A stretch of DNA of 64,000 bases from Brachyspira suanatina (GCF_001049755.1 NZ_CVLB01000003.1:62001-126000); one strand, 5' to 3'; shown: positions 1-64,000, counted from the first letter of the stretch. Numbers and translations: made by a program. The notes: generated by a model not told the origin, from the letters alone.

Positions 1-316
1 CTGAGTGTACATAAGATATTGATACAGGAGCCATATAATAGCCTATATCAAGCATTAAACTTAAACTTTCTATTATAGGATTTTTAAATTCAAAATTATA
101 ACCGCCTCCAATTAAAATACCTGTTTCTGCTGCAGATCTATCATAGAATTTTTTAAATGAATTTTCTACATAATCTTTATTTTTTACTGTGCTGTTAATA
201 TAAGTTAAACTAACGCCAAATGGAATATATACATTAAATTCCACACCAGCAAAAAGTTTATTACTATTAAAAAAAGATAAGGCAAATAATAAAATATATA
301 AAAAAACTCTTTTCAT
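1..316 (-). CDS. Outer-membrane beta-barrel-like protein, partial (C-terminus outside window)
   Basis: This is the N-terminal part of a protein that runs off the left edge. Reading back from the ATG at 316 gives a Lys/Arg start, a hydrophobic signal segment and a likely cleavage after LFA-G. Alternating hydrophobic/polar strands follow, with motifs also seen in the next three genes: an N-terminal xxIPxG segment, a GYNF strand and a DIGYYM strand. It is therefore the fourth member of the tandem family at 340-2751. The predicted location is the outer membrane, by inference from the signal peptide and strand pattern. Function is unknown; a surface or variable-surface role is only a guess. Confidence 0.8.
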   Translation of the reverse strand, partial: MKRVFLYILLFALSFFNSNKLFAGVEFNVYIPFGVSLTYINSTVKNKDYVENSFKKFYDRSAAETGILIGGGYNFEFKNPIIESLSLMLDIGYYMAPVSISYVHS

Positions 317-339
317 TTTTATTTATCCATTTTTTATTA

Positions 340-1143
340 TTAATTTTGCAGTTTAGGATTAACTCTTCCAAAAGAAGCCCCTAATACAACACCAACACCC
401 AAAGATGAAGAATTAAGCTTATTATAATATTCTGTATACTGAACATTATTAGCAGATGAAACTTCCTCATTCAATTTATATACATTATAATTCATACCTA
501 TACTATAAGATATATACATTCCTATATTAAGAGCTATGTTATCATGTACAAAGAAAAAACTTTCCAATGTAAGTTTAATATAAGGTATGACTCTGCTGTC
601 ATAAAGTGCTTTTATATAATTAAGATTTCCTTTATTATTTTGAGTAAGTGGATTGTTTAATTTTGATTCTATATTATCAAATGTATATGATATAGGTATT
701 TTTACTCCTCCTCCCAATCCTATAGCAAAATTATTACCCAAATAAAATTTCTGAATACCGCCTATATTAATAGTATGAAATATTATAGTAGATTTTACTT
801 CATCATTTCCAAATATATTTTGATTATAATTAATAGCCATAGGATACATATAATAGCCGAAATCTATCATAGTGCTTGTGCTTTTTAATACGCTATTTTC
901 CAATTTAAAATTATATCCAAGCTGAGCTAAAACTCCTATTTCAAATGAAATGCCTGATTTTAATGATGATATTGGTATCAAAAGCGAAGGTGTTTGTACA
1001 AAATTATTTTCATTAATAGAGGCATTCAAAAAGTTATAACTTCCTCCTATAGGAATAGATAAATTGAAATCTATAAAATCAACAGCAAATAAAGAAAAAA
1101 CCTTTATAATTAAAATAATAATAATATTTTTTATAATTCTCAT
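340..1143 (-). CDS. Outer-membrane beta-barrel-like protein, tandem paralogue
   Basis: The 267-residue protein has an N-terminal hydrophobic signal sequence (about residues 1-21, ending near LFA-VD). The body is Gly/Tyr/Ser-rich with alternating strands, as in a small beta-barrel. It shares landmarks with its neighbours: an early SIPIG element, a LGYNF strand, a central GGIQKFYLG..IGLGGG..IPISY block, a VIPYIKLTLE strand and a C-terminal GVVLGASFGR strand. It lies 3 bp from the next paralogue and is probably co-transcribed with it. The repeated block layout shows the cluster arose by duplication. I do not recognise a characterised family; it could be a spirochaete-specific surface protein. 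Confidence 0.82.
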   Translation of the reverse strand: MRIIKNIIIILIIKVFSLFAVDFIDFNLSIPIGGSYNFLNASINENNFVQTPSLLIPISSLKSGISFEIGVLAQLGYNFKLENSVLKSTSTMIDFGYYMYPMAINYNQNIFGNDEVKSTIIFHTINIGGIQKFYLGNNFAIGLGGGVKIPISYTFDNIESKLNNPLTQNNKGNLNYIKALYDSRVIPYIKLTLESFFFVHDNIALNIGMYISYSIGMNYNVYKLNEEVSSANNVQYTEYYNKLNSSSLGVGVVLGASFGRVNPKLQN

Positions 1144-1146
1144 AAA

Positions 1147-1914
1147 TTAATACCCATTATCCCTTATAGCAAAACCTAAAGATACACCAACAGAAAAACT
1201 AGAAACTTCCAATCTATCGATAACTTTAGAATTAATTCCGCTTATACTTGTAAAATAATCATTGATATAATCAGTATTGTATTTGAAAGCAAAGTCATAA
1301 TTAAAATAAAGCCCCGCCATAAATGATACATTTTTAGTTAGATGATAATATAGATTAATATCAATTTTTATATACGGTATAACAACACTTTTAAATACAT
1401 TTTTTATATCATTAAAATTATATTCTTCTTTTCCTGTTAGAACTGATTCGTCAGTAGCAGCAAGCTGATTTATAATATATCCTCCGAAAGGAGTTTTTAT
1501 TCCTCCGCCTATACCTATGGAATAAGATAAATTATAATTAGTTAAATTATTGATTATTTTTACTGAGGCTCCTGTATTAAGAGTATGAAGAAATGTAACT
1601 TCATAGAATCTTCCTAATGTATAATTATCATACTTCATTGGTAAATTAACTTGCATATATCCTATACTGCCTAATATACTTATGCTGTTAATATATTTAT
1701 TATCAAATTTAAAATTATATCCTATTTCAGAAATTACACCTGTGCTAAAATATATATCTGTAGAAATTTCATTGAAATAATTTTGACTATATATTTTTTT
1801 ATTTACTATTGATATAGTTTCGTAAATTGGTACAAATAAAGAAAAGTCTATTCCAGCAAAAACATTATTATAAAAAATCAAAATAAGTATAATGTATTTT
1901 AAATATTTTCTCAT
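1147..1914 (-). CDS. Outer-membrane beta-barrel-like protein, tandem paralogue
   Basis: The 255-residue protein has a signal peptide (residues 1-20, ending VFA-G). It keeps the family landmarks: a GYNFKF strand, an LHTLNTGA strand, IGIGGGIKTPFGG, VIPYIKIDIN and a final SFSVGVSLGFAIR strand. It sits 3 bp from the downstream paralogue and about 20 bp from the upstream one, so the four genes look like one operon running leftwards. It is the shortest and most diverged complete member. Outer-membrane location is inferred. Ligand and function are unknown. Confidence 0.82.
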   Translation of the reverse strand: MRKYLKYIILILIFYNNVFAGIDFSLFVPIYETISIVNKKIYSQNYFNEISTDIYFSTGVISEIGYNFKFDNKYINSISILGSIGYMQVNLPMKYDNYTLGRFYEVTFLHTLNTGASVKIINNLTNYNLSYSIGIGGGIKTPFGGYIINQLAATDESVLTGKEEYNFNDIKNVFKSVVIPYIKIDINLYYHLTKNVSFMAGLYFNYDFAFKYNTDYINDYFTSISGINSKVIDRLEVSSFSVGVSLGFAIRDNGY

Positions 1915-1935
1915 AAAATAATAACCTTAAGTTAA

Positions 1936-2751
1936 TCATTCAATTCTTTTTATATCATTGCTTCCTTTTCTTCCAATGGAAACACCTATAGTTAATCCTG
2001 TTTCAATAGAAGAATAAGAATAGCTATGATACCATTTCATACCTGTACCAATATAAGAAATATATTCATTTAGTTTATCAGCATTATATTCCATACCCAT
2101 ACTATATGTAAAATGTGCTCCTATTACTAATGAAACAAAATCATTGAAGAAATAATATCCTTCCAAAGAAAATTTTATATAAGGTATAATACTTCTTTTA
2201 AATAATGATTTTATATAGTTATAGTCATATTTCCCATTGTTAAATGGCAGAGGGCTACCATCATTTTGTCCATATAAATTTGCAGAAAAAGGTATTCTTA
2301 TTCCTCCACCTATTCCCAATGATAATTTATCTATAATATAAAATTTTTGAATAGCACCTATATTCAATGTATGAAATAATATATTGTGATTTACATTCAA
2401 TGTATAGCTATTATCATAAAATTCATAAGACGTATATATAGGAGATAATATGTATCCTATTTCAGCCATTATGCCTATACTTTTGAAAATACTATTTTTT
2501 GTATTAAAATTATATCCAATTTGTGAAAGAATCCCGATTTCAATACCTATATTATCTTTTAAAGTTCGTGTATTTACTAAAGAATCAGACATTCCTAATG
2601 TTGTTAATTTCATGTCAGAAAAAGTATAGCTGGAACTTATAGGGATTATAATATTGAAGTCTATTTCAGCAAATAATGCAGAATTAAATAAATACAGAAA
2701 AAAAGCTATTTTTAATATAATTCTAATAATATATTTTTTAATGCATAACAT
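1936..2751 (-). CDS. Outer-membrane beta-barrel-like protein, first gene of tandem cluster
   Basis: The 271-residue protein is the promoter-proximal member of the leftward cluster. It has a Lys/Arg-rich start, a long hydrophobic segment (about residues 8-28, ending LFA-E), then the family layout: IIPISSSYTF, GYNFN, AEIGYILSP, HTLNIGAIQKFY, LGIGGGIRIPFS, IIPYIKFSLEGYYFF and a C-terminal strand. The long N-terminus before the hydrophobic core leaves some doubt about which Met is used. Upstream lies the mosaic repeat at 2852-3360, which may separate or carry the promoter region. Confidence 0.82.
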   Translation of the reverse strand: MLCIKKYIIRIILKIAFFLYLFNSALFAEIDFNIIIPISSSYTFSDMKLTTLGMSDSLVNTRTLKDNIGIEIGILSQIGYNFNTKNSIFKSIGIMAEIGYILSPIYTSYEFYDNSYTLNVNHNILFHTLNIGAIQKFYIIDKLSLGIGGGIRIPFSANLYGQNDGSPLPFNNGKYDYNYIKSLFKRSIIPYIKFSLEGYYFFNDFVSLVIGAHFTYSMGMEYNADKLNEYISYIGTGMKWYHSYSYSSIETGLTIGVSIGRKGSNDIKRIE

Positions 2752-2851
2752 TTTAGTATTTCATAAATAATTTTTTCTTATTTTAATATTAAATTATTAT
2801 AAAGTCAACTTGCATAATAAAAATATTAATGAGTAAAAAATTTAATTACAG

Positions 2852-3360
2852 CTTGGGCGGGTGCTAATAAATTATAATTAGGCTATAAAGAAATCAATAT
2901 TAAAATTCAAAATAAAGCAACAAACTTTAAAGGGAGGGCTTTTAAATAAATTTGAAAACTTATTTTTTATCAACTTTTCCCGGACTTAGTCAAAGTTGCA
3001 AAAGTGCTAATTTTTTATAATATAAAATTTTATAAATCATTCTTAAATTTAATAAATATTTGATCTAGTGCTAAAATTTCTGATTATCTATAAATTTAAT
3101 TAATATAAAAATTAAAAATGAAGCAGTGAATTTTAATATTTAAGTTTAAAAATTTAATTACATTTGCCCACCCTTTAGACTTATTATTTTTATTTGCAAT
3201 TATAATATTTTATTTCTTTTTTATTTTATCTGTTATTTTTGCTGCCCACCCAAGTTGTATTTAAATTTGTAATGCATTCACCGCACGCATAGCAAAGCCA
3301 TATATATAGATTTATTGTCAATTTGAATTTTATTATATTAAGAATTTAGTTTACCGTGCG
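2852..3360. repeat. Mosaic inverted-repeat element, copy 1 (A-A'-S, with an insertion)
   Basis: The left arm starts CTTGGGCGGGTGC and ends in AAAGGGAGGGC. The right arm is its inverted partner, GCCCACCCTTTA to GCCCACCCAAG at about 3165-3253. The conserved linker TTTAAATTTGTAATGCATTC follows, then the stem unit CCGCACG...CCGTGCG (3282-3360). The centre of the long inverted repeat is widened by unrelated sequence that includes a degenerate copy of a second, GC-richer repeat (2971-3010). The element lies between divergent genes. This stretch has no convincing coding sequence. Confidence 0.75.
2971..3010 (+). repeat. Degenerate copy of GC-rich dispersed repeat
   Basis: It shares CAACTTTTCC, CGGACTT-GTCAAA-TTGC and AAAGTGC blocks in the same order with 11274-11353, but with internal deletions. 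It is nested inside the mosaic element at 2852-3360. Confidence 0.45.
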
Positions 3361-3427
3361 TATACTTTAACAATTATAAAAATGAATTGTTATAAATTAG
3401 TAGCTTTATTTTAAAAGAGGTAAAACT

Positions 3428-4552
3428 ATGCTTGAATATAAATGTGATAAATGCGGAACAGAATTAGGTTATAAAGGTTTATGCTTTAAATGTAAGGCAG
3501 AAGAAGAAAGAAATAAAACTCTTGCTTTAACTGATGATGAAATAAAGGAGATTATAAATAAATATGTAAAAGATTTAAAAGAAAAAAATGTTGATAAAGA
3601 ATTATTAAATGGCATTTACATTTATGATTTAATTGCATATAGAAATATAGATTTAAAATATATAGCAAAAAAAGCATTAGAGAAAAAAATTTATTATCCT
3701 GAAGTATTTTATTATAAGGCAAGCGAAGAAATAAGAGATGAACTTATAAAAAGAATAAGAGCAACTAAAGATTATTCTGAAGGAGCTAATTTATTATCAT
3801 GTTTAGCTATGCAGGGAGATGATGTTGCACTTGACTGTTTATACGATTTTGAAATGAATCCAAGAGAATGGAGAAAGAAACTTTATGTTGATCCTTCAGT
3901 CTATGCTGAATGTGCAGGCTGGACTTTTGATAAGGATAAAAAAAGACAAATACTTAATTTTGATAAATGCTATTATTTAGATAAGACTCAAAGCAAAGAA
4001 GAAAAAGAAAAAAGCCCTATTATAATAGCTTCATTAAGAGATGATAATTGTCCTGAATGCGGATGCAGAAATATTGATATGGCTATTATTGACGGCAGAG
4101 ATGAAAGACTTAAATTTATAGGTGTTGATGGAATAATAAAAGCTTCATGCTGTCCTAATTGCGTAACATACAATATAACTTATTCTAAATATGATTTAAA
4201 AGGAGGAAGCGAGATACTTCCTTTCAATAAAGAGTCAGAAAACTACTATGCTTCTGAAGAAAATTATATAGAGGAAGAAGAATTAAATTCAATGCATAAT
4301 AATAATTATATACTTTCAAAAAATGAAGTTCCTTTGTTTTATGGTGCATTCGATGATACTTTAAATACAATAGGAGGATTTGCTAATTGGGTTCAGGACT
4401 GGGAATATATGAAATGCCCAATCTGCGGAAAGAAAATGAAATACTTAATGCAGATTCATTGGCATACTATTGAATCTATGGCAGAAGGTACTTTATTTAT
4501 AGAAATCTGTACTGATTGTAATATTACTACAATGTTACATCAGCAAACTTGA
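3428..4552 (+). CDS. Zinc-ribbon protein of unknown function
   Basis: The 374-residue protein is cytoplasmic, with no signal or membrane segment. It carries several Cys pairs typical of zinc ribbons: CDKCG with CFKC at residues 6-22, CPEC-CRN with CPNC near 205-245, and CPICGKKM with CTDC near the C-terminus. Between them is a mixed Glu/Lys region without a recognisable catalytic motif. An AGAGG ribosome binding site sits 6 bases before the ATG. Just upstream, AACAATT...AATTGTT (3369-3391) could be an operator. The gene is convergent with the broken Imm26-like gene. I do not recognise the family; nucleic-acid binding is only suggested by the ribbons. Confidence 0.75.
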   Translation: MLEYKCDKCGTELGYKGLCFKCKAEEERNKTLALTDDEIKEIINKYVKDLKEKNVDKELLNGIYIYDLIAYRNIDLKYIAKKALEKKIYYPEVFYYKASEEIRDELIKRIRATKDYSEGANLLSCLAMQGDDVALDCLYDFEMNPREWRKKLYVDPSVYAECAGWTFDKDKKRQILNFDKCYYLDKTQSKEEKEKSPIIIASLRDDNCPECGCRNIDMAIIDGRDERLKFIGVDGIIKASCCPNCVTYNITYSKYDLKGGSEILPFNKESENYYASEENYIEEEELNSMHNNNYILSKNEVPLFYGAFDDTLNTIGGFANWVQDWEYMKCPICGKKMKYLMQIHWHTIESMAEGTLFIEICTDCNITTMLHQQT

Positions 4553-4554
4553 TT

Positions 4555-5051
4555 TTATTTATTACTGATTATATATTTTTTTATCATTGTCTCTATCTCT
4601 GTAGGAGTATAAATAATCCACTCATTATATTTATTTGTATCATATTTTTTTATTGTTTTTATTTTACCGCCTATACACAATTTCGGATCATATTCATCAC
4701 CTAATAAAAAATTATTTTTGAATAATTGGAATCTCTTTCTCTATCATAATTCAATTCTTCAAAAATGAATCTCCATCTTTTTTTAGTGAATGCCATTGAT
4801 ATATGCATCGGCTCAAACATAAGTCTTGATTTAATTATATCATATTTATCATTAGGAATATTGCCTATATAATTAAATATTTCAATTAAATCACCTCCGG
4901 ATTTATCAATTTCAATTAGTCTTCCAAAAGCATAATTTCCTTCAGAAATAAAATTTGTTTTTGAATAGTTTTTAATATTATCTTTTATATCATTTGGTAA
5001 AAACAAAGGAATAAAAAATATATTGCCTTCTTTTTTTTCAAAATATTTCAT
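4555..5051 (-). pseudogene. Frameshifted Imm26-like immunity protein
   Basis: The first 105 or so codons read as an Imm26-type protein: FEKKEGNIFFIPL, then a YAFGRLIEI strand, DLIEIFNYIG, an RLMFEPMHIS segment and RWRFIFEEL. This frame stops at 4701. The adjacent frame continues the family pattern from about 4725 (RFQLFKNNFLLGDEYDP, then a GGKIKTIKKYD strand and EWIIYTPTEIE) to a stop at 4555. The total length is not a multiple of three, so a single-base loss or two-base gain near 4720-4735 fits. Imm26 proteins are immunity partners of polymorphic toxins; no toxin gene is visible here. Sequencing error is the alternative. Confidence 0.6.
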
Positions 5052-5079
5052 TATTGATTATACCTTTTTTATATTTAAA

Positions 5080-5500
5080 CGCACGCAGAATAGGATTATA
5101 AATATACATTCATTAATAATCAAATTTTGATAATAAAAAATTAAATATTAATCGTGCGCTGAGTAAAGCAAAAAATTTAAATAAAGCTTGTGCGGGTGCT
5201 ATAATTTCTAATTAAGCTATAAAGATAATCAATATTAAAATTCAAAATAAAGCAATAAACTTTAAAGGGCGGGCTATGTAAATAAAGTTTTAAAGCTTAA
5301 TTACATTTGCCCACCCTCTATACTTATTATTTTAATTTACATTTATGATTTTTTATTTTTTAAAGTTTAAACATAATTGTTAACACCAACCCAAGTTTTT
5401 TTAAATTTATAATGCATTCACCGCACGCAGAGTAAAGCTAAATATATAGATTCATTTGCAATTCAATTTTTATTATATTATTAATTTAACTTACCGTGCG
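5080..5500. repeat. Mosaic inverted-repeat element, copy 2 (complete S-A-A'-S')
   Basis: This is the cleanest full-length copy, about 420 bp. It begins with stem unit CGCACG (5080)...CGTGCG (5158), then A from a CTTGTGCGGG variant to AAAGGGCGGGC. The mirror unit A' runs from TTGCCCACCCTCTA to ACCCAAG, followed by linker TTTAAATTTATAATGCATTC and stem unit CCGCACG (5421)...CCGTGCG (5500). The whole is an inverted repeat containing smaller inverted repeats. Its right end is 5 bp from the stop codon of the TPR gene. Confidence 0.8.
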
Positions 5501-5505
5501 TAAAG

Positions 5506-6282
5506 TCATTTCAAACCATATTTATTTTGAAGATTTTTTATATTATTTTTAGCTATGTTATTATTAGAATCTAATTTCAAAGCCTTTTTATAATCTTTTA
5601 ATGCATCTTTATACTGTCCTAAATTTTCTTTAGATACTCCTCTGTTATTATAAACATCGCTATAACTAGGGTTTAATTCTATAGATTTATCAAAATCTTT
5701 AATAGCTTCTTTATATTGTCCTAAATTTCTTTTAGCAAGTCCCCTGTTATTATAAGCATTACTATCATTAGGGTCTAACTCTATCGCTTTATCATAGTCT
5801 TTAATAGCTTCTTCATACTGTCCTAAAATTTTTTTAGCAATTCCTCTATTGCTATAAGCAGAACTATAATTATGGTCTAAGTCTATTGCTTTGTCATAGT
5901 CTTTAATAGCTTCTTCATATTGTCCTAAATTTTTTTTAGCAATTCCTCTGTTATTATAAGCATCACTATCATTAGGGGATAACTCTATTACTTTATCATA
6001 GTCTTTAATAGCTTCTTCATACTGTCCTAGATTATATTTGGCAATTCCTCTGTTATTATAAGTATCACTATCATTAGGGTTTAACTCTATAGCTTTATCA
6101 TAGTCTTTTATAGCTTCTTCATACTGTCCTAAATTTACTTTAGTAATTCCTCTGTTATAATAAGTATTACTATTATTAGGGTCTAACTCTATTGTTTTAT
6201 CAAAAGATTCTATAGCTTCTTTGTATTTTCTCTCTTTAAAATAATTTAAACCTTCTTTATAATATTTTTCTGATGATGACAT
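5506..6282 (-). CDS. Tetratricopeptide-repeat protein
   Basis: The 258-residue protein is made almost wholly of seven 34-residue TPR units (repeated pattern AYNNRGxAKxNLGQYEEAIKDYDKAIELDPND), with a short basic tail after about residue 240. It has no signal peptide or membrane segment, so it is probably a cytoplasmic scaffold. The units are very alike at DNA level too, suggesting recent internal amplification and possible copy-number change. The gene is bracketed by two like-oriented A'-S repeat halves (5307-5500 and 6361-6553), its stop lying 5 bp from one of them. The partner is unknown. Confidence 0.85.
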   Translation of the reverse strand: MSSSEKYYKEGLNYFKERKYKEAIESFDKTIELDPNNSNTYYNRGITKVNLGQYEEAIKDYDKAIELNPNDSDTYNNRGIAKYNLGQYEEAIKDYDKVIELSPNDSDAYNNRGIAKKNLGQYEEAIKDYDKAIDLDHNYSSAYSNRGIAKKILGQYEEAIKDYDKAIELDPNDSNAYNNRGLAKRNLGQYKEAIKDFDKSIELNPSYSDVYNNRGVSKENLGQYKDALKDYKKALKLDSNNNIAKNNIKNLQNKYGLK

Positions 6283-6360
6283 ATTTTACCTCAAATAATT
6301 TTTTATTATAAAAATAATATATTTCGTTTTTTAGTATTTTCAAGTTAATATTATTAAAAA

Positions 6361-6605
6361 TCCTACCCTCTATGCTTATTATTTTTATTTGAAATTATGA
6401 CTTTTTATTTCTTTGATGTTTAAAAGAAATTGTTAACGCCCACCCAAGATTTTTTAAATTTATAATGCATTAACCGCACGCAGAATAAAGCTAAATATAT
6501 AGATTCATTTGAAATTTAAATTTTATTATATTGTTAATTTTGTTTACCGTGCGTTAAATAATTTTTAAATCTAATCAACACTTGGACGGATACTGAAATT
6601 TATAA
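6361..6605. repeat. Mosaic inverted-repeat element, copy 3 (A'-S plus start of A)
   Basis: Half element: CCTACCCTCTATGC to CGCCCACCCAAG is the A' unit, then linker TTTAAATTTATAATGCATTA and the stem unit CCGCACG (6474)...CCGTGCG (6553). A CACTTGGACGG stretch at 6579 looks like the first bases of a following A unit that is then lost. Confidence 0.7.
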
Positions 6606-6618
6606 TTATGAGTTTTAA

Positions 6619-6645
6619 AGTGATAAACGAGCAGCTGATAACTGA
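6619..6645 (+). repeat. Short dispersed repeat, copy 1
   Basis: The core ATAAACGAGCA-CTGAT-ACT matches the reverse strand of 60801-60828 at most positions. Here it overlaps an inverted repeat, AGCTGATAACT...AGTTGTCAGCT (6633-6663), that could act as a terminator for the AlkD-like gene. The same AGCTGACAAC/GTTATCAGCT core forms the hairpin after zapA. Confidence 0.4.
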
Positions 6646-6688
6646 CTAAGGAAGTTGTCAGCTATTTCTTAGTGCAACAATAATAAAA

Positions 6689-7288
6689 TTAAATATACTT
6701 GCTAGCTTCCTTAATGCTTAGATTAGCCATGTTTTCTTTATGCCTTTCTATAAAGTTTCTCACCCAATCAGGATTAGTCTTGCTGTAATCTCTTAAAGAC
6801 CAGCCTATTGATTTATTAATGAAAAACTCTTTATTGTTTAAATTGTTTATTATAATTTTTTCTAATAATTGAGTGTTGGTTTTATCTTTTCTTAAAAGCT
6901 GATGATCTATAGCTATTCTCCTAAGCCAAATATTATTAGATAAAGACCATTCTAAAAGTATGTTATTGACAGACTCATCTCTTAAAGCAATGCTGCCAAT
7001 TATCCTGTCTAAACAATCTATGCTATCCCACCAAGATTTTGTAAGAGCATATTCTTTTAATTTTTCTATATGATTTTTATTTAAATATTTCTTTTTTGAA
7101 TTTAAATAGTCTAAAGAAGCATATTGAAATTCTCTATATTTATTCTCATAGCATTTATCTGTAAAGTTAAAATCAATAAACTCTTTTTCATCTTTTGGAA
7201 TAGTTTTGAATACTTTTTTCTGAGCTTCTTTTCTCTCTTTTGAATGAATACCTAAAAACTCAAAATTGTTTTTCATGTATTTAGCCAT
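6689..7288 (-). CDS. AlkD-like DNA alkylation repair protein
   Basis: The 199 residues match the HEAT-like repeat DNA glycosylase family of AlkD: AKYMKNNFEFLGI at the start, EFQYASLDYL, KSWWDSID, WLRRIAIDHQLL, FFINKSIGWSLRDY and KTNPDWV. The Trp-Trp-Asp, Trp-Leu-Arg-Arg and Gly-Trp residues used by the family to hold alkylated DNA are present. The family excises positively charged alkylated purines. The usual N-terminal helix seems to be missing: the same frame continues upstream for 23 codons to an ATG at 7357 but is interrupted by a TAG at codon 5 (7343-7345). The product here starts at the next in-frame Met, without a good ribosome binding site. It may be a weakly expressed or dying gene. 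Confidence 0.8.
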   Translation of the reverse strand: MAKYMKNNFEFLGIHSKERKEAQKKVFKTIPKDEKEFIDFNFTDKCYENKYREFQYASLDYLNSKKKYLNKNHIEKLKEYALTKSWWDSIDCLDRIIGSIALRDESVNNILLEWSLSNNIWLRRIAIDHQLLRKDKTNTQLLEKIIINNLNNKEFFINKSIGWSLRDYSKTNPDWVRNFIERHKENMANLSIKEASKYI

Positions 7289-7375
7289 GAAAACAGCTTC
7301 TTTCTCATTTTTTAATTTTTCAAATTCTATTAAAAGAATATTCTATAACTCTCTCATTTAATGATACCTAAAATT

Positions 7376-8380
7376 TTATTTATCAAAAATATATTTATAA
7401 ACATGTTCAGACAAAGGTATTCCATTTTTTAAGTAGTCGGCAGAACAAGCCTCTTTTCTCTCACCAGGAATTGATATAGTTTCTCCTTTTTTTAATGCAG
7501 GCTCTTTTCTTATATCATCAATGAATGATTGGACAGTATTTAAATAAGTATCTAAATCATTATAAACAGCAGGATCAACAACAAGCATAAATGTAGAAAG
7601 ATTTCTTTTCTTGTCCATATCACCATACATTTTTACTAAATTATTGCAATATGCCTGTCCTATTAAAAGCCCCGTAAATGCCTCAACCATAGTCATTATT
7701 AAATATCCCTTAACTCCTCCGAAAGGCACAACATATTTTATCTCATTAGGATTTGAACTAGGATTACCATTCTCATCAACACCCCAATGCATAGGCACTG
7801 TTTCATTATTTTCACGAGCAGTAAATATGCGTCCTAGTGATACCTCGCTTGTTGCCATATCTCCAAGTATAAAATCTTTTTTTGCTGGAAAACCATAACT
7901 TATAGGATTAGTTCCGAAAAATGGTCTCTTTCCTCCAAAAGGTATAACACAAGGATCAGTATTAACCATTATTAAAGAAACCTTATTTTGATGTATAGCC
8001 ATTTTATTATAATATCCTAAAGCACCTGCATGACTATTATTTTTTATTCCTATTAAAGCAATACCCTGTTTTTCAACTGTTTCTAAAGCCCATTCCATAG
8101 CATACTGCGTTGCAACATGTCCAAATCCGCCGTCAGCATCCATTAATGCAAAAGAAGGTCTTTTTTCTTCTATATTGAATTTTGAATTTAAATTTATTCC
8201 GCCCGCTTTTATTCTTTCTATATAATGTTCAACTCTTAAAACTCCATGAGAATGTATACCGCTTAGATCAGCATAAATTAATAAATCTGTTACTATAGCA
8301 GCCTGTTCATTTGATACGCCTGCTGCTTTGAATTTATCATATACTTTTTGCATTAAATCATTTACTTTCACTATAACCAT
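7376..8380 (-). CDS. Ldh2/ureidoglycolate dehydrogenase-family NAD(P)-dependent oxidoreductase
   Basis: The 334-residue protein belongs to the malate/L-lactate dehydrogenase type 2 superfamily (YlbC/AllD/Mdh2-like), which oxidises 2-hydroxy acids with NAD(P). Visible hallmarks are GIHSHGVLRVEHYIERI (catalytic-region His), NNSHAGALGYY, PFGGKRPFFGTNPISYGFP in the cofactor fold, and FGGVKGYLIMTMVE. Length is normal for the family. Closest in feel to ureidoglycolate dehydrogenase, but no other allantoin genes are nearby, so the substrate could be malate, lactate or another hydroxy acid. It lies just upstream of the AlkD-like gene's ancestral start, with only about 20 bp between. Confidence 0.85.
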   Translation of the reverse strand: MVIVKVNDLMQKVYDKFKAAGVSNEQAAIVTDLLIYADLSGIHSHGVLRVEHYIERIKAGGINLNSKFNIEEKRPSFALMDADGGFGHVATQYAMEWALETVEKQGIALIGIKNNSHAGALGYYNKMAIHQNKVSLIMVNTDPCVIPFGGKRPFFGTNPISYGFPAKKDFILGDMATSEVSLGRIFTARENNETVPMHWGVDENGNPSSNPNEIKYVVPFGGVKGYLIMTMVEAFTGLLIGQAYCNNLVKMYGDMDKKRNLSTFMLVVDPAVYNDLDTYLNTVQSFIDDIRKEPALKKGETISIPGERKEACSADYLKNGIPLSEHVYKYIFDK

Positions 8381-8466
8381 TATACAAATACCTTCCGTAA
8401 TTTAGTAAACATATTATAGTTTACATAATTACGGAAGTAATGTCAATAATTAAAATATTAAATTTA

Positions 8467-8503
8467 AAAAAAGAACAAGGGATTTTTATGTATCCCTTGT
8501 TCG
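8467..8503 (-). terminator. Rho-independent terminator after the PepSY-like genes
   Basis: A perfect stem GAACAAGGGAT/ATCCCTTGTTC with a short loop is followed on the minus strand by seven T. It lies 25 bp after the stop of the 83-residue gene. Confidence 0.85.
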
Positions 8504-8528
8504 AGTTTTATATCAAAGTTTATTTATA

Positions 8529-8780
8529 TTAATCGTCCCATTCCTGACCTAATAACTGACCTGATTTATCAATGTATAATTCCATCATATTATTCATTTT
8601 TACTTTATATACATTATAATGCTCCATCTCTACTGCCCAAATCTCAGCTTGAGGATAAGTTCTTTTAGCTGTTGCTATTACAGCCTGAGGAACTTGATTA
8701 AGAGGCACATACCAATCAGCAAATAAAGCTGAAGTACTTAAAACTGTCAAAGCTACTAATAAACAAAGTATTTTTTTCAT
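8529..8780 (-). CDS. Small exported PepSY-like domain protein
   Basis: The 83-residue protein has a clear signal peptide (residues 1-21, cut after LFA). One PepSY-like (beta-lactamase-inhibitor-like) domain follows: VPQAVIATAKRTYPQAEI, then VYKVKMNNMMELYIDKSG and a terminal LLGQEWDD. Such domains are found in bacterial periplasmic or secreted proteins; their ligand is usually unknown. The last 17 residues are nearly the same as the end of the adjacent 205-residue protein, so the two are duplicates. The gene lies 47 bp downstream of it and ahead of a strong terminator, so the two form an operon. Confidence 0.82.
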   Translation of the reverse strand: MKKILCLLVALTVLSTSALFADWYVPLNQVPQAVIATAKRTYPQAEIWAVEMEHYNVYKVKMNNMMELYIDKSGQLLGQEWDD

Positions 8781-8827
8781 ATTTTCTCCTTTTAATTAAT
8801 ATTTTATTTTTTATTATAATTATTTAA

Positions 8828-9445
8828 TTAGTCGTCCCATTTTTGACCTAACAACTGACCGTTATTATCAACATATAATTCCATCATGTTGTTTAATTTT
8901 ATTTCAAATATAGTGAACTGTTTTTCTATTTTCACTATAGCAGCATTAGGATAAGTTCTTTTTATTGTATTCATAACATTAGCAGGCAATATAGTAGCAG
9001 GCATATTTCCATAGCATTTAACTTCTTTCCAATCACCATTAGGGAAGAAATCTATTTGAGTTCCATTTTCTAAATATACTTCTATATCTTCCCAATCTCT
9101 TTCAATGAAAGTAACTTTTATATTAGGGAAATGCTGTTTTATAAAGTTCTGAGCATTCTGAGGTATAGAAGATAATTGAACTCCATATCCATATTGCTGC
9201 TGACCACCTTGCTGAGCATAAGGATCCTGTGCAGGAGGCTGAGAATAAGGATCTTGATAACCACCTTGCTGTCCATAAGGATCCTGATATCCACCTTGAC
9301 CGCCTTGCTGTCCATAAGGGTCTTGGTATCCACCTTGTCCGCCGCCTTGATTATTATTATCATAATATCCATCATATTGAGCAAACAATGAACCTGTAAG
9401 CATTGCTGAAACAAAAAGTATAAATAAAGCTTTTTTTATAGTCAT
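8828..9445 (-). CDS. Exported protein with GGYQDPYGQQ repeats and two PepSY-like domains
   Basis: The 205-residue protein has a signal peptide (1-22, LFA-Q). A Gln/Gly/Tyr/Pro-rich low-complexity stretch follows (about 25-85), with repeated GGYQDPYGQQ units. Two PepSY-like domains then lie at about 88-143 and 145-205. The second ends with MMELYVDNNGQLLGQKWDD, matching the neighbour. The repeats suggest a flexible linker exposed in the periplasm or on the surface. Upstream AGGAGA provides the ribosome binding site. The DNA repeats make the linker length likely to vary between strains. Confidence 0.83.
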   Translation of the reverse strand: MTIKKALFILFVSAMLTGSLFAQYDGYYDNNNQGGGQGGYQDPYGQQGGQGGYQDPYGQQGGYQDPYSQPPAQDPYAQQGGQQQYGYGVQLSSIPQNAQNFIKQHFPNIKVTFIERDWEDIEVYLENGTQIDFFPNGDWKEVKCYGNMPATILPANVMNTIKRTYPNAAIVKIEKQFTIFEIKLNNMMELYVDNNGQLLGQKWDD

Positions 9446-9964
9446 AAAAATTCTCCTGTTTTTTATTTTGTAAAGACAATTTAGTAACAGGTAAATTATC
9501 TTTACATTTAGTATTATAGTATAATTTTATAATTATGTCAATTAATTTTACTAGCTTTTTACTAAAAATTTACATTTTTTTATCATATTATGTTAGAAAT
9601 GTTTTAAAAATATTTGATAAAAATAATGTTCAGAATTGTTTTAATATTAAATTATAAAAATGAGTCATTATAAGTTTTATAAAGAATGATTTTTAATGTA
9701 TAAAAATCTTTTTTCTTATATAAACTTATGTACTTTTAATCGTAAATAAATTATTGCTTACTGCTAAATCAAAATTAATAATAAAAATACATAAATATTC
9801 ATTAACTTAATTTTGAAAGATATACAAAGTTTTTATTTTTAAAAAATTATTCAATATTAAAAAACTTTAAACCAATAGTCTAATTACAGACATTTATTTA
9901 TTGATTATATAATTTAATCATATCAATCAAATTAAAAAAGAAATATTTCTACATATAAAAATTC
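9446..9964. other. Intergenic, no gene seen
   Basis: About 520 bp of very AT-rich sequence between the divergent PepSY-like gene and asd. I see no coding sequence, RNA gene or mosaic repeat in it. Confidence 0.6.
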
Positions 9965-9993
9965 TTGCTTTTAATATATTATTAATATATAAT
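9965..9993 (+). promoter_or_regulatory. Sigma-70-type promoter of asd
   Basis: TTGCTT (9965-9970), a 17-base spacer and TATAAT (9988-9993), 43 bases before the asd start codon. Confidence 0.65.
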
Positions 9994-10036
9994 TGCAGGC
10001 AACAAAAAATAAAAAAATAATTAATGGTACACAATT

Positions 10037-11131
10037 ATGAAAAAAGTAAATTTATGTTTATTAGGGGCTTCCGGTGCTGTAGGCCAGGAGATGCTTAAAG
10101 TATTGGAAGAGAGAAAATTCCCAATTAATGAGTTAAGACTTCTTGGAAATAGAGAAGCAGGAAAAAAAGTAAAATTTAACGGAAAAGAATACACAATCGA
10201 AAAGACAACTAAAGATTCATTCAAAGATATGGATATAACATTGGTTGCTGTAGGAGCTGATTTAAGCAAAAAACTAAGTCCTGAGGCAGTTAAGGCTGGA
10301 AGTATAGTAGTAGATAACAGCAGTGCTTTTAGAATGGATAAAAATGTTCCTTTAGTAGTTCCTGAAGTTAATCCTGAAGATGTTAAGCTTCATAAAGGTA
10401 TAATAGCTAACCCTAACTGCTCTACAATAATAGCTTTAGTTGCATTAGCTCCGCTTCATAAATTCGGAAAAATAAAAAGAATAATAGCATCTACTTATCA
10501 GGCTGTTTCCGGTGCTGGTAAAGAAGGTATGGAAGAGCTAGAGCAGCAGATACAAGATTATGTTGCTGGAAAAAAACTTAAAAATAGTACTTTCAAATAT
10601 CAGATACTTCACAATTTAATTCCTCATATCGATGCTTTCGATAAAAACGGATATACTAAAGAAGAATTAAAAATGACTAATGAGGGAAGAAAAATTCTTC
10701 ATGCACCTGATATGCAAATAAGCTGTACTTGTGTAAGAGTTCCTGTTATAAGAAGTCATAGTGAATCTATTACTGTTGAAACTGAGAAAAAAATTACTGT
10801 TAAAAAAGCCAAAGAATTATTATCTAAAGCAAAAGGTGTAAAAGTGGTTGATGATCCTGCTAAGTTTAAATATCCTATGCCTTTAGATACTTCTAATCAG
10901 GACAATATATATGTTGGAAGATTAAGAGAAGATATCAGTGCTAAAAATTCATTAGTATTTTGGTGTGCTGGAGACCAAATAAGAAAAGGTGCTGCTACAA
11001 ATGCTGTACAAATAGCTGAACTTCTTTTACCTGAATTAGAAAAAAAATCTGATGATAATTCTGCAGAAAAGAAAACAACAGAAAAGAAACATGCTAGAAA
11101 ACCATGTGTAAGAAAATCAACAAAAAAATAA
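10037..11131 (+). CDS. asd: Aspartate-semialdehyde dehydrogenase
   Basis: It reduces aspartyl phosphate to aspartate semialdehyde with NADPH, the branch point to lysine, threonine and methionine. The nucleotide-binding loop GASGAVGQ is at residues 10-17, the catalytic Cys128 sits in NPNCST, and the substrate-binding His is in RSHSES near 240. At 364 residues it is longer than usual, because after LLPELEKK there is a Lys/Ser/Thr-rich tail of about 28 residues ending KPCVRKSTKK. There is no strong ribosome binding site before the ATG. It is a single-gene unit with its own promoter and terminator; lysC lies far away at 62155. Confidence 0.95.
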   Translation: MKKVNLCLLGASGAVGQEMLKVLEERKFPINELRLLGNREAGKKVKFNGKEYTIEKTTKDSFKDMDITLVAVGADLSKKLSPEAVKAGSIVVDNSSAFRMDKNVPLVVPEVNPEDVKLHKGIIANPNCSTIIALVALAPLHKFGKIKRIIASTYQAVSGAGKEGMEELEQQIQDYVAGKKLKNSTFKYQILHNLIPHIDAFDKNGYTKEELKMTNEGRKILHAPDMQISCTCVRVPVIRSHSESITVETEKKITVKKAKELLSKAKGVKVVDDPAKFKYPMPLDTSNQDNIYVGRLREDISAKNSLVFWCAGDQIRKGAATNAVQIAELLLPELEKKSDDNSAEKKTTEKKHARKPCVRKSTKK

Positions 11132-11152
11132 TAATTTAAGTAAAATATAAAT

Positions 11153-11185
11153 AAGAGGTTCTGTATATTTACAGAGCCTCTTTTT
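11153..11185 (+). terminator. Rho-independent terminator of asd
   Basis: Stem AAGAGGTTCTGT/ACAGAGCCTCTT followed by a T run, 21 bp after the asd stop. Confidence 0.85.
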
Positions 11186-11273
11186 AATTGCAATAAATTA
11201 ATTTCTTCATTTTTGATATACATACTTTTTATATTGAATTATACTAAAATTTTTTAAGTTTGTCTTTTTTATT

Positions 11274-11353
11274 CAACTTTTTCCTGCAACACACATGCTT
11301 CGCGAGGCGGACTTCGTCAAACTTGCTTCCACAGGCACGCTTTGCGAAAGTGC
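11274..11353 (+). repeat. GC-rich dispersed repeat
   Basis: A patch much richer in GC than its surroundings, with CTTCGCGAGGCGGACTTCGTC and GCACGCTTTGCGAAAGTGC, the latter able to form a small hairpin. A shortened relative is at 2971-3010. The rest of 11186-11504 holds no gene; a GGGGAAAGCCCC hairpin occurs at about 11436. Confidence 0.5.
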
Positions 11354-11504
11354 AATTATAAAATTAGTATTATATATAAGACAATTTATTAAATTTAAGC
11401 TAAAATGTAGCCTTTAGCAGAAGGTACGCACAGTGGGGAAAGCCCCATATATTAAAAATAAAATATAATTTTATTTTTGACAAAACATATTTGTTTAGGT
11501 ATAT

Positions 11505-11540
11505 AAAAAACAGAGAGATTTTTTAATCCCTCTGTTTTAA
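11505..11540 (-). terminator. Rho-independent terminator of the purine permease gene
   Basis: On the minus strand, AAACAGAGGGATT pairs with AATCTCTCTGTTT across a short A-rich loop, then a T run. It lies about 30 bp after the stop at 11572. Confidence 0.75.
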
Positions 11541-11571
11541 TATTTCAAAATAATAAATTAATTAAAATAAA

Positions 11572-12882
11572 TTATCCTAAGAATCCTTGTATTATAGGCA
11601 TAAGTATTTTAATTAAAAGAAGTGCTGATAATATCCAAGTTAATAATGATATATCTTTATTTTTACCAGAAACAAACTTTAATATAGTAAATGATAATAC
11701 TCCGAAAGTTATACCTTCAGCTATACTATAAGCAAAAGGCATAAATATTATACATATAAAAGCAGGAATAGCCTCTGTATAATCATTGAAATTAATCTCT
11801 AATATAGGGGTCATCATGAATAATCCAACTATAATCAAAGCTGGTGCAGTAGCAGCAGAAGGTATAGCTAAAAATATATGTGATAAGAATAATGAAACGG
11901 CAAATAATATAGCAACAACAAGCGAAGTTAATCCTGTTTTACCGCCTTCAGCAACACCTGATGCACTTTCTACATAAGTAGTAACAGTAGAAGTACCTAA
12001 ACATGCACCTACAACTGTTCCAACAGCATCGGCAAATAAAGCCTGTTTACATCTAGGAACCTCTCCATTTTTTGTAAGCATATCTGCTTTAGTACATACC
12101 CCAACCAATGTACCTACTGTATCAAACATATCAACAAAAAGGAAAGTAAATAATACTATAAACATATTAGGAGTAAATACATTGCTGAAATCAAGTTTGA
12201 AAGCTATAGGTTCTAATGAAGGAGGTATAAGACTAGCATCAGGAGACATTTTTGTAAGTCCCATAGGAATACCTATTATTGCTGTGATAAATATACCTAA
12301 AAGTATTGCACCTTTTACATTATATGCTAATAAAATTGCTGTTATAAGAAGACCTATAATAGCAAGTAATGCACTTCCTGAAGTGATATTACCAAGTCCA
12401 AGTAAAGTAGCATCATTATTAACTATAATCTTAGAATTTTGAAGTCCTATAAAAGCGATAAATAATCCTATACCTACTGAAATAGCTCTTTTCATATTAA
12501 CAGGTATACTATTAACTATCGCCTCTCTTACATTAAAAATAGTAAGAACAACGAATATAATACCTTCTATAAATACGGCTGTTAAAGCTGTCTCCCAGCT
12601 ATAGCCCATACCCAATACTACAGTATAAGCAAAGAAAGCATTAAGTCCCATACCAGGTGCTAAAGCAAAAGGAAGATTAGCAAGTAAAGACATTATCAAA
12701 GTTGCTATTATTGCAGATACTACTGTAGCTGTAAATACTGCGCCCTTATCCATACCTGTTGCACTAAGTATGCTAGGGTTTACTGCTAATATATAAGCCA
12801 TTGTCATAAAAGTGGTAAAGCCTGCTATTACTTCTGTTTTTACATTAGTACCATACTCTTTTAGCTTGAAAAATTTTTCCAT
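11572..12882 (-). CDS. NCS2-family purine (adenine/guanine/hypoxanthine) permease, AzgA/PbuG type
   Basis: The 436-residue polytopic membrane protein is of the AzgA/PbuG group, which import purine bases with protons. Signature stretches are TTFMTMAYILAVNPSIL near the start, APGMGLNAFFAYTVVLGMGY, LFVDMFDTVGTLVG and LGTSTVTTYVESASGVAEGG. About 12-14 hydrophobic helices are visible, the usual architecture and length. An AAGGA lies about 10 bases before the ATG. I looked for a purine riboswitch in the upstream 260 bp and saw none. Together with adenine deaminase at 58134 it suits purine salvage. Confidence 0.9.
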   Translation of the reverse strand: MEKFFKLKEYGTNVKTEVIAGFTTFMTMAYILAVNPSILSATGMDKGAVFTATVVSAIIATLIMSLLANLPFALAPGMGLNAFFAYTVVLGMGYSWETALTAVFIEGIIFVVLTIFNVREAIVNSIPVNMKRAISVGIGLFIAFIGLQNSKIIVNNDATLLGLGNITSGSALLAIIGLLITAILLAYNVKGAILLGIFITAIIGIPMGLTKMSPDASLIPPSLEPIAFKLDFSNVFTPNMFIVLFTFLFVDMFDTVGTLVGVCTKADMLTKNGEVPRCKQALFADAVGTVVGACLGTSTVTTYVESASGVAEGGKTGLTSLVVAILFAVSLFLSHIFLAIPSAATAPALIIVGLFMMTPILEINFNDYTEAIPAFICIIFMPFAYSIAEGITFGVLSFTILKFVSGKNKDISLLTWILSALLLIKILMPIIQGFLG

Positions 12883-13144
12883 AAAATATATTCCTTATAA
12901 CAGTTTTTTTATTCATAACTATTTTTAATTATGAAAGCTATACTATATATGAGATTATAATTTTTGCAATATTTTTTTATTTATAAATACAGATTGAATT
13001 CTAATTAATAGCAAAGATATACATAATGAAGTTATATAAAATTTGAAAAGTAGTTTTTATAATTAAATTAAAAATGATAAATGCAAATGACTTGTAATAA
13101 AAATAAAATAATAATATATTTGTCAATTATAAAGGAATATCTTT

Positions 13145-14077
13145 ATGAACAAAAATAATGTATACAGAAATGCAAAAATAGAAGGCAGAAGTTTTTTCGG
13201 TATTATTAAAAATAGTTCTTATTTTCTTTCTAATTTAGCAATTTATGAAGATGGTATAGTTAGTGCTTGGATGACATTTGACATTTATCAGTTTGCAAAA
13301 GCATTGGAGAGAAAATGGGTTGTATCATTTATAGAAGATAATGAAAAATTAAATATTCATGGTATAGGGGATTTTAAAATTTTAGAATCACAGTGGTTTC
13401 ATAAAGATGATTATTATGAATATATTAAAAGCATATTAAAAGAAATGAATCCTGAAATGCAGAATATTTATAAAACTACTCAAAGAGAAATAGAAAAATG
13501 GGAAAGTTTAAAAGTGTCATTTATGGCAAATCCTATTGATTTTAAAATTAAAGAACAATTCAGCTATGATTTATCCGATGGTAAAAGTTATTTTATATTT
13601 AGAAAATCTTCTAATTATCCATCCAGCAAAGAAATATTTTTAACTTGCTACAGCATTTATGATGATGAAACAATATCTATATATAATGATAATAATATGT
13701 ATAATTTTAATGATATAAAAAATATGTTTGAGAGAAATGAACTGCTTTTATATCCTAAAGAAGATGATACTATAATAATAGAAAATCTTGCCAAGCTTAA
13801 ATTAAAAGCAGCTATAAAATACACAAATAAAAAAGAAAAATTAAAAGAGATAGAAGAAAATATAAAAGAGATTTCTGGAAAAGAGACTGCTTCTGATTAT
13901 GCAATAAAATGCTATCATAATTATCTTGTATATCCTTCAGATTATAACAGAGAATTATTAAAAGAGGCTTATGAAAAAGTTCCTGAACATGAAAGAATAT
14001 TTTTAGGGGATATGGACAATAAGGATACCGATTTTAGAAGAATAATATATACACCTAATATAAAAAGAGAAGTATGA
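13145..14077 (+). CDS. Conserved hypothetical protein
   Basis: The 310-residue protein has no signal peptide or membrane helix. The first half contains an FFGIIKNSSYFLSNLAIYED segment and a WHKDDYYEYI-like stretch. The C-terminal third is Lys/Glu-rich and helical (about 225-265), ending with a short region containing EHERIFLGDMDNKD. I recognise no catalytic motif. An AAGGA precedes the ATG by about 9 bases. It stands alone between divergent and convergent neighbours, next to a mosaic repeat, which is the setting of an accessory gene. Confidence 0.7.
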   Translation: MNKNNVYRNAKIEGRSFFGIIKNSSYFLSNLAIYEDGIVSAWMTFDIYQFAKALERKWVVSFIEDNEKLNIHGIGDFKILESQWFHKDDYYEYIKSILKEMNPEMQNIYKTTQREIEKWESLKVSFMANPIDFKIKEQFSYDLSDGKSYFIFRKSSNYPSSKEIFLTCYSIYDDETISIYNDNNMYNFNDIKNMFERNELLLYPKEDDTIIIENLAKLKLKAAIKYTNKKEKLKEIEENIKEISGKETASDYAIKCYHNYLVYPSDYNRELLKEAYEKVPEHERIFLGDMDNKDTDFRRIIYTPNIKREV

Positions 14078-14096
14078 TTCATTCCTTATTATTTTG

Positions 14097-14522
14097 CATG
14101 CTAAGCAAAACAAAAAATATAATCAAGATTAAAATTATACTTTCAATGAAAAAACAATATTGTATAAAGCATGCATTAAGTAAATCTATAAATTTAAAAA
14201 AAATCTTGGGTGGGTATCTTTTTTTCTTAATTAAGCAAAAAATTTAAATAAAATTTTACATTACAAAATTGACAATAAACTTAAAGGGCGGGGTATGTAA
14301 TTTAAGTTTTAAAATTTAATTACAAACCCCACCATTTATATCTAGAATATTAATCTGAAATATAAATTTTTATTTTTTTGCTGCTAAATTAGAATTTATT
14401 GCCCCCACCCAAGCTGTATTTAAATTTATAGCATATACAACGCACGGTAAACTAAACTTAAATATTATAAAAAAATCATAATTATAATTTTTATTATATT
14501 AAAAATTTAGTTCACCGTGCGG
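14097..14522. repeat. Mosaic inverted-repeat element, copy 4 (S-A-A'-S')
   Basis: The left stem unit is degenerate, with GCATGC at both ends (14097 and about 14169). Then A runs CTTGGGTGGG to AAAGGGCGGGG, A' runs CCCCACC to CCCACCCAAG (14412), followed by a TTTAAATTTATA linker and the stem unit CGCACGG (14441)...CCGTGCGG (14522). It lies between two convergent genes and may end transcription from both sides. Confidence 0.75.
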
Positions 14523-14543
14523 TAAGATGTTTGAGGAATTCTT

Positions 14544-15923
14544 TTAATTATTTTCTCCATACCAATCCACATTACGAGTGAAGTACATAGCAAGAGCAAT
14601 AACAGCAAATAACCCTAAAGTTCCCATAAGCAATGCATAATCAGTAAGCTGAAGTATTCCAAATAAGAATATGTATATCAAAGCCTCTACAATAGCCATT
14701 GAAATAGTGTATTTAGGAGATTTGATAATGTATCCTATATATATTGAAGTCAAAGCAGTTACCATCAATGCACTTATAAAATAACTAATATTAAAATTGA
14801 TGTGTTCGGATATAGCTAAAAGCAGAAGGTAGAATATTGCATTAGCTATACCTATTAATATATATTGAACGGGGTGTATACGCTTCTTTGAAAGTACCTC
14901 GCATAAAAATAATACAAAAAACGGAATGAATATAAATAATATTGCATACTTCACACTTCTTGATGTTTTCTGATAATTGTCATTAAGAAGTAAAAAAGAT
15001 ATTAAAACATTGTTTGATGATCTATTAACATTCTGATCTGCAGTGAAGTATTGAGTATCATCAATATTATCTGCTCTATTAGCATTTTCATCACTAGTCC
15101 AATACTTAGTAAAGGCTGTATTAAAACTAGCTATATTCCACTCGGCATTGAATCCGTCATTATTAACTTCTCTTTTTGTAGGTAAGAATCCGCCTGTAAA
15201 ACTAGGATCTTTCCATTTTGAAGATATTTTAAAAGTGTTTTCAGAAGCTAATGGAGTTATTATAAGAGAGTTTCCTCCTTGAATGTCCATTGTTATATTA
15301 AAATCAAAACCATTTAATATTCTATCTCTTGAAATTGTATAGAAGAATTTATTATTAAACATATTTAAAGCTATACTAATATTTTTCTCATAATATTTAA
15401 GCTCTTCATTTTCATTAACTAATATACTAGGAAGCTTCATAAGATTCTTTTTATTTCCTATACCTAATATAATCATAGCTTCATCATAAAGTATAGTATC
15501 ATTATTTTCATCTAAATTATATATTTCAGCATTATACTTATCGAATCTTCCTGTAATATTTAATTTAGAATTGAATATAGGAGCTTTGAATATTCCCCTG
15601 CTTAAACTTGAAACTTCAACATCTCCTGTAACATTATATTCATTAGGCATATAAAAAATATATTTTCTTATATAGCTTATATCTTTAGTTTCACTATCAA
15701 TAACCCTGGTTAAATAAGGTATTGCAACAACTATACCTTGTATATTGGCACTGCTTCCAACAGGTTCAATTATAGAAGATACGGCCTCTCTTTGATAACT
15801 TATTCTATCTCTTACAACACTATTTATAAAAGACATAGGTATCAAAAGCAAAAGCCCTAGTATCACTATTATAAGTATTTTAAAACCTAAAGTCTTTGTT
15901 ATCTCATTAAAATTTTTTATCAT
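14544..15923 (-). CDS. creD: CreD-like inner-membrane protein
   Basis: The 459-residue protein has one N-terminal membrane helix (about 15-35). A large extracytoplasmic domain of about 290 residues follows, including the family's DRISYQREAVSSI start. At the C-terminus are about five to six membrane helices in a row (from about 325, FIPFFVLFLCEVL onward). This matches CreD, an inner-membrane protein linked in enterobacteria to cell-envelope stress and colicin tolerance, of unclear biochemical role. No CreBC-like two-component system is next to it. GGAGATTACATA precedes the ATG as ribosome binding site. Confidence 0.88.
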   Translation of the reverse strand: MIKNFNEITKTLGFKILIIVILGLLLLIPMSFINSVVRDRISYQREAVSSIIEPVGSSANIQGIVVAIPYLTRVIDSETKDISYIRKYIFYMPNEYNVTGDVEVSSLSRGIFKAPIFNSKLNITGRFDKYNAEIYNLDENNDTILYDEAMIILGIGNKKNLMKLPSILVNENEELKYYEKNISIALNMFNNKFFYTISRDRILNGFDFNITMDIQGGNSLIITPLASENTFKISSKWKDPSFTGGFLPTKREVNNDGFNAEWNIASFNTAFTKYWTSDENANRADNIDDTQYFTADQNVNRSSNNVLISFLLLNDNYQKTSRSVKYAILFIFIPFFVLFLCEVLSKKRIHPVQYILIGIANAIFYLLLLAISEHINFNISYFISALMVTALTSIYIGYIIKSPKYTISMAIVEALIYIFLFGILQLTDYALLMGTLGLFAVIALAMYFTRNVDWYGENN

Positions 15924-16024
15924 TATGTAATCTCCATTAATAGTATATATTATATATACTTAAAATTTTTAAGTTTGTAAAAAATAAAATTGTATTTTAT
16001 TTTACAATATAATTAAACAATAAA

Positions 16025-16061
16025 TAAAAAAGAGCTGAAAATATAAATTTTCAACTCTTTG
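16025..16061 (-). terminator. Rho-independent terminator of the chemoreceptor gene
   Basis: AAAGAGTTGAAAATT pairs with AATTTTCAGCTCTTT (one mismatch) and is followed by TTTTT on the minus strand, 26 bp after the stop. Confidence 0.8.
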
Positions 16062-16086
16062 TATTCTACAATAATTTAATATCAAA

Positions 16087-18924
16087 TTACCATTTAAGTA
16101 TAAATTCAGTATAAATCTCACCGTCTTTAATTGACTTTGTAATTTCCATACTAGATCTAATATGAGTAATAGATTCAAGTAAAAGGCTAGACCAAGCAAG
16201 TATAGCAAGCTCAATAACCTCAGGATCTTCATTAAAGTTTGTAAGATGAACTACCAATAATTTTTTTCTAGCTTTGATTAATTCTATTTTTGCCGGATCA
16301 AATAGATCAGGGAATATATGTTCAGCAGCATAGCTTAAAGTAAAATGCTTAGGTATAAAGAATAGTAAAGGTGTCAAATATTTAGGTATTATTTGTCTAT
16401 AGTGATATTCTGAAATCTCTTTAATACCTGTATTAGCACCTGAATAGAATAAATCACATACCAATTTATAAGGTTTATGGAATGAAGTCATATAAGGATA
16501 CCATTCCTTACTTGATATTTCATTTTTATATATTAGAGCAGAAGAAGGCTCCATTGCTGTAACCCATTTTTGATATCCTTCTTCTCCAAATTTTGTTTTT
16601 ATAAATTCTTTTAATATGATTAATGTTATACCTCTTACTCTTTGAGTAACTGTATCTTTCTTAGTTTTGATATCTCTTATTTTATATTGAGATATTTCTG
16701 TTTCAAGTTCTGATAACAATTTATTATTATCATTAGCAAATTTATTCATTATGTTTGCAGAAGTAGAAAGATCATTTGAACTATCAGAAATATTTACTAC
16801 ACTTGTATGTATAGACTCAGATATAGTTTTGAGTTTATTCATAGTTTTAGATGTAGAAATAGAAATATTATTAAGAGATTCAAGACTATTTCTTATATTA
16901 CCGAGTTTATCAGCCATATCAATATACTGAGTTTTAATATGATCACTTGATTGAGAAATCTTAGTAATAGAATCAACTATTTCATTAATAGCTTTTAATT
17001 GTTCTACAGAAGATACATGCACTGTATCCATAATCTCCGTAACTTCCTGTACGTCTTTAGTAAGTATATCAAATTGTTCTGTAGATTCTGTTAAGTCGTT
17101 AGTAGTGATAATGATTTTCTCTTCTATGTTTTGAAGAACTTTATTAGCATTATCAGCCTGTTCATTTGAAACCTCAGATAATTTACGTATCTCTTCAGCA
17201 ACTACTGCGAAACCTGAACTATATTTTCCAGCATGAGCAGCCTCAATAGCAGCATTCATAGCCAAAAGGTTTGTTTGATGCGCTATATTTCTAATAGAAC
17301 TTACGAAATTAGAAATAAATCCTAAAGCATTTCTCAAGTCCCCTGTAGCCATAGAAGTTGCCTGCATCTTCTCTTTACTTTTTACAGAAGCTAATGACAA
17401 ATCTTTAGCTTTATTTGTAGCTTTAGAAATAATAGAGTCTATATTTTCAATAGTTTTACTCATTTCTTCTACTGAAGCAGCTATCTGTTCTATATTTTCA
17501 CCTTCTTCAATGATTTTGCTTTGAAGTTCTCTAGTATCTCTTTCAACTAAATCAATATTACTAGTATTTGCAGATATATATTCCTGCATATTCTGGTTAC
17601 TGCTTTCTACTATCTCTACCTGATTTAATTCATCATTAACATTATTTTTAATAACTTCTATATTATTATTGATTCCATATATTATTTCTAAGTTATCGCT
17701 GATTTTTTGAGAAAGAGTATCACTCTGCTTTTTGGAAGTTAAAATTGTTCTTTTGACACTTGAAAGAACTGACTGCAATGAATTATTTAAAAGCCCAACC
17801 CATTTAGTCATCTCTCCTATTTCATCACTTCCAGAAATAGCAGGTATCTTAACAGTTAAGTCTTTATTATCGACAGAATTACCTATGGCATCTGATATTC
17901 TTGTTATTGAACTAAATAACAATTTAATGAAGAATATTATAGTAACTATAGCCATTAAGAATGCTATTATAATAGTATAGAATATAGCATTATTCATATC
18001 TTTTATCTGAGCTGTATAATATGAATTAGGTATAAGCATTACTATATTTATAAGTCCTGCTATATTAGCAACATACGATTTATACAATTTATTATCTATC
18101 TCTATATCATCTGTTCTGCTATATCCTGAAGATAAATTATAATTAAAAATTTCATAATACTCTGGAAACAGAACATCTATTCTTGCATTTACGATATCAG
18201 GATTTTTAGAATTGATAATGGCTGCATTCTTTTTATCAATTACCATTATATCTGCACCTTCTATATCAAGTATATCTTTTATATTTTCCGTAGAATAATT
18301 AAAAAGTACTCCTACATTTGCAAGTCCTACAATTTTCTCTTCATTTTGCATATCTGGTATTGTAGATGAAATATTGAAAGTTATACCTATATGAGGACCT
18401 TCACTAATCATATAAGGCTTTAATATTTGTCTGCGTAATATACTTTTATATGTTTCACCATAACTATTTGTTAAAGTATCCCACATAATCTTATTTGTAG
18501 TATTTATTTTTGTGAATTCTTTATTGAAAGTAGAGTATCTATAAATTGTAAAAGGTTCATTTCCATTACCCATAACTTCAGGATGGAATAAAACACTAAC
18601 TATTCTATTAAAATATAACTGAGATTCATTTACAGTAGCTGATAGGAAATTTTTAAAGTATTCATCTCTTTCATCAATTGGATAATTTTTTAAATTATTA
18701 TAATCAACTGAAAGCGTTGTAGATATTTTAGCAGCTTCTTCTCTTGCTGAAATTATATTATATTCAAATTCTTTTTCTATTAATTTAAATCTATAATCTA
18801 AACTTCTTTCTATAATGGCAGAAAAAGTTTCAGTATTTAAAGTATTACTTAAGAAATTGGTGCTGAAAGCCACCAAAACCATAACTCCAACTATTATTAA
18901 AATTATACGAATCTTTATACCCAT
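16087..18924 (-). CDS. Methyl-accepting chemotaxis protein with an unusual C-terminal domain
   Basis: This is a membrane chemoreceptor: helix 1 near residues 5-25, an extracytoplasmic double-Cache-like sensor of about 290 residues, and helix 2 near 315-340. HAMP follows, then a long signalling coiled coil with the conserved hairpin [19 protein letters not shown] near 555. Unlike most receptors it continues for about 180 residues past the coiled coil, from [20 protein letters not shown] to the end. That last part is a helical domain rich in His, Tyr and Trp that I cannot assign; it recalls haem-NO-binding or TIGR02265-type domains only loosely. The start at 18924 is chosen because ACAGGAG lies 9 bases before it; an in-frame ATG at 18957 has no such site. 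Confidence 0.87.
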
Positions 18925-19070
18925 TTCAAAATGCTCCTGTGTAATTAATATCGGCATTGGAAGTATATATTTTAAAGAATTATATCTATAATATATTTAA
19001 AACTGATAGCTGTAAAGAGATATCCATAAAAAAGTATAATATTTTTTATTGTACTTTTAAATTTTATATA

Positions 19071-19110
19071 TAAAAATAGGCGATATCAAAAAATGTAGAT
19101 ACCGCCTCAA
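19071..19110 (-). terminator. Rho-independent terminator of flgK
   Basis: On the minus strand GAGGCGGTATC pairs with GATATCGCCT across a T-rich loop, followed by TTTTTAT; 17 bp after the flgK stop. Confidence 0.85.
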
Positions 19111-19126
19111 AAAATCTATATATTAC

Positions 19127-21040
19127 TTACACACCCATTCTATTTATTACAACATCTAGAAGCTGATCCATAACGCTTACCACCCTAGCAGAAGCATTAT
19201 AACCATGCTGATACATAGCCATTTGAGCAACTTCTTCATCCAAGTTAACACCTGATACTGATTGTCTTAATTTTTCAAGATATTCCATAACAACAGTTTG
19301 TTTTTCTGTTTCAGCATTAGCTGTTTCTGTTCTTGAAGCTATTTTGGCAAGACTTCCTGTATAAAAATCATTGAATGTAGATTTGCTGTCTACCATTATT
19401 TCTTTATTTTTCAAATTAGCTATAGATAAAGCATTAGAACCATCACCTATTCCATTCCATTTATCATTAAAGCCGTTACCTGTAGTATCTATACCTTTAG
19501 ATGCTGCTATATAATTTATATCATTTCTGATAATATCATTAACAGCAATTGCTGAAGCAGGATGTCTGTCAGGTGTGACTGTGAAGTTTCTAAAATCACC
19601 TGCTAATTGATTAACCTGATCTATTGTCTGCCAATTGTAAGCACCAGCTGCCCCAGACTGATTCAATACACCTGTAATTCCTACAAGGAAATCTCCTGAA
19701 TCTTCTATATGCTTAATGAAATATGAAGGTTTCATATAATCATCAAAGCCTCTTGCTTTAAGAACAAGTCTATTTTTATCATCTAAATAAGCTGAAACAT
19801 TAGCTTCGCTTGAGTTGATTTTATCTATCAATTCTCCCACTTTCATTTGAGCAGTATAATCTATAGCAACATCAGCACCTTCTCTTGATTTATTACCGAA
19901 TACTAAAGTTCCGCTGCTTCCTATGCTGGCAGTAGAATCTACTGAATTAATACCGCTTACTTTGAACATTATAGTAGAATCTTCCTGTCCATCATTATTA
20001 ATATCAAAATTACCTATTACGGAAGGAGTAGTTTTTGTAACTGTAAAGAAATCAATACCTGTTTCCTGATTAAGTCCGAAACCGCTTCTATGAACTTCGT
20101 TTACGCTGTCTGCTAAATTCATAGCGAAAGTATCTAAATCATTAATAGCATCAACAGTATCAACATCTCTAAGTTCTAATAAAGCCTTTAATTCTCCGCC
20201 TTCAAACTGAACCTGAACATGATCTTTTTTCCAATAAATATCATACATTCCTTCATTATTGATATTTTTCTCAGCACTTAATTCGCTTACAACATTACCT
20301 TGAATCAATGCTCTTCCGCCTATATAAATCATAGTTTCATCAGGATCCATAGATTTTATATCAACATTAGCAAGAGAAGAAAGTTCATCAACAAGTAAAT
20401 CTCTTCTATCTAATAAGTCATTAGGGCTTTGTCCCAATGCCTGCTGTTTTACTATTTCTACGTTTAAATCTTTTATAGAATTAGCTATATCATTAATTCT
20501 CTTAACCTTATTTTCAACTAAGTTATTCAAATTATTACGCATACCGTTCATTTGATTGAACATTTGATTAATAGAATTATTTATTCTGTCTGCTCTCTCT
20601 ACAAGCACCATTCTAGTGCCTCTTTCAGTAGGATTAGCAGCCATTTCCTGCCAAGAATCCCAGAAAGCATCTAAATCGCTTCTTAAATTAGCATTGCCTG
20701 GCTCATTATATATAGCTTCTAATTGCTTTAAATAATCTGATTTTGTTTTCCAATAACCGTCAGTACCAAGCTCCATCATTATTTTAGAGTCAATAAATTG
20801 ATCTCTTATTCTCTCTACTGTAGTTATTTCAGCACCCTGTCCTATTTGACCGGCACGTTCAGCTCTATTCAAGCTAGGTGCTTCTAAAGGCTTATCAAAT
20901 GTACGCATTACCACTCTTTGTCTGCTGTATCCTTTAGTGGCAACATTATTTATATTATGACCTGTAACTTCCAAAGCCGTTTTGAAGTTTTGTAGTGATC
21001 TTTTACCTAATTCTATACCAAAAAATGAGCTTGTAGACAT
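19127..21040 (-). CDS. flgK: Flagellar hook-associated protein 1
   Basis: FlgK joins the hook to the filament; in spirochaetes the filament lies in the periplasm. The 637 residues start with the rod/hook family signature (FFGIELGKRSLQNFKTALEV, then TGHNINNVATKGYSRQRV). A central variable region follows, and the C-terminal axial helix ends QMAMYQHGYNASARVVSVMD. Length is normal to slightly long. AAGGAG lies 8 bases before the ATG. It is transcribed alone, between two chemoreceptors, with its own terminator; no flgL is adjacent. Confidence 0.95.
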   Translation of the reverse strand: MSTSSFFGIELGKRSLQNFKTALEVTGHNINNVATKGYSRQRVVMRTFDKPLEAPSLNRAERAGQIGQGAEITTVERIRDQFIDSKIMMELGTDGYWKTKSDYLKQLEAIYNEPGNANLRSDLDAFWDSWQEMAANPTERGTRMVLVERADRINNSINQMFNQMNGMRNNLNNLVENKVKRINDIANSIKDLNVEIVKQQALGQSPNDLLDRRDLLVDELSSLANVDIKSMDPDETMIYIGGRALIQGNVVSELSAEKNINNEGMYDIYWKKDHVQVQFEGGELKALLELRDVDTVDAINDLDTFAMNLADSVNEVHRSGFGLNQETGIDFFTVTKTTPSVIGNFDINNDGQEDSTIMFKVSGINSVDSTASIGSSGTLVFGNKSREGADVAIDYTAQMKVGELIDKINSSEANVSAYLDDKNRLVLKARGFDDYMKPSYFIKHIEDSGDFLVGITGVLNQSGAAGAYNWQTIDQVNQLAGDFRNFTVTPDRHPASAIAVNDIIRNDINYIAASKGIDTTGNGFNDKWNGIGDGSNALSIANLKNKEIMVDSKSTFNDFYTGSLAKIASRTETANAETEKQTVVMEYLEKLRQSVSGVNLDEEVAQMAMYQHGYNASARVVSVMDQLLDVVINRMGV

Positions 21041-21185
21041 TATTATGCTCCTTAAAAATAATAATTTACTTCTAATTAATTATTAGAATTATCGTATTTA
21101 TAAAAAAAATAATTACATTTTTTTTATTATTATTGTAACAAAAGGTAACATAATAATAAAATATTATATATATGCTTTATATTTA

Positions 21186-21434
21186 TTAGAGATTCTCTAT
21201 TTCTTCTATGCTAAGACCAGTATTTTCACTTATTATATTTATATCTATACCCTAACTTTTAAATTTTTTAGCTATGGCAATCTTTTCAGATTTTTTACCT
21301 TCTTTTATGCCTTCTTCCTACTCTCTTTTAAGCATAACCTTTTGACTGTATAAAAAAGCATCTCTTGCATTATAAACTTGCATTTCATCTTCGCTTGATA
21401 TAAAACGTTCATATTTATTAATTACTTTATCCAT
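21186..21434 (-). pseudogene. Remnant of Rpn/PD-(D/E)XK nuclease-family putative transposase (C-terminal end)
   Basis: Reading the minus strand from 21434 gives 83 codons with two internal stops (near residues 39 and 63). The segments RFISSEDEMQVYNARDAFL, EEGIKEGKKSEKIAIAKKFK and TGLSIEEIENL are typical of the tail of Rpn-type proteins, which carry a nuclease domain and an E-G/E-K helical tail before a terminal small-domain motif. The nuclease core is missing, so only a 3' fragment remains. The Rpn family promotes recombination in E. coli. Confidence 0.75.
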
Positions 21435-21603
21435 TATAAAATTTACCTCATTTAATAAATAAAAATTGTTCGCCGTATTTGTATGTTAAATAAATTTGCC
21501 ATACGCCCACAATTTTTATAATTAGATTTATGATGCTATTTTATACTTTTACTCTATCCAAGATAATATTCTTTTTTTCTTCATAATTTCTATAATGCTT
21601 TAA

Positions 21604-21647
21604 AAAATAATAGGCCGCCTTTTTAAAAAGACAGCCTATTATTTTTT
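21604..21647 (-). terminator. Rho-independent terminator of chemoreceptor gene
   Basis: AATAATAGGC pairs with GCCTATTATT (with TTTTTAAAAAG between the inner arms) and ends in a T run on the minus strand; 27 bp after the stop at 21674. Confidence 0.8.
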
Positions 21648-21673
21648 ATTATAATTTTTATATTTTATAAATT

Positions 21674-23503
21674 TTATACTTTAAAGAAGCTCATAGCATT
21701 AACTAATTCTTCAGCCTGATTGAGCAAAGAACTAGATGATGCAGAAGTATGCTCTACTAAAGCGGCATTTTGTTGAGTTACTGCATCCATATCTGTGATT
21801 GCTTTATTAACCTGCTGCACACCTGCTTGCTGTTCTAATGCTGTTGTGCTTATATCGTCCATGAGTTTTGAAGTTACATCTATTTTATCTTGAATATCTT
21901 TAAATATCTCTTGTGATTCTCTTGCTGATTCTGTGGCTTTAGTAATTTTCTCATAGGCATTATCTACTAGACTAGTGATATCTTTTACTGATGACTGAGT
22001 AGTCTGCGCCAAATTTCTAACTTCAGAAGCTACTACCGCAAAACCTTTACCTTGATCTCCGGCACGAGCTGCTTCTACTGCTGCATTTAAAGCAAGTATA
22101 TTAGTTTGGAATGCTATATCTTCTATTATTTTTGTGATGTTTTTTATTTTTGTACTAGCTTCATTAACTTCTTCTATATTTTGAACAGTATCTAATATTA
22201 TACTTCCAGCATGTTCAATAGATGCTTTTGAGTTTATCATCATTTTATTTCCGTCTACTGATTTATTTGTAGATGATACAATAGTAGAGGCCATCTCTTC
22301 CATTGATGAAGCTGTTTCCTGCAAACTAGATGCCTGAGTATCTGTTCTTCTTGATAAATCTTCACTGTCTTTTGAAAGTGCTCTTGCACTACTAGTTATT
22401 TCATCGGCAGAAACTCTAACTTTCATTATAATATCGAGCAGTACATCACGCATATTAAAGAAAGAATTAGCAAGCATACCTAATTCATCATCTCTATTAA
22501 TATTTTGATGTTCATAAACCAAATTACCTTGAGATATTTCTTTGGCAAATAATACTAATGAAATTAATGGTTTTGTTATAGTCTTTATATAAAGAGCAAC
22601 TACAAAGCATGCTAATATTATGAAGAACGGTACTATTGTAGATGTTCTAAAAATTATGCCTCTTATATCTTTATAAATTTGACTATTGTAATTTGCAAAT
22701 ATAACAGACCAAGGCATTATACTAATATTTTTATAAGCGGCAGAACGTTTGCTTTTATTATTTCCAAACACATAAGATTCTATAACACCTTCCGATGTAG
22801 TCTTTGCTATCTCATAAACTTGAGGTAATAAAGTGCCTATTCTGTTATGATCGGATGAAAGCATAATAATACCTTTATCATTTGCTATTGTTATATCACC
22901 GTCAAAGTTAATATTATCAATGAAATCTTTATTTACTTTTCCTAAATCTATATTTATGTAAATAATACCTATTAAATTTCCTTGAGAATTAAATAGTCCT
23001 TTGCAAAGAAGTATAGCTTGAGAATCTTTTGCTATAGTATTGGCATAAGTAGCATTATAATTATTTGCTTTTAATCTTGTAAATAATTCAGTGTCAGAAT
23101 CAGTTATAGATGTGCCTTCAAGAGATGCATTATCACTATCAACTATTATCCTTCCATTGACATCTGCAAGTCCCATATTAAGAGCATATCCATTTACTGA
23201 AGCAAAATCTTTTAATCTTTTTTCTGCTTCATTTTTTACAGCTATATCATCTATATTTAGAATACCATTTATTAATGTTCCGGATTGAGAGTATGTTGCT
23301 ATTGCAAGTAATTGTTCATGAAGCACCATATCTGTCATATTGGCATATCCGGAAACTGTAGAAGAAAAACCTTCCAATGCTGCTTTTCTTATAGCTCTTG
23401 AAGAAGACCAAATAGAAATAAAAGCTAATAAAGCTATTGTCATAAATATGATAGAACTTATTATAACAGGAACTTTAAAAGATAAACTATGTATTTTTTT
23501 CAT
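21674..23503 (-). CDS. Methyl-accepting chemotaxis protein
   Basis: The 609-residue receptor has membrane helix 1 (about 10-33), an extracytoplasmic Cache-type sensor (about 35-275) and helix 2 (about 280-305). HAMP is at about 305-360 and the signalling domain includes [20 protein letters not shown] and [14 protein letters not shown]. The C-terminus is short (ending AMSFFKV) with no CheR/CheB-binding pentapeptide visible. The ligand cannot be told from sequence. A TTGACT/TATATT promoter lies in the 166 bp shared with divergent hisC. Confidence 0.92.
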
Positions 23504-23544
23504 TTATAAAAACCTCTGTAAAAAATATTTATATTCCGTCTTTT

Positions 23545-23572
23545 AATATAACAATTAAATTTTGTAAGTCAA
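23545..23572 (-). promoter_or_regulatory. Sigma-70-type promoter of chemoreceptor gene
   Basis: On the minus strand TTGACT (23572-23567), 16 bases, TATATT (23550-23545), 42 bases before the ATG. On the other strand a TATAAT near 23630 may serve hisC. Confidence 0.5.
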
Positions 23573-23669
23573 TTTTTTTTATGCTGAATTTATAAGTTAT
23601 TTTATTATAGATTTTATATAAATATCATATATAATATTCTAGTGAAATTAAAAAAAGAAAGGATTTGTT

Positions 23670-24734
23670 ATGAGTAAATTTTTAAGTGATAAGGCTAAAT
23701 CTATAGAACCTTATACTCCCGGTGAACAGCCTAAAGATAAAAATTATATAAAATTAAATACGAATGAATCTCCATATCCGCCATCACCTTATGTAAAAAA
23801 AGTTTTAATTGAAAGTAATTTTGATGATCTAAGACTTTATCCTGATCCTAATGTATCAGATTTAAAAAAAGAAATTGCTGAGTTATATAATGTAAATACA
23901 AATAATATTTTTATAGGAAACGGCTCTGATGAAATATTAGCTTTTTCTTTTATGGCTTTCTTTAATAGAGGTGATAAAATTTATTATCCTAATATTACAT
24001 ACAGTTTTTATTCTGTATATTCTTCTCTTTTTGATTTAAACGAAGTAAAAATACCATTAAAAGAAGATTTCAGTATAGATATTAATGATTATAAAAATTT
24101 AGATTCAGGAATATTTATAGCTAATCCTAATGCTCCTACAGGATTATTACTCACTTTAGATCAGATAGAAGAAATTATCATAAACAACAAGAATAATATA
24201 GTTATAATAGATGAAGCGTATATTGATTTTGCTGGAATAGAAAGTGCATATAAACTTACAAAAAAATATGATAATCTTCTTGTTGTACAAACTTTTTCAA
24301 AATCCAGGTCATTAGCAGGAATTCGTTTAGGTTTTGCTATAGGTAATGAAAATCTTATTCAGGGGCTAAAAAATATTAAATACTCTTTCAATTCTTATAC
24401 TATTAATAGGCTTTCTATAATAGCCGGAATTGAGGCTATAAAAGATAAAGATTATTTTAAAGATACTGTAAATAAAGTAATAAATACAAGAGAAAAAACA
24501 AAAATAAAATTAAAAGAATTGGGATTTAATGTACTTGATTCTAAATCTAATTTTATATTTATATCACATAAAAATGTATTTGCCAAAGATATTTATTTAA
24601 AATTAAAAGATAAAGGTATTTTAGTTAGATATTTTAACTCTGATATTATAAATAATTATATAAGAGTAACTATAGGAACAGATGAAGAAATGGATATATT
24701 TGTAGAAAAAATCCAATATTTAATAAAAAATTAA
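23670..24734 (+). CDS. hisC: Histidinol-phosphate aminotransferase
   Basis: This PLP enzyme converts imidazole acetol-phosphate and glutamate to histidinol phosphate. Visible are NTNESPYPPSP near residue 30, GNGSDEIL at 83-90, NPNAPTG at 152-158, DEAYIDFA at 181-188, and the PLP lysine K211 in TFSKSRSLAGIRLGFAIG. The 354-residue length is normal. AGAAAGGA gives a good ribosome binding site. No other his genes are nearby, so a role with other aromatic or histidinol-like substrates cannot be excluded. Confidence 0.93.
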   Translation: MSKFLSDKAKSIEPYTPGEQPKDKNYIKLNTNESPYPPSPYVKKVLIESNFDDLRLYPDPNVSDLKKEIAELYNVNTNNIFIGNGSDEILAFSFMAFFNRGDKIYYPNITYSFYSVYSSLFDLNEVKIPLKEDFSIDINDYKNLDSGIFIANPNAPTGLLLTLDQIEEIIINNKNNIVIIDEAYIDFAGIESAYKLTKKYDNLLVVQTFSKSRSLAGIRLGFAIGNENLIQGLKNIKYSFNSYTINRLSIIAGIEAIKDKDYFKDTVNKVINTREKTKIKLKELGFNVLDSKSNFIFISHKNVFAKDIYLKLKDKGILVRYFNSDIINNYIRVTIGTDEEMDIFVEKIQYLIKN

Positions 24735-24842
24735 ATAATAATGTGATAATTAATACTCAAAATTAAAAAATTTATTTAAACTTTATAGTTTTTGTATATA
24801 CTATTATATTATAAAAAATAGTATAAAAACCGGATAAATAAT

Positions 24843-26522
24843 ATGAATGATACTACATTATACACTATAACAGCAATAATATTTATTATTATATTAATAT
24901 CTACAATTATATTGATAAGAAATATATTTAATAAAAAAGTTCATAAACCTTCAAAAAATACAAAGAAAAAAATGCATGAACTAAGAAAAATTGTTTCATT
25001 AAATCCTAAAGATTTAGATTCTTTATATGAGTTAGCACTTATAGAAGAAGAATATCAGGAATTAACAGGGGCATTGCCTAAATTTGAATTACTATTAAGT
25101 AAAAGATATTTTAAAGACAATAATATAAATGAAATAGAAATATATAAAAAGATGGAGGCAGGATACAATCAGCTTGAAGATAGAGAGAATAGTTTTAAAT
25201 ATGCAATGATGATATCTAAATTAGAGCCTAATAATATTGACTATGCTATAAAAATAGGTAATGTTTTAGGACAGGAAGGTAAATATAAATTAGCTGCCGA
25301 ATATTTTAATAAAGTGATAGTATCAAAAGAAAATTTAAGTATAGAGGAAGCTAGAACAGCAGCTTTATCATTTTTTATGATTAAAGACTATAAAAAATCT
25401 ATAATATTTTTAGAGGAATTATATAAAAAAATATTAAATGATAAAGAAATGGATATATTAGAAATTTATAATCTTGAAATATTACTTGCATCTCTTTATA
25501 TATCAGCAGATGAACTTAATATAGCAATTACATTTTTAGAGCAAATACTATCTAATAAGAATATAAGTGAGGATCATAAACTATACGTTAATAGAATATA
25601 CATGTATATACTATACAAACTTTCTGATAATGATAAGTTCATTTCTAAATATAATGAATTAAGAAGTTATTATAAATTAGATGAAGCAAAGAAAGAATAT
25701 GCACCATTAATATTTGACTTTGCATTTTACGCCTATTTCTTAAAAGATATAAATACTTCTATAAATTATTTTAAAAAATTAAATTCTTTTCATATGCTTG
25801 AATATAGCGTTTATTATCTAGATCAAATATTAGACTATCTTAATGAAGTTAATAAAGCATCTATCCAATTAATAAAATTAAGAGGTGATGGGAAATTTAA
25901 TAATGAAAAATATAAGAATGAAAATTATGAAAAATATATAGATTCTGAATTAATAGATATATGGGAATTAGTGTTAAGTCTATGGCAGGGTACATTTATT
26001 AAATTTGATTATATAACTTCAAATGCTCCGAATCCAGAAAATAAAATAGATATAGATAAAATATTATCTGAATTAAATGCATCTAGGGAAAATGATAGTA
26101 CCAAAAATATTAATTTAAATGAAATAGATAAAATATATTCTTTAAATTTAACTAATTTTAAAAAATTGTGTAAGAATTTGATTCAAAATAAATTATCATA
26201 TTCTATACTGCAAGAATATACTGATAATGTAATAAATTATAATTATGGAGATGAAGTTAATTATTTAGCATATCATGTAACAAAGAGCAGAAAGGACTTA
26301 ACATTAATTTCTGTAAAAAGATGGAAAAATACTGAGGTAGGAGAACTTATAATCAGAGATTTTCTACTTATGGTAAATGAATCAGGGGCAAAAAATGGTA
26401 TATTGATTCTGCCTGTAAGATTATCAAATAGTGCTAAAAGCTATGCAAAACATAATGATAAAATTACAGTTTATACAAGAAGCCAATTCAATTCATTTTT
26501 GAAAACTAATTTCATAAATTAA
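24843..26522 (+). CDS. Membrane-anchored TPR protein with C-terminal Mrr-like domain, paralogue 1
   Basis: The 559-residue protein starts with one membrane helix (about residues 6-26) and a short basic stretch. TPR-like helical pairs fill most of the middle (about 45-350), for example DLDSLYELALIEEEY and GKYKLAAEYFNKVI. A Glu/Lys-rich segment leads to the last 115 residues, which follow the Mrr-type restriction endonuclease fold: a GDE at 469-471, then LTLISVKRWKNTEVGELIIRDF and AKNGILILPVRLSNSAKSYA. The usual QxK of Mrr is SVK here (S490, K492), so nuclease activity is uncertain. It has its own upstream region, duplicated before the second paralogue. Function is unknown. Confidence 0.82.
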   Translation: MNDTTLYTITAIIFIIILISTIILIRNIFNKKVHKPSKNTKKKMHELRKIVSLNPKDLDSLYELALIEEEYQELTGALPKFELLLSKRYFKDNNINEIEIYKKMEAGYNQLEDRENSFKYAMMISKLEPNNIDYAIKIGNVLGQEGKYKLAAEYFNKVIVSKENLSIEEARTAALSFFMIKDYKKSIIFLEELYKKILNDKEMDILEIYNLEILLASLYISADELNIAITFLEQILSNKNISEDHKLYVNRIYMYILYKLSDNDKFISKYNELRSYYKLDEAKKEYAPLIFDFAFYAYFLKDINTSINYFKKLNSFHMLEYSVYYLDQILDYLNEVNKASIQLIKLRGDGKFNNEKYKNENYEKYIDSELIDIWELVLSLWQGTFIKFDYITSNAPNPENKIDIDKILSELNASRENDSTKNINLNEIDKIYSLNLTNFKKLCKNLIQNKLSYSILQEYTDNVINYNYGDEVNYLAYHVTKSRKDLTLISVKRWKNTEVGELIIRDFLLMVNESGAKNGILILPVRLSNSAKSYAKHNDKITVYTRSQFNSFLKTNFIN

Positions 26523-26689
26523 ACTAATATAGAAAATTATATTTACAACTCTTATATTTATATAGTTATTTATATTATATAAAGAAAAATTAAAAATAAT
26601 ACTAAATATAGTTTTTCATAAACAGAATATATTTAAACTTTTTTAGTTTTTGTGTATAATAAGATAATAATATAAAACTGGATAAATAT

Positions 26690-28369
26690 ATGAGCGATAG
26701 TACATTATATATCATAATAGCTGCTATATTCATTATAATATTAATAGCTACAATTATAATGATAAAAAACATGTTCTCAAAAACCACAAATTCACCTAAA
26801 AAAAATGTAAGAAAAATGATGGAGGAATTACAAAAAAATATATCAGAAAATGAAAATGATTTGGATTCTATTTATCAATTAGCTATGTTAGAAGAGAAAT
26901 ATGGCGACTTAAATAGGGCATTAAGTAAATATGAAAAGTTGCTAAATTATCGATATTTTACGGATAATGATATTAGTGAAGTAGAAATATATAAAAAATT
27001 AGAGCCGGCATATTATCAATTAGGAGATAAAGAAAAAAGCTTTAAGTATTCTCTTTTAATTGCAAAAGCTGAACCTAATAATATTTACTATGCTCTCAAA
27101 TTGGGTACTATATTAGGAAAAGAAGGCAAATACAAACTTGCTTGTGAACATTTCAACAAAGTAATAGTATCAAAAGAAAATATAGATATAGAAGAAGCAA
27201 AAGTAGCCGCATTATCTTTTTTTATGATTAAAGATTATAAAAAGTCTATAATATTTTTGGAAGAATTGTATAAAAAAATATCAAATAATAAAGAAATAGA
27301 TGCATTAGAAATCTATAATCTTGAAATATTGATGATCTCTATGTATATATCAGCAGATGAGCTTAATAGAGTAATAGTATTTTTAGAGCAAATATTATCA
27401 AATAAAAGTATAAGCGATGATCATAGATTATATATAAACAAAATGTATATGTATACACTATATAAACTTTCTGATAATAACAGATTTAGAGAAATGTATA
27501 ATAATATAAAAAGTCTATATAATTTAGAAGATGCTAATTATAAATATGCAAGCCTTATACTTGATTTTGCTTTTTATTCATATTTTTTAAAAGATATAGA
27601 TGCTTCAATAATATTCTTTACAAAATTGAATTCTTTTCATAAATTAGAATATAGTATTTATTATTTAGAACAAATATTGCAGTATCTTAATGAAGTTAAT
27701 AAAGCATTTGTACAATTAACTAAATTAAGAAATACTATGAAATTAAATGATGAAAAATATATAAATGAAAGATATGATAAATATATAGATAATGAATTAA
27801 TAGAAATATGGGAAAAAGTATTAAAGTTATGGGAAGGAAATTTCTATAATTTTGACTATATTAATTCTCTAGTTGAAGTAGAAAATACAATTGATGTTGA
27901 TAAAATACTGAATGAATATAATATGGAAAAGCAACTTAAAGATGATAGTAAGCATAACCGTAATACTAATATAGATTCTATATATTCATTAAGTATGAGT
28001 AACTTTAAAAAACTTTGTCAAAATATAATTCAAAATAAATTGTCATATTCTATATTACAGGAATATTCAGACAATATAATTAATTATGAATATGGAGATG
28101 ATGTTAACTATTTGGCTTATCCCACTGGTAAAAGCCGAAAAGACTTAACATTGATTTCTATAAAAAGATGGAAAAATACCGAAGTAGGAGAACTTATAAT
28201 TAGAGATTTTTTACTTATGGTAAATGAATCAGGAGCAAAAAATGGAATATTGATTCTTCCAGTAAGATTATCTAATAGTGCTAAAAGCTATGCTAAACAT
28301 AATGAGAAGATTACTGTTTATGCAAGAAGCCAATTTAATTCATTTTTGAAAAGTAATTTTATAAATTAA
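26690..28369 (+). CDS. Membrane-anchored TPR protein with C-terminal Mrr-like domain, paralogue 2
   Basis: Same length and layout as the preceding gene: N-terminal membrane helix (about 6-26), TPR-like middle, and Mrr-like C-terminus with GDD, LTLISIKRWKNTEVG and GAKNGILILPVRLSNSAK. The last 80 residues are nearly identical to paralogue 1, whereas the 380-440 linker differs much, so the C-terminal region is under stronger constraint or was homogenised by gene conversion. The 70 bp before the start resembles that of paralogue 1 (ATTTAAACTTT, TAGTTTTTGT, GGATAAATA), so the duplication included the promoter. Confidence 0.82.
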   Translation: MSDSTLYIIIAAIFIIILIATIIMIKNMFSKTTNSPKKNVRKMMEELQKNISENENDLDSIYQLAMLEEKYGDLNRALSKYEKLLNYRYFTDNDISEVEIYKKLEPAYYQLGDKEKSFKYSLLIAKAEPNNIYYALKLGTILGKEGKYKLACEHFNKVIVSKENIDIEEAKVAALSFFMIKDYKKSIIFLEELYKKISNNKEIDALEIYNLEILMISMYISADELNRVIVFLEQILSNKSISDDHRLYINKMYMYTLYKLSDNNRFREMYNNIKSLYNLEDANYKYASLILDFAFYSYFLKDIDASIIFFTKLNSFHKLEYSIYYLEQILQYLNEVNKAFVQLTKLRNTMKLNDEKYINERYDKYIDNELIEIWEKVLKLWEGNFYNFDYINSLVEVENTIDVDKILNEYNMEKQLKDDSKHNRNTNIDSIYSLSMSNFKKLCQNIIQNKLSYSILQEYSDNIINYEYGDDVNYLAYPTGKSRKDLTLISIKRWKNTEVGELIIRDFLLMVNESGAKNGILILPVRLSNSAKSYAKHNEKITVYARSQFNSFLKSNFIN

Positions 28370-28386
28370 ATTAATAGGAAAAAATT

Positions 28387-30069
28387 ATGCTTGACTCTTA
28401 TACTTACATAGTTATTGTTCCAATATCTATAATAATACTATTTGGAATTATTCTCTTTTTCAAAACTATAACAGGAAGCAGCAGTACATATAAACCAAAA
28501 AACATAAAAAGGAAAATAGAAGAACTTGAAAAAAAGATAGAGATAAATCCTAAAGATTATAATTCTATATATGAATTAGCTGTAATAGAAGAACAGTATA
28601 ATATGACTGAAAAGGCTTTAGAGAAATATGAAAAATTACTAAATATTAAATATTTTGAAGGTGAAGAATTAAATATATATAAAAAACTTGAAGAACTTTA
28701 CAACAAATTAGAAAATAAAGAAGAAAGTTTAAAATACACTTTAAAAATAGCTCAAATAGATATTAATAATACATATTACTCTATAAAAGCAGCTACAGAA
28801 CTTGGAAGAGAAGGAGCTTATAAATTAGCTGCTGAATATTTTAATAGAGTCTTAAATAATAAAAATGATTTTGAAATATATGAACTTAAAATATCAGCTA
28901 TATCTTATTTTATGAATAAAGAGTATAGAAAAGTTATTTCTATGCTTGAAGAGCTTCATAAAAGATTAAGCAGAAATATAAGTAATATAGAAGACGATTA
29001 TGATGAGCTTATATTGGTGGAAAAGATATTAATATCACTATATATCATTACTGATGAGATTAATAGTGCTAGAACTTTTACAGAATCAATATTATCATCA
29101 AGAGCGATTAAAAATGATCATAAATACCATTTCTTTATAAACAGAATATATTTGTATATATTATATAAATCAGATGATAATGAAGCATTCATAAATTTAT
29201 ATAATCAATATTCAAGGCAATATAAAGTAAATGAAATAAAAAAAGAAGAAAGTATTATAATTTTGGATTTTGCTTTTTATAATTATTTCATAAAAGATAT
29301 TAACAGTGCTATGAGTTATTTTGAGCATATAAGATTATTTAATGATCCTGAATTTGATATATATGATTTAGATAGTATATTTACTTATTTATCTGAAATT
29401 GCTAAAGCTGAAGTTCAATTAAAAAAATTGAGAGGAGATATGCAGCTTAATAACAAAGATAAATATGTAAAAGAGAATTATGAAAAATATGTTAATTCTC
29501 AGTATATAGAATCTTGGGAAAACTCTGTTAGATTATGGGAAGATTCATTTAATAGCTTAGATACAATATTAAATTTGATAGAAATAGAAAGAAATGTAGA
29601 TATTGAAAAAGTATTATTAGAATGCAATATCAATGAAAATAATGCTACTATAGAAAATGTAAGCAGTAAGAAAGTGGATAAAATTTTTGATATAAGTTTA
29701 TCATCTTTTAAAAGCATATGTCAGGATATAATACAGAAAAAACTTCTATATTCAGCAGTACAGGAATATAATGAAAAATTAATAGATTATGATTATGGTG
29801 ATGAGGTTAATTATTTAGCATTTGCTGTAAATAAGAGTAAAAAAAATTTAACATTAATATCTTTCAAACGCTGGAGAAATACTGAAGTAGGAGAACTTGT
29901 AATAAGAGATTTTATGCTGCTTATTAATGAGGCAGGAGCAAAAAATGGAATATTAGTTTTGCCTCTTGAGCTTACAAATAGTGCAAGAAGTTATGCTACT
30001 CATAATGATAAAATTAAAGTTTATACTAGAAACCAATTTAATTATATGCTTAGAGACAGCAGAATATAA
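28387..30069 (+). CDS. Membrane-anchored TPR protein with C-terminal Mrr-like domain, paralogue 3
   Basis: The 560-residue protein is the most diverged of the three. It has a membrane helix at about 5-27, a TPR-like middle, and the Mrr-like end with GDEVNYLAF, LTLISFKRWRNTEVGELVIRDF and GAKNGILVLPLELTNSARSYA. Again Ser replaces the Mrr glutamine two residues before the conserved Lys. It begins 17 bp after paralogue 2 with no room for a separate promoter, so it is co-transcribed. A strong hairpin ends the unit. Confidence 0.82.
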   Translation: MLDSYTYIVIVPISIIILFGIILFFKTITGSSSTYKPKNIKRKIEELEKKIEINPKDYNSIYELAVIEEQYNMTEKALEKYEKLLNIKYFEGEELNIYKKLEELYNKLENKEESLKYTLKIAQIDINNTYYSIKAATELGREGAYKLAAEYFNRVLNNKNDFEIYELKISAISYFMNKEYRKVISMLEELHKRLSRNISNIEDDYDELILVEKILISLYIITDEINSARTFTESILSSRAIKNDHKYHFFINRIYLYILYKSDDNEAFINLYNQYSRQYKVNEIKKEESIIILDFAFYNYFIKDINSAMSYFEHIRLFNDPEFDIYDLDSIFTYLSEIAKAEVQLKKLRGDMQLNNKDKYVKENYEKYVNSQYIESWENSVRLWEDSFNSLDTILNLIEIERNVDIEKVLLECNINENNATIENVSSKKVDKIFDISLSSFKSICQDIIQKKLLYSAVQEYNEKLIDYDYGDEVNYLAFAVNKSKKNLTLISFKRWRNTEVGELVIRDFMLLINEAGAKNGILVLPLELTNSARSYATHNDKIKVYTRNQFNYMLRDSRI

Positions 30070-30093
30070 TGATTATATTTAGATTAGTATAAT

Positions 30094-30132
30094 AAAAAGA
30101 GCTGACAACTTTATGTTATCAGCTCTTTATTT
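30094..30132. terminator. Bidirectional terminator between the TPR-Mrr genes and zapA
   Basis: AAAAGAGCTGACAAC pairs with GTTATCAGCTCTTT, with an A run on one side and a T-rich run on the other, between convergent stops at 30069 and 30150. Confidence 0.85.
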
Positions 30133-30149
30133 CTCGATATCAATTTAAC

Positions 30150-30485
30150 TTATTCGCTTTCTTTATTATTAGATTCTTTAGTCTCATCTATCAGTCTTAT
30201 AAGTTCATTGGATCTTGAAGCTATACTTTCTTTTAATGCTAATAATGTATCTTTTCCAGCTTTATTATTTGCCATTTCTCTCTTCAAAAGATCTGCTATA
30301 TTAAGACATGCTAGTATAGCTATAGTATCTCTTGGATAATTAGGGCCATAATGCTCTGCTATATCATTCATACTTTCATTAACAAATTCGGCAACCTCTT
30401 TCAAGTATTCAGCATTACCTTCTTGAGATTTTATGCTTAGCATTCTGCCGTATATAGTAACTTCTACAATAGTAACGTTATCCAT
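30150..30485 (-). CDS. zapA: Cell division protein ZapA
   Basis: ZapA binds FtsZ and bundles its filaments at mid-cell. The 111 residues show the compact N-terminal domain (VTIYGRMLSIKSQ, then YLKEVAEFVNESMNDIA), the RDTIAILACLNIADLL helix and a long C-terminal coiled coil. Length is normal. It starts 13 bp after the acidic coiled-coil gene, so the two share a transcript, which suggests the neighbour is also a division or Z-ring factor. Confidence 0.9.
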   Translation of the reverse strand: MDNVTIVEVTIYGRMLSIKSQEGNAEYLKEVAEFVNESMNDIAEHYGPNYPRDTIAILACLNIADLLKREMANNKAGKDTLLALKESIASRSNELIRLIDETKESNNKESE

Positions 30486-30498
30486 ATTTATTTACCTG

Positions 30499-31533
30499 TT
30501 ATTTCGATTCATTATCAAAGAAAAACTCTTCCTCATCATCATCGCCGAACATATACTGATCATCTTCATTTATATCGAATTCATAATTGTCTTCTTTTTT
30601 ATTTTTTTCATCAGTTTCTTCAATAATGTTTTCTTCTACAGCTTCATTAGTTTTATTTACTATCTGCTCGTCTTTTATATCATTATCCCAACTAGCATCA
30701 GAAGCATTACTGAAAGGATCTTCGTCTTCAGTAACTTTTACATTTGTAATTTCTTTCACTTCTTTTATTTCTTTTACTTCATCGCTTTTATTAACATTAT
30801 TTTCAGATTTATACTCTTCATATTCTTCAGACGATGAGTTATCATTACTGAAAGGATCTTCATCAATTTCTTCTAAATTGCTTTCAAACTCATCTTCAGC
30901 GCTTTTTACTTCTTCTTTAATTTCTTTATGAGATTCTTTTAATTCTTTATTATTATTTTCTTCAGCTGCATTATCAATAGCATCATTATGAACAGTATTT
31001 TCTGTATTATGAATGATAGCAGAATGATGAGATTTTTTAGACTCAAAACTAGACTTTCTTACGCTGTCTATTCTTTCTATAAGAATACTTAATTTTTCTT
31101 TAAGCTCATTATTTTCTTTACTTAGAGAATCTATAGCTCTTATTGCTTTTTCTAATTCTTTTTTAAGATTATCATTTTCTTCTATTAAAGTCATAGAATC
31201 TTTTTCTGTATTTTCCAAATTAGATTTAAGAGTATCTCTTTCTATTCTAGTAGCTTCTAATTGTTTTATTAAGTTATCTTTATCTTCTTTTATAGAATTA
31301 TAATTATCAGTAACATTTCTTTTATCAGCTTCAAGTATAGTTTTTTCTTCTTTCAAAAGATTAAAACTATCTTTGACATTTTTCAAAGTATTTATTAATT
31401 CTTCTTTTTCTGATTTAAGCTGTTCTATAACCTGATGTAATTCTTTATTATCGAATGAAATTAATTGGTATTCATCTAAAAAATCTTTCAATTTTTCTTC
31501 TAAAATTGTAAATTCTTTCAAATTTCCCCCCAA
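30499..31533 (-). CDS. Coiled-coil protein with acidic tail, possible ZapB-like partner of ZapA
   Basis: The 344-residue protein has about 165 residues of coiled coil (heptads such as LKSEKEELINTLKNVKDSF) and then a Glu/Asp/Asn-rich, probably disordered tail. The tail has two EDPFSN motifs (near 225 and 270) and an end of DDDEEEFFFDNESK. A coiled coil next to zapA recalls ZapB, which is much shorter, so this is inference. There is no ATG near the start: candidates are TTG at 31533 or TTG at 31521, the latter just behind a G6 run. A T8-G6 homopolymer tract spans this start region. Confidence 0.75.
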   Translation of the reverse strand: MGGNLKEFTILEEKLKDFLDEYQLISFDNKELHQVIEQLKSEKEELINTLKNVKDSFNLLKEEKTILEADKRNVTDNYNSIKEDKDNLIKQLEATRIERDTLKSNLENTEKDSMTLIEENDNLKKELEKAIRAIDSLSKENNELKEKLSILIERIDSVRKSSFESKKSHHSAIIHNTENTVHNDAIDNAAEENNNKELKESHKEIKEEVKSAEDEFESNLEEIDEDPFSNDNSSSEEYEEYKSENNVNKSDEVKEIKEVKEITNVKVTEDEDPFSNASDASWDNDIKDEQIVNKTNEAVEENIIEETDEKNKKEDNYEFDINEDDQYMFGDDDEEEFFFDNESK

Positions 31534-31636
31534 AAAAAACGTATATTAAAAATTATATCACATATAAATTCAATTGTCAATTTTTTATTTTATGATACAA
31601 TATAATTTATAAAACATAATATAAAAACAGGTTTTT

Positions 31637-32812
31637 ATGAAGAACATATTAAAATTAATTGTGCTGAATTTGGTACTAATAGCCTGTCCAATAATATATG
31701 GACAATCGCCATATACAGATAAAGATCAAAAGGTATTAAAAGGGGCTATAGATGCTTGGCCATTTATAGGTATAGAATATGAAAGACCAACAGAAAGTTA
31801 TATGCCTTTTGATTATATACATGAAAGTCATAAAAGAGAAAATAGAGTAAAAAATTCATTTCCTTCAAGAATTTTATACGAACTTTCTACTATAGAAGTT
31901 CACATGAATACTTTAATAGGTGTTAATTTAACAGATGGTCATTTTAGTATGCCTAATATGTATCTATCTCTTGGAAAAAGCTTTCACTTTGATTGGATAT
32001 TCTCAGCTACTCCTTTTGTAACTATGAGTTCTAAATTTGATGTGTTCAATAAAGATTATGCCACAGGAAGTATCGGATTATATGATGCTGGTATAGAGAC
32101 AGTTACTTTAACTAGAATATTATTATCTTTTAGAATGAAAGCTGTTAATGATATTAATGGTTCTACATTTATGCTTTTACCTTCTGTTATAGACAGCGAA
32201 TCTGCTAGTTTTGCTCCACATTGGTACTTACCTAGAGTTAATAATGAAATGGGATTTAGAGCAGGATTTATAGGTTCTTATTATGAATTGTCTTATTCCC
32301 AAGGTTTTTCAAAAGATTCTAATCCTTTAGCAGCTGTTTTCAAAATTAATGGGGATTATTTCAGAGCACAATTCCTTTATCAATATAATAATAAAACTTC
32401 TCTTTCTCCAGACAATTTTAAAAGCAGATATAATAATGATAATAATATTTATAATGGAAAAGAATATTATACTCATCATTTAGTACAGTTATCTGGTATG
32501 GGAAGAATTCCATTTCTTGATAAAACTTTATGGCTTAATTTGCTTGGTGAATATACTTGGAGAGATAATGATGCTCATTATGTAAGGCTTGAACTTGGTC
32601 TAGAATGGAAAATGATTAATATTGCTATACGTCCTTTATTCTATATACCTATCGAATATGAAGATAACGATGATCATAGATACAGATTTGATCCTAAAAA
32701 AGATGTATTCTGTTTAGAATATTCGGCTTATGTTAAATTTGATCCTATTTATTTCGGATTCCAAGGTTCAACAGACGGAAGATATTATATTGCTATGAAG
32801 GCTGTATTTTAA
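31637..32812 (+). CDS. Probable outer-membrane protein
   Basis: The 391-residue protein has a signal peptide (about 1-22, cut before QSPYTD). A body of alternating strands rich in Tyr, Phe and Trp follows, and the last residue is Phe after YYIAMKAVF, the C-terminal aromatic signature for insertion by the BAM complex. It contains no Cys-based lipobox and no known enzyme motif. It stands alone upstream of a full mosaic repeat. A beta-barrel porin or transporter is inferred; the substrate is unknown. Confidence 0.8.
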   Translation: MKNILKLIVLNLVLIACPIIYGQSPYTDKDQKVLKGAIDAWPFIGIEYERPTESYMPFDYIHESHKRENRVKNSFPSRILYELSTIEVHMNTLIGVNLTDGHFSMPNMYLSLGKSFHFDWIFSATPFVTMSSKFDVFNKDYATGSIGLYDAGIETVTLTRILLSFRMKAVNDINGSTFMLLPSVIDSESASFAPHWYLPRVNNEMGFRAGFIGSYYELSYSQGFSKDSNPLAAVFKINGDYFRAQFLYQYNNKTSLSPDNFKSRYNNDNNIYNGKEYYTHHLVQLSGMGRIPFLDKTLWLNLLGEYTWRDNDAHYVRLELGLEWKMINIAIRPLFYIPIEYEDNDDHRYRFDPKKDVFCLEYSAYVKFDPIYFGFQGSTDGRYYIAMKAVF

Positions 32813-32820
32813 TTAATAAT

Positions 32821-33241
32821 CGCACGGTAAATAAAATTTTATTATTAAGTCAATTATCAATACAAATCTGTCATAATAATAAAAGCGAGTTAATCGTCAT
32901 TAATGTAATTTTAAAATTAAATAATACTTGGGCAGGTGTTAACATTTCCAATTAAGTAATAAAGATAATTTAAATTAAATTTTTTAAATAAGCTATAAAG
33001 AATAAAGGGCGGGGTATGTAATTAAAGTTTAAAAAATTATTTTCATTTGCCCACCCTCTAGATTTATTATTTTATTCTGTCATTTTTATGAAATTTTTCT
33101 TTTTGTATGTACTGTTATTATAACACCCCCCAAGAATTTTTTAAATTTATAGTGTATAAACCGCACGAATGATATCAACTAAAAATATACAATTTATAAT
33201 CAATGCATTTTTATTATATTTGAAATTTATCTTACCGTGCG
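32821..33241. repeat. Mosaic inverted-repeat element, copy 5 (S-A-A'-S')
   Basis: Begins CGCACGG at 32821, has A from CTTGGGCAGG to AAAGGGCGGGG and A' from TTGCCCACCCTCTAG to CCCCCCAAG. The linker TTTAAATTTATAGTGTATAA follows, then the stem unit CCGCACG (33162)...CCGTGCG (33241). About 420 bp, like copies 2 and 4. Lies between two genes of the same direction, 8 bp after the preceding stop. Confidence 0.78.
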
Positions 33242-33328
33242 TTAAAAAATATTTATGCTGTATTGACATAAAAATTAAGTAATATATCATTCATAAAATA
33301 TTAGGAAATAATTAATGGGGAATAATAA

Positions 33329-33979
33329 TTGAGAAATTTAAATCTTGATGAAGAAATATTAAGCAAATATCTATTAGATGATTTTAATACTGAAGATAGT
33401 TCTATAATAACAAATGAACTACAAAATAGATTGTCAGATTATGAAACAAGAGAATTAGAAATAGGATGCGGAAATGGTAAGTTTATAGTAGAACTTGCTA
33501 TGAATAATAAAGATAAATACTTTATAGGAATTGAGTATTCATATAAGGCAGCCAAAAAAGCCGTATCAAAAGCATATAAAAGAGATATAAAAAATCTCAC
33601 TATTATATTTGGCGAAGCTAATAATGTGATATCCAAATATTTAAATGAAAAATATCATTTTGATAAAATATATTTAAACTTTCCTGACCCTTGGCCAAAG
33701 AAAAAACATGCACACAGAAGAATATTCAATAATGATTTTTTAAATAAAATGTATCCTTTACTTAAAGATGATGGCATATTCTATTCTGTTACTGATGATG
33801 ACAGCTACGCCTTGGAAATAATGAACCCTATATATAAGGAAGCCAATAATTTTAAAAATATTCTAGATGAAGATTATGTTCATAAATTGGAAGGATATGG
33901 AGTTACACTTTATGAGGAAAAAATGAGGGCAATTGGACATAATATATACTTTTTTGCCCATTCTAAAAATATAAGATGA
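33329..33979 (+). CDS. trmB: tRNA (guanine-N7-)-methyltransferase
   Basis: It methylates G46 of tRNA using S-adenosylmethionine. Motifs: LEIGCGNGKFIVELA (SAM loop), YFIGIEYSYKAAKKA, YLNFPDPWPKKKHAHRRI (signature) and a C-terminal ALEI region. The 216-residue length is normal. The start is a TTG at 33329, since the upstream ATG (33314) opens a five-codon frame MGNNN whose TGA overlaps the TTG. Either this is a coupled mini-leader or one base has been lost from an ATG-started N-terminus. The stop overlaps the next gene's ATG by 4 bases. Confidence 0.92.
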   Translation: MRNLNLDEEILSKYLLDDFNTEDSSIITNELQNRLSDYETRELEIGCGNGKFIVELAMNNKDKYFIGIEYSYKAAKKAVSKAYKRDIKNLTIIFGEANNVISKYLNEKYHFDKIYLNFPDPWPKKKHAHRRIFNNDFLNKMYPLLKDDGIFYSVTDDDSYALEIMNPIYKEANNFKNILDEDYVHKLEGYGVTLYEEKMRAIGHNIYFFAHSKNIR

Positions 33980-34962
33980 TTAATCAATTAAAAATTATAT
34001 TGTTACTGTTAATGATTTTTGCCATTTCCTGCCGCAATAAAGAGAATTCAAATAATACAACAATTGTAAGTATAATAAAAGAAAAAAATACAAGAAGATA
34101 TGAATCTATAGAAAAAGGTCTATTAGATCAAATGAATTCAGATAAAATGGATGTTCAGATTAATTTTTATACATTAGATAATGATGATTTATCAATTATA
34201 AGAACAGCCAATAATGTACGTGATGATAATTCCAGTATAGCTATCATTATAGGAGAAAATGCCACTTTGCTTTCTATGAATATAATAGTTCCTCAAACTA
34301 TAGTATTTGCTGGATGCTTTGACGATTTATCTTTAAGCAATATAGTTAGAAATAGGATACAAAATAACAATATAACAGGTGTTTATATAAATTTAGACAT
34401 TACCAAATATATAAAAATGATTTCCGATAAGAATGTTGATAGTATAGCCTATTTATATACAAAAAATTCAGAAATGTCAGCTAATATTTCAAAGTATATA
34501 ATGAGGTATTGCAGTAATGAAAACATAACATATTATCCTTTAATAATAGATGAAGATTTGAATACTTTTGAAATAGAAAATACATCAAAATCAAAAGATA
34601 TAGATTATTTAATTTTAGCAAATGAAGATTATATAAATAATAATATATACTCTATAGCACATTTATGCGATAAATATTCTATACCATTAATAAATACAGA
34701 CATATCAGATGCTGTAAATACTGCAATATTATTTTCTTTAGATTTTAATTATTATTATATGGGCAGGCAATTGGCATTACTACTTAATGATGTAATAAAC
34801 AATAATGGCAAAACAGAAGGACTTAATTTTGTAAAATTGTCAGATTCATATAAAATTCTTATTAATGAAGACATTGCCAAAACATATAATATAAAATTTA
34901 CAGAAGAAATACTGAATAAAAGTTCATTATTAATCAAAGATGGTCAGCTAATAAAAAAATAG
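33976..34962 (+). CDS. ABC-transporter substrate-binding-like lipoprotein
   Basis: The 328-residue protein has a lipoprotein signal with lipobox FAISC (Cys near residue 19). Two alpha/beta lobes follow in the order of the TrpX-like periplasmic-binding family: TTIVSIIKEKNTRRYESIEKG early, IAIIIGENATLL, then IDYLILANEDY and a YYYMGRQLALLL helix. In this family such proteins bind aromatic amino acids or similar ligands. No permease or ATPase gene is adjacent, so it is an orphan. It overlaps trmB by ATGA and is therefore translationally coupled. Confidence 0.78.
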   Translation: MINQLKIILLLLMIFAISCRNKENSNNTTIVSIIKEKNTRRYESIEKGLLDQMNSDKMDVQINFYTLDNDDLSIIRTANNVRDDNSSIAIIIGENATLLSMNIIVPQTIVFAGCFDDLSLSNIVRNRIQNNNITGVYINLDITKYIKMISDKNVDSIAYLYTKNSEMSANISKYIMRYCSNENITYYPLIIDEDLNTFEIENTSKSKDIDYLILANEDYINNNIYSIAHLCDKYSIPLINTDISDAVNTAILFSLDFNYYYMGRQLALLLNDVINNNGKTEGLNFVKLSDSYKILINEDIAKTYNIKFTEEILNKSSLLIKDGQLIKK

Positions 34963-34985
34963 ATTATATATTATGTTAATTCTGC

Positions 34986-35014
34986 TTGACAAATTTCATT
35001 CTTCATAGTATGAT
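34986..35014 (+). promoter_or_regulatory. Strong sigma-70-type promoter of rpmF-plsX operon
   Basis: TTGACA (34986-34991), exactly 17 bases, TATGAT (35009-35014). The 80-base leader that follows contains GATAATTAT...ATAATTATC (about 35042-35069), able to form a hairpin before the AAGGAG ribosome binding site. Confidence 0.75.
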
Positions 35015-35094
35015 AGTTTAAACTTTGCATCGTATAATAGCGATAATTATCCTAATTTTAATAATTATCTTTAATAAATTATAAGGAGAAAAAA

Positions 35095-35289
35095 ATGGCA
35101 GTACCAAAGCATAGAAAATCGAAAGCTAAAAAAAGATCAAGACAAGCAGCTAATGATAAAAGATTTTTAGGTTCATTATCAATCTGTCCTCAATGCGGAG
35201 CAGAAAGAATGCCTCATAGAATCTGTCCTGAATGCGGTTTTTATAAAGATAGAGTAATAAAAGCTCCAAAAACTCAAAATGCAGGATAA
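35095..35289 (+). CDS. rpmF: 50S ribosomal protein L32
   Basis: The 64-residue basic protein of the large ribosomal subunit has the VPKHRKSKAKKRSRQA start and two Cys pairs (CPQC and CPEC, near residues 32-49) that bind zinc. Preceded by AAGGAG. It is followed after 27 bp by plsX, the classical rpmF-plsX arrangement that couples ribosome and lipid synthesis. Confidence 0.95.
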   Translation: MAVPKHRKSKAKKRSRQAANDKRFLGSLSICPQCGAERMPHRICPECGFYKDRVIKAPKTQNAG

Positions 35290-35316
35290 AAAATAAAATA
35301 ATTTTAGGAAGTTATT

Positions 35317-36336
35317 ATGAACTTAGCCATAGATGTAGCCAGCGGAGAGAAACCTCTCGAAGAATTAGTTTCAGGTGCTGTTAGTGCCCTACAAGAAAAT
35401 AAAGATATAAATTTAATTTTAGTAGGCAATGAAAAAAACATATCAAAAGCCATATCTAAAACTAAATATGATCATAATCGTATAGATATCAGACATACAG
35501 ATGAAATAATAGATATGAATGAAAGCCCTGCTAATGGTATAAAACATAAGAAGAATGCTTCAGTTTTATTGGCTGCACGTTTGGTTAGAGAGAATGAAGC
35601 AGATGGTTTCTTCTCGCCGGGAAACACAGGAGCTACTTTAGCAGCAGCTCTTACAGAGATAGGACGTTTAAAAGGTGTTATGCGTCCGCCTCTTATATCC
35701 ACACTTCCAAAAATAAACGGCGAGTTCTGTATGTTAGATATGGGAGCAAATGTAGACTGTACTACAGATTATATAGTTCAATTTGCCGTTATGGGCAGAG
35801 TATTTGCTAAAAGATATTTAAAAATAGAAAATCCTAGAGTAGGTCTTTTGAATATAGGTGAAGAAGATTCTAAAGGTAACGCTAATACTAAAAAGTCATT
35901 TGAACGTCTTCAAAAAATGAAAAAAATTAATTTCATTGGCAATATAGAGCCTAATGATATGTTAAAATCTGATTCTGTTGATGTTGTTGTAGCTGATGGA
36001 TTCGATGGAAATATAGTATTAAAAACTATAGAAGGAACAGCTTCTTTTGTTGTTAATCTCTTGAAAGAAGAAGTAAAAAAGAATCCTGTTAGTGTTATGG
36101 GTGGACTTATGATGAAACCTGTATTCAATAATTTAAAATCAAAAATGAGTTCCGATTCTTATGGTTCTGCTATATTATTAGGGTTAAATGGCGGAGCTTT
36201 TGTAGGACATGGCAAAACAAGCGGTGTTGGTATGAAAAATGCTGTATTAAATATGTACAGATTTTTAGACGCCAAAATAAATGAAAAAATAGCTAAAGAA
36301 CTTTATGACTCAGGAGCTAAAAGAAGAATTTTTTAA
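35317..36336 (+). CDS. plsX: Phosphate acyltransferase PlsX
   Basis: PlsX makes acyl-phosphate from acyl-ACP, the first step of phosphatidic acid synthesis in most bacteria. The 339 residues contain GAVSALQENKDINLILVGNE, the FFSPGNTGATLAAAL loop, MLDMGANVD, VGLLNIGEEDSKGN and VADGFDGNIVLKT. The usual N-terminal AxGGDxxP reads VASGEKP here. It lies between rpmF and the FabH-like gene, the position where fabH often stands. Ribosome binding site AGGAAG. Confidence 0.93.
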   Translation: MNLAIDVASGEKPLEELVSGAVSALQENKDINLILVGNEKNISKAISKTKYDHNRIDIRHTDEIIDMNESPANGIKHKKNASVLLAARLVRENEADGFFSPGNTGATLAAALTEIGRLKGVMRPPLISTLPKINGEFCMLDMGANVDCTTDYIVQFAVMGRVFAKRYLKIENPRVGLLNIGEEDSKGNANTKKSFERLQKMKKINFIGNIEPNDMLKSDSVDVVVADGFDGNIVLKTIEGTASFVVNLLKEEVKKNPVSVMGGLMMKPVFNNLKSKMSSDSYGSAILLGLNGGAFVGHGKTSGVGMKNAVLNMYRFLDAKINEKIAKELYDSGAKRRIF

Positions 36337-36348
36337 AGGAATTTTGTA

Positions 36349-37203
36349 ATGGTATATATTAAATCTTGTAAAGGCACTTATAAAAATAATAAAACTAATA
36401 TGGCAGCCTCAGATTTAGCCTTACTATCAATAAATGAAGTAATCAAAGATATAGATCCCAATAATATAGATGCTATTCTATGTGCTACAGTTACCAAAGA
36501 TTATGTCTATCCTTCCACTGCTTGTATATTAGCAGGAAAAATAAAAGCTTCTAATGCTTTTTGTTTTGATATAGAAAGTGATTTCACAGGTTTCTTGTCA
36601 GCATTAAGATTAGCTTATGCCTTTGTGAAAAGCGGAAGATATAAAAACATTTTAGTAGTTGCAACAGAATCATTTTATATATGTGATGATGAAAATCGAT
36701 TTGATGATGCAAGTGCTGCTGCTTTAGTAACAAATGAAAAATCAGATATTCAAATAGATTTCATAGATTCAGTAACAGACGGAAATGCATTAGAAAATTG
36801 TTATATTCCTATGGGCGGAACAGCTAAACCTTATACTAAAGAAGGCGTACTCAATAAAGAACATTTTATTTCTATAAAAGACAGCAGTATTTTTGAAGAA
36901 GAAGCAAAAAAAGCAGGAATTTATGTAAAAGATATTTTATCTTCTAATAATATAAATCCTGATTTATATATACCTTCTTATTCAAGCCCTAATGCATACA
37001 ATGCCTTTGTTGATGCTTTATCTGTCAGCAAAGATATCGTATACTCAAAAATGGAAAATGCTCATTCATCTTTGAGTGCTTCATCTGGAGTGGCATTATC
37101 TATGGCTTTAGAAGATGGTTCTATAAAGAAAAACAGTAAGGTAGCTATATGCAGTTATGGAAGTGGTTATACCAAATCTGTAGCTGTTATTTCTATAAAT
37201 TAA
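36349..37203 (+). CDS. FabH-fold (KAS III-like) protein lacking the catalytic triad
   Basis: The 284-residue protein aligns with beta-ketoacyl-ACP synthase III over most of its length: YPSTACILAGKIKASNAFCFDI, FTGFLSALRLAYAFVKSGRYKNILVVATE and the C-terminal SSLSASSGVALSMALEDG. All three catalytic residues are changed: Cys to Phe79 (ESDFTGF), His to Ser210 (in IPSYSSPN), Asn to Ser240. The N-terminal 35 residues or so of FabH are also missing. It lies 12 bp after plsX in the operon. True FabH starts fatty-acid chains; this protein cannot do so by the known chemistry and is likely a structural or regulatory relative. Confidence 0.8.
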   Translation: MVYIKSCKGTYKNNKTNMAASDLALLSINEVIKDIDPNNIDAILCATVTKDYVYPSTACILAGKIKASNAFCFDIESDFTGFLSALRLAYAFVKSGRYKNILVVATESFYICDDENRFDDASAAALVTNEKSDIQIDFIDSVTDGNALENCYIPMGGTAKPYTKEGVLNKEHFISIKDSSIFEEEAKKAGIYVKDILSSNNINPDLYIPSYSSPNAYNAFVDALSVSKDIVYSKMENAHSSLSASSGVALSMALEDGSIKKNSKVAICSYGSGYTKSVAVISIN

Positions 37204-37260
37204 TATTATTAAAAATTAAAAAATATTGTTTTATTTTTAATTGAGTGAAGGATTGATAAT

Positions 37261-38568
37261 ATGAACTTAGGTAGATTTCGTTTTGGCGGAGTTCATCCGC
37301 ATGACAGCAAGGATACAGCTGATATTTCTTCATCAGTTTTATCCAAGTCCCCTAAAACCGTCCTAATATCTATGTCTCAGCATATTGGTGCTCCGGCTAA
37401 AATGTTAAAAAATAAAGGGGATAAAATCGAAAGAGGCGAACTTATTGGAGAGGCAGGCGGTTATGTATCAGGAAATGTTCATTCTTCTGTTACAGGTACT
37501 GCAGCATCTGTGGAAATTGCTTCCCCTCCTTTAGGTAGAGGTGCTAATGCTTTGCTTATCAATGTTGATAGCAATGCTGACAATTTGGCTTATTTTGAGA
37601 GTTCTGATTATATGTCTATGCCAGTAGAAGAAATGTCTAAAAGAATACAGCAAGCTGGTATAGTTGGTATGGGTGGTGCTACATTCCCTACACATGTTAA
37701 AGTTGATGGTGCTGCTAAAGGAAATGCAGACACTCTAATCATTAATGGTGTTGAATGCGAACCTTATATCACTAGTGACTACAGACTTATGATCGAATAT
37801 ACTCAGGATCTTTTTAAAGGTATTGAGATCTTAAGAAAGATAATTCCTTCTGTAAAAAGAACTATTATCGGTATAGAAAATAATAAGCCTAAAGCAATAG
37901 AGGAAATGGCTAAAATAGGTAAAGAACATAATGTTGAAGTTATGCCTTTAAGACTTCGCTATCCTCAAGGTGCTGAAAAAATGCTTATAGAAGCTACTAC
38001 AGGAAGAATAGTACCTGTAAGCAAACTTCCTATGGATGTAGGTGTTATAGTTGTTAACATAGCTACTTTATATGCTATATATGAAGCTGTTGCTAAAAAT
38101 AAGCCTCTTATAGAAAGACTTGTTACAATATCAGGAGATGCCATAAAAGAACATAAAAATGTATGGCTTCCTTTAGGTACTCCTATTTCTCATGTTGTTG
38201 AAGAATGCGGCGGAATAACTGCTGAAAATGTACTTATACTTTCAGGTGGTCCTATGATGGGTGCTGCTATACCTAATCTTGAACAATGTGTTAATAAAGG
38301 TACTAACTCACTTCTATTCTTAGATAAAGATAAATTACCTAAAGAAGTAGAATATCCTTGTATTAAATGCGGAAGATGCGGTAATGCTTGTCCGCTTCAC
38401 TTATCTCCTACTGAGCTTGCTCATACTGCAAAAGCTAAAATCAAAGATAAATTGAATGATTTAGATATAGCAACTTGTTTTGAATGCGGCTGCTGTACTT
38501 ATATATGTCCTTCAAAAATTCCTTTGGTTCAGTGGATTAGATTTGGTAAAGATTTATTAAGAAGATAG
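37261..38568 (+). CDS. rnfC: Rnf electron transport complex subunit C
   Basis: RnfC is the membrane-peripheral subunit that binds NADH in the Rnf ferredoxin:NAD oxidoreductase. The 435 residues contain GGVHPHDSKD at the start, a glycine-rich GIVGMGGATFPTHVK near residue 140, GVECEPYITSD, and two 4Fe-4S sites at the end: CIKCGRCGNACP and CFECGCCTYICP. No extended C-terminal repeats as in some proteobacteria. It heads rnfC-rnfD-rnfG with 12 and 2 bp gaps. A GAAGGA ribosome binding site precedes the ATG. Confidence 0.93.
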   Translation: MNLGRFRFGGVHPHDSKDTADISSSVLSKSPKTVLISMSQHIGAPAKMLKNKGDKIERGELIGEAGGYVSGNVHSSVTGTAASVEIASPPLGRGANALLINVDSNADNLAYFESSDYMSMPVEEMSKRIQQAGIVGMGGATFPTHVKVDGAAKGNADTLIINGVECEPYITSDYRLMIEYTQDLFKGIEILRKIIPSVKRTIIGIENNKPKAIEEMAKIGKEHNVEVMPLRLRYPQGAEKMLIEATTGRIVPVSKLPMDVGVIVVNIATLYAIYEAVAKNKPLIERLVTISGDAIKEHKNVWLPLGTPISHVVEECGGITAENVLILSGGPMMGAAIPNLEQCVNKGTNSLLFLDKDKLPKEVEYPCIKCGRCGNACPLHLSPTELAHTAKAKIKDKLNDLDIATCFECGCCTYICPSKIPLVQWIRFGKDLLRR

Positions 38569-38580
38569 TTTAAGGAGATA

Positions 38581-39684
38581 ATGATGAAATTTTACACAGA
38601 ATCATCTCCGCATATAAAAGACGGAGATACTACCAATAAGATAATGTTAAGAGTTATTATAGCTCTTTTACCTGCTGTTATATATAGTATAGTGCTTTTT
38701 GGAGCTAAAGTTATAGTTTTATATTTGACTGCTATTATTACTTGTATACTTGCAACTGTAATTGTTAAAAAGGTAAGAAAAAAACCTTTATTACCTGATT
38801 ATGCGGTTATTGTTACTGCTATACTTTTAGTTATGACTCTTCCTCCTTCTTCAACTATAACTATGGTTGTAATAGGAAGTGCTGTTGCTATAGTATTTGC
38901 TAAGGAAGTTTTCGGAGGTTTGGGTTCTAACATATTCAACCCTGCTTTAGTGGGAAGAGCTTTCTTACAAGTAGCTTTCCCTGCTCAAATGACTATATAT
39001 GCTGCTCCTGCAAGAGTGCCTTTCTTGGATTTATTCGCTCCAGGACTTCATAATTTGGTTAATACTGTTACAGGCGGTACTCAGTCTATAGATATGATGA
39101 ATGCTTTGACTCAGTCTACTCCTTTAACTTTTATGAAATTTACTTACAATGCTAATATAAGTACTTCATTAGCTGAACAAATAGGCTTTGAATCACATTA
39201 TTATCTTCAAATGTTATTAGGAAGTACTTCAGGTGCTATAGGTGAAACTTCATTCTTACTTCTTTTAATAGGCGGTATATACTTGCTTGTTACTAAGACT
39301 ATAGATTGGAGAATACCTTTGGGTATGTGTTTATCTTTAATGTTTGTTAGTCTTTTACTTTGTTTAGGAATGCCTGGAAAATTCCCTTCTCCTATATATC
39401 AAGTATTAGCAGGCGGTTTCGGTTTAGGTGCTTTCTTTATGGCTACTGATATGGTTACTTGCCCTTCAAGTCATTTAGGGGCTTGGATTTATGCTCTTTT
39501 AATAGGGGCTGTACTTGCTATATTAAGAGCTTTCGGTTCTTCTCCAGAATATATGATGTATTCAATACTTATAGGTAATATGTTTATGCCTTTAATTGCT
39601 ATGCTTACTCGTCCTATGCCTGTTGGTAAAAAAGAGCTTCTTGCTATTAATAAAGCTAATGCTCAGAAAGAAGGAGGTAAATAA
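38581..39684 (+). CDS. rnfD: Rnf electron transport complex subunit D
   Basis: The 367-residue membrane subunit carries a covalently bound flavin. About nine to ten hydrophobic helices; ESSPHIKDGDTTNKIM at the N-terminus, GGLGSNIFNPALVGRAFLQ in the middle, a TQSTPLTF segment that would hold the flavin-linked threonine, and FFMATDMVTCPSSHLG. These fit RnfD/NqrB. It ends 2 bp before rnfG. Confidence 0.92.
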   Translation: MMKFYTESSPHIKDGDTTNKIMLRVIIALLPAVIYSIVLFGAKVIVLYLTAIITCILATVIVKKVRKKPLLPDYAVIVTAILLVMTLPPSSTITMVVIGSAVAIVFAKEVFGGLGSNIFNPALVGRAFLQVAFPAQMTIYAAPARVPFLDLFAPGLHNLVNTVTGGTQSIDMMNALTQSTPLTFMKFTYNANISTSLAEQIGFESHYYLQMLLGSTSGAIGETSFLLLLIGGIYLLVTKTIDWRIPLGMCLSLMFVSLLLCLGMPGKFPSPIYQVLAGGFGLGAFFMATDMVTCPSSHLGAWIYALLIGAVLAILRAFGSSPEYMMYSILIGNMFMPLIAMLTRPMPVGKKELLAINKANAQKEGGK

Positions 39685-39686
39685 TT

Positions 39687-40262
39687 ATGAAAAAAGAGGT
39701 TGGTTATACTGCCGTTATTTCGGTTACTATTACTGCATTGTTGGCTGGTTTTTTACTTTCATTTGTATATTCTTCTTTTGAAAAAGATATTTTAGCTAAC
39801 AATGAAAAAACAGTACTTAATGGTGTTAAAACTGTTATTGAGGGTGCTGATGAATTGGAAGGACCTTTAACTGAAAATTCTACTTATCCTTACTACATAG
39901 GTAAAAAAGCTGATGGTACTGTAGTTGGTTATGCTATGCTTTCTTCTGCAGGCGGATACAATGGTGAAAATAAAGTGCTTGTTGGTTTAGATGCCAATGT
40001 TGAAAAGATAACTGCTATTGTAGTTACTGAACAAGCTGAAACTCCTGGTCTTGGTGCTAAAATTACTGAGCCTGCTTTCAGAGATCAATTCAAAGGTCAA
40101 AGCACAATCGTTTCTTTATCTGTTGTAAAAGGAATTAAACCTGAAGAAGCAGGTGATGCCCAAATTGCTGCTATAAGCGGTGCTACAATATCTTCTACTT
40201 CTGTTGTTAATGCTGTTAATAGTGCTAAAGATGAGGCTGTTAATTTATTCAAAAATCAATAA
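39687..40262 (+). CDS. rnfG: Rnf electron transport complex subunit G
   Basis: The 191-residue subunit has one N-terminal membrane helix (about 8-30), a periplasmic-side domain and the ISGATISSTSVVNAV motif whose threonine takes covalent FMN. TPGLGAKITEPAFRDQF is the usual upstream signature. In most rnf operons E, A and B follow; here a terminator and then a mosaic repeat follow instead, so the rest of the complex must be encoded elsewhere. Confidence 0.92.
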   Translation: MKKEVGYTAVISVTITALLAGFLLSFVYSSFEKDILANNEKTVLNGVKTVIEGADELEGPLTENSTYPYYIGKKADGTVVGYAMLSSAGGYNGENKVLVGLDANVEKITAIVVTEQAETPGLGAKITEPAFRDQFKGQSTIVSLSVVKGIKPEEAGDAQIAAISGATISSTSVVNAVNSAKDEAVNLFKNQ

Positions 40263-40288
40263 ATTAATTAAATAATTAGAATATAATA

Positions 40289-40327
40289 AAAGGCTTATAA
40301 ATGTTAATCATTTTATAAGCCTTTTTT
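40289..40327 (+). terminator. Rho-independent terminator of rnfCDG
   Basis: AAAAGGCTTATAAA pairs with TTTTATAAGCCTTTT and is followed by T residues, 27 bp after the rnfG stop. Confidence 0.85.
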
Positions 40328-40354
40328 ATTTTTATTTATGAAGTAATCAATTTA

Positions 40355-40555
40355 ACGCACGGTAAGCAGATTTTTATTTATTAATTTAATTATAATTAAA
40401 AATTCACTCGTACTCAAAATTTTATTCTGCGTGCGGTTAATAACGCTTCAAATTTTAAAAAAATCTTGGGTGGGCAGCAAAAATAACATAATAAAATTAA
40501 AAAGAAAAATAGTACAAAAATGTCTATACTAAATAAAAAGCCTAAAGGGCGGGAA
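40355..40555. repeat. Mosaic inverted-repeat element, copy 6 (half, S-A)
   Basis: Stem unit CGCACGG (40356)...GCGTGCGG (40436), linker, then A from CTTGGGTGGGCAGC to AAAGGGCGGG (40553). It is the mirror image of the A'-S halves at 6361 and 41607. Confidence 0.75.
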
Positions 40556-40633
40556 TGAAAATAAAATTTTTAATTATTTAAAAGTTTTATTCTATATGTT
40601 ATAATCATAAAAAATATTATGGAAGTAATGAAT

Positions 40634-41593
40634 ATGCAGGAATTCAAACTTATAGGTAAAATAGAAGAATTAACAAAATCTAATAATACAGATAATTTAA
40701 ATATAGGCGATGACTGTGCCGTTATAAAAAACATAAGCACAGATAAAGATGTTTTAGTAACAACTGATATATTGGTAGAGAATATACATTTCTCTTTAAA
40801 TTATTATTCTTTTTATGATGTAGGATATAAATCTGCTCAAGCAAATATTAGTGATATAATATGCAAAGGAGCAAATCCCAAAAATGCATTCATATCTCTT
40901 TCAATACCAAAAAAAATTAATGATGAAAATATATTGGAATGGTATAGAGGTTTTTTAGATGCCTGTAAGCCGTACAATATTGAAATATCAGGAGGAGATA
41001 CCACTTCATCAAATGACTTCTTTTTTATTTCTGTAACATTGATTGGCACTATAGAAAAAAATAAATCAATATTAAGAAGCAATGCTAAAATCAATGATAA
41101 TGTTTATGTGCTTGGATTTGTTGGGGAAAGTGATTTAGGACTTAAAAAACTTTTATCTGGAAATTATGATTATAATGATGATAGTGTTAAAACTCATTTA
41201 AGACCTAAACTTTTTTATGATAAATGGAAGGAGATAATTAATAAATACAGAATAAATTCATCTATAGATATAAGCGATGGACTTTTACAGGATGCTTCAC
41301 ATATTGCTGAAAAATCAAATAAAACTATAGAAATATATGAATCCTCTAATTGGGATCTAGTTAATAGATTTTTTGATAAGGATAATAAAAACAACAATAA
41401 AGAAATATTCAAATCTATTCTTACAGGTGGAGAAGATTATGCTGTTATTTTTACAACTTCAGATAATATACCAGAAGAAAATAATTTAATAAAAATAGGT
41501 AAAGTTAAAGAATATTCAAATACATTTATAAGATTCATAGATATAAATAATAAAGAAATACATTTTGATTCATTAGGATTTGTGCATTGTTGA
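40634..41593 (+). CDS. thiL: Thiamine-monophosphate kinase
   Basis: ThiL phosphorylates thiamine monophosphate to the active diphosphate. Motifs: NIGDDCAVI, TTDILVENIHF near residue 45, KSAQANISDIICKGANPKNAF, EISGGDTTSS, SIDISDGLLQDASHIAE and TGGEDYAVIFT. The start at 40634 is preferred because GGAAG lies 8 bases before it; in-frame ATGs at 40619 and 40628 lack such a site. No other thiamine genes are near. It follows the mosaic repeat directly. Confidence 0.9.
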   Translation: MQEFKLIGKIEELTKSNNTDNLNIGDDCAVIKNISTDKDVLVTTDILVENIHFSLNYYSFYDVGYKSAQANISDIICKGANPKNAFISLSIPKKINDENILEWYRGFLDACKPYNIEISGGDTTSSNDFFFISVTLIGTIEKNKSILRSNAKINDNVYVLGFVGESDLGLKKLLSGNYDYNDDSVKTHLRPKLFYDKWKEIINKYRINSSIDISDGLLQDASHIAEKSNKTIEIYESSNWDLVNRFFDKDNKNNNKEIFKSILTGGEDYAVIFTTSDNIPEENNLIKIGKVKEYSNTFIRFIDINNKEIHFDSLGFVHC

Positions 41594-41606
41594 TTTATTT
41601 ATATAT

Positions 41607-41772
41607 GCCCGCCCTTTTCATTTATAATTCTTTATAGCCAAAACAGATTTTTTAAACCACACTCAAGAGTTTTTTAAATTTATAGTATTCTAACCGCAAC
41701 TTTAGTATAATTAAAAATATAAACTTATGAATAATTTTAATTTAAATAATATATAAAAATGTATTTATCGTG
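41607..41772. repeat. Mosaic inverted-repeat element, copy 7 (degraded A'-S)
   Basis: GCCCGCCCTTTT, CCACACTCAAG, linker TTTTTTAAATTTATAGTATT, ACCGCAAC and TATCGTGTG appear in the normal order of A'-S but with several point changes. An old copy. Confidence 0.6.
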
Positions 41773-41833
41773 TGTTTCTCATATCAATAATAAAAAAATT
41801 GTAAATAAACTTGTAAAAGCAATTTTAAATTAC

Positions 41834-41849
41834 TATACTATAGTATAAT
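41834..41849 (+). promoter_or_regulatory. Palindromic operator-like site over thiolase promoter
   Basis: TATACTATAGTATA is a perfect 14-base palindrome (41834-41847) overlapping a TATAAT -10 box (41844-41849), about 58 bases before the thiolase ATG. A repressor site is possible but unproven. No clear -35 box. Confidence 0.4.
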
Positions 41850-41907
41850 AGGTCACATTTCAGAAAATAATCTTATAATCATAAAAATAAATTTTTAAGG
41901 AGAAAAT

Positions 41908-43083
41908 ATGAGAGAAATAGTAATAGCAAGTGCTGTTAGAACACCTGTAGGCAAATTTTTGGGATCATTTTCCAATGTATCTGCCGTAGAATTAGGTACA
42001 ATAGCAGTAAAAGAGGCTTTAAAAAGAGCAAATATCAAACCTGAACAAGTTGATGAAACTTATTTTGGCTGTGTTATACAATCAGCACTTCTTCCAAATG
42101 TAGCAAGGCAAATTTCCATTAATGCAGGAATACCTGTAGATAAGCCTGCATTAACTATCAATATATTATGCGGTTCAGGATTAAGAGCAGTATCAATGGC
42201 TGCACAAATGATTAGAGCTGGAGATGCTGATATAGTAGTTGCTGGCGGTACTGAAAACATGAGTATGGCTCCTTATACTTCTTCAGCTATGAGAATGGGG
42301 GCTAGAATGGCTGAGACTAAGATGCAGGATACTTTACTTAATGATGCTCTTATTTGTGCTTTTGAGCATTATCATATGGGGGTTACTGCTGAGAATATTG
42401 CTGAAAAATGGGGAATTACTAGACAAGAGCAAGATGAGTTTGCATGCAGAAGTCAGAACAGAGCTGAGGCTGCAGTAAAAAGTGGAAGATTTAAAGATGA
42501 AATAGTACCTGTTACAATTAAAACAAAAAAAGGAGAAGTAGTAATAGATACAGATGAACATCCTACATTCGGTACTACTATGGAGACTTTAGCTAGATTA
42601 AAGCCTGCATTTAAGAAAGACGGTACTGTTACTGCTGGTAATGCTTCAGGCATCAACGATGCTGCTTCAGCTGTGGTTGTTATGTCTAAAGAAAAAGCCG
42701 ATGAGCTTGGAATTAAACCTATGGCTAAAGTTTTAGGTTATGCTACTCATGGTGTTGAACCTAGAATAATGGGTATAGGTCCTATAGAAGCTAGCAGAAA
42801 AGCTTTAAAAATGGCTAATCTTACAGTTGAAGACATGGATTTAATAGAAAGTAATGAGGCTTTCGCTGCACAGTCTATTGCTGTTGCTCGTGAATTAAAA
42901 TTCGATATGGATAAAGTTAATGTTAATGGAGGAGCTATTGCTATAGGACACCCTATAGGAGCTTCCGGAGCTAGAATACTTACTACACTTCTATACGAGA
43001 TGAAAAAACGCGGTTCTAAAAAAGGACTTGCTACACTTTGTATAGGCGGCGGTATGGGTACTTCTTTAGTTGTAGAAATGTAA
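41908..43083 (+). CDS. Acetyl-CoA acetyltransferase (thiolase)
   Basis: It condenses two acetyl-CoA to acetoacetyl-CoA or runs the reverse. The 391 residues carry the nucleophile Cys88 in [21 protein letters not shown] with the active His (about 347) and the final LCIGGGMG with the second Cys. This fits the biosynthetic ThlA/AtoB type. AAGGAG precedes the ATG. It is monocistronic, with its own terminator; no hydroxybutyryl-CoA genes are adjacent, so its pathway (butyrate, fatty acid or isoprenoid) cannot be told here. Confidence 0.94.
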
Positions 43084-43101
43084 TTTATAATTAATAAATT
43101 A

Positions 43102-43140
43102 TAAGGGTTAAAACAATTAAGTTTTAACCCTATTTTTATT
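43102..43140. terminator. Terminator after the thiolase gene, possibly bidirectional
   Basis: AAGGGTTAAAAC pairs with GTTTTAACCCT and a TATTTTTATTT run follows. The convergent gene ends at 43175. Confidence 0.8.
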
Positions 43141-43174
43141 TAATAAATTAAACTTTTATCACAAATTATATATA

Positions 43175-44680
43175 TTATTTATCATCTGTTTTTATTTCAT
43201 GATATTCTTCTTCTGTATTAATATCCCAAATATTACTTTTATCCATACTATTGTTAATTATACAATTAACAGCTTCCATGGCAGTAAGCATAGAATGGTC
43301 CATATTATTATATCTATGCATACCATTTCTGCCTATTAAAAATAAATTATCTATTTTTTCAGTATATTCTCTTATCTTAGAAAATTCATTGTAAACTCCT
43401 GTATAGGATGGATAGGCCTTTTTTATTCTTACAATATTTGAAGAAACTATATCTTCATCTTTTATTAATTTCAATGATTTCATTTCACATATAGCAAATT
43501 TGATAAACTCATCATCACTCATAGACCATAATTCATCATTTTCAAAACACATATACTCCATACCAACATAATAAAGATTTCTATCAGAAACCATATAAGG
43601 GCTCCAATTATTAAATAGCTGAAGTCTAGCAACTTTTACATAAGGCTCTTGTATATAAATCCAATTATCTTTTACAACTCCATCTTTATTATGTAAGGAT
43701 ATATCTTTTAATAATAATCCAACAGTGATGAAATCTCTATACTGAAGTTTAGATGCTATATCTATTACATCTTCAGGAACTGCACTCATTGATGATATAG
43801 AATGTATTAAATCTTTTACAGGCATTGTTGAAATAAGATAATCTATATTATCTATAGTTTCATTATCATTAGAAGTGATGGAAATAACTTTATTATTTTC
43901 TATTCTTATTTTATCTATTTTTTTATTAAAATGTATTTTGCCGCCCATATTTTCTATTTCTTTTGCCACTGTTTCCCATAATTGTCCTGGACCATATTTA
44001 GGATATAAAAACTTCTCTATTAAACTAGTTTCTACACCTTTTTGTTTTATATCATTACTTTTCTTTTTTGGTTTTAAAGCATTAATTATAGTTTTCCAAA
44101 CAGAAAGCCCTTTAACTCTTTGTGCTCCCCAATCAGGGCTTAATTGTGAAGGTTTTACACCCCATACTTTTTCTGTATAATCTCTAAAAAATAAATTATA
44201 TAATTCTCTTCCAAATCTATTAATATAAAATTTTTCGAGAGAGTCTACTTTTTTATATGGAAAAATAGAAGAATTAATGTAGCTAAATCCTATTTTGCTG
44301 CATCTTATTAGTCCTAAATTAAATATTAAATCCTTGCTTAAAGTAACAGGATAATTAAATAATTTCTTTAAGAAAAATATCCTTGAAAGTCTATTTCTTA
44401 CAAGCATAACTCTATCAGTATTTTCAGGATTTAAATCTTTAGATTCTTCAGGCATAATATTAAGCCAAAAATTCATGACTTTATCGCTTTTAGAAAAAAA
44501 TCTATGTCCTCCTATATCCATTCTATTTCCATTATTATTAACAGTTTGGGATATACCTCCAATAACATTTGTTTCTTCATATATCTCAACTTTAATATTT
44601 TTATTATTTTTTAATAACCCATAAGCAGCTGTAAGACCTGCAGGTCCTGCTCCTATAATAATAATTTTATTGATACTCAT
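43175..44680 (-). CDS. FAD-dependent amine-oxidase/UDP-galactopyranose mutase-like oxidoreductase
   Basis: The 501-residue flavoprotein has the dinucleotide loop [16 protein letters not shown] at residues 6-21, then GGISQTV and [14 protein letters not shown]. Later come [13 protein letters not shown] and [14 protein letters not shown], with [19 protein letters not shown] near the C-terminus. These match the NAD(P)/FAD oxidoreductases seen in polysaccharide clusters, related to UDP-galactopyranose mutase and protoporphyrinogen oxidase. It follows the GT-C gene by 18 bp and so is probably an operon partner in glycan or lipid modification. Its true substrate is unknown. Confidence 0.82.
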
Positions 44681-44698
44681 AAATCAATCCTTATAATT

Positions 44699-46630
44699 TT
44701 ATTTATTACTTACAATATATAATGTTATACTCTCTGTTTTTCCATAAAAATTAGTAATTTCTCTATATTTTAATCCATTATTTTCATAATCTAAAGATAT
44801 AATAGTTTTATTATTCATATTAGTTATAAAATTTGTATTATTATATTTATTTTGTTTTCTTTTTACTATCCAGTCAGAGAAAGTTGCATATCTTTCAAGC
44901 CCTGTGTCATATATTATTTTATCTTTAAAATATGGCGATATAGAAGAAGCCAGATGAGACGAACTATTAACTATTATTATATACTTTTCTTTATCATCAT
45001 AATGATTATCTTTTATATATTGTGCGGCATTTTTACTTCCAGAAAAATCATTTTTTATATCATAAACATATCTGTTAATATCAAAATAATATAAATAACA
45101 GATAATGCAAACAAATAATATATTCAAATTTAATCTAAATGATGGAGATTGATTTTTACTATAGAAATTTATTAAAAACATTATGTAAATAATAAACAAA
45201 AATACATGTCTATCTGATAATTTATAAAATGCATTTATAGAAAATATAAACACTAATGTTAAAAATAATTTCAATATAAATTCTTTTTTAGATCCTATTT
45301 TTGGAAGTAAAAATTTATTATGCATTTTTAGATATATAAGTAAAGCAAAGAAACAAGCTGAAAGAATAACCACAAACAATGATAAATAATAGAAATGTTC
45401 TATATTTTTTATAAAAGAAAACATACTAGATCTATTATACATCATTATTAATATTTGATATAATATTAAAGATAAAAAGAAATATAATATTATTATATCT
45501 TTCATCTTTTTCTTTAAGAAAAGATTATTTTTTTTAGAAAATATTTTATATATAAAGAAAAATGATTCTACAAAAGCTATTGAAGTACCAACTACAGTAG
45601 TATTCATAAGAAGCCCTACTAAAATAACATATCTAGTAGTTTTTATATACCTATATTCATAGATATATAAAATTAAAATATAAAGCATGAAAGCAAGTCC
45701 GTAATTTCTAGCAACTGCACTATATTCATACATAACCATAACATTAAAAATTATAAAAAACTGTGTAAGCCAGCCATATTTAATATTTTTAAATAATAAT
45801 AAATATACACCTATTACTATAAATAAAGCATTTATTATATGCAAAGTAGGATAAAATGGGAGAAAAGTAAAAGGCTTAATGACAAAAAAGAAAAAGAAAG
45901 GATGTCCTTCAGGGCCTGTTTGTAAAAATATATCCAAAAAAGATAAATCTCTTGCTATAAGCCAAGCCTGCCCCTCATCTCTCCAAGGTTCATGATGATA
46001 TATAGCATTAACTATAAATGCTATATAAAAAATAAAAAACAAATATTTAAAAATGAGAACAGATATTTTTTGCTTATTATTTTCTGCAAGAAAAATAGGA
46101 GGATTTTTATAATTTCTTTGCATTATAAAAAATACAGATATTAACAAAATAATACCTATAAAAAAATATAATCTTAATTTTAGTGTATAATTAATATTAT
46201 CAATTTTATTTTCTTCTATTTTTTTATCCGATATCAAATTTCCATAAAGACTTTCTTTATTATCAAAATTTATTTCTTTAATAAAATTATTATTTTCTAA
46301 TATTTTATTTGTTTCTATATTTAATTTATAAACATGATTATTTTTAAAAACTTTATCATGACATCTTAATGCAAAACTATAATAATAGTTTGTAATATTT
46401 TCATTCGTAAATATATAATCAACTAAAGCTATACTATCTACAATACCATTAATAGTAAATAACTTTTTTATATCTTCAATATTGATATTATTTAATTCTA
46501 AAGTAATATAATTATCTAATTTTAAATCTTCTAATACTGCTGATCTATTTTTAATACCTAATATATAAGTCGTAATAATTAATATTAATATTAAAGCGAT
46601 TATCAATATATTAATTTTTTTATTTATCAT
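44699..46630 (-). CDS. GT-C superfamily membrane glycosyltransferase-like protein
   Basis: The 643-residue protein has one membrane helix near the start (about 8-25). An extracytoplasmic stretch of about 125 residues follows, then a second helix (155-170) and about ten more from residue 190 on. Between helices lies HEPWRDEGQAW (RDEG at 217-220), the acidic motif in the first outer loop of GT-C enzymes such as ArnT or protein mannosyltransferases. These use lipid-linked sugars. The soluble domain before the core is unusual. A GGAG lies 9 bases before the ATG. It heads an operon with the FAD oxidoreductase. Confidence 0.75.
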   Translation of the reverse strand: MINKKINILIIALILILIITTYILGIKNRSAVLEDLKLDNYITLELNNINIEDIKKLFTINGIVDSIALVDYIFTNENITNYYYSFALRCHDKVFKNNHVYKLNIETNKILENNNFIKEINFDNKESLYGNLISDKKIEENKIDNINYTLKLRLYFFIGIILLISVFFIMQRNYKNPPIFLAENNKQKISVLIFKYLFFIFYIAFIVNAIYHHEPWRDEGQAWLIARDLSFLDIFLQTGPEGHPFFFFFVIKPFTFLPFYPTLHIINALFIVIGVYLLLFKNIKYGWLTQFFIIFNVMVMYEYSAVARNYGLAFMLYILILYIYEYRYIKTTRYVILVGLLMNTTVVGTSIAFVESFFFIYKIFSKKNNLFLKKKMKDIIILYFFLSLILYQILIMMYNRSSMFSFIKNIEHFYYLSLFVVILSACFFALLIYLKMHNKFLLPKIGSKKEFILKLFLTLVFIFSINAFYKLSDRHVFLFIIYIMFLINFYSKNQSPSFRLNLNILFVCIICYLYYFDINRYVYDIKNDFSGSKNAAQYIKDNHYDDKEKYIIIVNSSSHLASSISPYFKDKIIYDTGLERYATFSDWIVKRKQNKYNNTNFITNMNNKTIISLDYENNGLKYREITNFYGKTESITLYIVSNK

Positions 46631-46797
46631 AAATAGAAACTCCGTAATATAATGATTATAGATTAATGAATTAAAACCCTAGTATTATCCTTAAAAATCA
46701 TCTACTATAATAATTTCTTTTTCTATATAACGCTTTGAATTTATAATATTTTTTTCATTACAACAATGTATTATTAATGATATTTTCATTGTTATAC

Positions 46798-46838
46798 TAA
46801 AAATTCTCATAAACAATTCTTACATTATTTATGAGAAT
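46798..46838 (-). terminator. Rho-independent terminator of the MATE gene
   Basis: ATTCTCATAAA pairs perfectly with TTTATGAGAAT (46803-46813, 46828-46838) and is followed by TTTTTA on the minus strand. The rest of 46631-46919 holds no gene. Confidence 0.78.
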
Positions 46839-46919
46839 ATAAAGACTCCATTTATATAATTATGTTAAGGATTATACAACAATACAAATAAATAAGCAAC
46901 TAAAACAATATAAATAAAA

Positions 46920-55718: not shown

Positions 55719-58040
55719 ATGTCTGATGAAAATGCTATAAAATTATTAGATGAATCCCCTGCTGAAGAATTGAATGATTCATTACCTCATGGGAAAACAT
55801 ATAATAGTATTTTAAATATCATTAATAATAATAAAAATGTATCAAGAAATGTAATATTATTAAGCGGAGTGAGAGGAACAGGAAAAACTACTATAATACA
55901 AAAACTTATAAAATAAAATGAAAAAAATAAAGTATTTATAGCAATAAATGCCTGGAATGCTCCTGAAGATGTTTAAAAAAATAATTTTTAAGATGTTTAT
56001 ATAGAGTAATAAGCAATAATGGTAATAAAAAATTGCAAAAGGAAATAGATCATAATATAAAAGCTATAAATACAATAAAAAAAGAAACTACTGCAAATAT
56101 CAGCCGTTTTACAATAATAATTTATTCTTTTATATTTATACTAATTCCTATTTTAACATCTGATAAAATAAAATCTATTGATATAAATAAGATTATAACT
56201 TTTTTTATATAACATTTTTCAATAACCTTACCAATAACAATTGTTTTGTTTATTATATCTACTCTATTTTTGTCTATTTTTCCATCAAAATTAACAAAAA
56301 TATTATTTCCTTTTTTATATGGTTCTTCAGATAATTATTCTGAGTATGAAGAAGGAAAAGATTTAACTCCTTATCAATTTAAACTATTTGTAGAAAAATT
56401 TTATAGTCTATATTCAAACTTCTTTGACAAAGATATTATTATTGTGATAGACAATATGGATAGACTTTCAAAAGATGAGGAAGAAAAATTTATTTCATCA
56501 TTATATACTTTTATAGAATGTATGCAGAAAAAGGACTGTAATATTAATACTTGGTTTATATTAGCTGTTGATAAAAAAAGTATAGGTAAAAATAATAGTA
56601 GTGTAGATACTTCATTTTATGATAAATTAAGTCCTTATGAAGTAAGCATACCAGAGATGAATAATGATATGGTTAATAATTTCTTTTTAAAATTATTGAG
56701 TAATGAATTAGAATATTATGATGATATAAAAAGAGTAAGAGGCATTGATAATATTATATTATTATTAAATTTTTCTAAGAATAATATACTGGATAGTTCG
56801 CAATATATCACATCATATTATTACACACCTAGATTAATAAAAAAATTCGTTAATCAAATTAAAATAAATTATTATAGTTATATAAATTTAACTGAAGATA
56901 AGCAAATATTAACTAAGTATTCTTTTTTTGTTGCATCATTATTTGTTTCATCTGTACAAATATTTAATAATGAAGATATGCTATTAAAATTAATAAGCAA
57001 TAGAGAAAAGTTTAAAAGAATTGTAAATAGTATTAACAGATATGGTACTTGATAAAGCAATAAAAATAAATAATAATGATATTGATTATAATTTTACAGT
57101 AAATATATTTAAATTTTTTGTTTTTTCTAATAATAAAAATAAATATATTAATAGATTAAGAGAGTTATTAAAATATTGCATTGAATATGTATGTAAAGAT
57201 CAGTATAAGAATATAGATAATAAAAAAGTAATTTTTGAATATGTACGCTTTATTGATAAAATATATATAAAAAAATTTAATTACAATGATGTTTTTAAAT
57301 TAACCAATTTTGATATTTTTGATAATATATTAAAAGATTATCATTTTTTGATAGATGACGGATATATTGATTTGTATTTAAATAACATTATCTTATATAA
57401 AAAATCATATTTTTACATTGATAATTTAGATTTATTAATGATTATAGCATTATTTAAATATGCAGCTAATATAAAAAATGTATTAGATGAACTTAATAAA
57501 AATGCTATAAGTAATGACAATAATATGAGTGATGATAAAACTATAATGGATAAAAATTGGAATTTATTTTTTATATGCTTTTATTTTACTGGAAAATTGG
57601 ATATAACAGAAATAAATAATTTAATTAAAATTGGTATTAATAGACCTTATTACTATATATCATATTTAATAGCATTAGATAGCCATTTAAAAGGACAAAA
57701 TATAGATGATGATATTTTTGATAAAATTAACAATTGAAATTCTAATGTAGATGATGAACCAGATTTATATGAACAGCCAAAATCAGTTGGAAAATATCAT
57801 AATATGAATACTATAATAATTATTCTTAATAGATTTAAGGATAATAAATACAGCAAAACAATAAAAGAAATAATTTTTTATATATTTTATAACTTCAATA
57901 AAAATATAAAAAGTGAAGAGATAATTAATTATGATAATTTCATCTATATTCTAAATAAAATTATAAAAGAAAAATATGGAGAAAATGACGAATTTTATAA
58001 AGCTTTATATGATGAATTAAAAAAATATTTGAATATATAA
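55719..58040 (+). pseudogene. Broken KAP-like P-loop NTPase gene
   Basis: Pieces of one large protein lie in order with several lesions. 55719-55916 has the Walker A GVRGTGKTT and ends in an in-frame TAA; the frame goes on with VFIAINAWNAPEDV and more stops. A hydrophobic stretch lies at about 56110-56300. 56246-57052 continues in another frame with Walker B IIIVIDNMDRLSKDEEEKF. A frameshift occurs at about 57045, a further piece runs to an in-frame TGA at 57735, and the last piece ends at 58040. Membrane helices between Walker A and B are typical of KAP NTPases, a family often found among defence or accessory genes. No intact product is possible. Confidence 0.75.
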
Positions 58041-58133
58041 ATATGAAAAATTATTATGTAAAAATATATCAAATTTGAAAATCCGCTTATAATTTACTAT
58101 ATTTAAAATATATATTAATTATAAGGACTATTA

Positions 58134-59864
58134 ATGACTATAGAAAAATTATCAAAAATGATTGAAGTATCAAGCGGAAAGGTTTTGGCTGATTTAGTTA
58201 TAAGAAACTGTAAGGTAGTAGACCCAATATCAGCAACTATTACGGATGCCGATATTGCCATTGTTGATGATTATATTGTAGGGGTGGGTTCTTATAATGG
58301 AAAAGAAGTTATTGACGCTAAAGGCTCTTATGCTACAAGCGGACTTATAGATTCACATGTTCATATAGAATCATCTTTATGTACTCCGGTTAATTTTGCT
58401 GAAGTGGTTATTCCTTTCGGTACTACTTTAATTGTAACAGACCCTCATGAAATTGCTAATGTATGCGGTATTGACGGTATTAAATTTATGATAGAGTCTG
58501 CCAAAAAAAGCCCTCTTAAATGTAAGTTTATGCTTTCTTCATGCGTGCCTGCTGTAAGTTTTGAAGATTCTGGAGCCGTACTTGATTCTAATATAATAGA
58601 AGAGTTTATAAATGATGATGATATATTTGGGCTTGCTGAGATGATGAATGCTCCGGGTGTATTATCTTGTGATAAAGATGTGCTTAAAAAATTACTTGCA
58701 GCAATCAATGCTGATAAAATTATAGACGGGCATGGTGTTATGCTTGGAGGTAAAACTGTAAATGCTTATAGAGCTGCCGGAGTTTATACTGATCATGAAT
58801 GCGTATCTGCAAAAGATTTGAAGTCTAGAATATCTAATGGAATGTATGTGCTTTTAAGGCAAGGTTCTGCAGCACAAAATTTAGCTTCACTATTACAGGG
58901 AGTTAATCAAAGCAATGCAAGAAGATGTGCAATGTGTACCGATGATAAGCATTTGGATCATATTATAGAAAACGGGCATATATCTCATAATTTAAAAATA
59001 GCAGTTGAGCATGGACTTGATGTATTTAATGCTATTGCTATGGCTACTATTAATGCTGCCGAATGTTACAGACTTAAAAATATTGGTTTAGTTGCTTCAG
59101 GATACAAGGCTGATATTGTTTTATTTAATGATTTAAAAGATTTCAAAGCTAATAAAGTTTTTATAGACGGAAAATTAGCTGCAGAAAATGGAAAAGCTTT
59201 ATTTAAAGTAGAAAAAGATAATTATAATGATAATATATTCAGCACAATAAATATTGCACCTATTACAGTTGATGATATACAGATAAAATTAAAATCCGAT
59301 GAAGCTAATGTTATAAGGATAGTTAATAAAGATCTAGTTACAGAGAAAAGTGTAAGGATAGTAGGTTTTGAGAACGGATATTTTAAATACAGAAAGAGTG
59401 TTGATATATTGAAATTGGTTGTTGTAGAAAGACATAAAGCTACTGGAAAAATAGGCTTAGGATTAATAGAAAATTATAAATTAAAAAATGGTGCTATTGC
59501 CACAAGTGTTTCTCATGACTCTCATAATATAATAGCTGTAGGCGACAATGATGAAGATATAATACTTGCAATAAAAGAAATAGAAAAATGTTCAGGCGGA
59601 ATAACTGTTGTAAAAAATGGAAAAGTTCTTGATAGATTACAATTAAAAATAGCAGGCATTATGTCTGATGATTCTCCTTATGACATAGTAAAGAAAATAT
59701 ATTCTATGCATGAGCTTGCCTACAATGAACTTAATGTTAACAGAGAAATAGACCCTTTCATGACTTTATCATTTATGGCTTTGCCTGTTATACCTGAAAT
59801 TAAACTTACAACAAATGGGCTTTTCGATGTGAAAGAGTTTAATTTTATAGATGTAAGTGCATAA
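58134..59864 (+). CDS. ade: Adenine deaminase
   Basis: It turns adenine into hypoxanthine and ammonia. This is a metal-dependent amidohydrolase: DSHVHIESS near residue 73 and the conserved VTDPHEIANVCG. GVMLGGKTVNAYRAAG, TDHECVSA and CTDDKHLDHII hold the remaining metal and active-site residues. The 576-residue length is normal for the AdeC type. AAGGA precedes the ATG by about 8 bases. It follows the KAP remnant and is transcribed alone. With the NCS2 permease it supports purine salvage. Confidence 0.94.
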   Translation: MTIEKLSKMIEVSSGKVLADLVIRNCKVVDPISATITDADIAIVDDYIVGVGSYNGKEVIDAKGSYATSGLIDSHVHIESSLCTPVNFAEVVIPFGTTLIVTDPHEIANVCGIDGIKFMIESAKKSPLKCKFMLSSCVPAVSFEDSGAVLDSNIIEEFINDDDIFGLAEMMNAPGVLSCDKDVLKKLLAAINADKIIDGHGVMLGGKTVNAYRAAGVYTDHECVSAKDLKSRISNGMYVLLRQGSAAQNLASLLQGVNQSNARRCAMCTDDKHLDHIIENGHISHNLKIAVEHGLDVFNAIAMATINAAECYRLKNIGLVASGYKADIVLFNDLKDFKANKVFIDGKLAAENGKALFKVEKDNYNDNIFSTINIAPITVDDIQIKLKSDEANVIRIVNKDLVTEKSVRIVGFENGYFKYRKSVDILKLVVVERHKATGKIGLGLIENYKLKNGAIATSVSHDSHNIIAVGDNDEDIILAIKEIEKCSGGITVVKNGKVLDRLQLKIAGIMSDDSPYDIVKKIYSMHELAYNELNVNREIDPFMTLSFMALPVIPEIKLTTNGLFDVKEFNFIDVSA

Positions 59865-59886
59865 TTTAATTATTATGTTTCAATTA

Positions 59887-60050
59887 CCGCACGGTTAATA
59901 AAATTCTATTATTAATTAATCTATATTTTAAATTTTGTTAAGCGTGCGTTATGTGAATTCTAAATTAAAAAACACTTGGATGTATGATGTAAATTCTAAT
60001 TAAGCAGTAAAGAAATAAAAAATAAAATTGAAGTTATAAAACTTAGATTG
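59887..60050. repeat. Mosaic inverted-repeat element, copy 9 (degraded S-A)
   Basis: CCGCACGG (59887)...GCGTGCG (59948), then CACTTGGATGTATG and an AATTAAGCAGTAAAG stretch similar to the A unit. The far end (AAAGGGCGGG) is no longer recognisable. Confidence 0.6.
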
Positions 60051-60166
60051 CAGATAATTTTGTTAATAATAGTTATTTATTTTTTATTAAAATATTATTG
60101 GTATAATAAAAGTTTTTTATACTTGAGAAAATTATATTAAAAAAGTTATAATAATAAAATTATATT

Positions 60167-60197
60167 AAATGGCAGAGAAATAATATACTCTGCCATT
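60167..60197. terminator. Bidirectional hairpin between ade and the DUF4234-like gene
   Basis: AAATGGCAGAG pairs perfectly with CTCTGCCATTT around a 9-base loop, between convergent genes. Weak T run on both sides. Confidence 0.7.
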
Positions 60198-60259
60198 TAT
60201 TAAATTTTCGTTTAACTTTTTTTATTATATAACTATAAAATAAGAAAATAATGAAATAA

Positions 60260-60748
60260 TTACTGCATATTCTTCCAAATGTTATTAAGTTTATCCTGCA
60301 TAATAAGTGAAGATATATTAACTAAGTATATTAATCCAGATGGAATAATATATATAAATGAAGTAATTAATTCTTCATTTGAAGTATATGTATCATAAGT
60401 GATAGCAAACAATAATGCTCTAAATATAATTCCACCCCACCACATTAAAGCAATAATTATATCTATTACTACTAAAGCTACTGTTTTATCTTCTGAATAA
60501 TTCATTCCTGCTTTTGCTGGAATTTCTTTATAAACTATTTTTCCATATTTATAATACCAAAATTTAAAATAAAGCCCGCATGTTATTATACCAAGCAGTA
60601 TTTCAATTGTAGGATTTAAATCTTCTCTTTCACTGCATATCTTTATTTCAACTGATGTTTGATAAATCCAATAAATATAGTATATTCCGCAAGTTACTAT
60701 ATTTAATAAAAGCATTATTGGTATTGGTCTTGTTGTTCCTTTTTTCAT
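60260..60748 (-). CDS. DUF4234-like membrane protein
   Basis: The 162 residues have four hydrophobic segments (about 8-28, 47-65, 88-115 and 128-150). The start is MKKGTTRPIP, followed by LLLNIVTCGIYYIYWIYQ, the signature of DUF4234 membrane proteins, and a second ITCGLYFKFWYYKYG copy. Function is unknown. It is a paralogue of the partial gene at 63652. Upstream is a short inverted repeat TGTCATAAAC/GTTTATGACA. Confidence 0.8.
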   Translation of the reverse strand: MKKGTTRPIPIMLLLNIVTCGIYYIYWIYQTSVEIKICSEREDLNPTIEILLGIITCGLYFKFWYYKYGKIVYKEIPAKAGMNYSEDKTVALVVIDIIIALMWWGGIIFRALLFAITYDTYTSNEELITSFIYIIPSGLIYLVNISSLIMQDKLNNIWKNMQ

Positions 60749-60768
60749 GTTAAACTCCTATTATTTAC

Positions 60769-60867
60769 TGTCATAAACTCGCTTTTAAATAGCTAGTAAG
60801 TAAAGTCATCAGATGCTCGTTTATGACATTAGTATTTATAGTCATAAACTAAATTTTAAATAACTAA
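60769..60867. repeat. Short inverted and direct repeats upstream of the DUF4234-like gene
   Basis: TGTCATAAAC (60769) and GTTTATGACA (60819) form a 10-bp inverted repeat. GTCATAAACT-TTTTAAATA-CTA recurs directly at 60841. The reverse strand of 60801-60828 resembles 6619-6645. They may be operators or remnants of a dispersed repeat. Confidence 0.5.
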
Positions 60868-60899
60868 AAACTTTAATTAATTATTATATATAAAAATTT

Positions 60900-61640
60900 T
60901 TACTCAAAAAGATTTGACAATCCTAAAGCACTTACATTGTCTTTAGAGTTTTCTGCTATACTCTTTAATTTAGTAATTGCCTCTTCAGTATTTGATGAAC
61001 CCATTATATCATTAATAGCTTCCTCTATATTTCCATACTTATTTAATAATAATTCAACCATAGAATTAGAAGCTATAAAATAATTATAATTCTGATTTCT
61101 TCTAGCACCCTCAATAGTAATATAATGTCCGCCTCCGGCACATGCACAATTTTCTAATGCATTGCCTTTCATATGATCTCTGCTTATTTGAAATACCTTA
61201 TTTCTATTAACTGCATAAACTTTACTATCGCCTGCATTAAATACAAATACTCCTGCAAACTTATGATATAAAACTCCGGCAATAGAAGCTCCAGCCATAG
61301 CTTTTTCTTTATCATCAGCAGAATCTCTTGCTGCAACAACTTCAAGTTTTATAAAGTTATGCATTATCCAATTCATTATTTCCTGCTCTCCTACAAGCTC
61401 AAGCAAATCAAGGAAATTTTCATTATAAACATCTATAGCAAGTTTTGAAGCAAAAATATCTCCAAGCCCATCAGCAATCATTGAAACTGCTGTTCCTTCA
61501 ATATTATCTATAAAATGACTATAATTATTTTGTTCATTAATAAGAATAGGATTTCCTGATACAGATTCGCTATTAAAAAGAATAGTATCTGTATTTATTT
61601 TTGTATCTGTGCCTTTATTTGTAAAAGCAAATATGTTCAT
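60900..61640 (-). CDS. PP2C-like serine/threonine phosphatase, divergent
   Basis: The 246-residue protein follows the PP2C order: AVSMIADGLGD (metal Asp57, residues 51-61), AGASIAGVLY, VFNAGDSKVYAV (134-144), SRDH, and the final DNVSAL (Asp234). The segment that is usually SDG, carrying a third metal aspartate, reads SNS (191-193), so activity may be reduced or lost. No kinase gene is next to it. It is transcribed alone. The family removes phosphate from Ser/Thr in bacterial signalling. Binding to phosphoproteins without catalysis is an alternative. Confidence 0.78.
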   Translation of the reverse strand: MNIFAFTNKGTDTKINTDTILFNSESVSGNPILINEQNNYSHFIDNIEGTAVSMIADGLGDIFASKLAIDVYNENFLDLLELVGEQEIMNWIMHNFIKLEVVAARDSADDKEKAMAGASIAGVLYHKFAGVFVFNAGDSKVYAVNRNKVFQISRDHMKGNALENCACAGGGHYITIEGARRNQNYNYFIASNSMVELLLNKYGNIEEAINDIMGSSNTEEAITKLKSIAENSKDNVSALGLSNLFE

Positions 61641-61848
61641 ATTTAATCCTTTATTATTTCTATTATTTATATTATTAATAATAAAACATTATGAAATTTA
61701 ATCAAGCAATAATTTTTATGCATGAACATATATTTTATATAAATTTTAATAATATCTTTACAAATTCAGAATAGACTTAATGCTTTTAAAAATCTAATTA
61801 AATATAAAATAAATAAAATGTATATATGTTATATTAAAAAACTTATTT

Positions 61849-61956
61849 ACATACCCACCCTTTTATATTTTTTACTTTCATTAAAAATTATAATCTCATT
61901 TATTTTTATAAATTAAATAAAAAAGCATGCCCAAAAGATTTCATTAGAATTTATAT
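61849..61956. repeat. Mosaic inverted-repeat element, copy 10 (degraded A' only)
   Basis: TTTACATACCCACCCTTTTA at the left and GCATGCCCAAAAG, ATTAGAATTTATA at the right keep the order of the A' unit and linker; no stem unit remains. The remainder of 61641-62154 holds no gene. Confidence 0.5.
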
Positions 61957-62154
61957 TTTTACATGATTATAGAATATAATTTTATCAATTAATACAATAA
62001 TGAATATTTTACTTAATATATTCAATTATTTATCGAAAATTAATGGTTTATTAAAAAATACATATAAAATAATTGAAATAAAAATTATTTTATGTTATTA
62101 TGTATAGTAATTTATTTTATAAATTTTACTAAATTTATGGAGGATTTAAGTAAG

Positions 62155-63516
62155 ATGAAAGTAGCAAAATTTGGTGGCTCTTCTGTAGCAAATGCAAGTC
62201 AAATAAAAAAAGTTGTGGACATAGTACTATCAGACAAAGATAGAAGAATAGTAGTAGTATCTGCTCCTGGAAAAAGACTCAAAGAAGACACCAAAGTAAC
62301 CGATTTGCTTATCACTCTTGCTGAAACTATCATTGCCGGTAAAGACGGAAAATTAGAATTAAAAATCATTATAGAAAGATTTAAAAATATAATAGATGAA
62401 CTTTCTCTTTCGCATGAACTTTTGAAAGAGATTCAAAACGATATATTAAAGAGAATAGCTGAAGATAAATCGCTTCCTACAAAATTTGTAGACGGAGTAA
62501 AAGCATTAGGAGAGGATTTAAGTGCTAAGGTAATAGCTGCATATATTAATTCTATAGGAGTTAAAGCTAAATATGTTAATCCTAAAGATGCTGGACTTTT
62601 ACTTTCCGAAGAATTCGGAAATGCCACTGTATTAGAAAAATCTTATTCTAATCTATCTAAATTAAAAGATGAATCTGCCTTGGTAATATTTCCAGGATTT
62701 TTTGGATATACTGAAAAAGGCGATGTAGTAACTTTCCCTAGAGGAGGAAGCGATATCACAGGTGCTATTTTAGCAAAAGCAGTTAATGCTGAAGTTTATG
62801 AAAACTTTACTGATGTAGACGGAGTATTTGCTGCAGCTCCAAATATAGTAGATAATCCTAAATTGATAGACGAGTTTACATATAGAGAAATGAGAGAATT
62901 AAGTTACGGCGGATTTAATGTTCTTCATGCTGAAGCCTTACAGCCGGTTTATGAAGCTAATATACCTGTTCATATACTTAATACCAATAACCCTTCTGCT
63001 AAAGGTACTAGAATAGTTGCAAGCAGAAATAAAAATGTTAATCCTGTAGTTGGTGTTTCCGGAGAAGATGATTTCTCTTGTCTTTATGTAAGTAAATATT
63101 TGATGAACAGAGAAGTTGGATTCGGCAGAAAGCTTTTAGAGATAATAGAAAATGAAAATATACCTTATCAGCATGCTCCTTCAGGAATAGACAATATTTC
63201 TGTAATAGTTAGAAATTCTGCTATTACTCCTGAAAAAGAAAAACGTATATATGAAAGGGTAAGAGATGAGCTTCATGTAGATAATATTTACTTTGAGCAT
63301 GGACTTGCTTTGATAATGCTCGTAGGTGAAGGAATGCAGCAATGTGTAGGTGTTTCTGCAAGAGCTATGCATGCTATGGAGAAATGCAATATCAATATAG
63401 AAATGCTTAACCAAGGTATAAGCGAAGTAAGTATTATGATAGGCGTAAAAGATGATGATTTAAATAAAGCTATAAAGAGTATATATAAAACATTCTTTGA
63501 AGAGCAAAATTTATAA
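62155..63516 (+). CDS. lysC: Aspartate kinase
   Basis: It phosphorylates aspartate, the first step to lysine, threonine and methionine. VAKFGGSSVANA at the start, TDLLITLAE, FPRGGSDITGA and an YENFTDVDGVF segment mark the kinase; two ACT domains follow from about residue 310 (VGVSGEDDFSCLY, then NINIEMLNQGISEVSI). Start 62155 is chosen because it gives the conserved MKVAKFGGSS and GGAGG lies 11 bases before it; an in-frame ATG at 62137 and a longer frame from 62092 add no homologous sequence. The product has 453 residues. The partner enzyme gene asd is at 10037. Confidence 0.95.
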   Translation: MKVAKFGGSSVANASQIKKVVDIVLSDKDRRIVVVSAPGKRLKEDTKVTDLLITLAETIIAGKDGKLELKIIIERFKNIIDELSLSHELLKEIQNDILKRIAEDKSLPTKFVDGVKALGEDLSAKVIAAYINSIGVKAKYVNPKDAGLLLSEEFGNATVLEKSYSNLSKLKDESALVIFPGFFGYTEKGDVVTFPRGGSDITGAILAKAVNAEVYENFTDVDGVFAAAPNIVDNPKLIDEFTYREMRELSYGGFNVLHAEALQPVYEANIPVHILNTNNPSAKGTRIVASRNKNVNPVVGVSGEDDFSCLYVSKYLMNREVGFGRKLLEIIENENIPYQHAPSGIDNISVIVRNSAITPEKEKRIYERVRDELHVDNIYFEHGLALIMLVGEGMQQCVGVSARAMHAMEKCNINIEMLNQGISEVSIMIGVKDDDLNKAIKSIYKTFFEEQNL

Positions 63517-63584
63517 TTACATTTTTTATGTAAGTTCAAATTTATTTAATAACTCTAAAATAATTTATAAAATATTTTTTATAA

Positions 63585-63620
63585 TATATTGTATATTTTT
63601 AAAAATCAATATACAATATA
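63585..63620. promoter_or_regulatory. Perfect 13-bp inverted repeat after lysC
   Basis: TATATTGTATATT (63585-63597) and AATATACAATATA (63608-63620) with a 10-base spacer. It lies between lysC and the next gene, 32 bases before the latter's ATG. No T run, so an operator or a weak terminator. Confidence 0.5.
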
Positions 63621-63651
63621 TACCTATAAAAATATATGATGGAGATTAAAA

Positions 63652-64000
63652 ATGAAAAAAGGCACTGTTAGAAGCGTTCCTATGCTAGTAGTTTTAAGTA
63701 TAGTTACATGCGGTATTTATTATCTTTATTGGATTTATAAAACTACAGATGAAATTAAAAATTTTATGGAAAGAGAAGATATAAATCCTGCTTTGGAGCT
63801 TATACTAGTTGTAGTAACTTGTAACATATATAGTTTATACTGGTATTACAAATATGGTAAAATTGTTTATTTAGAAATGACTGCAAAAGCAGGTTTGGAT
63901 AATAGCGAGGATAGTACAAGTCTATTAGTAATATTAGGATTATTAGTTTATGTTGCAGCAGGTGCTATAATGCAGGATAAATTAAATTCTATATGGAATA
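63652..64000 (+). CDS. DUF4234-like membrane protein, partial (C-terminus outside window)
   Basis: 116 codons are visible before the right edge. It starts MKKGTVRSVPMLVVLSIVTC, with GIYYLYWIYKTTDEIKNFM, YWYYKYGKIVYLEMTAKAG and, near the edge, IMQDKLNSIWN. Clearly paralogous to 60260-60748, with the same MQDKLN-IW end, but shorter by one hydrophobic part. GGAG lies 8 bases before the ATG. Function unknown. Confidence 0.8.
   Translation, partial: MKKGTVRSVPMLVVLSIVTCGIYYLYWIYKTTDEIKNFMEREDINPALELILVVVTCNIYSLYWYYKYGKIVYLEMTAKAGLDNSEDSTSLLVILGLLVYVAAGAIMQDKLNSIWN

Follow-up and report, generated by a model that had tools for sequence, protein, structure and literature searches.

Tandem membrane-anchored TPR proteins of Brachyspira suanatina with an apparently non-catalytic Mrr-like domain: a candidate nucleoid-membrane scaffold of spirochaetes

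What does a nuclease fold do at the end of a membrane-anchored TPR protein, and has it kept the residues needed to cut DNA? The question is raised by three tandem plus-strand genes in a 64,000-nucleotide stretch of Brachyspira suanatina DNA (GCF_001049755.1, NZ_CVLB01000003.1:62001-126000), referred to here as the window, from whose first letter all positions are counted. ORF A (24843-26522, 559 aa), ORF B (26690-28369, 559 aa) and ORF C (28387-30069, 560 aa) share one architecture, a membrane helix followed by a TPR superhelix and a C-terminal domain that we call pseudo-Mrr, and each falls in an orthologous clade of its own (clades A, B and C). At the protein level A is 70% identical to B and 50% identical to C, and the genome has a fourth paralogue, on a different contig. 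A gap of 167 nt separates A from B, and the two have similar leaders. Because the gap between B and C is 17 nt and an AGGA ribosome-binding site precedes C, these two genes are probably co-transcribed as an operon; a promoter scan returned a number of sites not above chance.

A membrane helix, a TPR superhelix and a nuclease fold

All three ORFs match the Pfam Mrr_cat model (PF04471) over their C-terminal ~110 residues with 32-34 bits against a 21-bit cut-off, and the Pfam TPR models stay under their cut-off in A, B and C but score far over it in orthologues. ORF B was modelled with AlphaFold2 from an alignment of 57 rows drawn from the window and the fetched loci (pLDDT 85.6). The model has a helix at residues 3-29 (26696-26776), which is followed by a K/R-rich stretch, paired TPR helices at residues 38-383 (26801-27838), a disordered or weakly modelled linker at about 418-425 and an alpha-beta core at 427-553. 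In structure comparison, solved TPR superhelices match residues 34-380 with Z up to 15.8, the VIA-align matches including LGN, OGT and consensus TPR chains. A full-length fold search was swamped by TPR chains, so the C-terminal domain was modelled on its own (pLDDT 90.5), which gave the element order alpha-beta-beta-beta-alpha-beta-alpha-beta-alpha. With this model Foldseek returned RPB5 (top, E 3.6e-4), MspJI, BamHI and AF1548, and VIA-align gave Z scores of 10.4 for AF1548 (1y88), 10.2 for AspBHI, 9.3 for MspJI, 8.8 for LlaBIII and 8.2 for RPB5. The initial annotation had read each protein as a single N-terminal membrane helix, TPR-like helices and a C-terminal Mrr fold, and the predicted structure agrees with it on all three counts, with the PD-(D/E)XK core present. 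Since A, B and C have no K or R before the membrane helix and 7-10 after it, the positive-inside rule predicts an N-out, C-in topology, in which the TPR and pseudo-Mrr parts would face the cytoplasm.

The domain shares with the Mrr_cat and other PD-(D/E)XK nucleases (PF04471; AF1548, MspJI, AspBHI) its fold, the order of its elements and the conserved G-I and A positions, but differs from them in its fusion to a membrane helix and TPRs, in the loss of the catalytic E, D and Q, and in a gained R-W-x5-G-E-x3-R motif. The jaw domain of RPB5, from eukaryotic RNA polymerases, has a restriction-endonuclease-like fold without catalysis and is similar in fold, although RPB5 is a soluble polymerase subunit with no TPR and no membrane helix. 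By sequence the likeness to RPB5 is not significant (E 0.2), and we use the fold match alone. The NACHT-associated inactive restriction endonuclease domain NA-iREase1 (PF22722) is likewise an inactive domain of restriction-endonuclease type, but it scores only 16-20 bits in A, B and C and at most 26.2 bits in the family, against a 27-bit cut-off; the match is weaker than that to Mrr_cat, and the family is without a NACHT ATPase. In other families, PD-(D/E)XK domains fused to TPRs or to a membrane helix were already described in 2005 (PMC1189080). A search of an open-access library, which excludes subscription journals, found nothing on this family. The components are thus known, and within that literature we did not find their combination, its phylum-wide spread with lost catalysis, or its association with Noc/ParA-like genes described.

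A broken catalytic site in a well-conserved domain

The catalytic columns were placed with an iterated family HMM that also finds the authentic Mrr of the B. suanatina genome; when the family was compared with this single protein directly by hhalign, no more than 45 columns were aligned, with low probability, and the iterated HMM was used instead. At the four columns where the authentic Mrr reads E-D-Q-K, all three window copies read K-N-S-K. The initial annotation had pointed to SxK in place of the QxK motif in all three proteins, which is correct (S490 and K492), but the loss goes beyond this: the helix-1 glutamate is K, the aspartate of the 'GID' motif is N (N473), Q is S, and K alone is left. 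In ORF A the pseudo-Mrr domain spans 26121-26519, with N473 at 26259-26261, S490 at 26310-26312 and K492 at 26316-26318. The corresponding positions in ORF B (residues 427-559, 27968-28366) are 28106-28108, 28157-28159 and 28163-28165, and those in ORF C (29671-30066) are 29809-29811, 29860-29862 and 29866-29868. The authentic Mrr-type protein is encoded elsewhere in the genome (L001:1438-2325), and its site, with E, GID and QCK, is intact.

The same holds across the family. Among the 62 fetched Brachyspira domains, 47 read K-N-S-K, 10 K-D-S-K, 4 K-D-S-R and 1 R-N-S-K, so that K492 is kept in 93%. The nearest outgroups read N-S/G-R and other spirochaetes mostly D-W-R, and family domains of termite-gut treponemes are without the K, with a less certain alignment at these columns. 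None of the 127 family domains examined combines D with Q/E and K, whereas among 21 spirochaete Mrr domains of the active type the D is present in 100% and the helix E in 95%; the active signature, D...(Q/E)-x-K with a helix E, is absent from A, B and C. These residues make it very likely that the Mrr domain of A, B, C and the family is non-catalytic, the fold having been kept while the catalytic set is broken in every member examined. The ten Brachyspira domains that have D and K but S for Q may just conceivably retain residual or altered catalysis.

The pseudo-Mrr domain is nonetheless the best-conserved region in Brachyspira, with a mean column identity of 0.74 against 0.60-0.63 for the TPR part. 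After the former catalytic strand it carries a family-specific motif, R-W-x5-G-E-[LI]-x2-R-[DN]-F, in which R493 is present in 100% of all family members, E501 in 79-100% (9% in active Mrr) and R505 in 90-100% (28% in active Mrr). Because R493, E501 and R505 are kept where K is lost, they would serve a non-catalytic role. E501 and D506 are both invariant in the Brachyspira domains, and this opens one way in which the proteins might still cut DNA, with S-x-K and an acidic residue of the next helix, E501 or D506, forming a displaced site. Enzymes of the Cfr10I/NgoMIV type have such an S-x-K...E arrangement, and both the frequency of K492 and the D of the ten domains would fit it. The conservation of E501 and D506 does not track catalysis, however, because both are kept equally in treponeme orthologues without K and in outgroups with R; moreover, A, B and C have N for D, and the four B. 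pilosicoli-type copies have R for K. We consider a displaced site very improbable and have dropped it, since the acidic residues stay where K is lost.

The C-termini of the three proteins had been described as nearly identical, with gene conversion as one explanation. The description holds for A and B (87% amino acid identity, against 64% over the rest) but not for C (61-64%). Gene conversion was tested and rejected: the residues identical in A and B use the same codon in 72% of cases in the N-terminal part and 74% in the C-terminal part, synonymous differences between A and B are spread evenly over the gene, and in the tree the three genes and their fourth paralogue form separate, old orthologous clades. 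As judged from these sequences, the excess of C-terminal identity between A and B is protein-level selection.

A spirochaete family and its gene neighbours

The family is present in all 26 Brachyspira genomes, as a rule in two to four copies, and several decayed copies also occur. In a profile search of Spirochaetota it proved widespread: 193 of 393 genomes have a match at E<=1e-5, some of these matches spanning the TPR part only, Mrr_cat matches 113 of 120 genomes, and among the matches listed at least 61 genomes outside Brachyspiraceae have Mrr_cat in an ORF of 440-620 aa. A complete-looking, reduced 1.1-Mb treponeme genome has two copies and each of three genomes of family f6 has one, while none was found in three genomes (1.0-1.5 Mb) of family f37. 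The design had been called unusual; this is true in general, but within Spirochaetota it is standard. On these profile matches, A, B and C belong as paralogues to a spirochaete family that spans the phylum and is not restricted to this locus. Broken paralogue copies occur in several Brachyspira genomes (L044, L046, L052, L065 and L067), and because of these copies we read the family as still gaining and losing genes within Brachyspira. In one Brachyspira genome (L042:4625-8428) a long repeat protein with repeats like WDVSNVxxMxxMF runs in frame into ORF B, giving a 1267-aa ORF whose B part is without its first ~8 residues; this may be a genuine fusion or an error of assembly.

In the window the array is met by a convergent zapA-like cell-division gene (30150-30485, minus strand; Pfam ZapA 60.6 bits), which is syntenic with it, and adjoining zapA is a gene for a coiled-coil acidic protein of 344 aa (30499-31533), also syntenic with the array and of no clear family. 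Across ten fetched Brachyspira loci the array is flanked by zapA, the coiled-coil gene and an outer-membrane-type gene, and in most by hisC. The zapA gene is treated as context here.

Outside Brachyspira the commonest neighbour is another kind of gene. At 24 loci, from at least 24 sampled genomes of several families, a ParB-like gene lies directly 3' of the family gene, and the usual 5' genes encode a 730-757-aa protein without a Pfam match, a STAS protein, a small membrane protein and a cNMP-plus-P-loop protein; a second, shorter TM-TPR-pseudo-Mrr gene is often present as well. These clusters (L120, L122-L129, L138, L140-L146, L148, L150-L153, L155 and L157) run from the second TM-TPR-pseudo-Mrr gene through the cNMP ParA/MinD-like ATPase, the small membrane protein, STAS and the 730-757-aa protein to the family gene and the Noc/ParB-like gene, after which DHH, glyQ and an HDOD protein often follow. 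The profile of the ParB-like family matches ParB/Noc structures (E 2.8e-11 to 2e-8) and also TIGR04285 (nucleoid occlusion), and the gene is an extra one, with a canonical ParB elsewhere in the same genomes. In the cNMP protein, the P-loop part gives a match to Borrelia PF-32/ParA (E 8.7e-13). In the B. suanatina genome one protein query each found no Noc-like and no cNMP-ParA homologue, a search that distant homologues may escape.

Treponemes have other sets of neighbours. At four loci the 3' genes encode a metallophosphoesterase, a protein with a weak DUF4032 match, SpoIIE, STAS and RsbW. A G-N-H-R motif in the weak-DUF4032 protein looks ParB-like, which we would read as a possible relationship; hhalign of the two families gave a 42-column overlap at low probability. 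Other treponeme neighbours are UDG/Aat/Hsp70-like. In the 1.1-Mb treponeme the family gene is directly upstream of mgtE (the region L196:5617-8469), as at no other fetched locus.

Candidate roles for the scaffold

The initial annotation had offered re-use of the nuclease fold as a non-catalytic module among its suggestions, and the broken catalytic set of the 127 family domains supports this one. Judged from sequence and model, A, B and C are very likely non-catalytic membrane scaffolds. At the inner membrane the TPR superhelix would provide a docking site for one protein or several, and the dead Mrr domain would act as a binding module and not as a cutter. Its likeliest ligand would be nucleic acid or nucleoprotein, so that DNA or the nucleoid is held to the membrane; in favour of this are the DNA-binding nature of the fold, the basic domains of A, B and C (pI 9.1-9.5) and a Noc/ParB-like gene as the commonest neighbour. 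The pI is weak support, and one outgroup domain is acidic (pI 5.0). In many spirochaetes tethering might be carried out jointly with the adjacent Noc/ParB-like and ParA-like proteins, whereas in Brachyspira the scaffold would have been retained and amplified with no such partners beside it. Because their own genome has no detectable Noc-like or cNMP-ParA homologue, a tether role for A, B and C is carried over from relatives, and the variable neighbourhoods across spirochaetes, with the treponeme sets and MgtE in the reduced treponeme, count against it. As the specific job of A, B and C, tethering of DNA or the nucleoid is held tentatively, at somewhat under even chances. Taken as a whole, a non-catalytic membrane-anchored scaffold, most likely a nucleoid-membrane tether, is the explanation that we think probable.

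The best rival of the tether reading is a protein-quality-control or transporter-regulating adaptor in which the TPRs would take a membrane-protein client, the nuclease fold would sense a ligand, for example a divalent metal, and the client would be passed to a protease such as FtsH, as in LapB or YqgP; we regard it as unlikely. LapB/YciM has the same overall plan, a membrane helix, cytoplasmic TPRs and a C-terminal module, although its module is rubredoxin-like and metal-binding and is not a nuclease fold. LapB chains match the family profile over the TPR part (E about 2e-11), while A, B and C give no match to the NCBIfam LapB equivalog and orthologues reach at most 42 bits against a cut-off of 474. 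The Bacillus subtilis membrane protein YqgP, which cleaves MgtE and acts with FtsH, pairs TPR motifs with a non-catalytic, cytosolic type II restriction-endonuclease-like domain that binds Mn2+ (PMC7231995), but it has a rhomboid protease core, the opposite domain order and TPRs outside the cell. Its domain (6r0j) is among the VIA-align matches of our C-terminal domain at a Z of 5.8, within the range of chance arrangements. The mgtE adjacency would suit such an adaptor but was seen in one genome, among the fetched loci.

Alternatively, the pseudo-Mrr domain might bind protein and assemble STAS, ParA-like and phosphatase components at the membrane, as part of a partner-switching or cyclic-nucleotide signalling complex. 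A STAS gene is in the cluster at most loci, SpoIIE-STAS-RsbW lie downstream in the four treponeme loci and the linked ATPase has a cNMP domain, but STAS and ParA-like genes are not adjacent in Brachyspira or several other families, and a common neighbourhood is no proof of a complex; we hold this quite unlikely. Roles in phage defence, as a type IV restriction protein, or as a guard of DNA uptake had also been raised, and they draw on the restriction enzymes among the Mrr relatives and on an earlier proposal (PMC1189080) that a YraN-like protein, bearing a membrane helix at its N-terminus, guards against foreign DNA in association with the membrane. The family is universal and syntenic in Brachyspira and not patchy, its catalytic site is dead, and its neighbours hisC and zapA are housekeeping genes. 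PADLOC gave no match for the window proteins and matched relatives weakly over TPR or Mrr stretches, no phage match or plasmid orthologue of the family was found, and no competence gene was seen adjoining the array; such roles are exceedingly improbable.

The tether reading could be extended to a phylum-specific system in which the TPR anchor and dead Mrr domain hold DNA or Noc/ParB-like nucleoprotein, the cNMP ParA-like ATPase positions it, and in Brachyspira the anchor has been multiplied beside zapA; in this full form we consider it doubtful. Most spirochaetes, the reduced treponeme among them, keep a family that annotation recognises only as 'TPR' or 'restriction endonuclease', while its nuclease site is dead. 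These genes should not be annotated as restriction endonucleases. If the reading is true, they would parallel, in bacteria, the way in which RPB5 puts a nuclease fold to use in binding. They also suggest a link that can be tested, one joining membrane, nucleoid and signalling in cells that are long and thin and in which the organisation of the chromosome is little understood.
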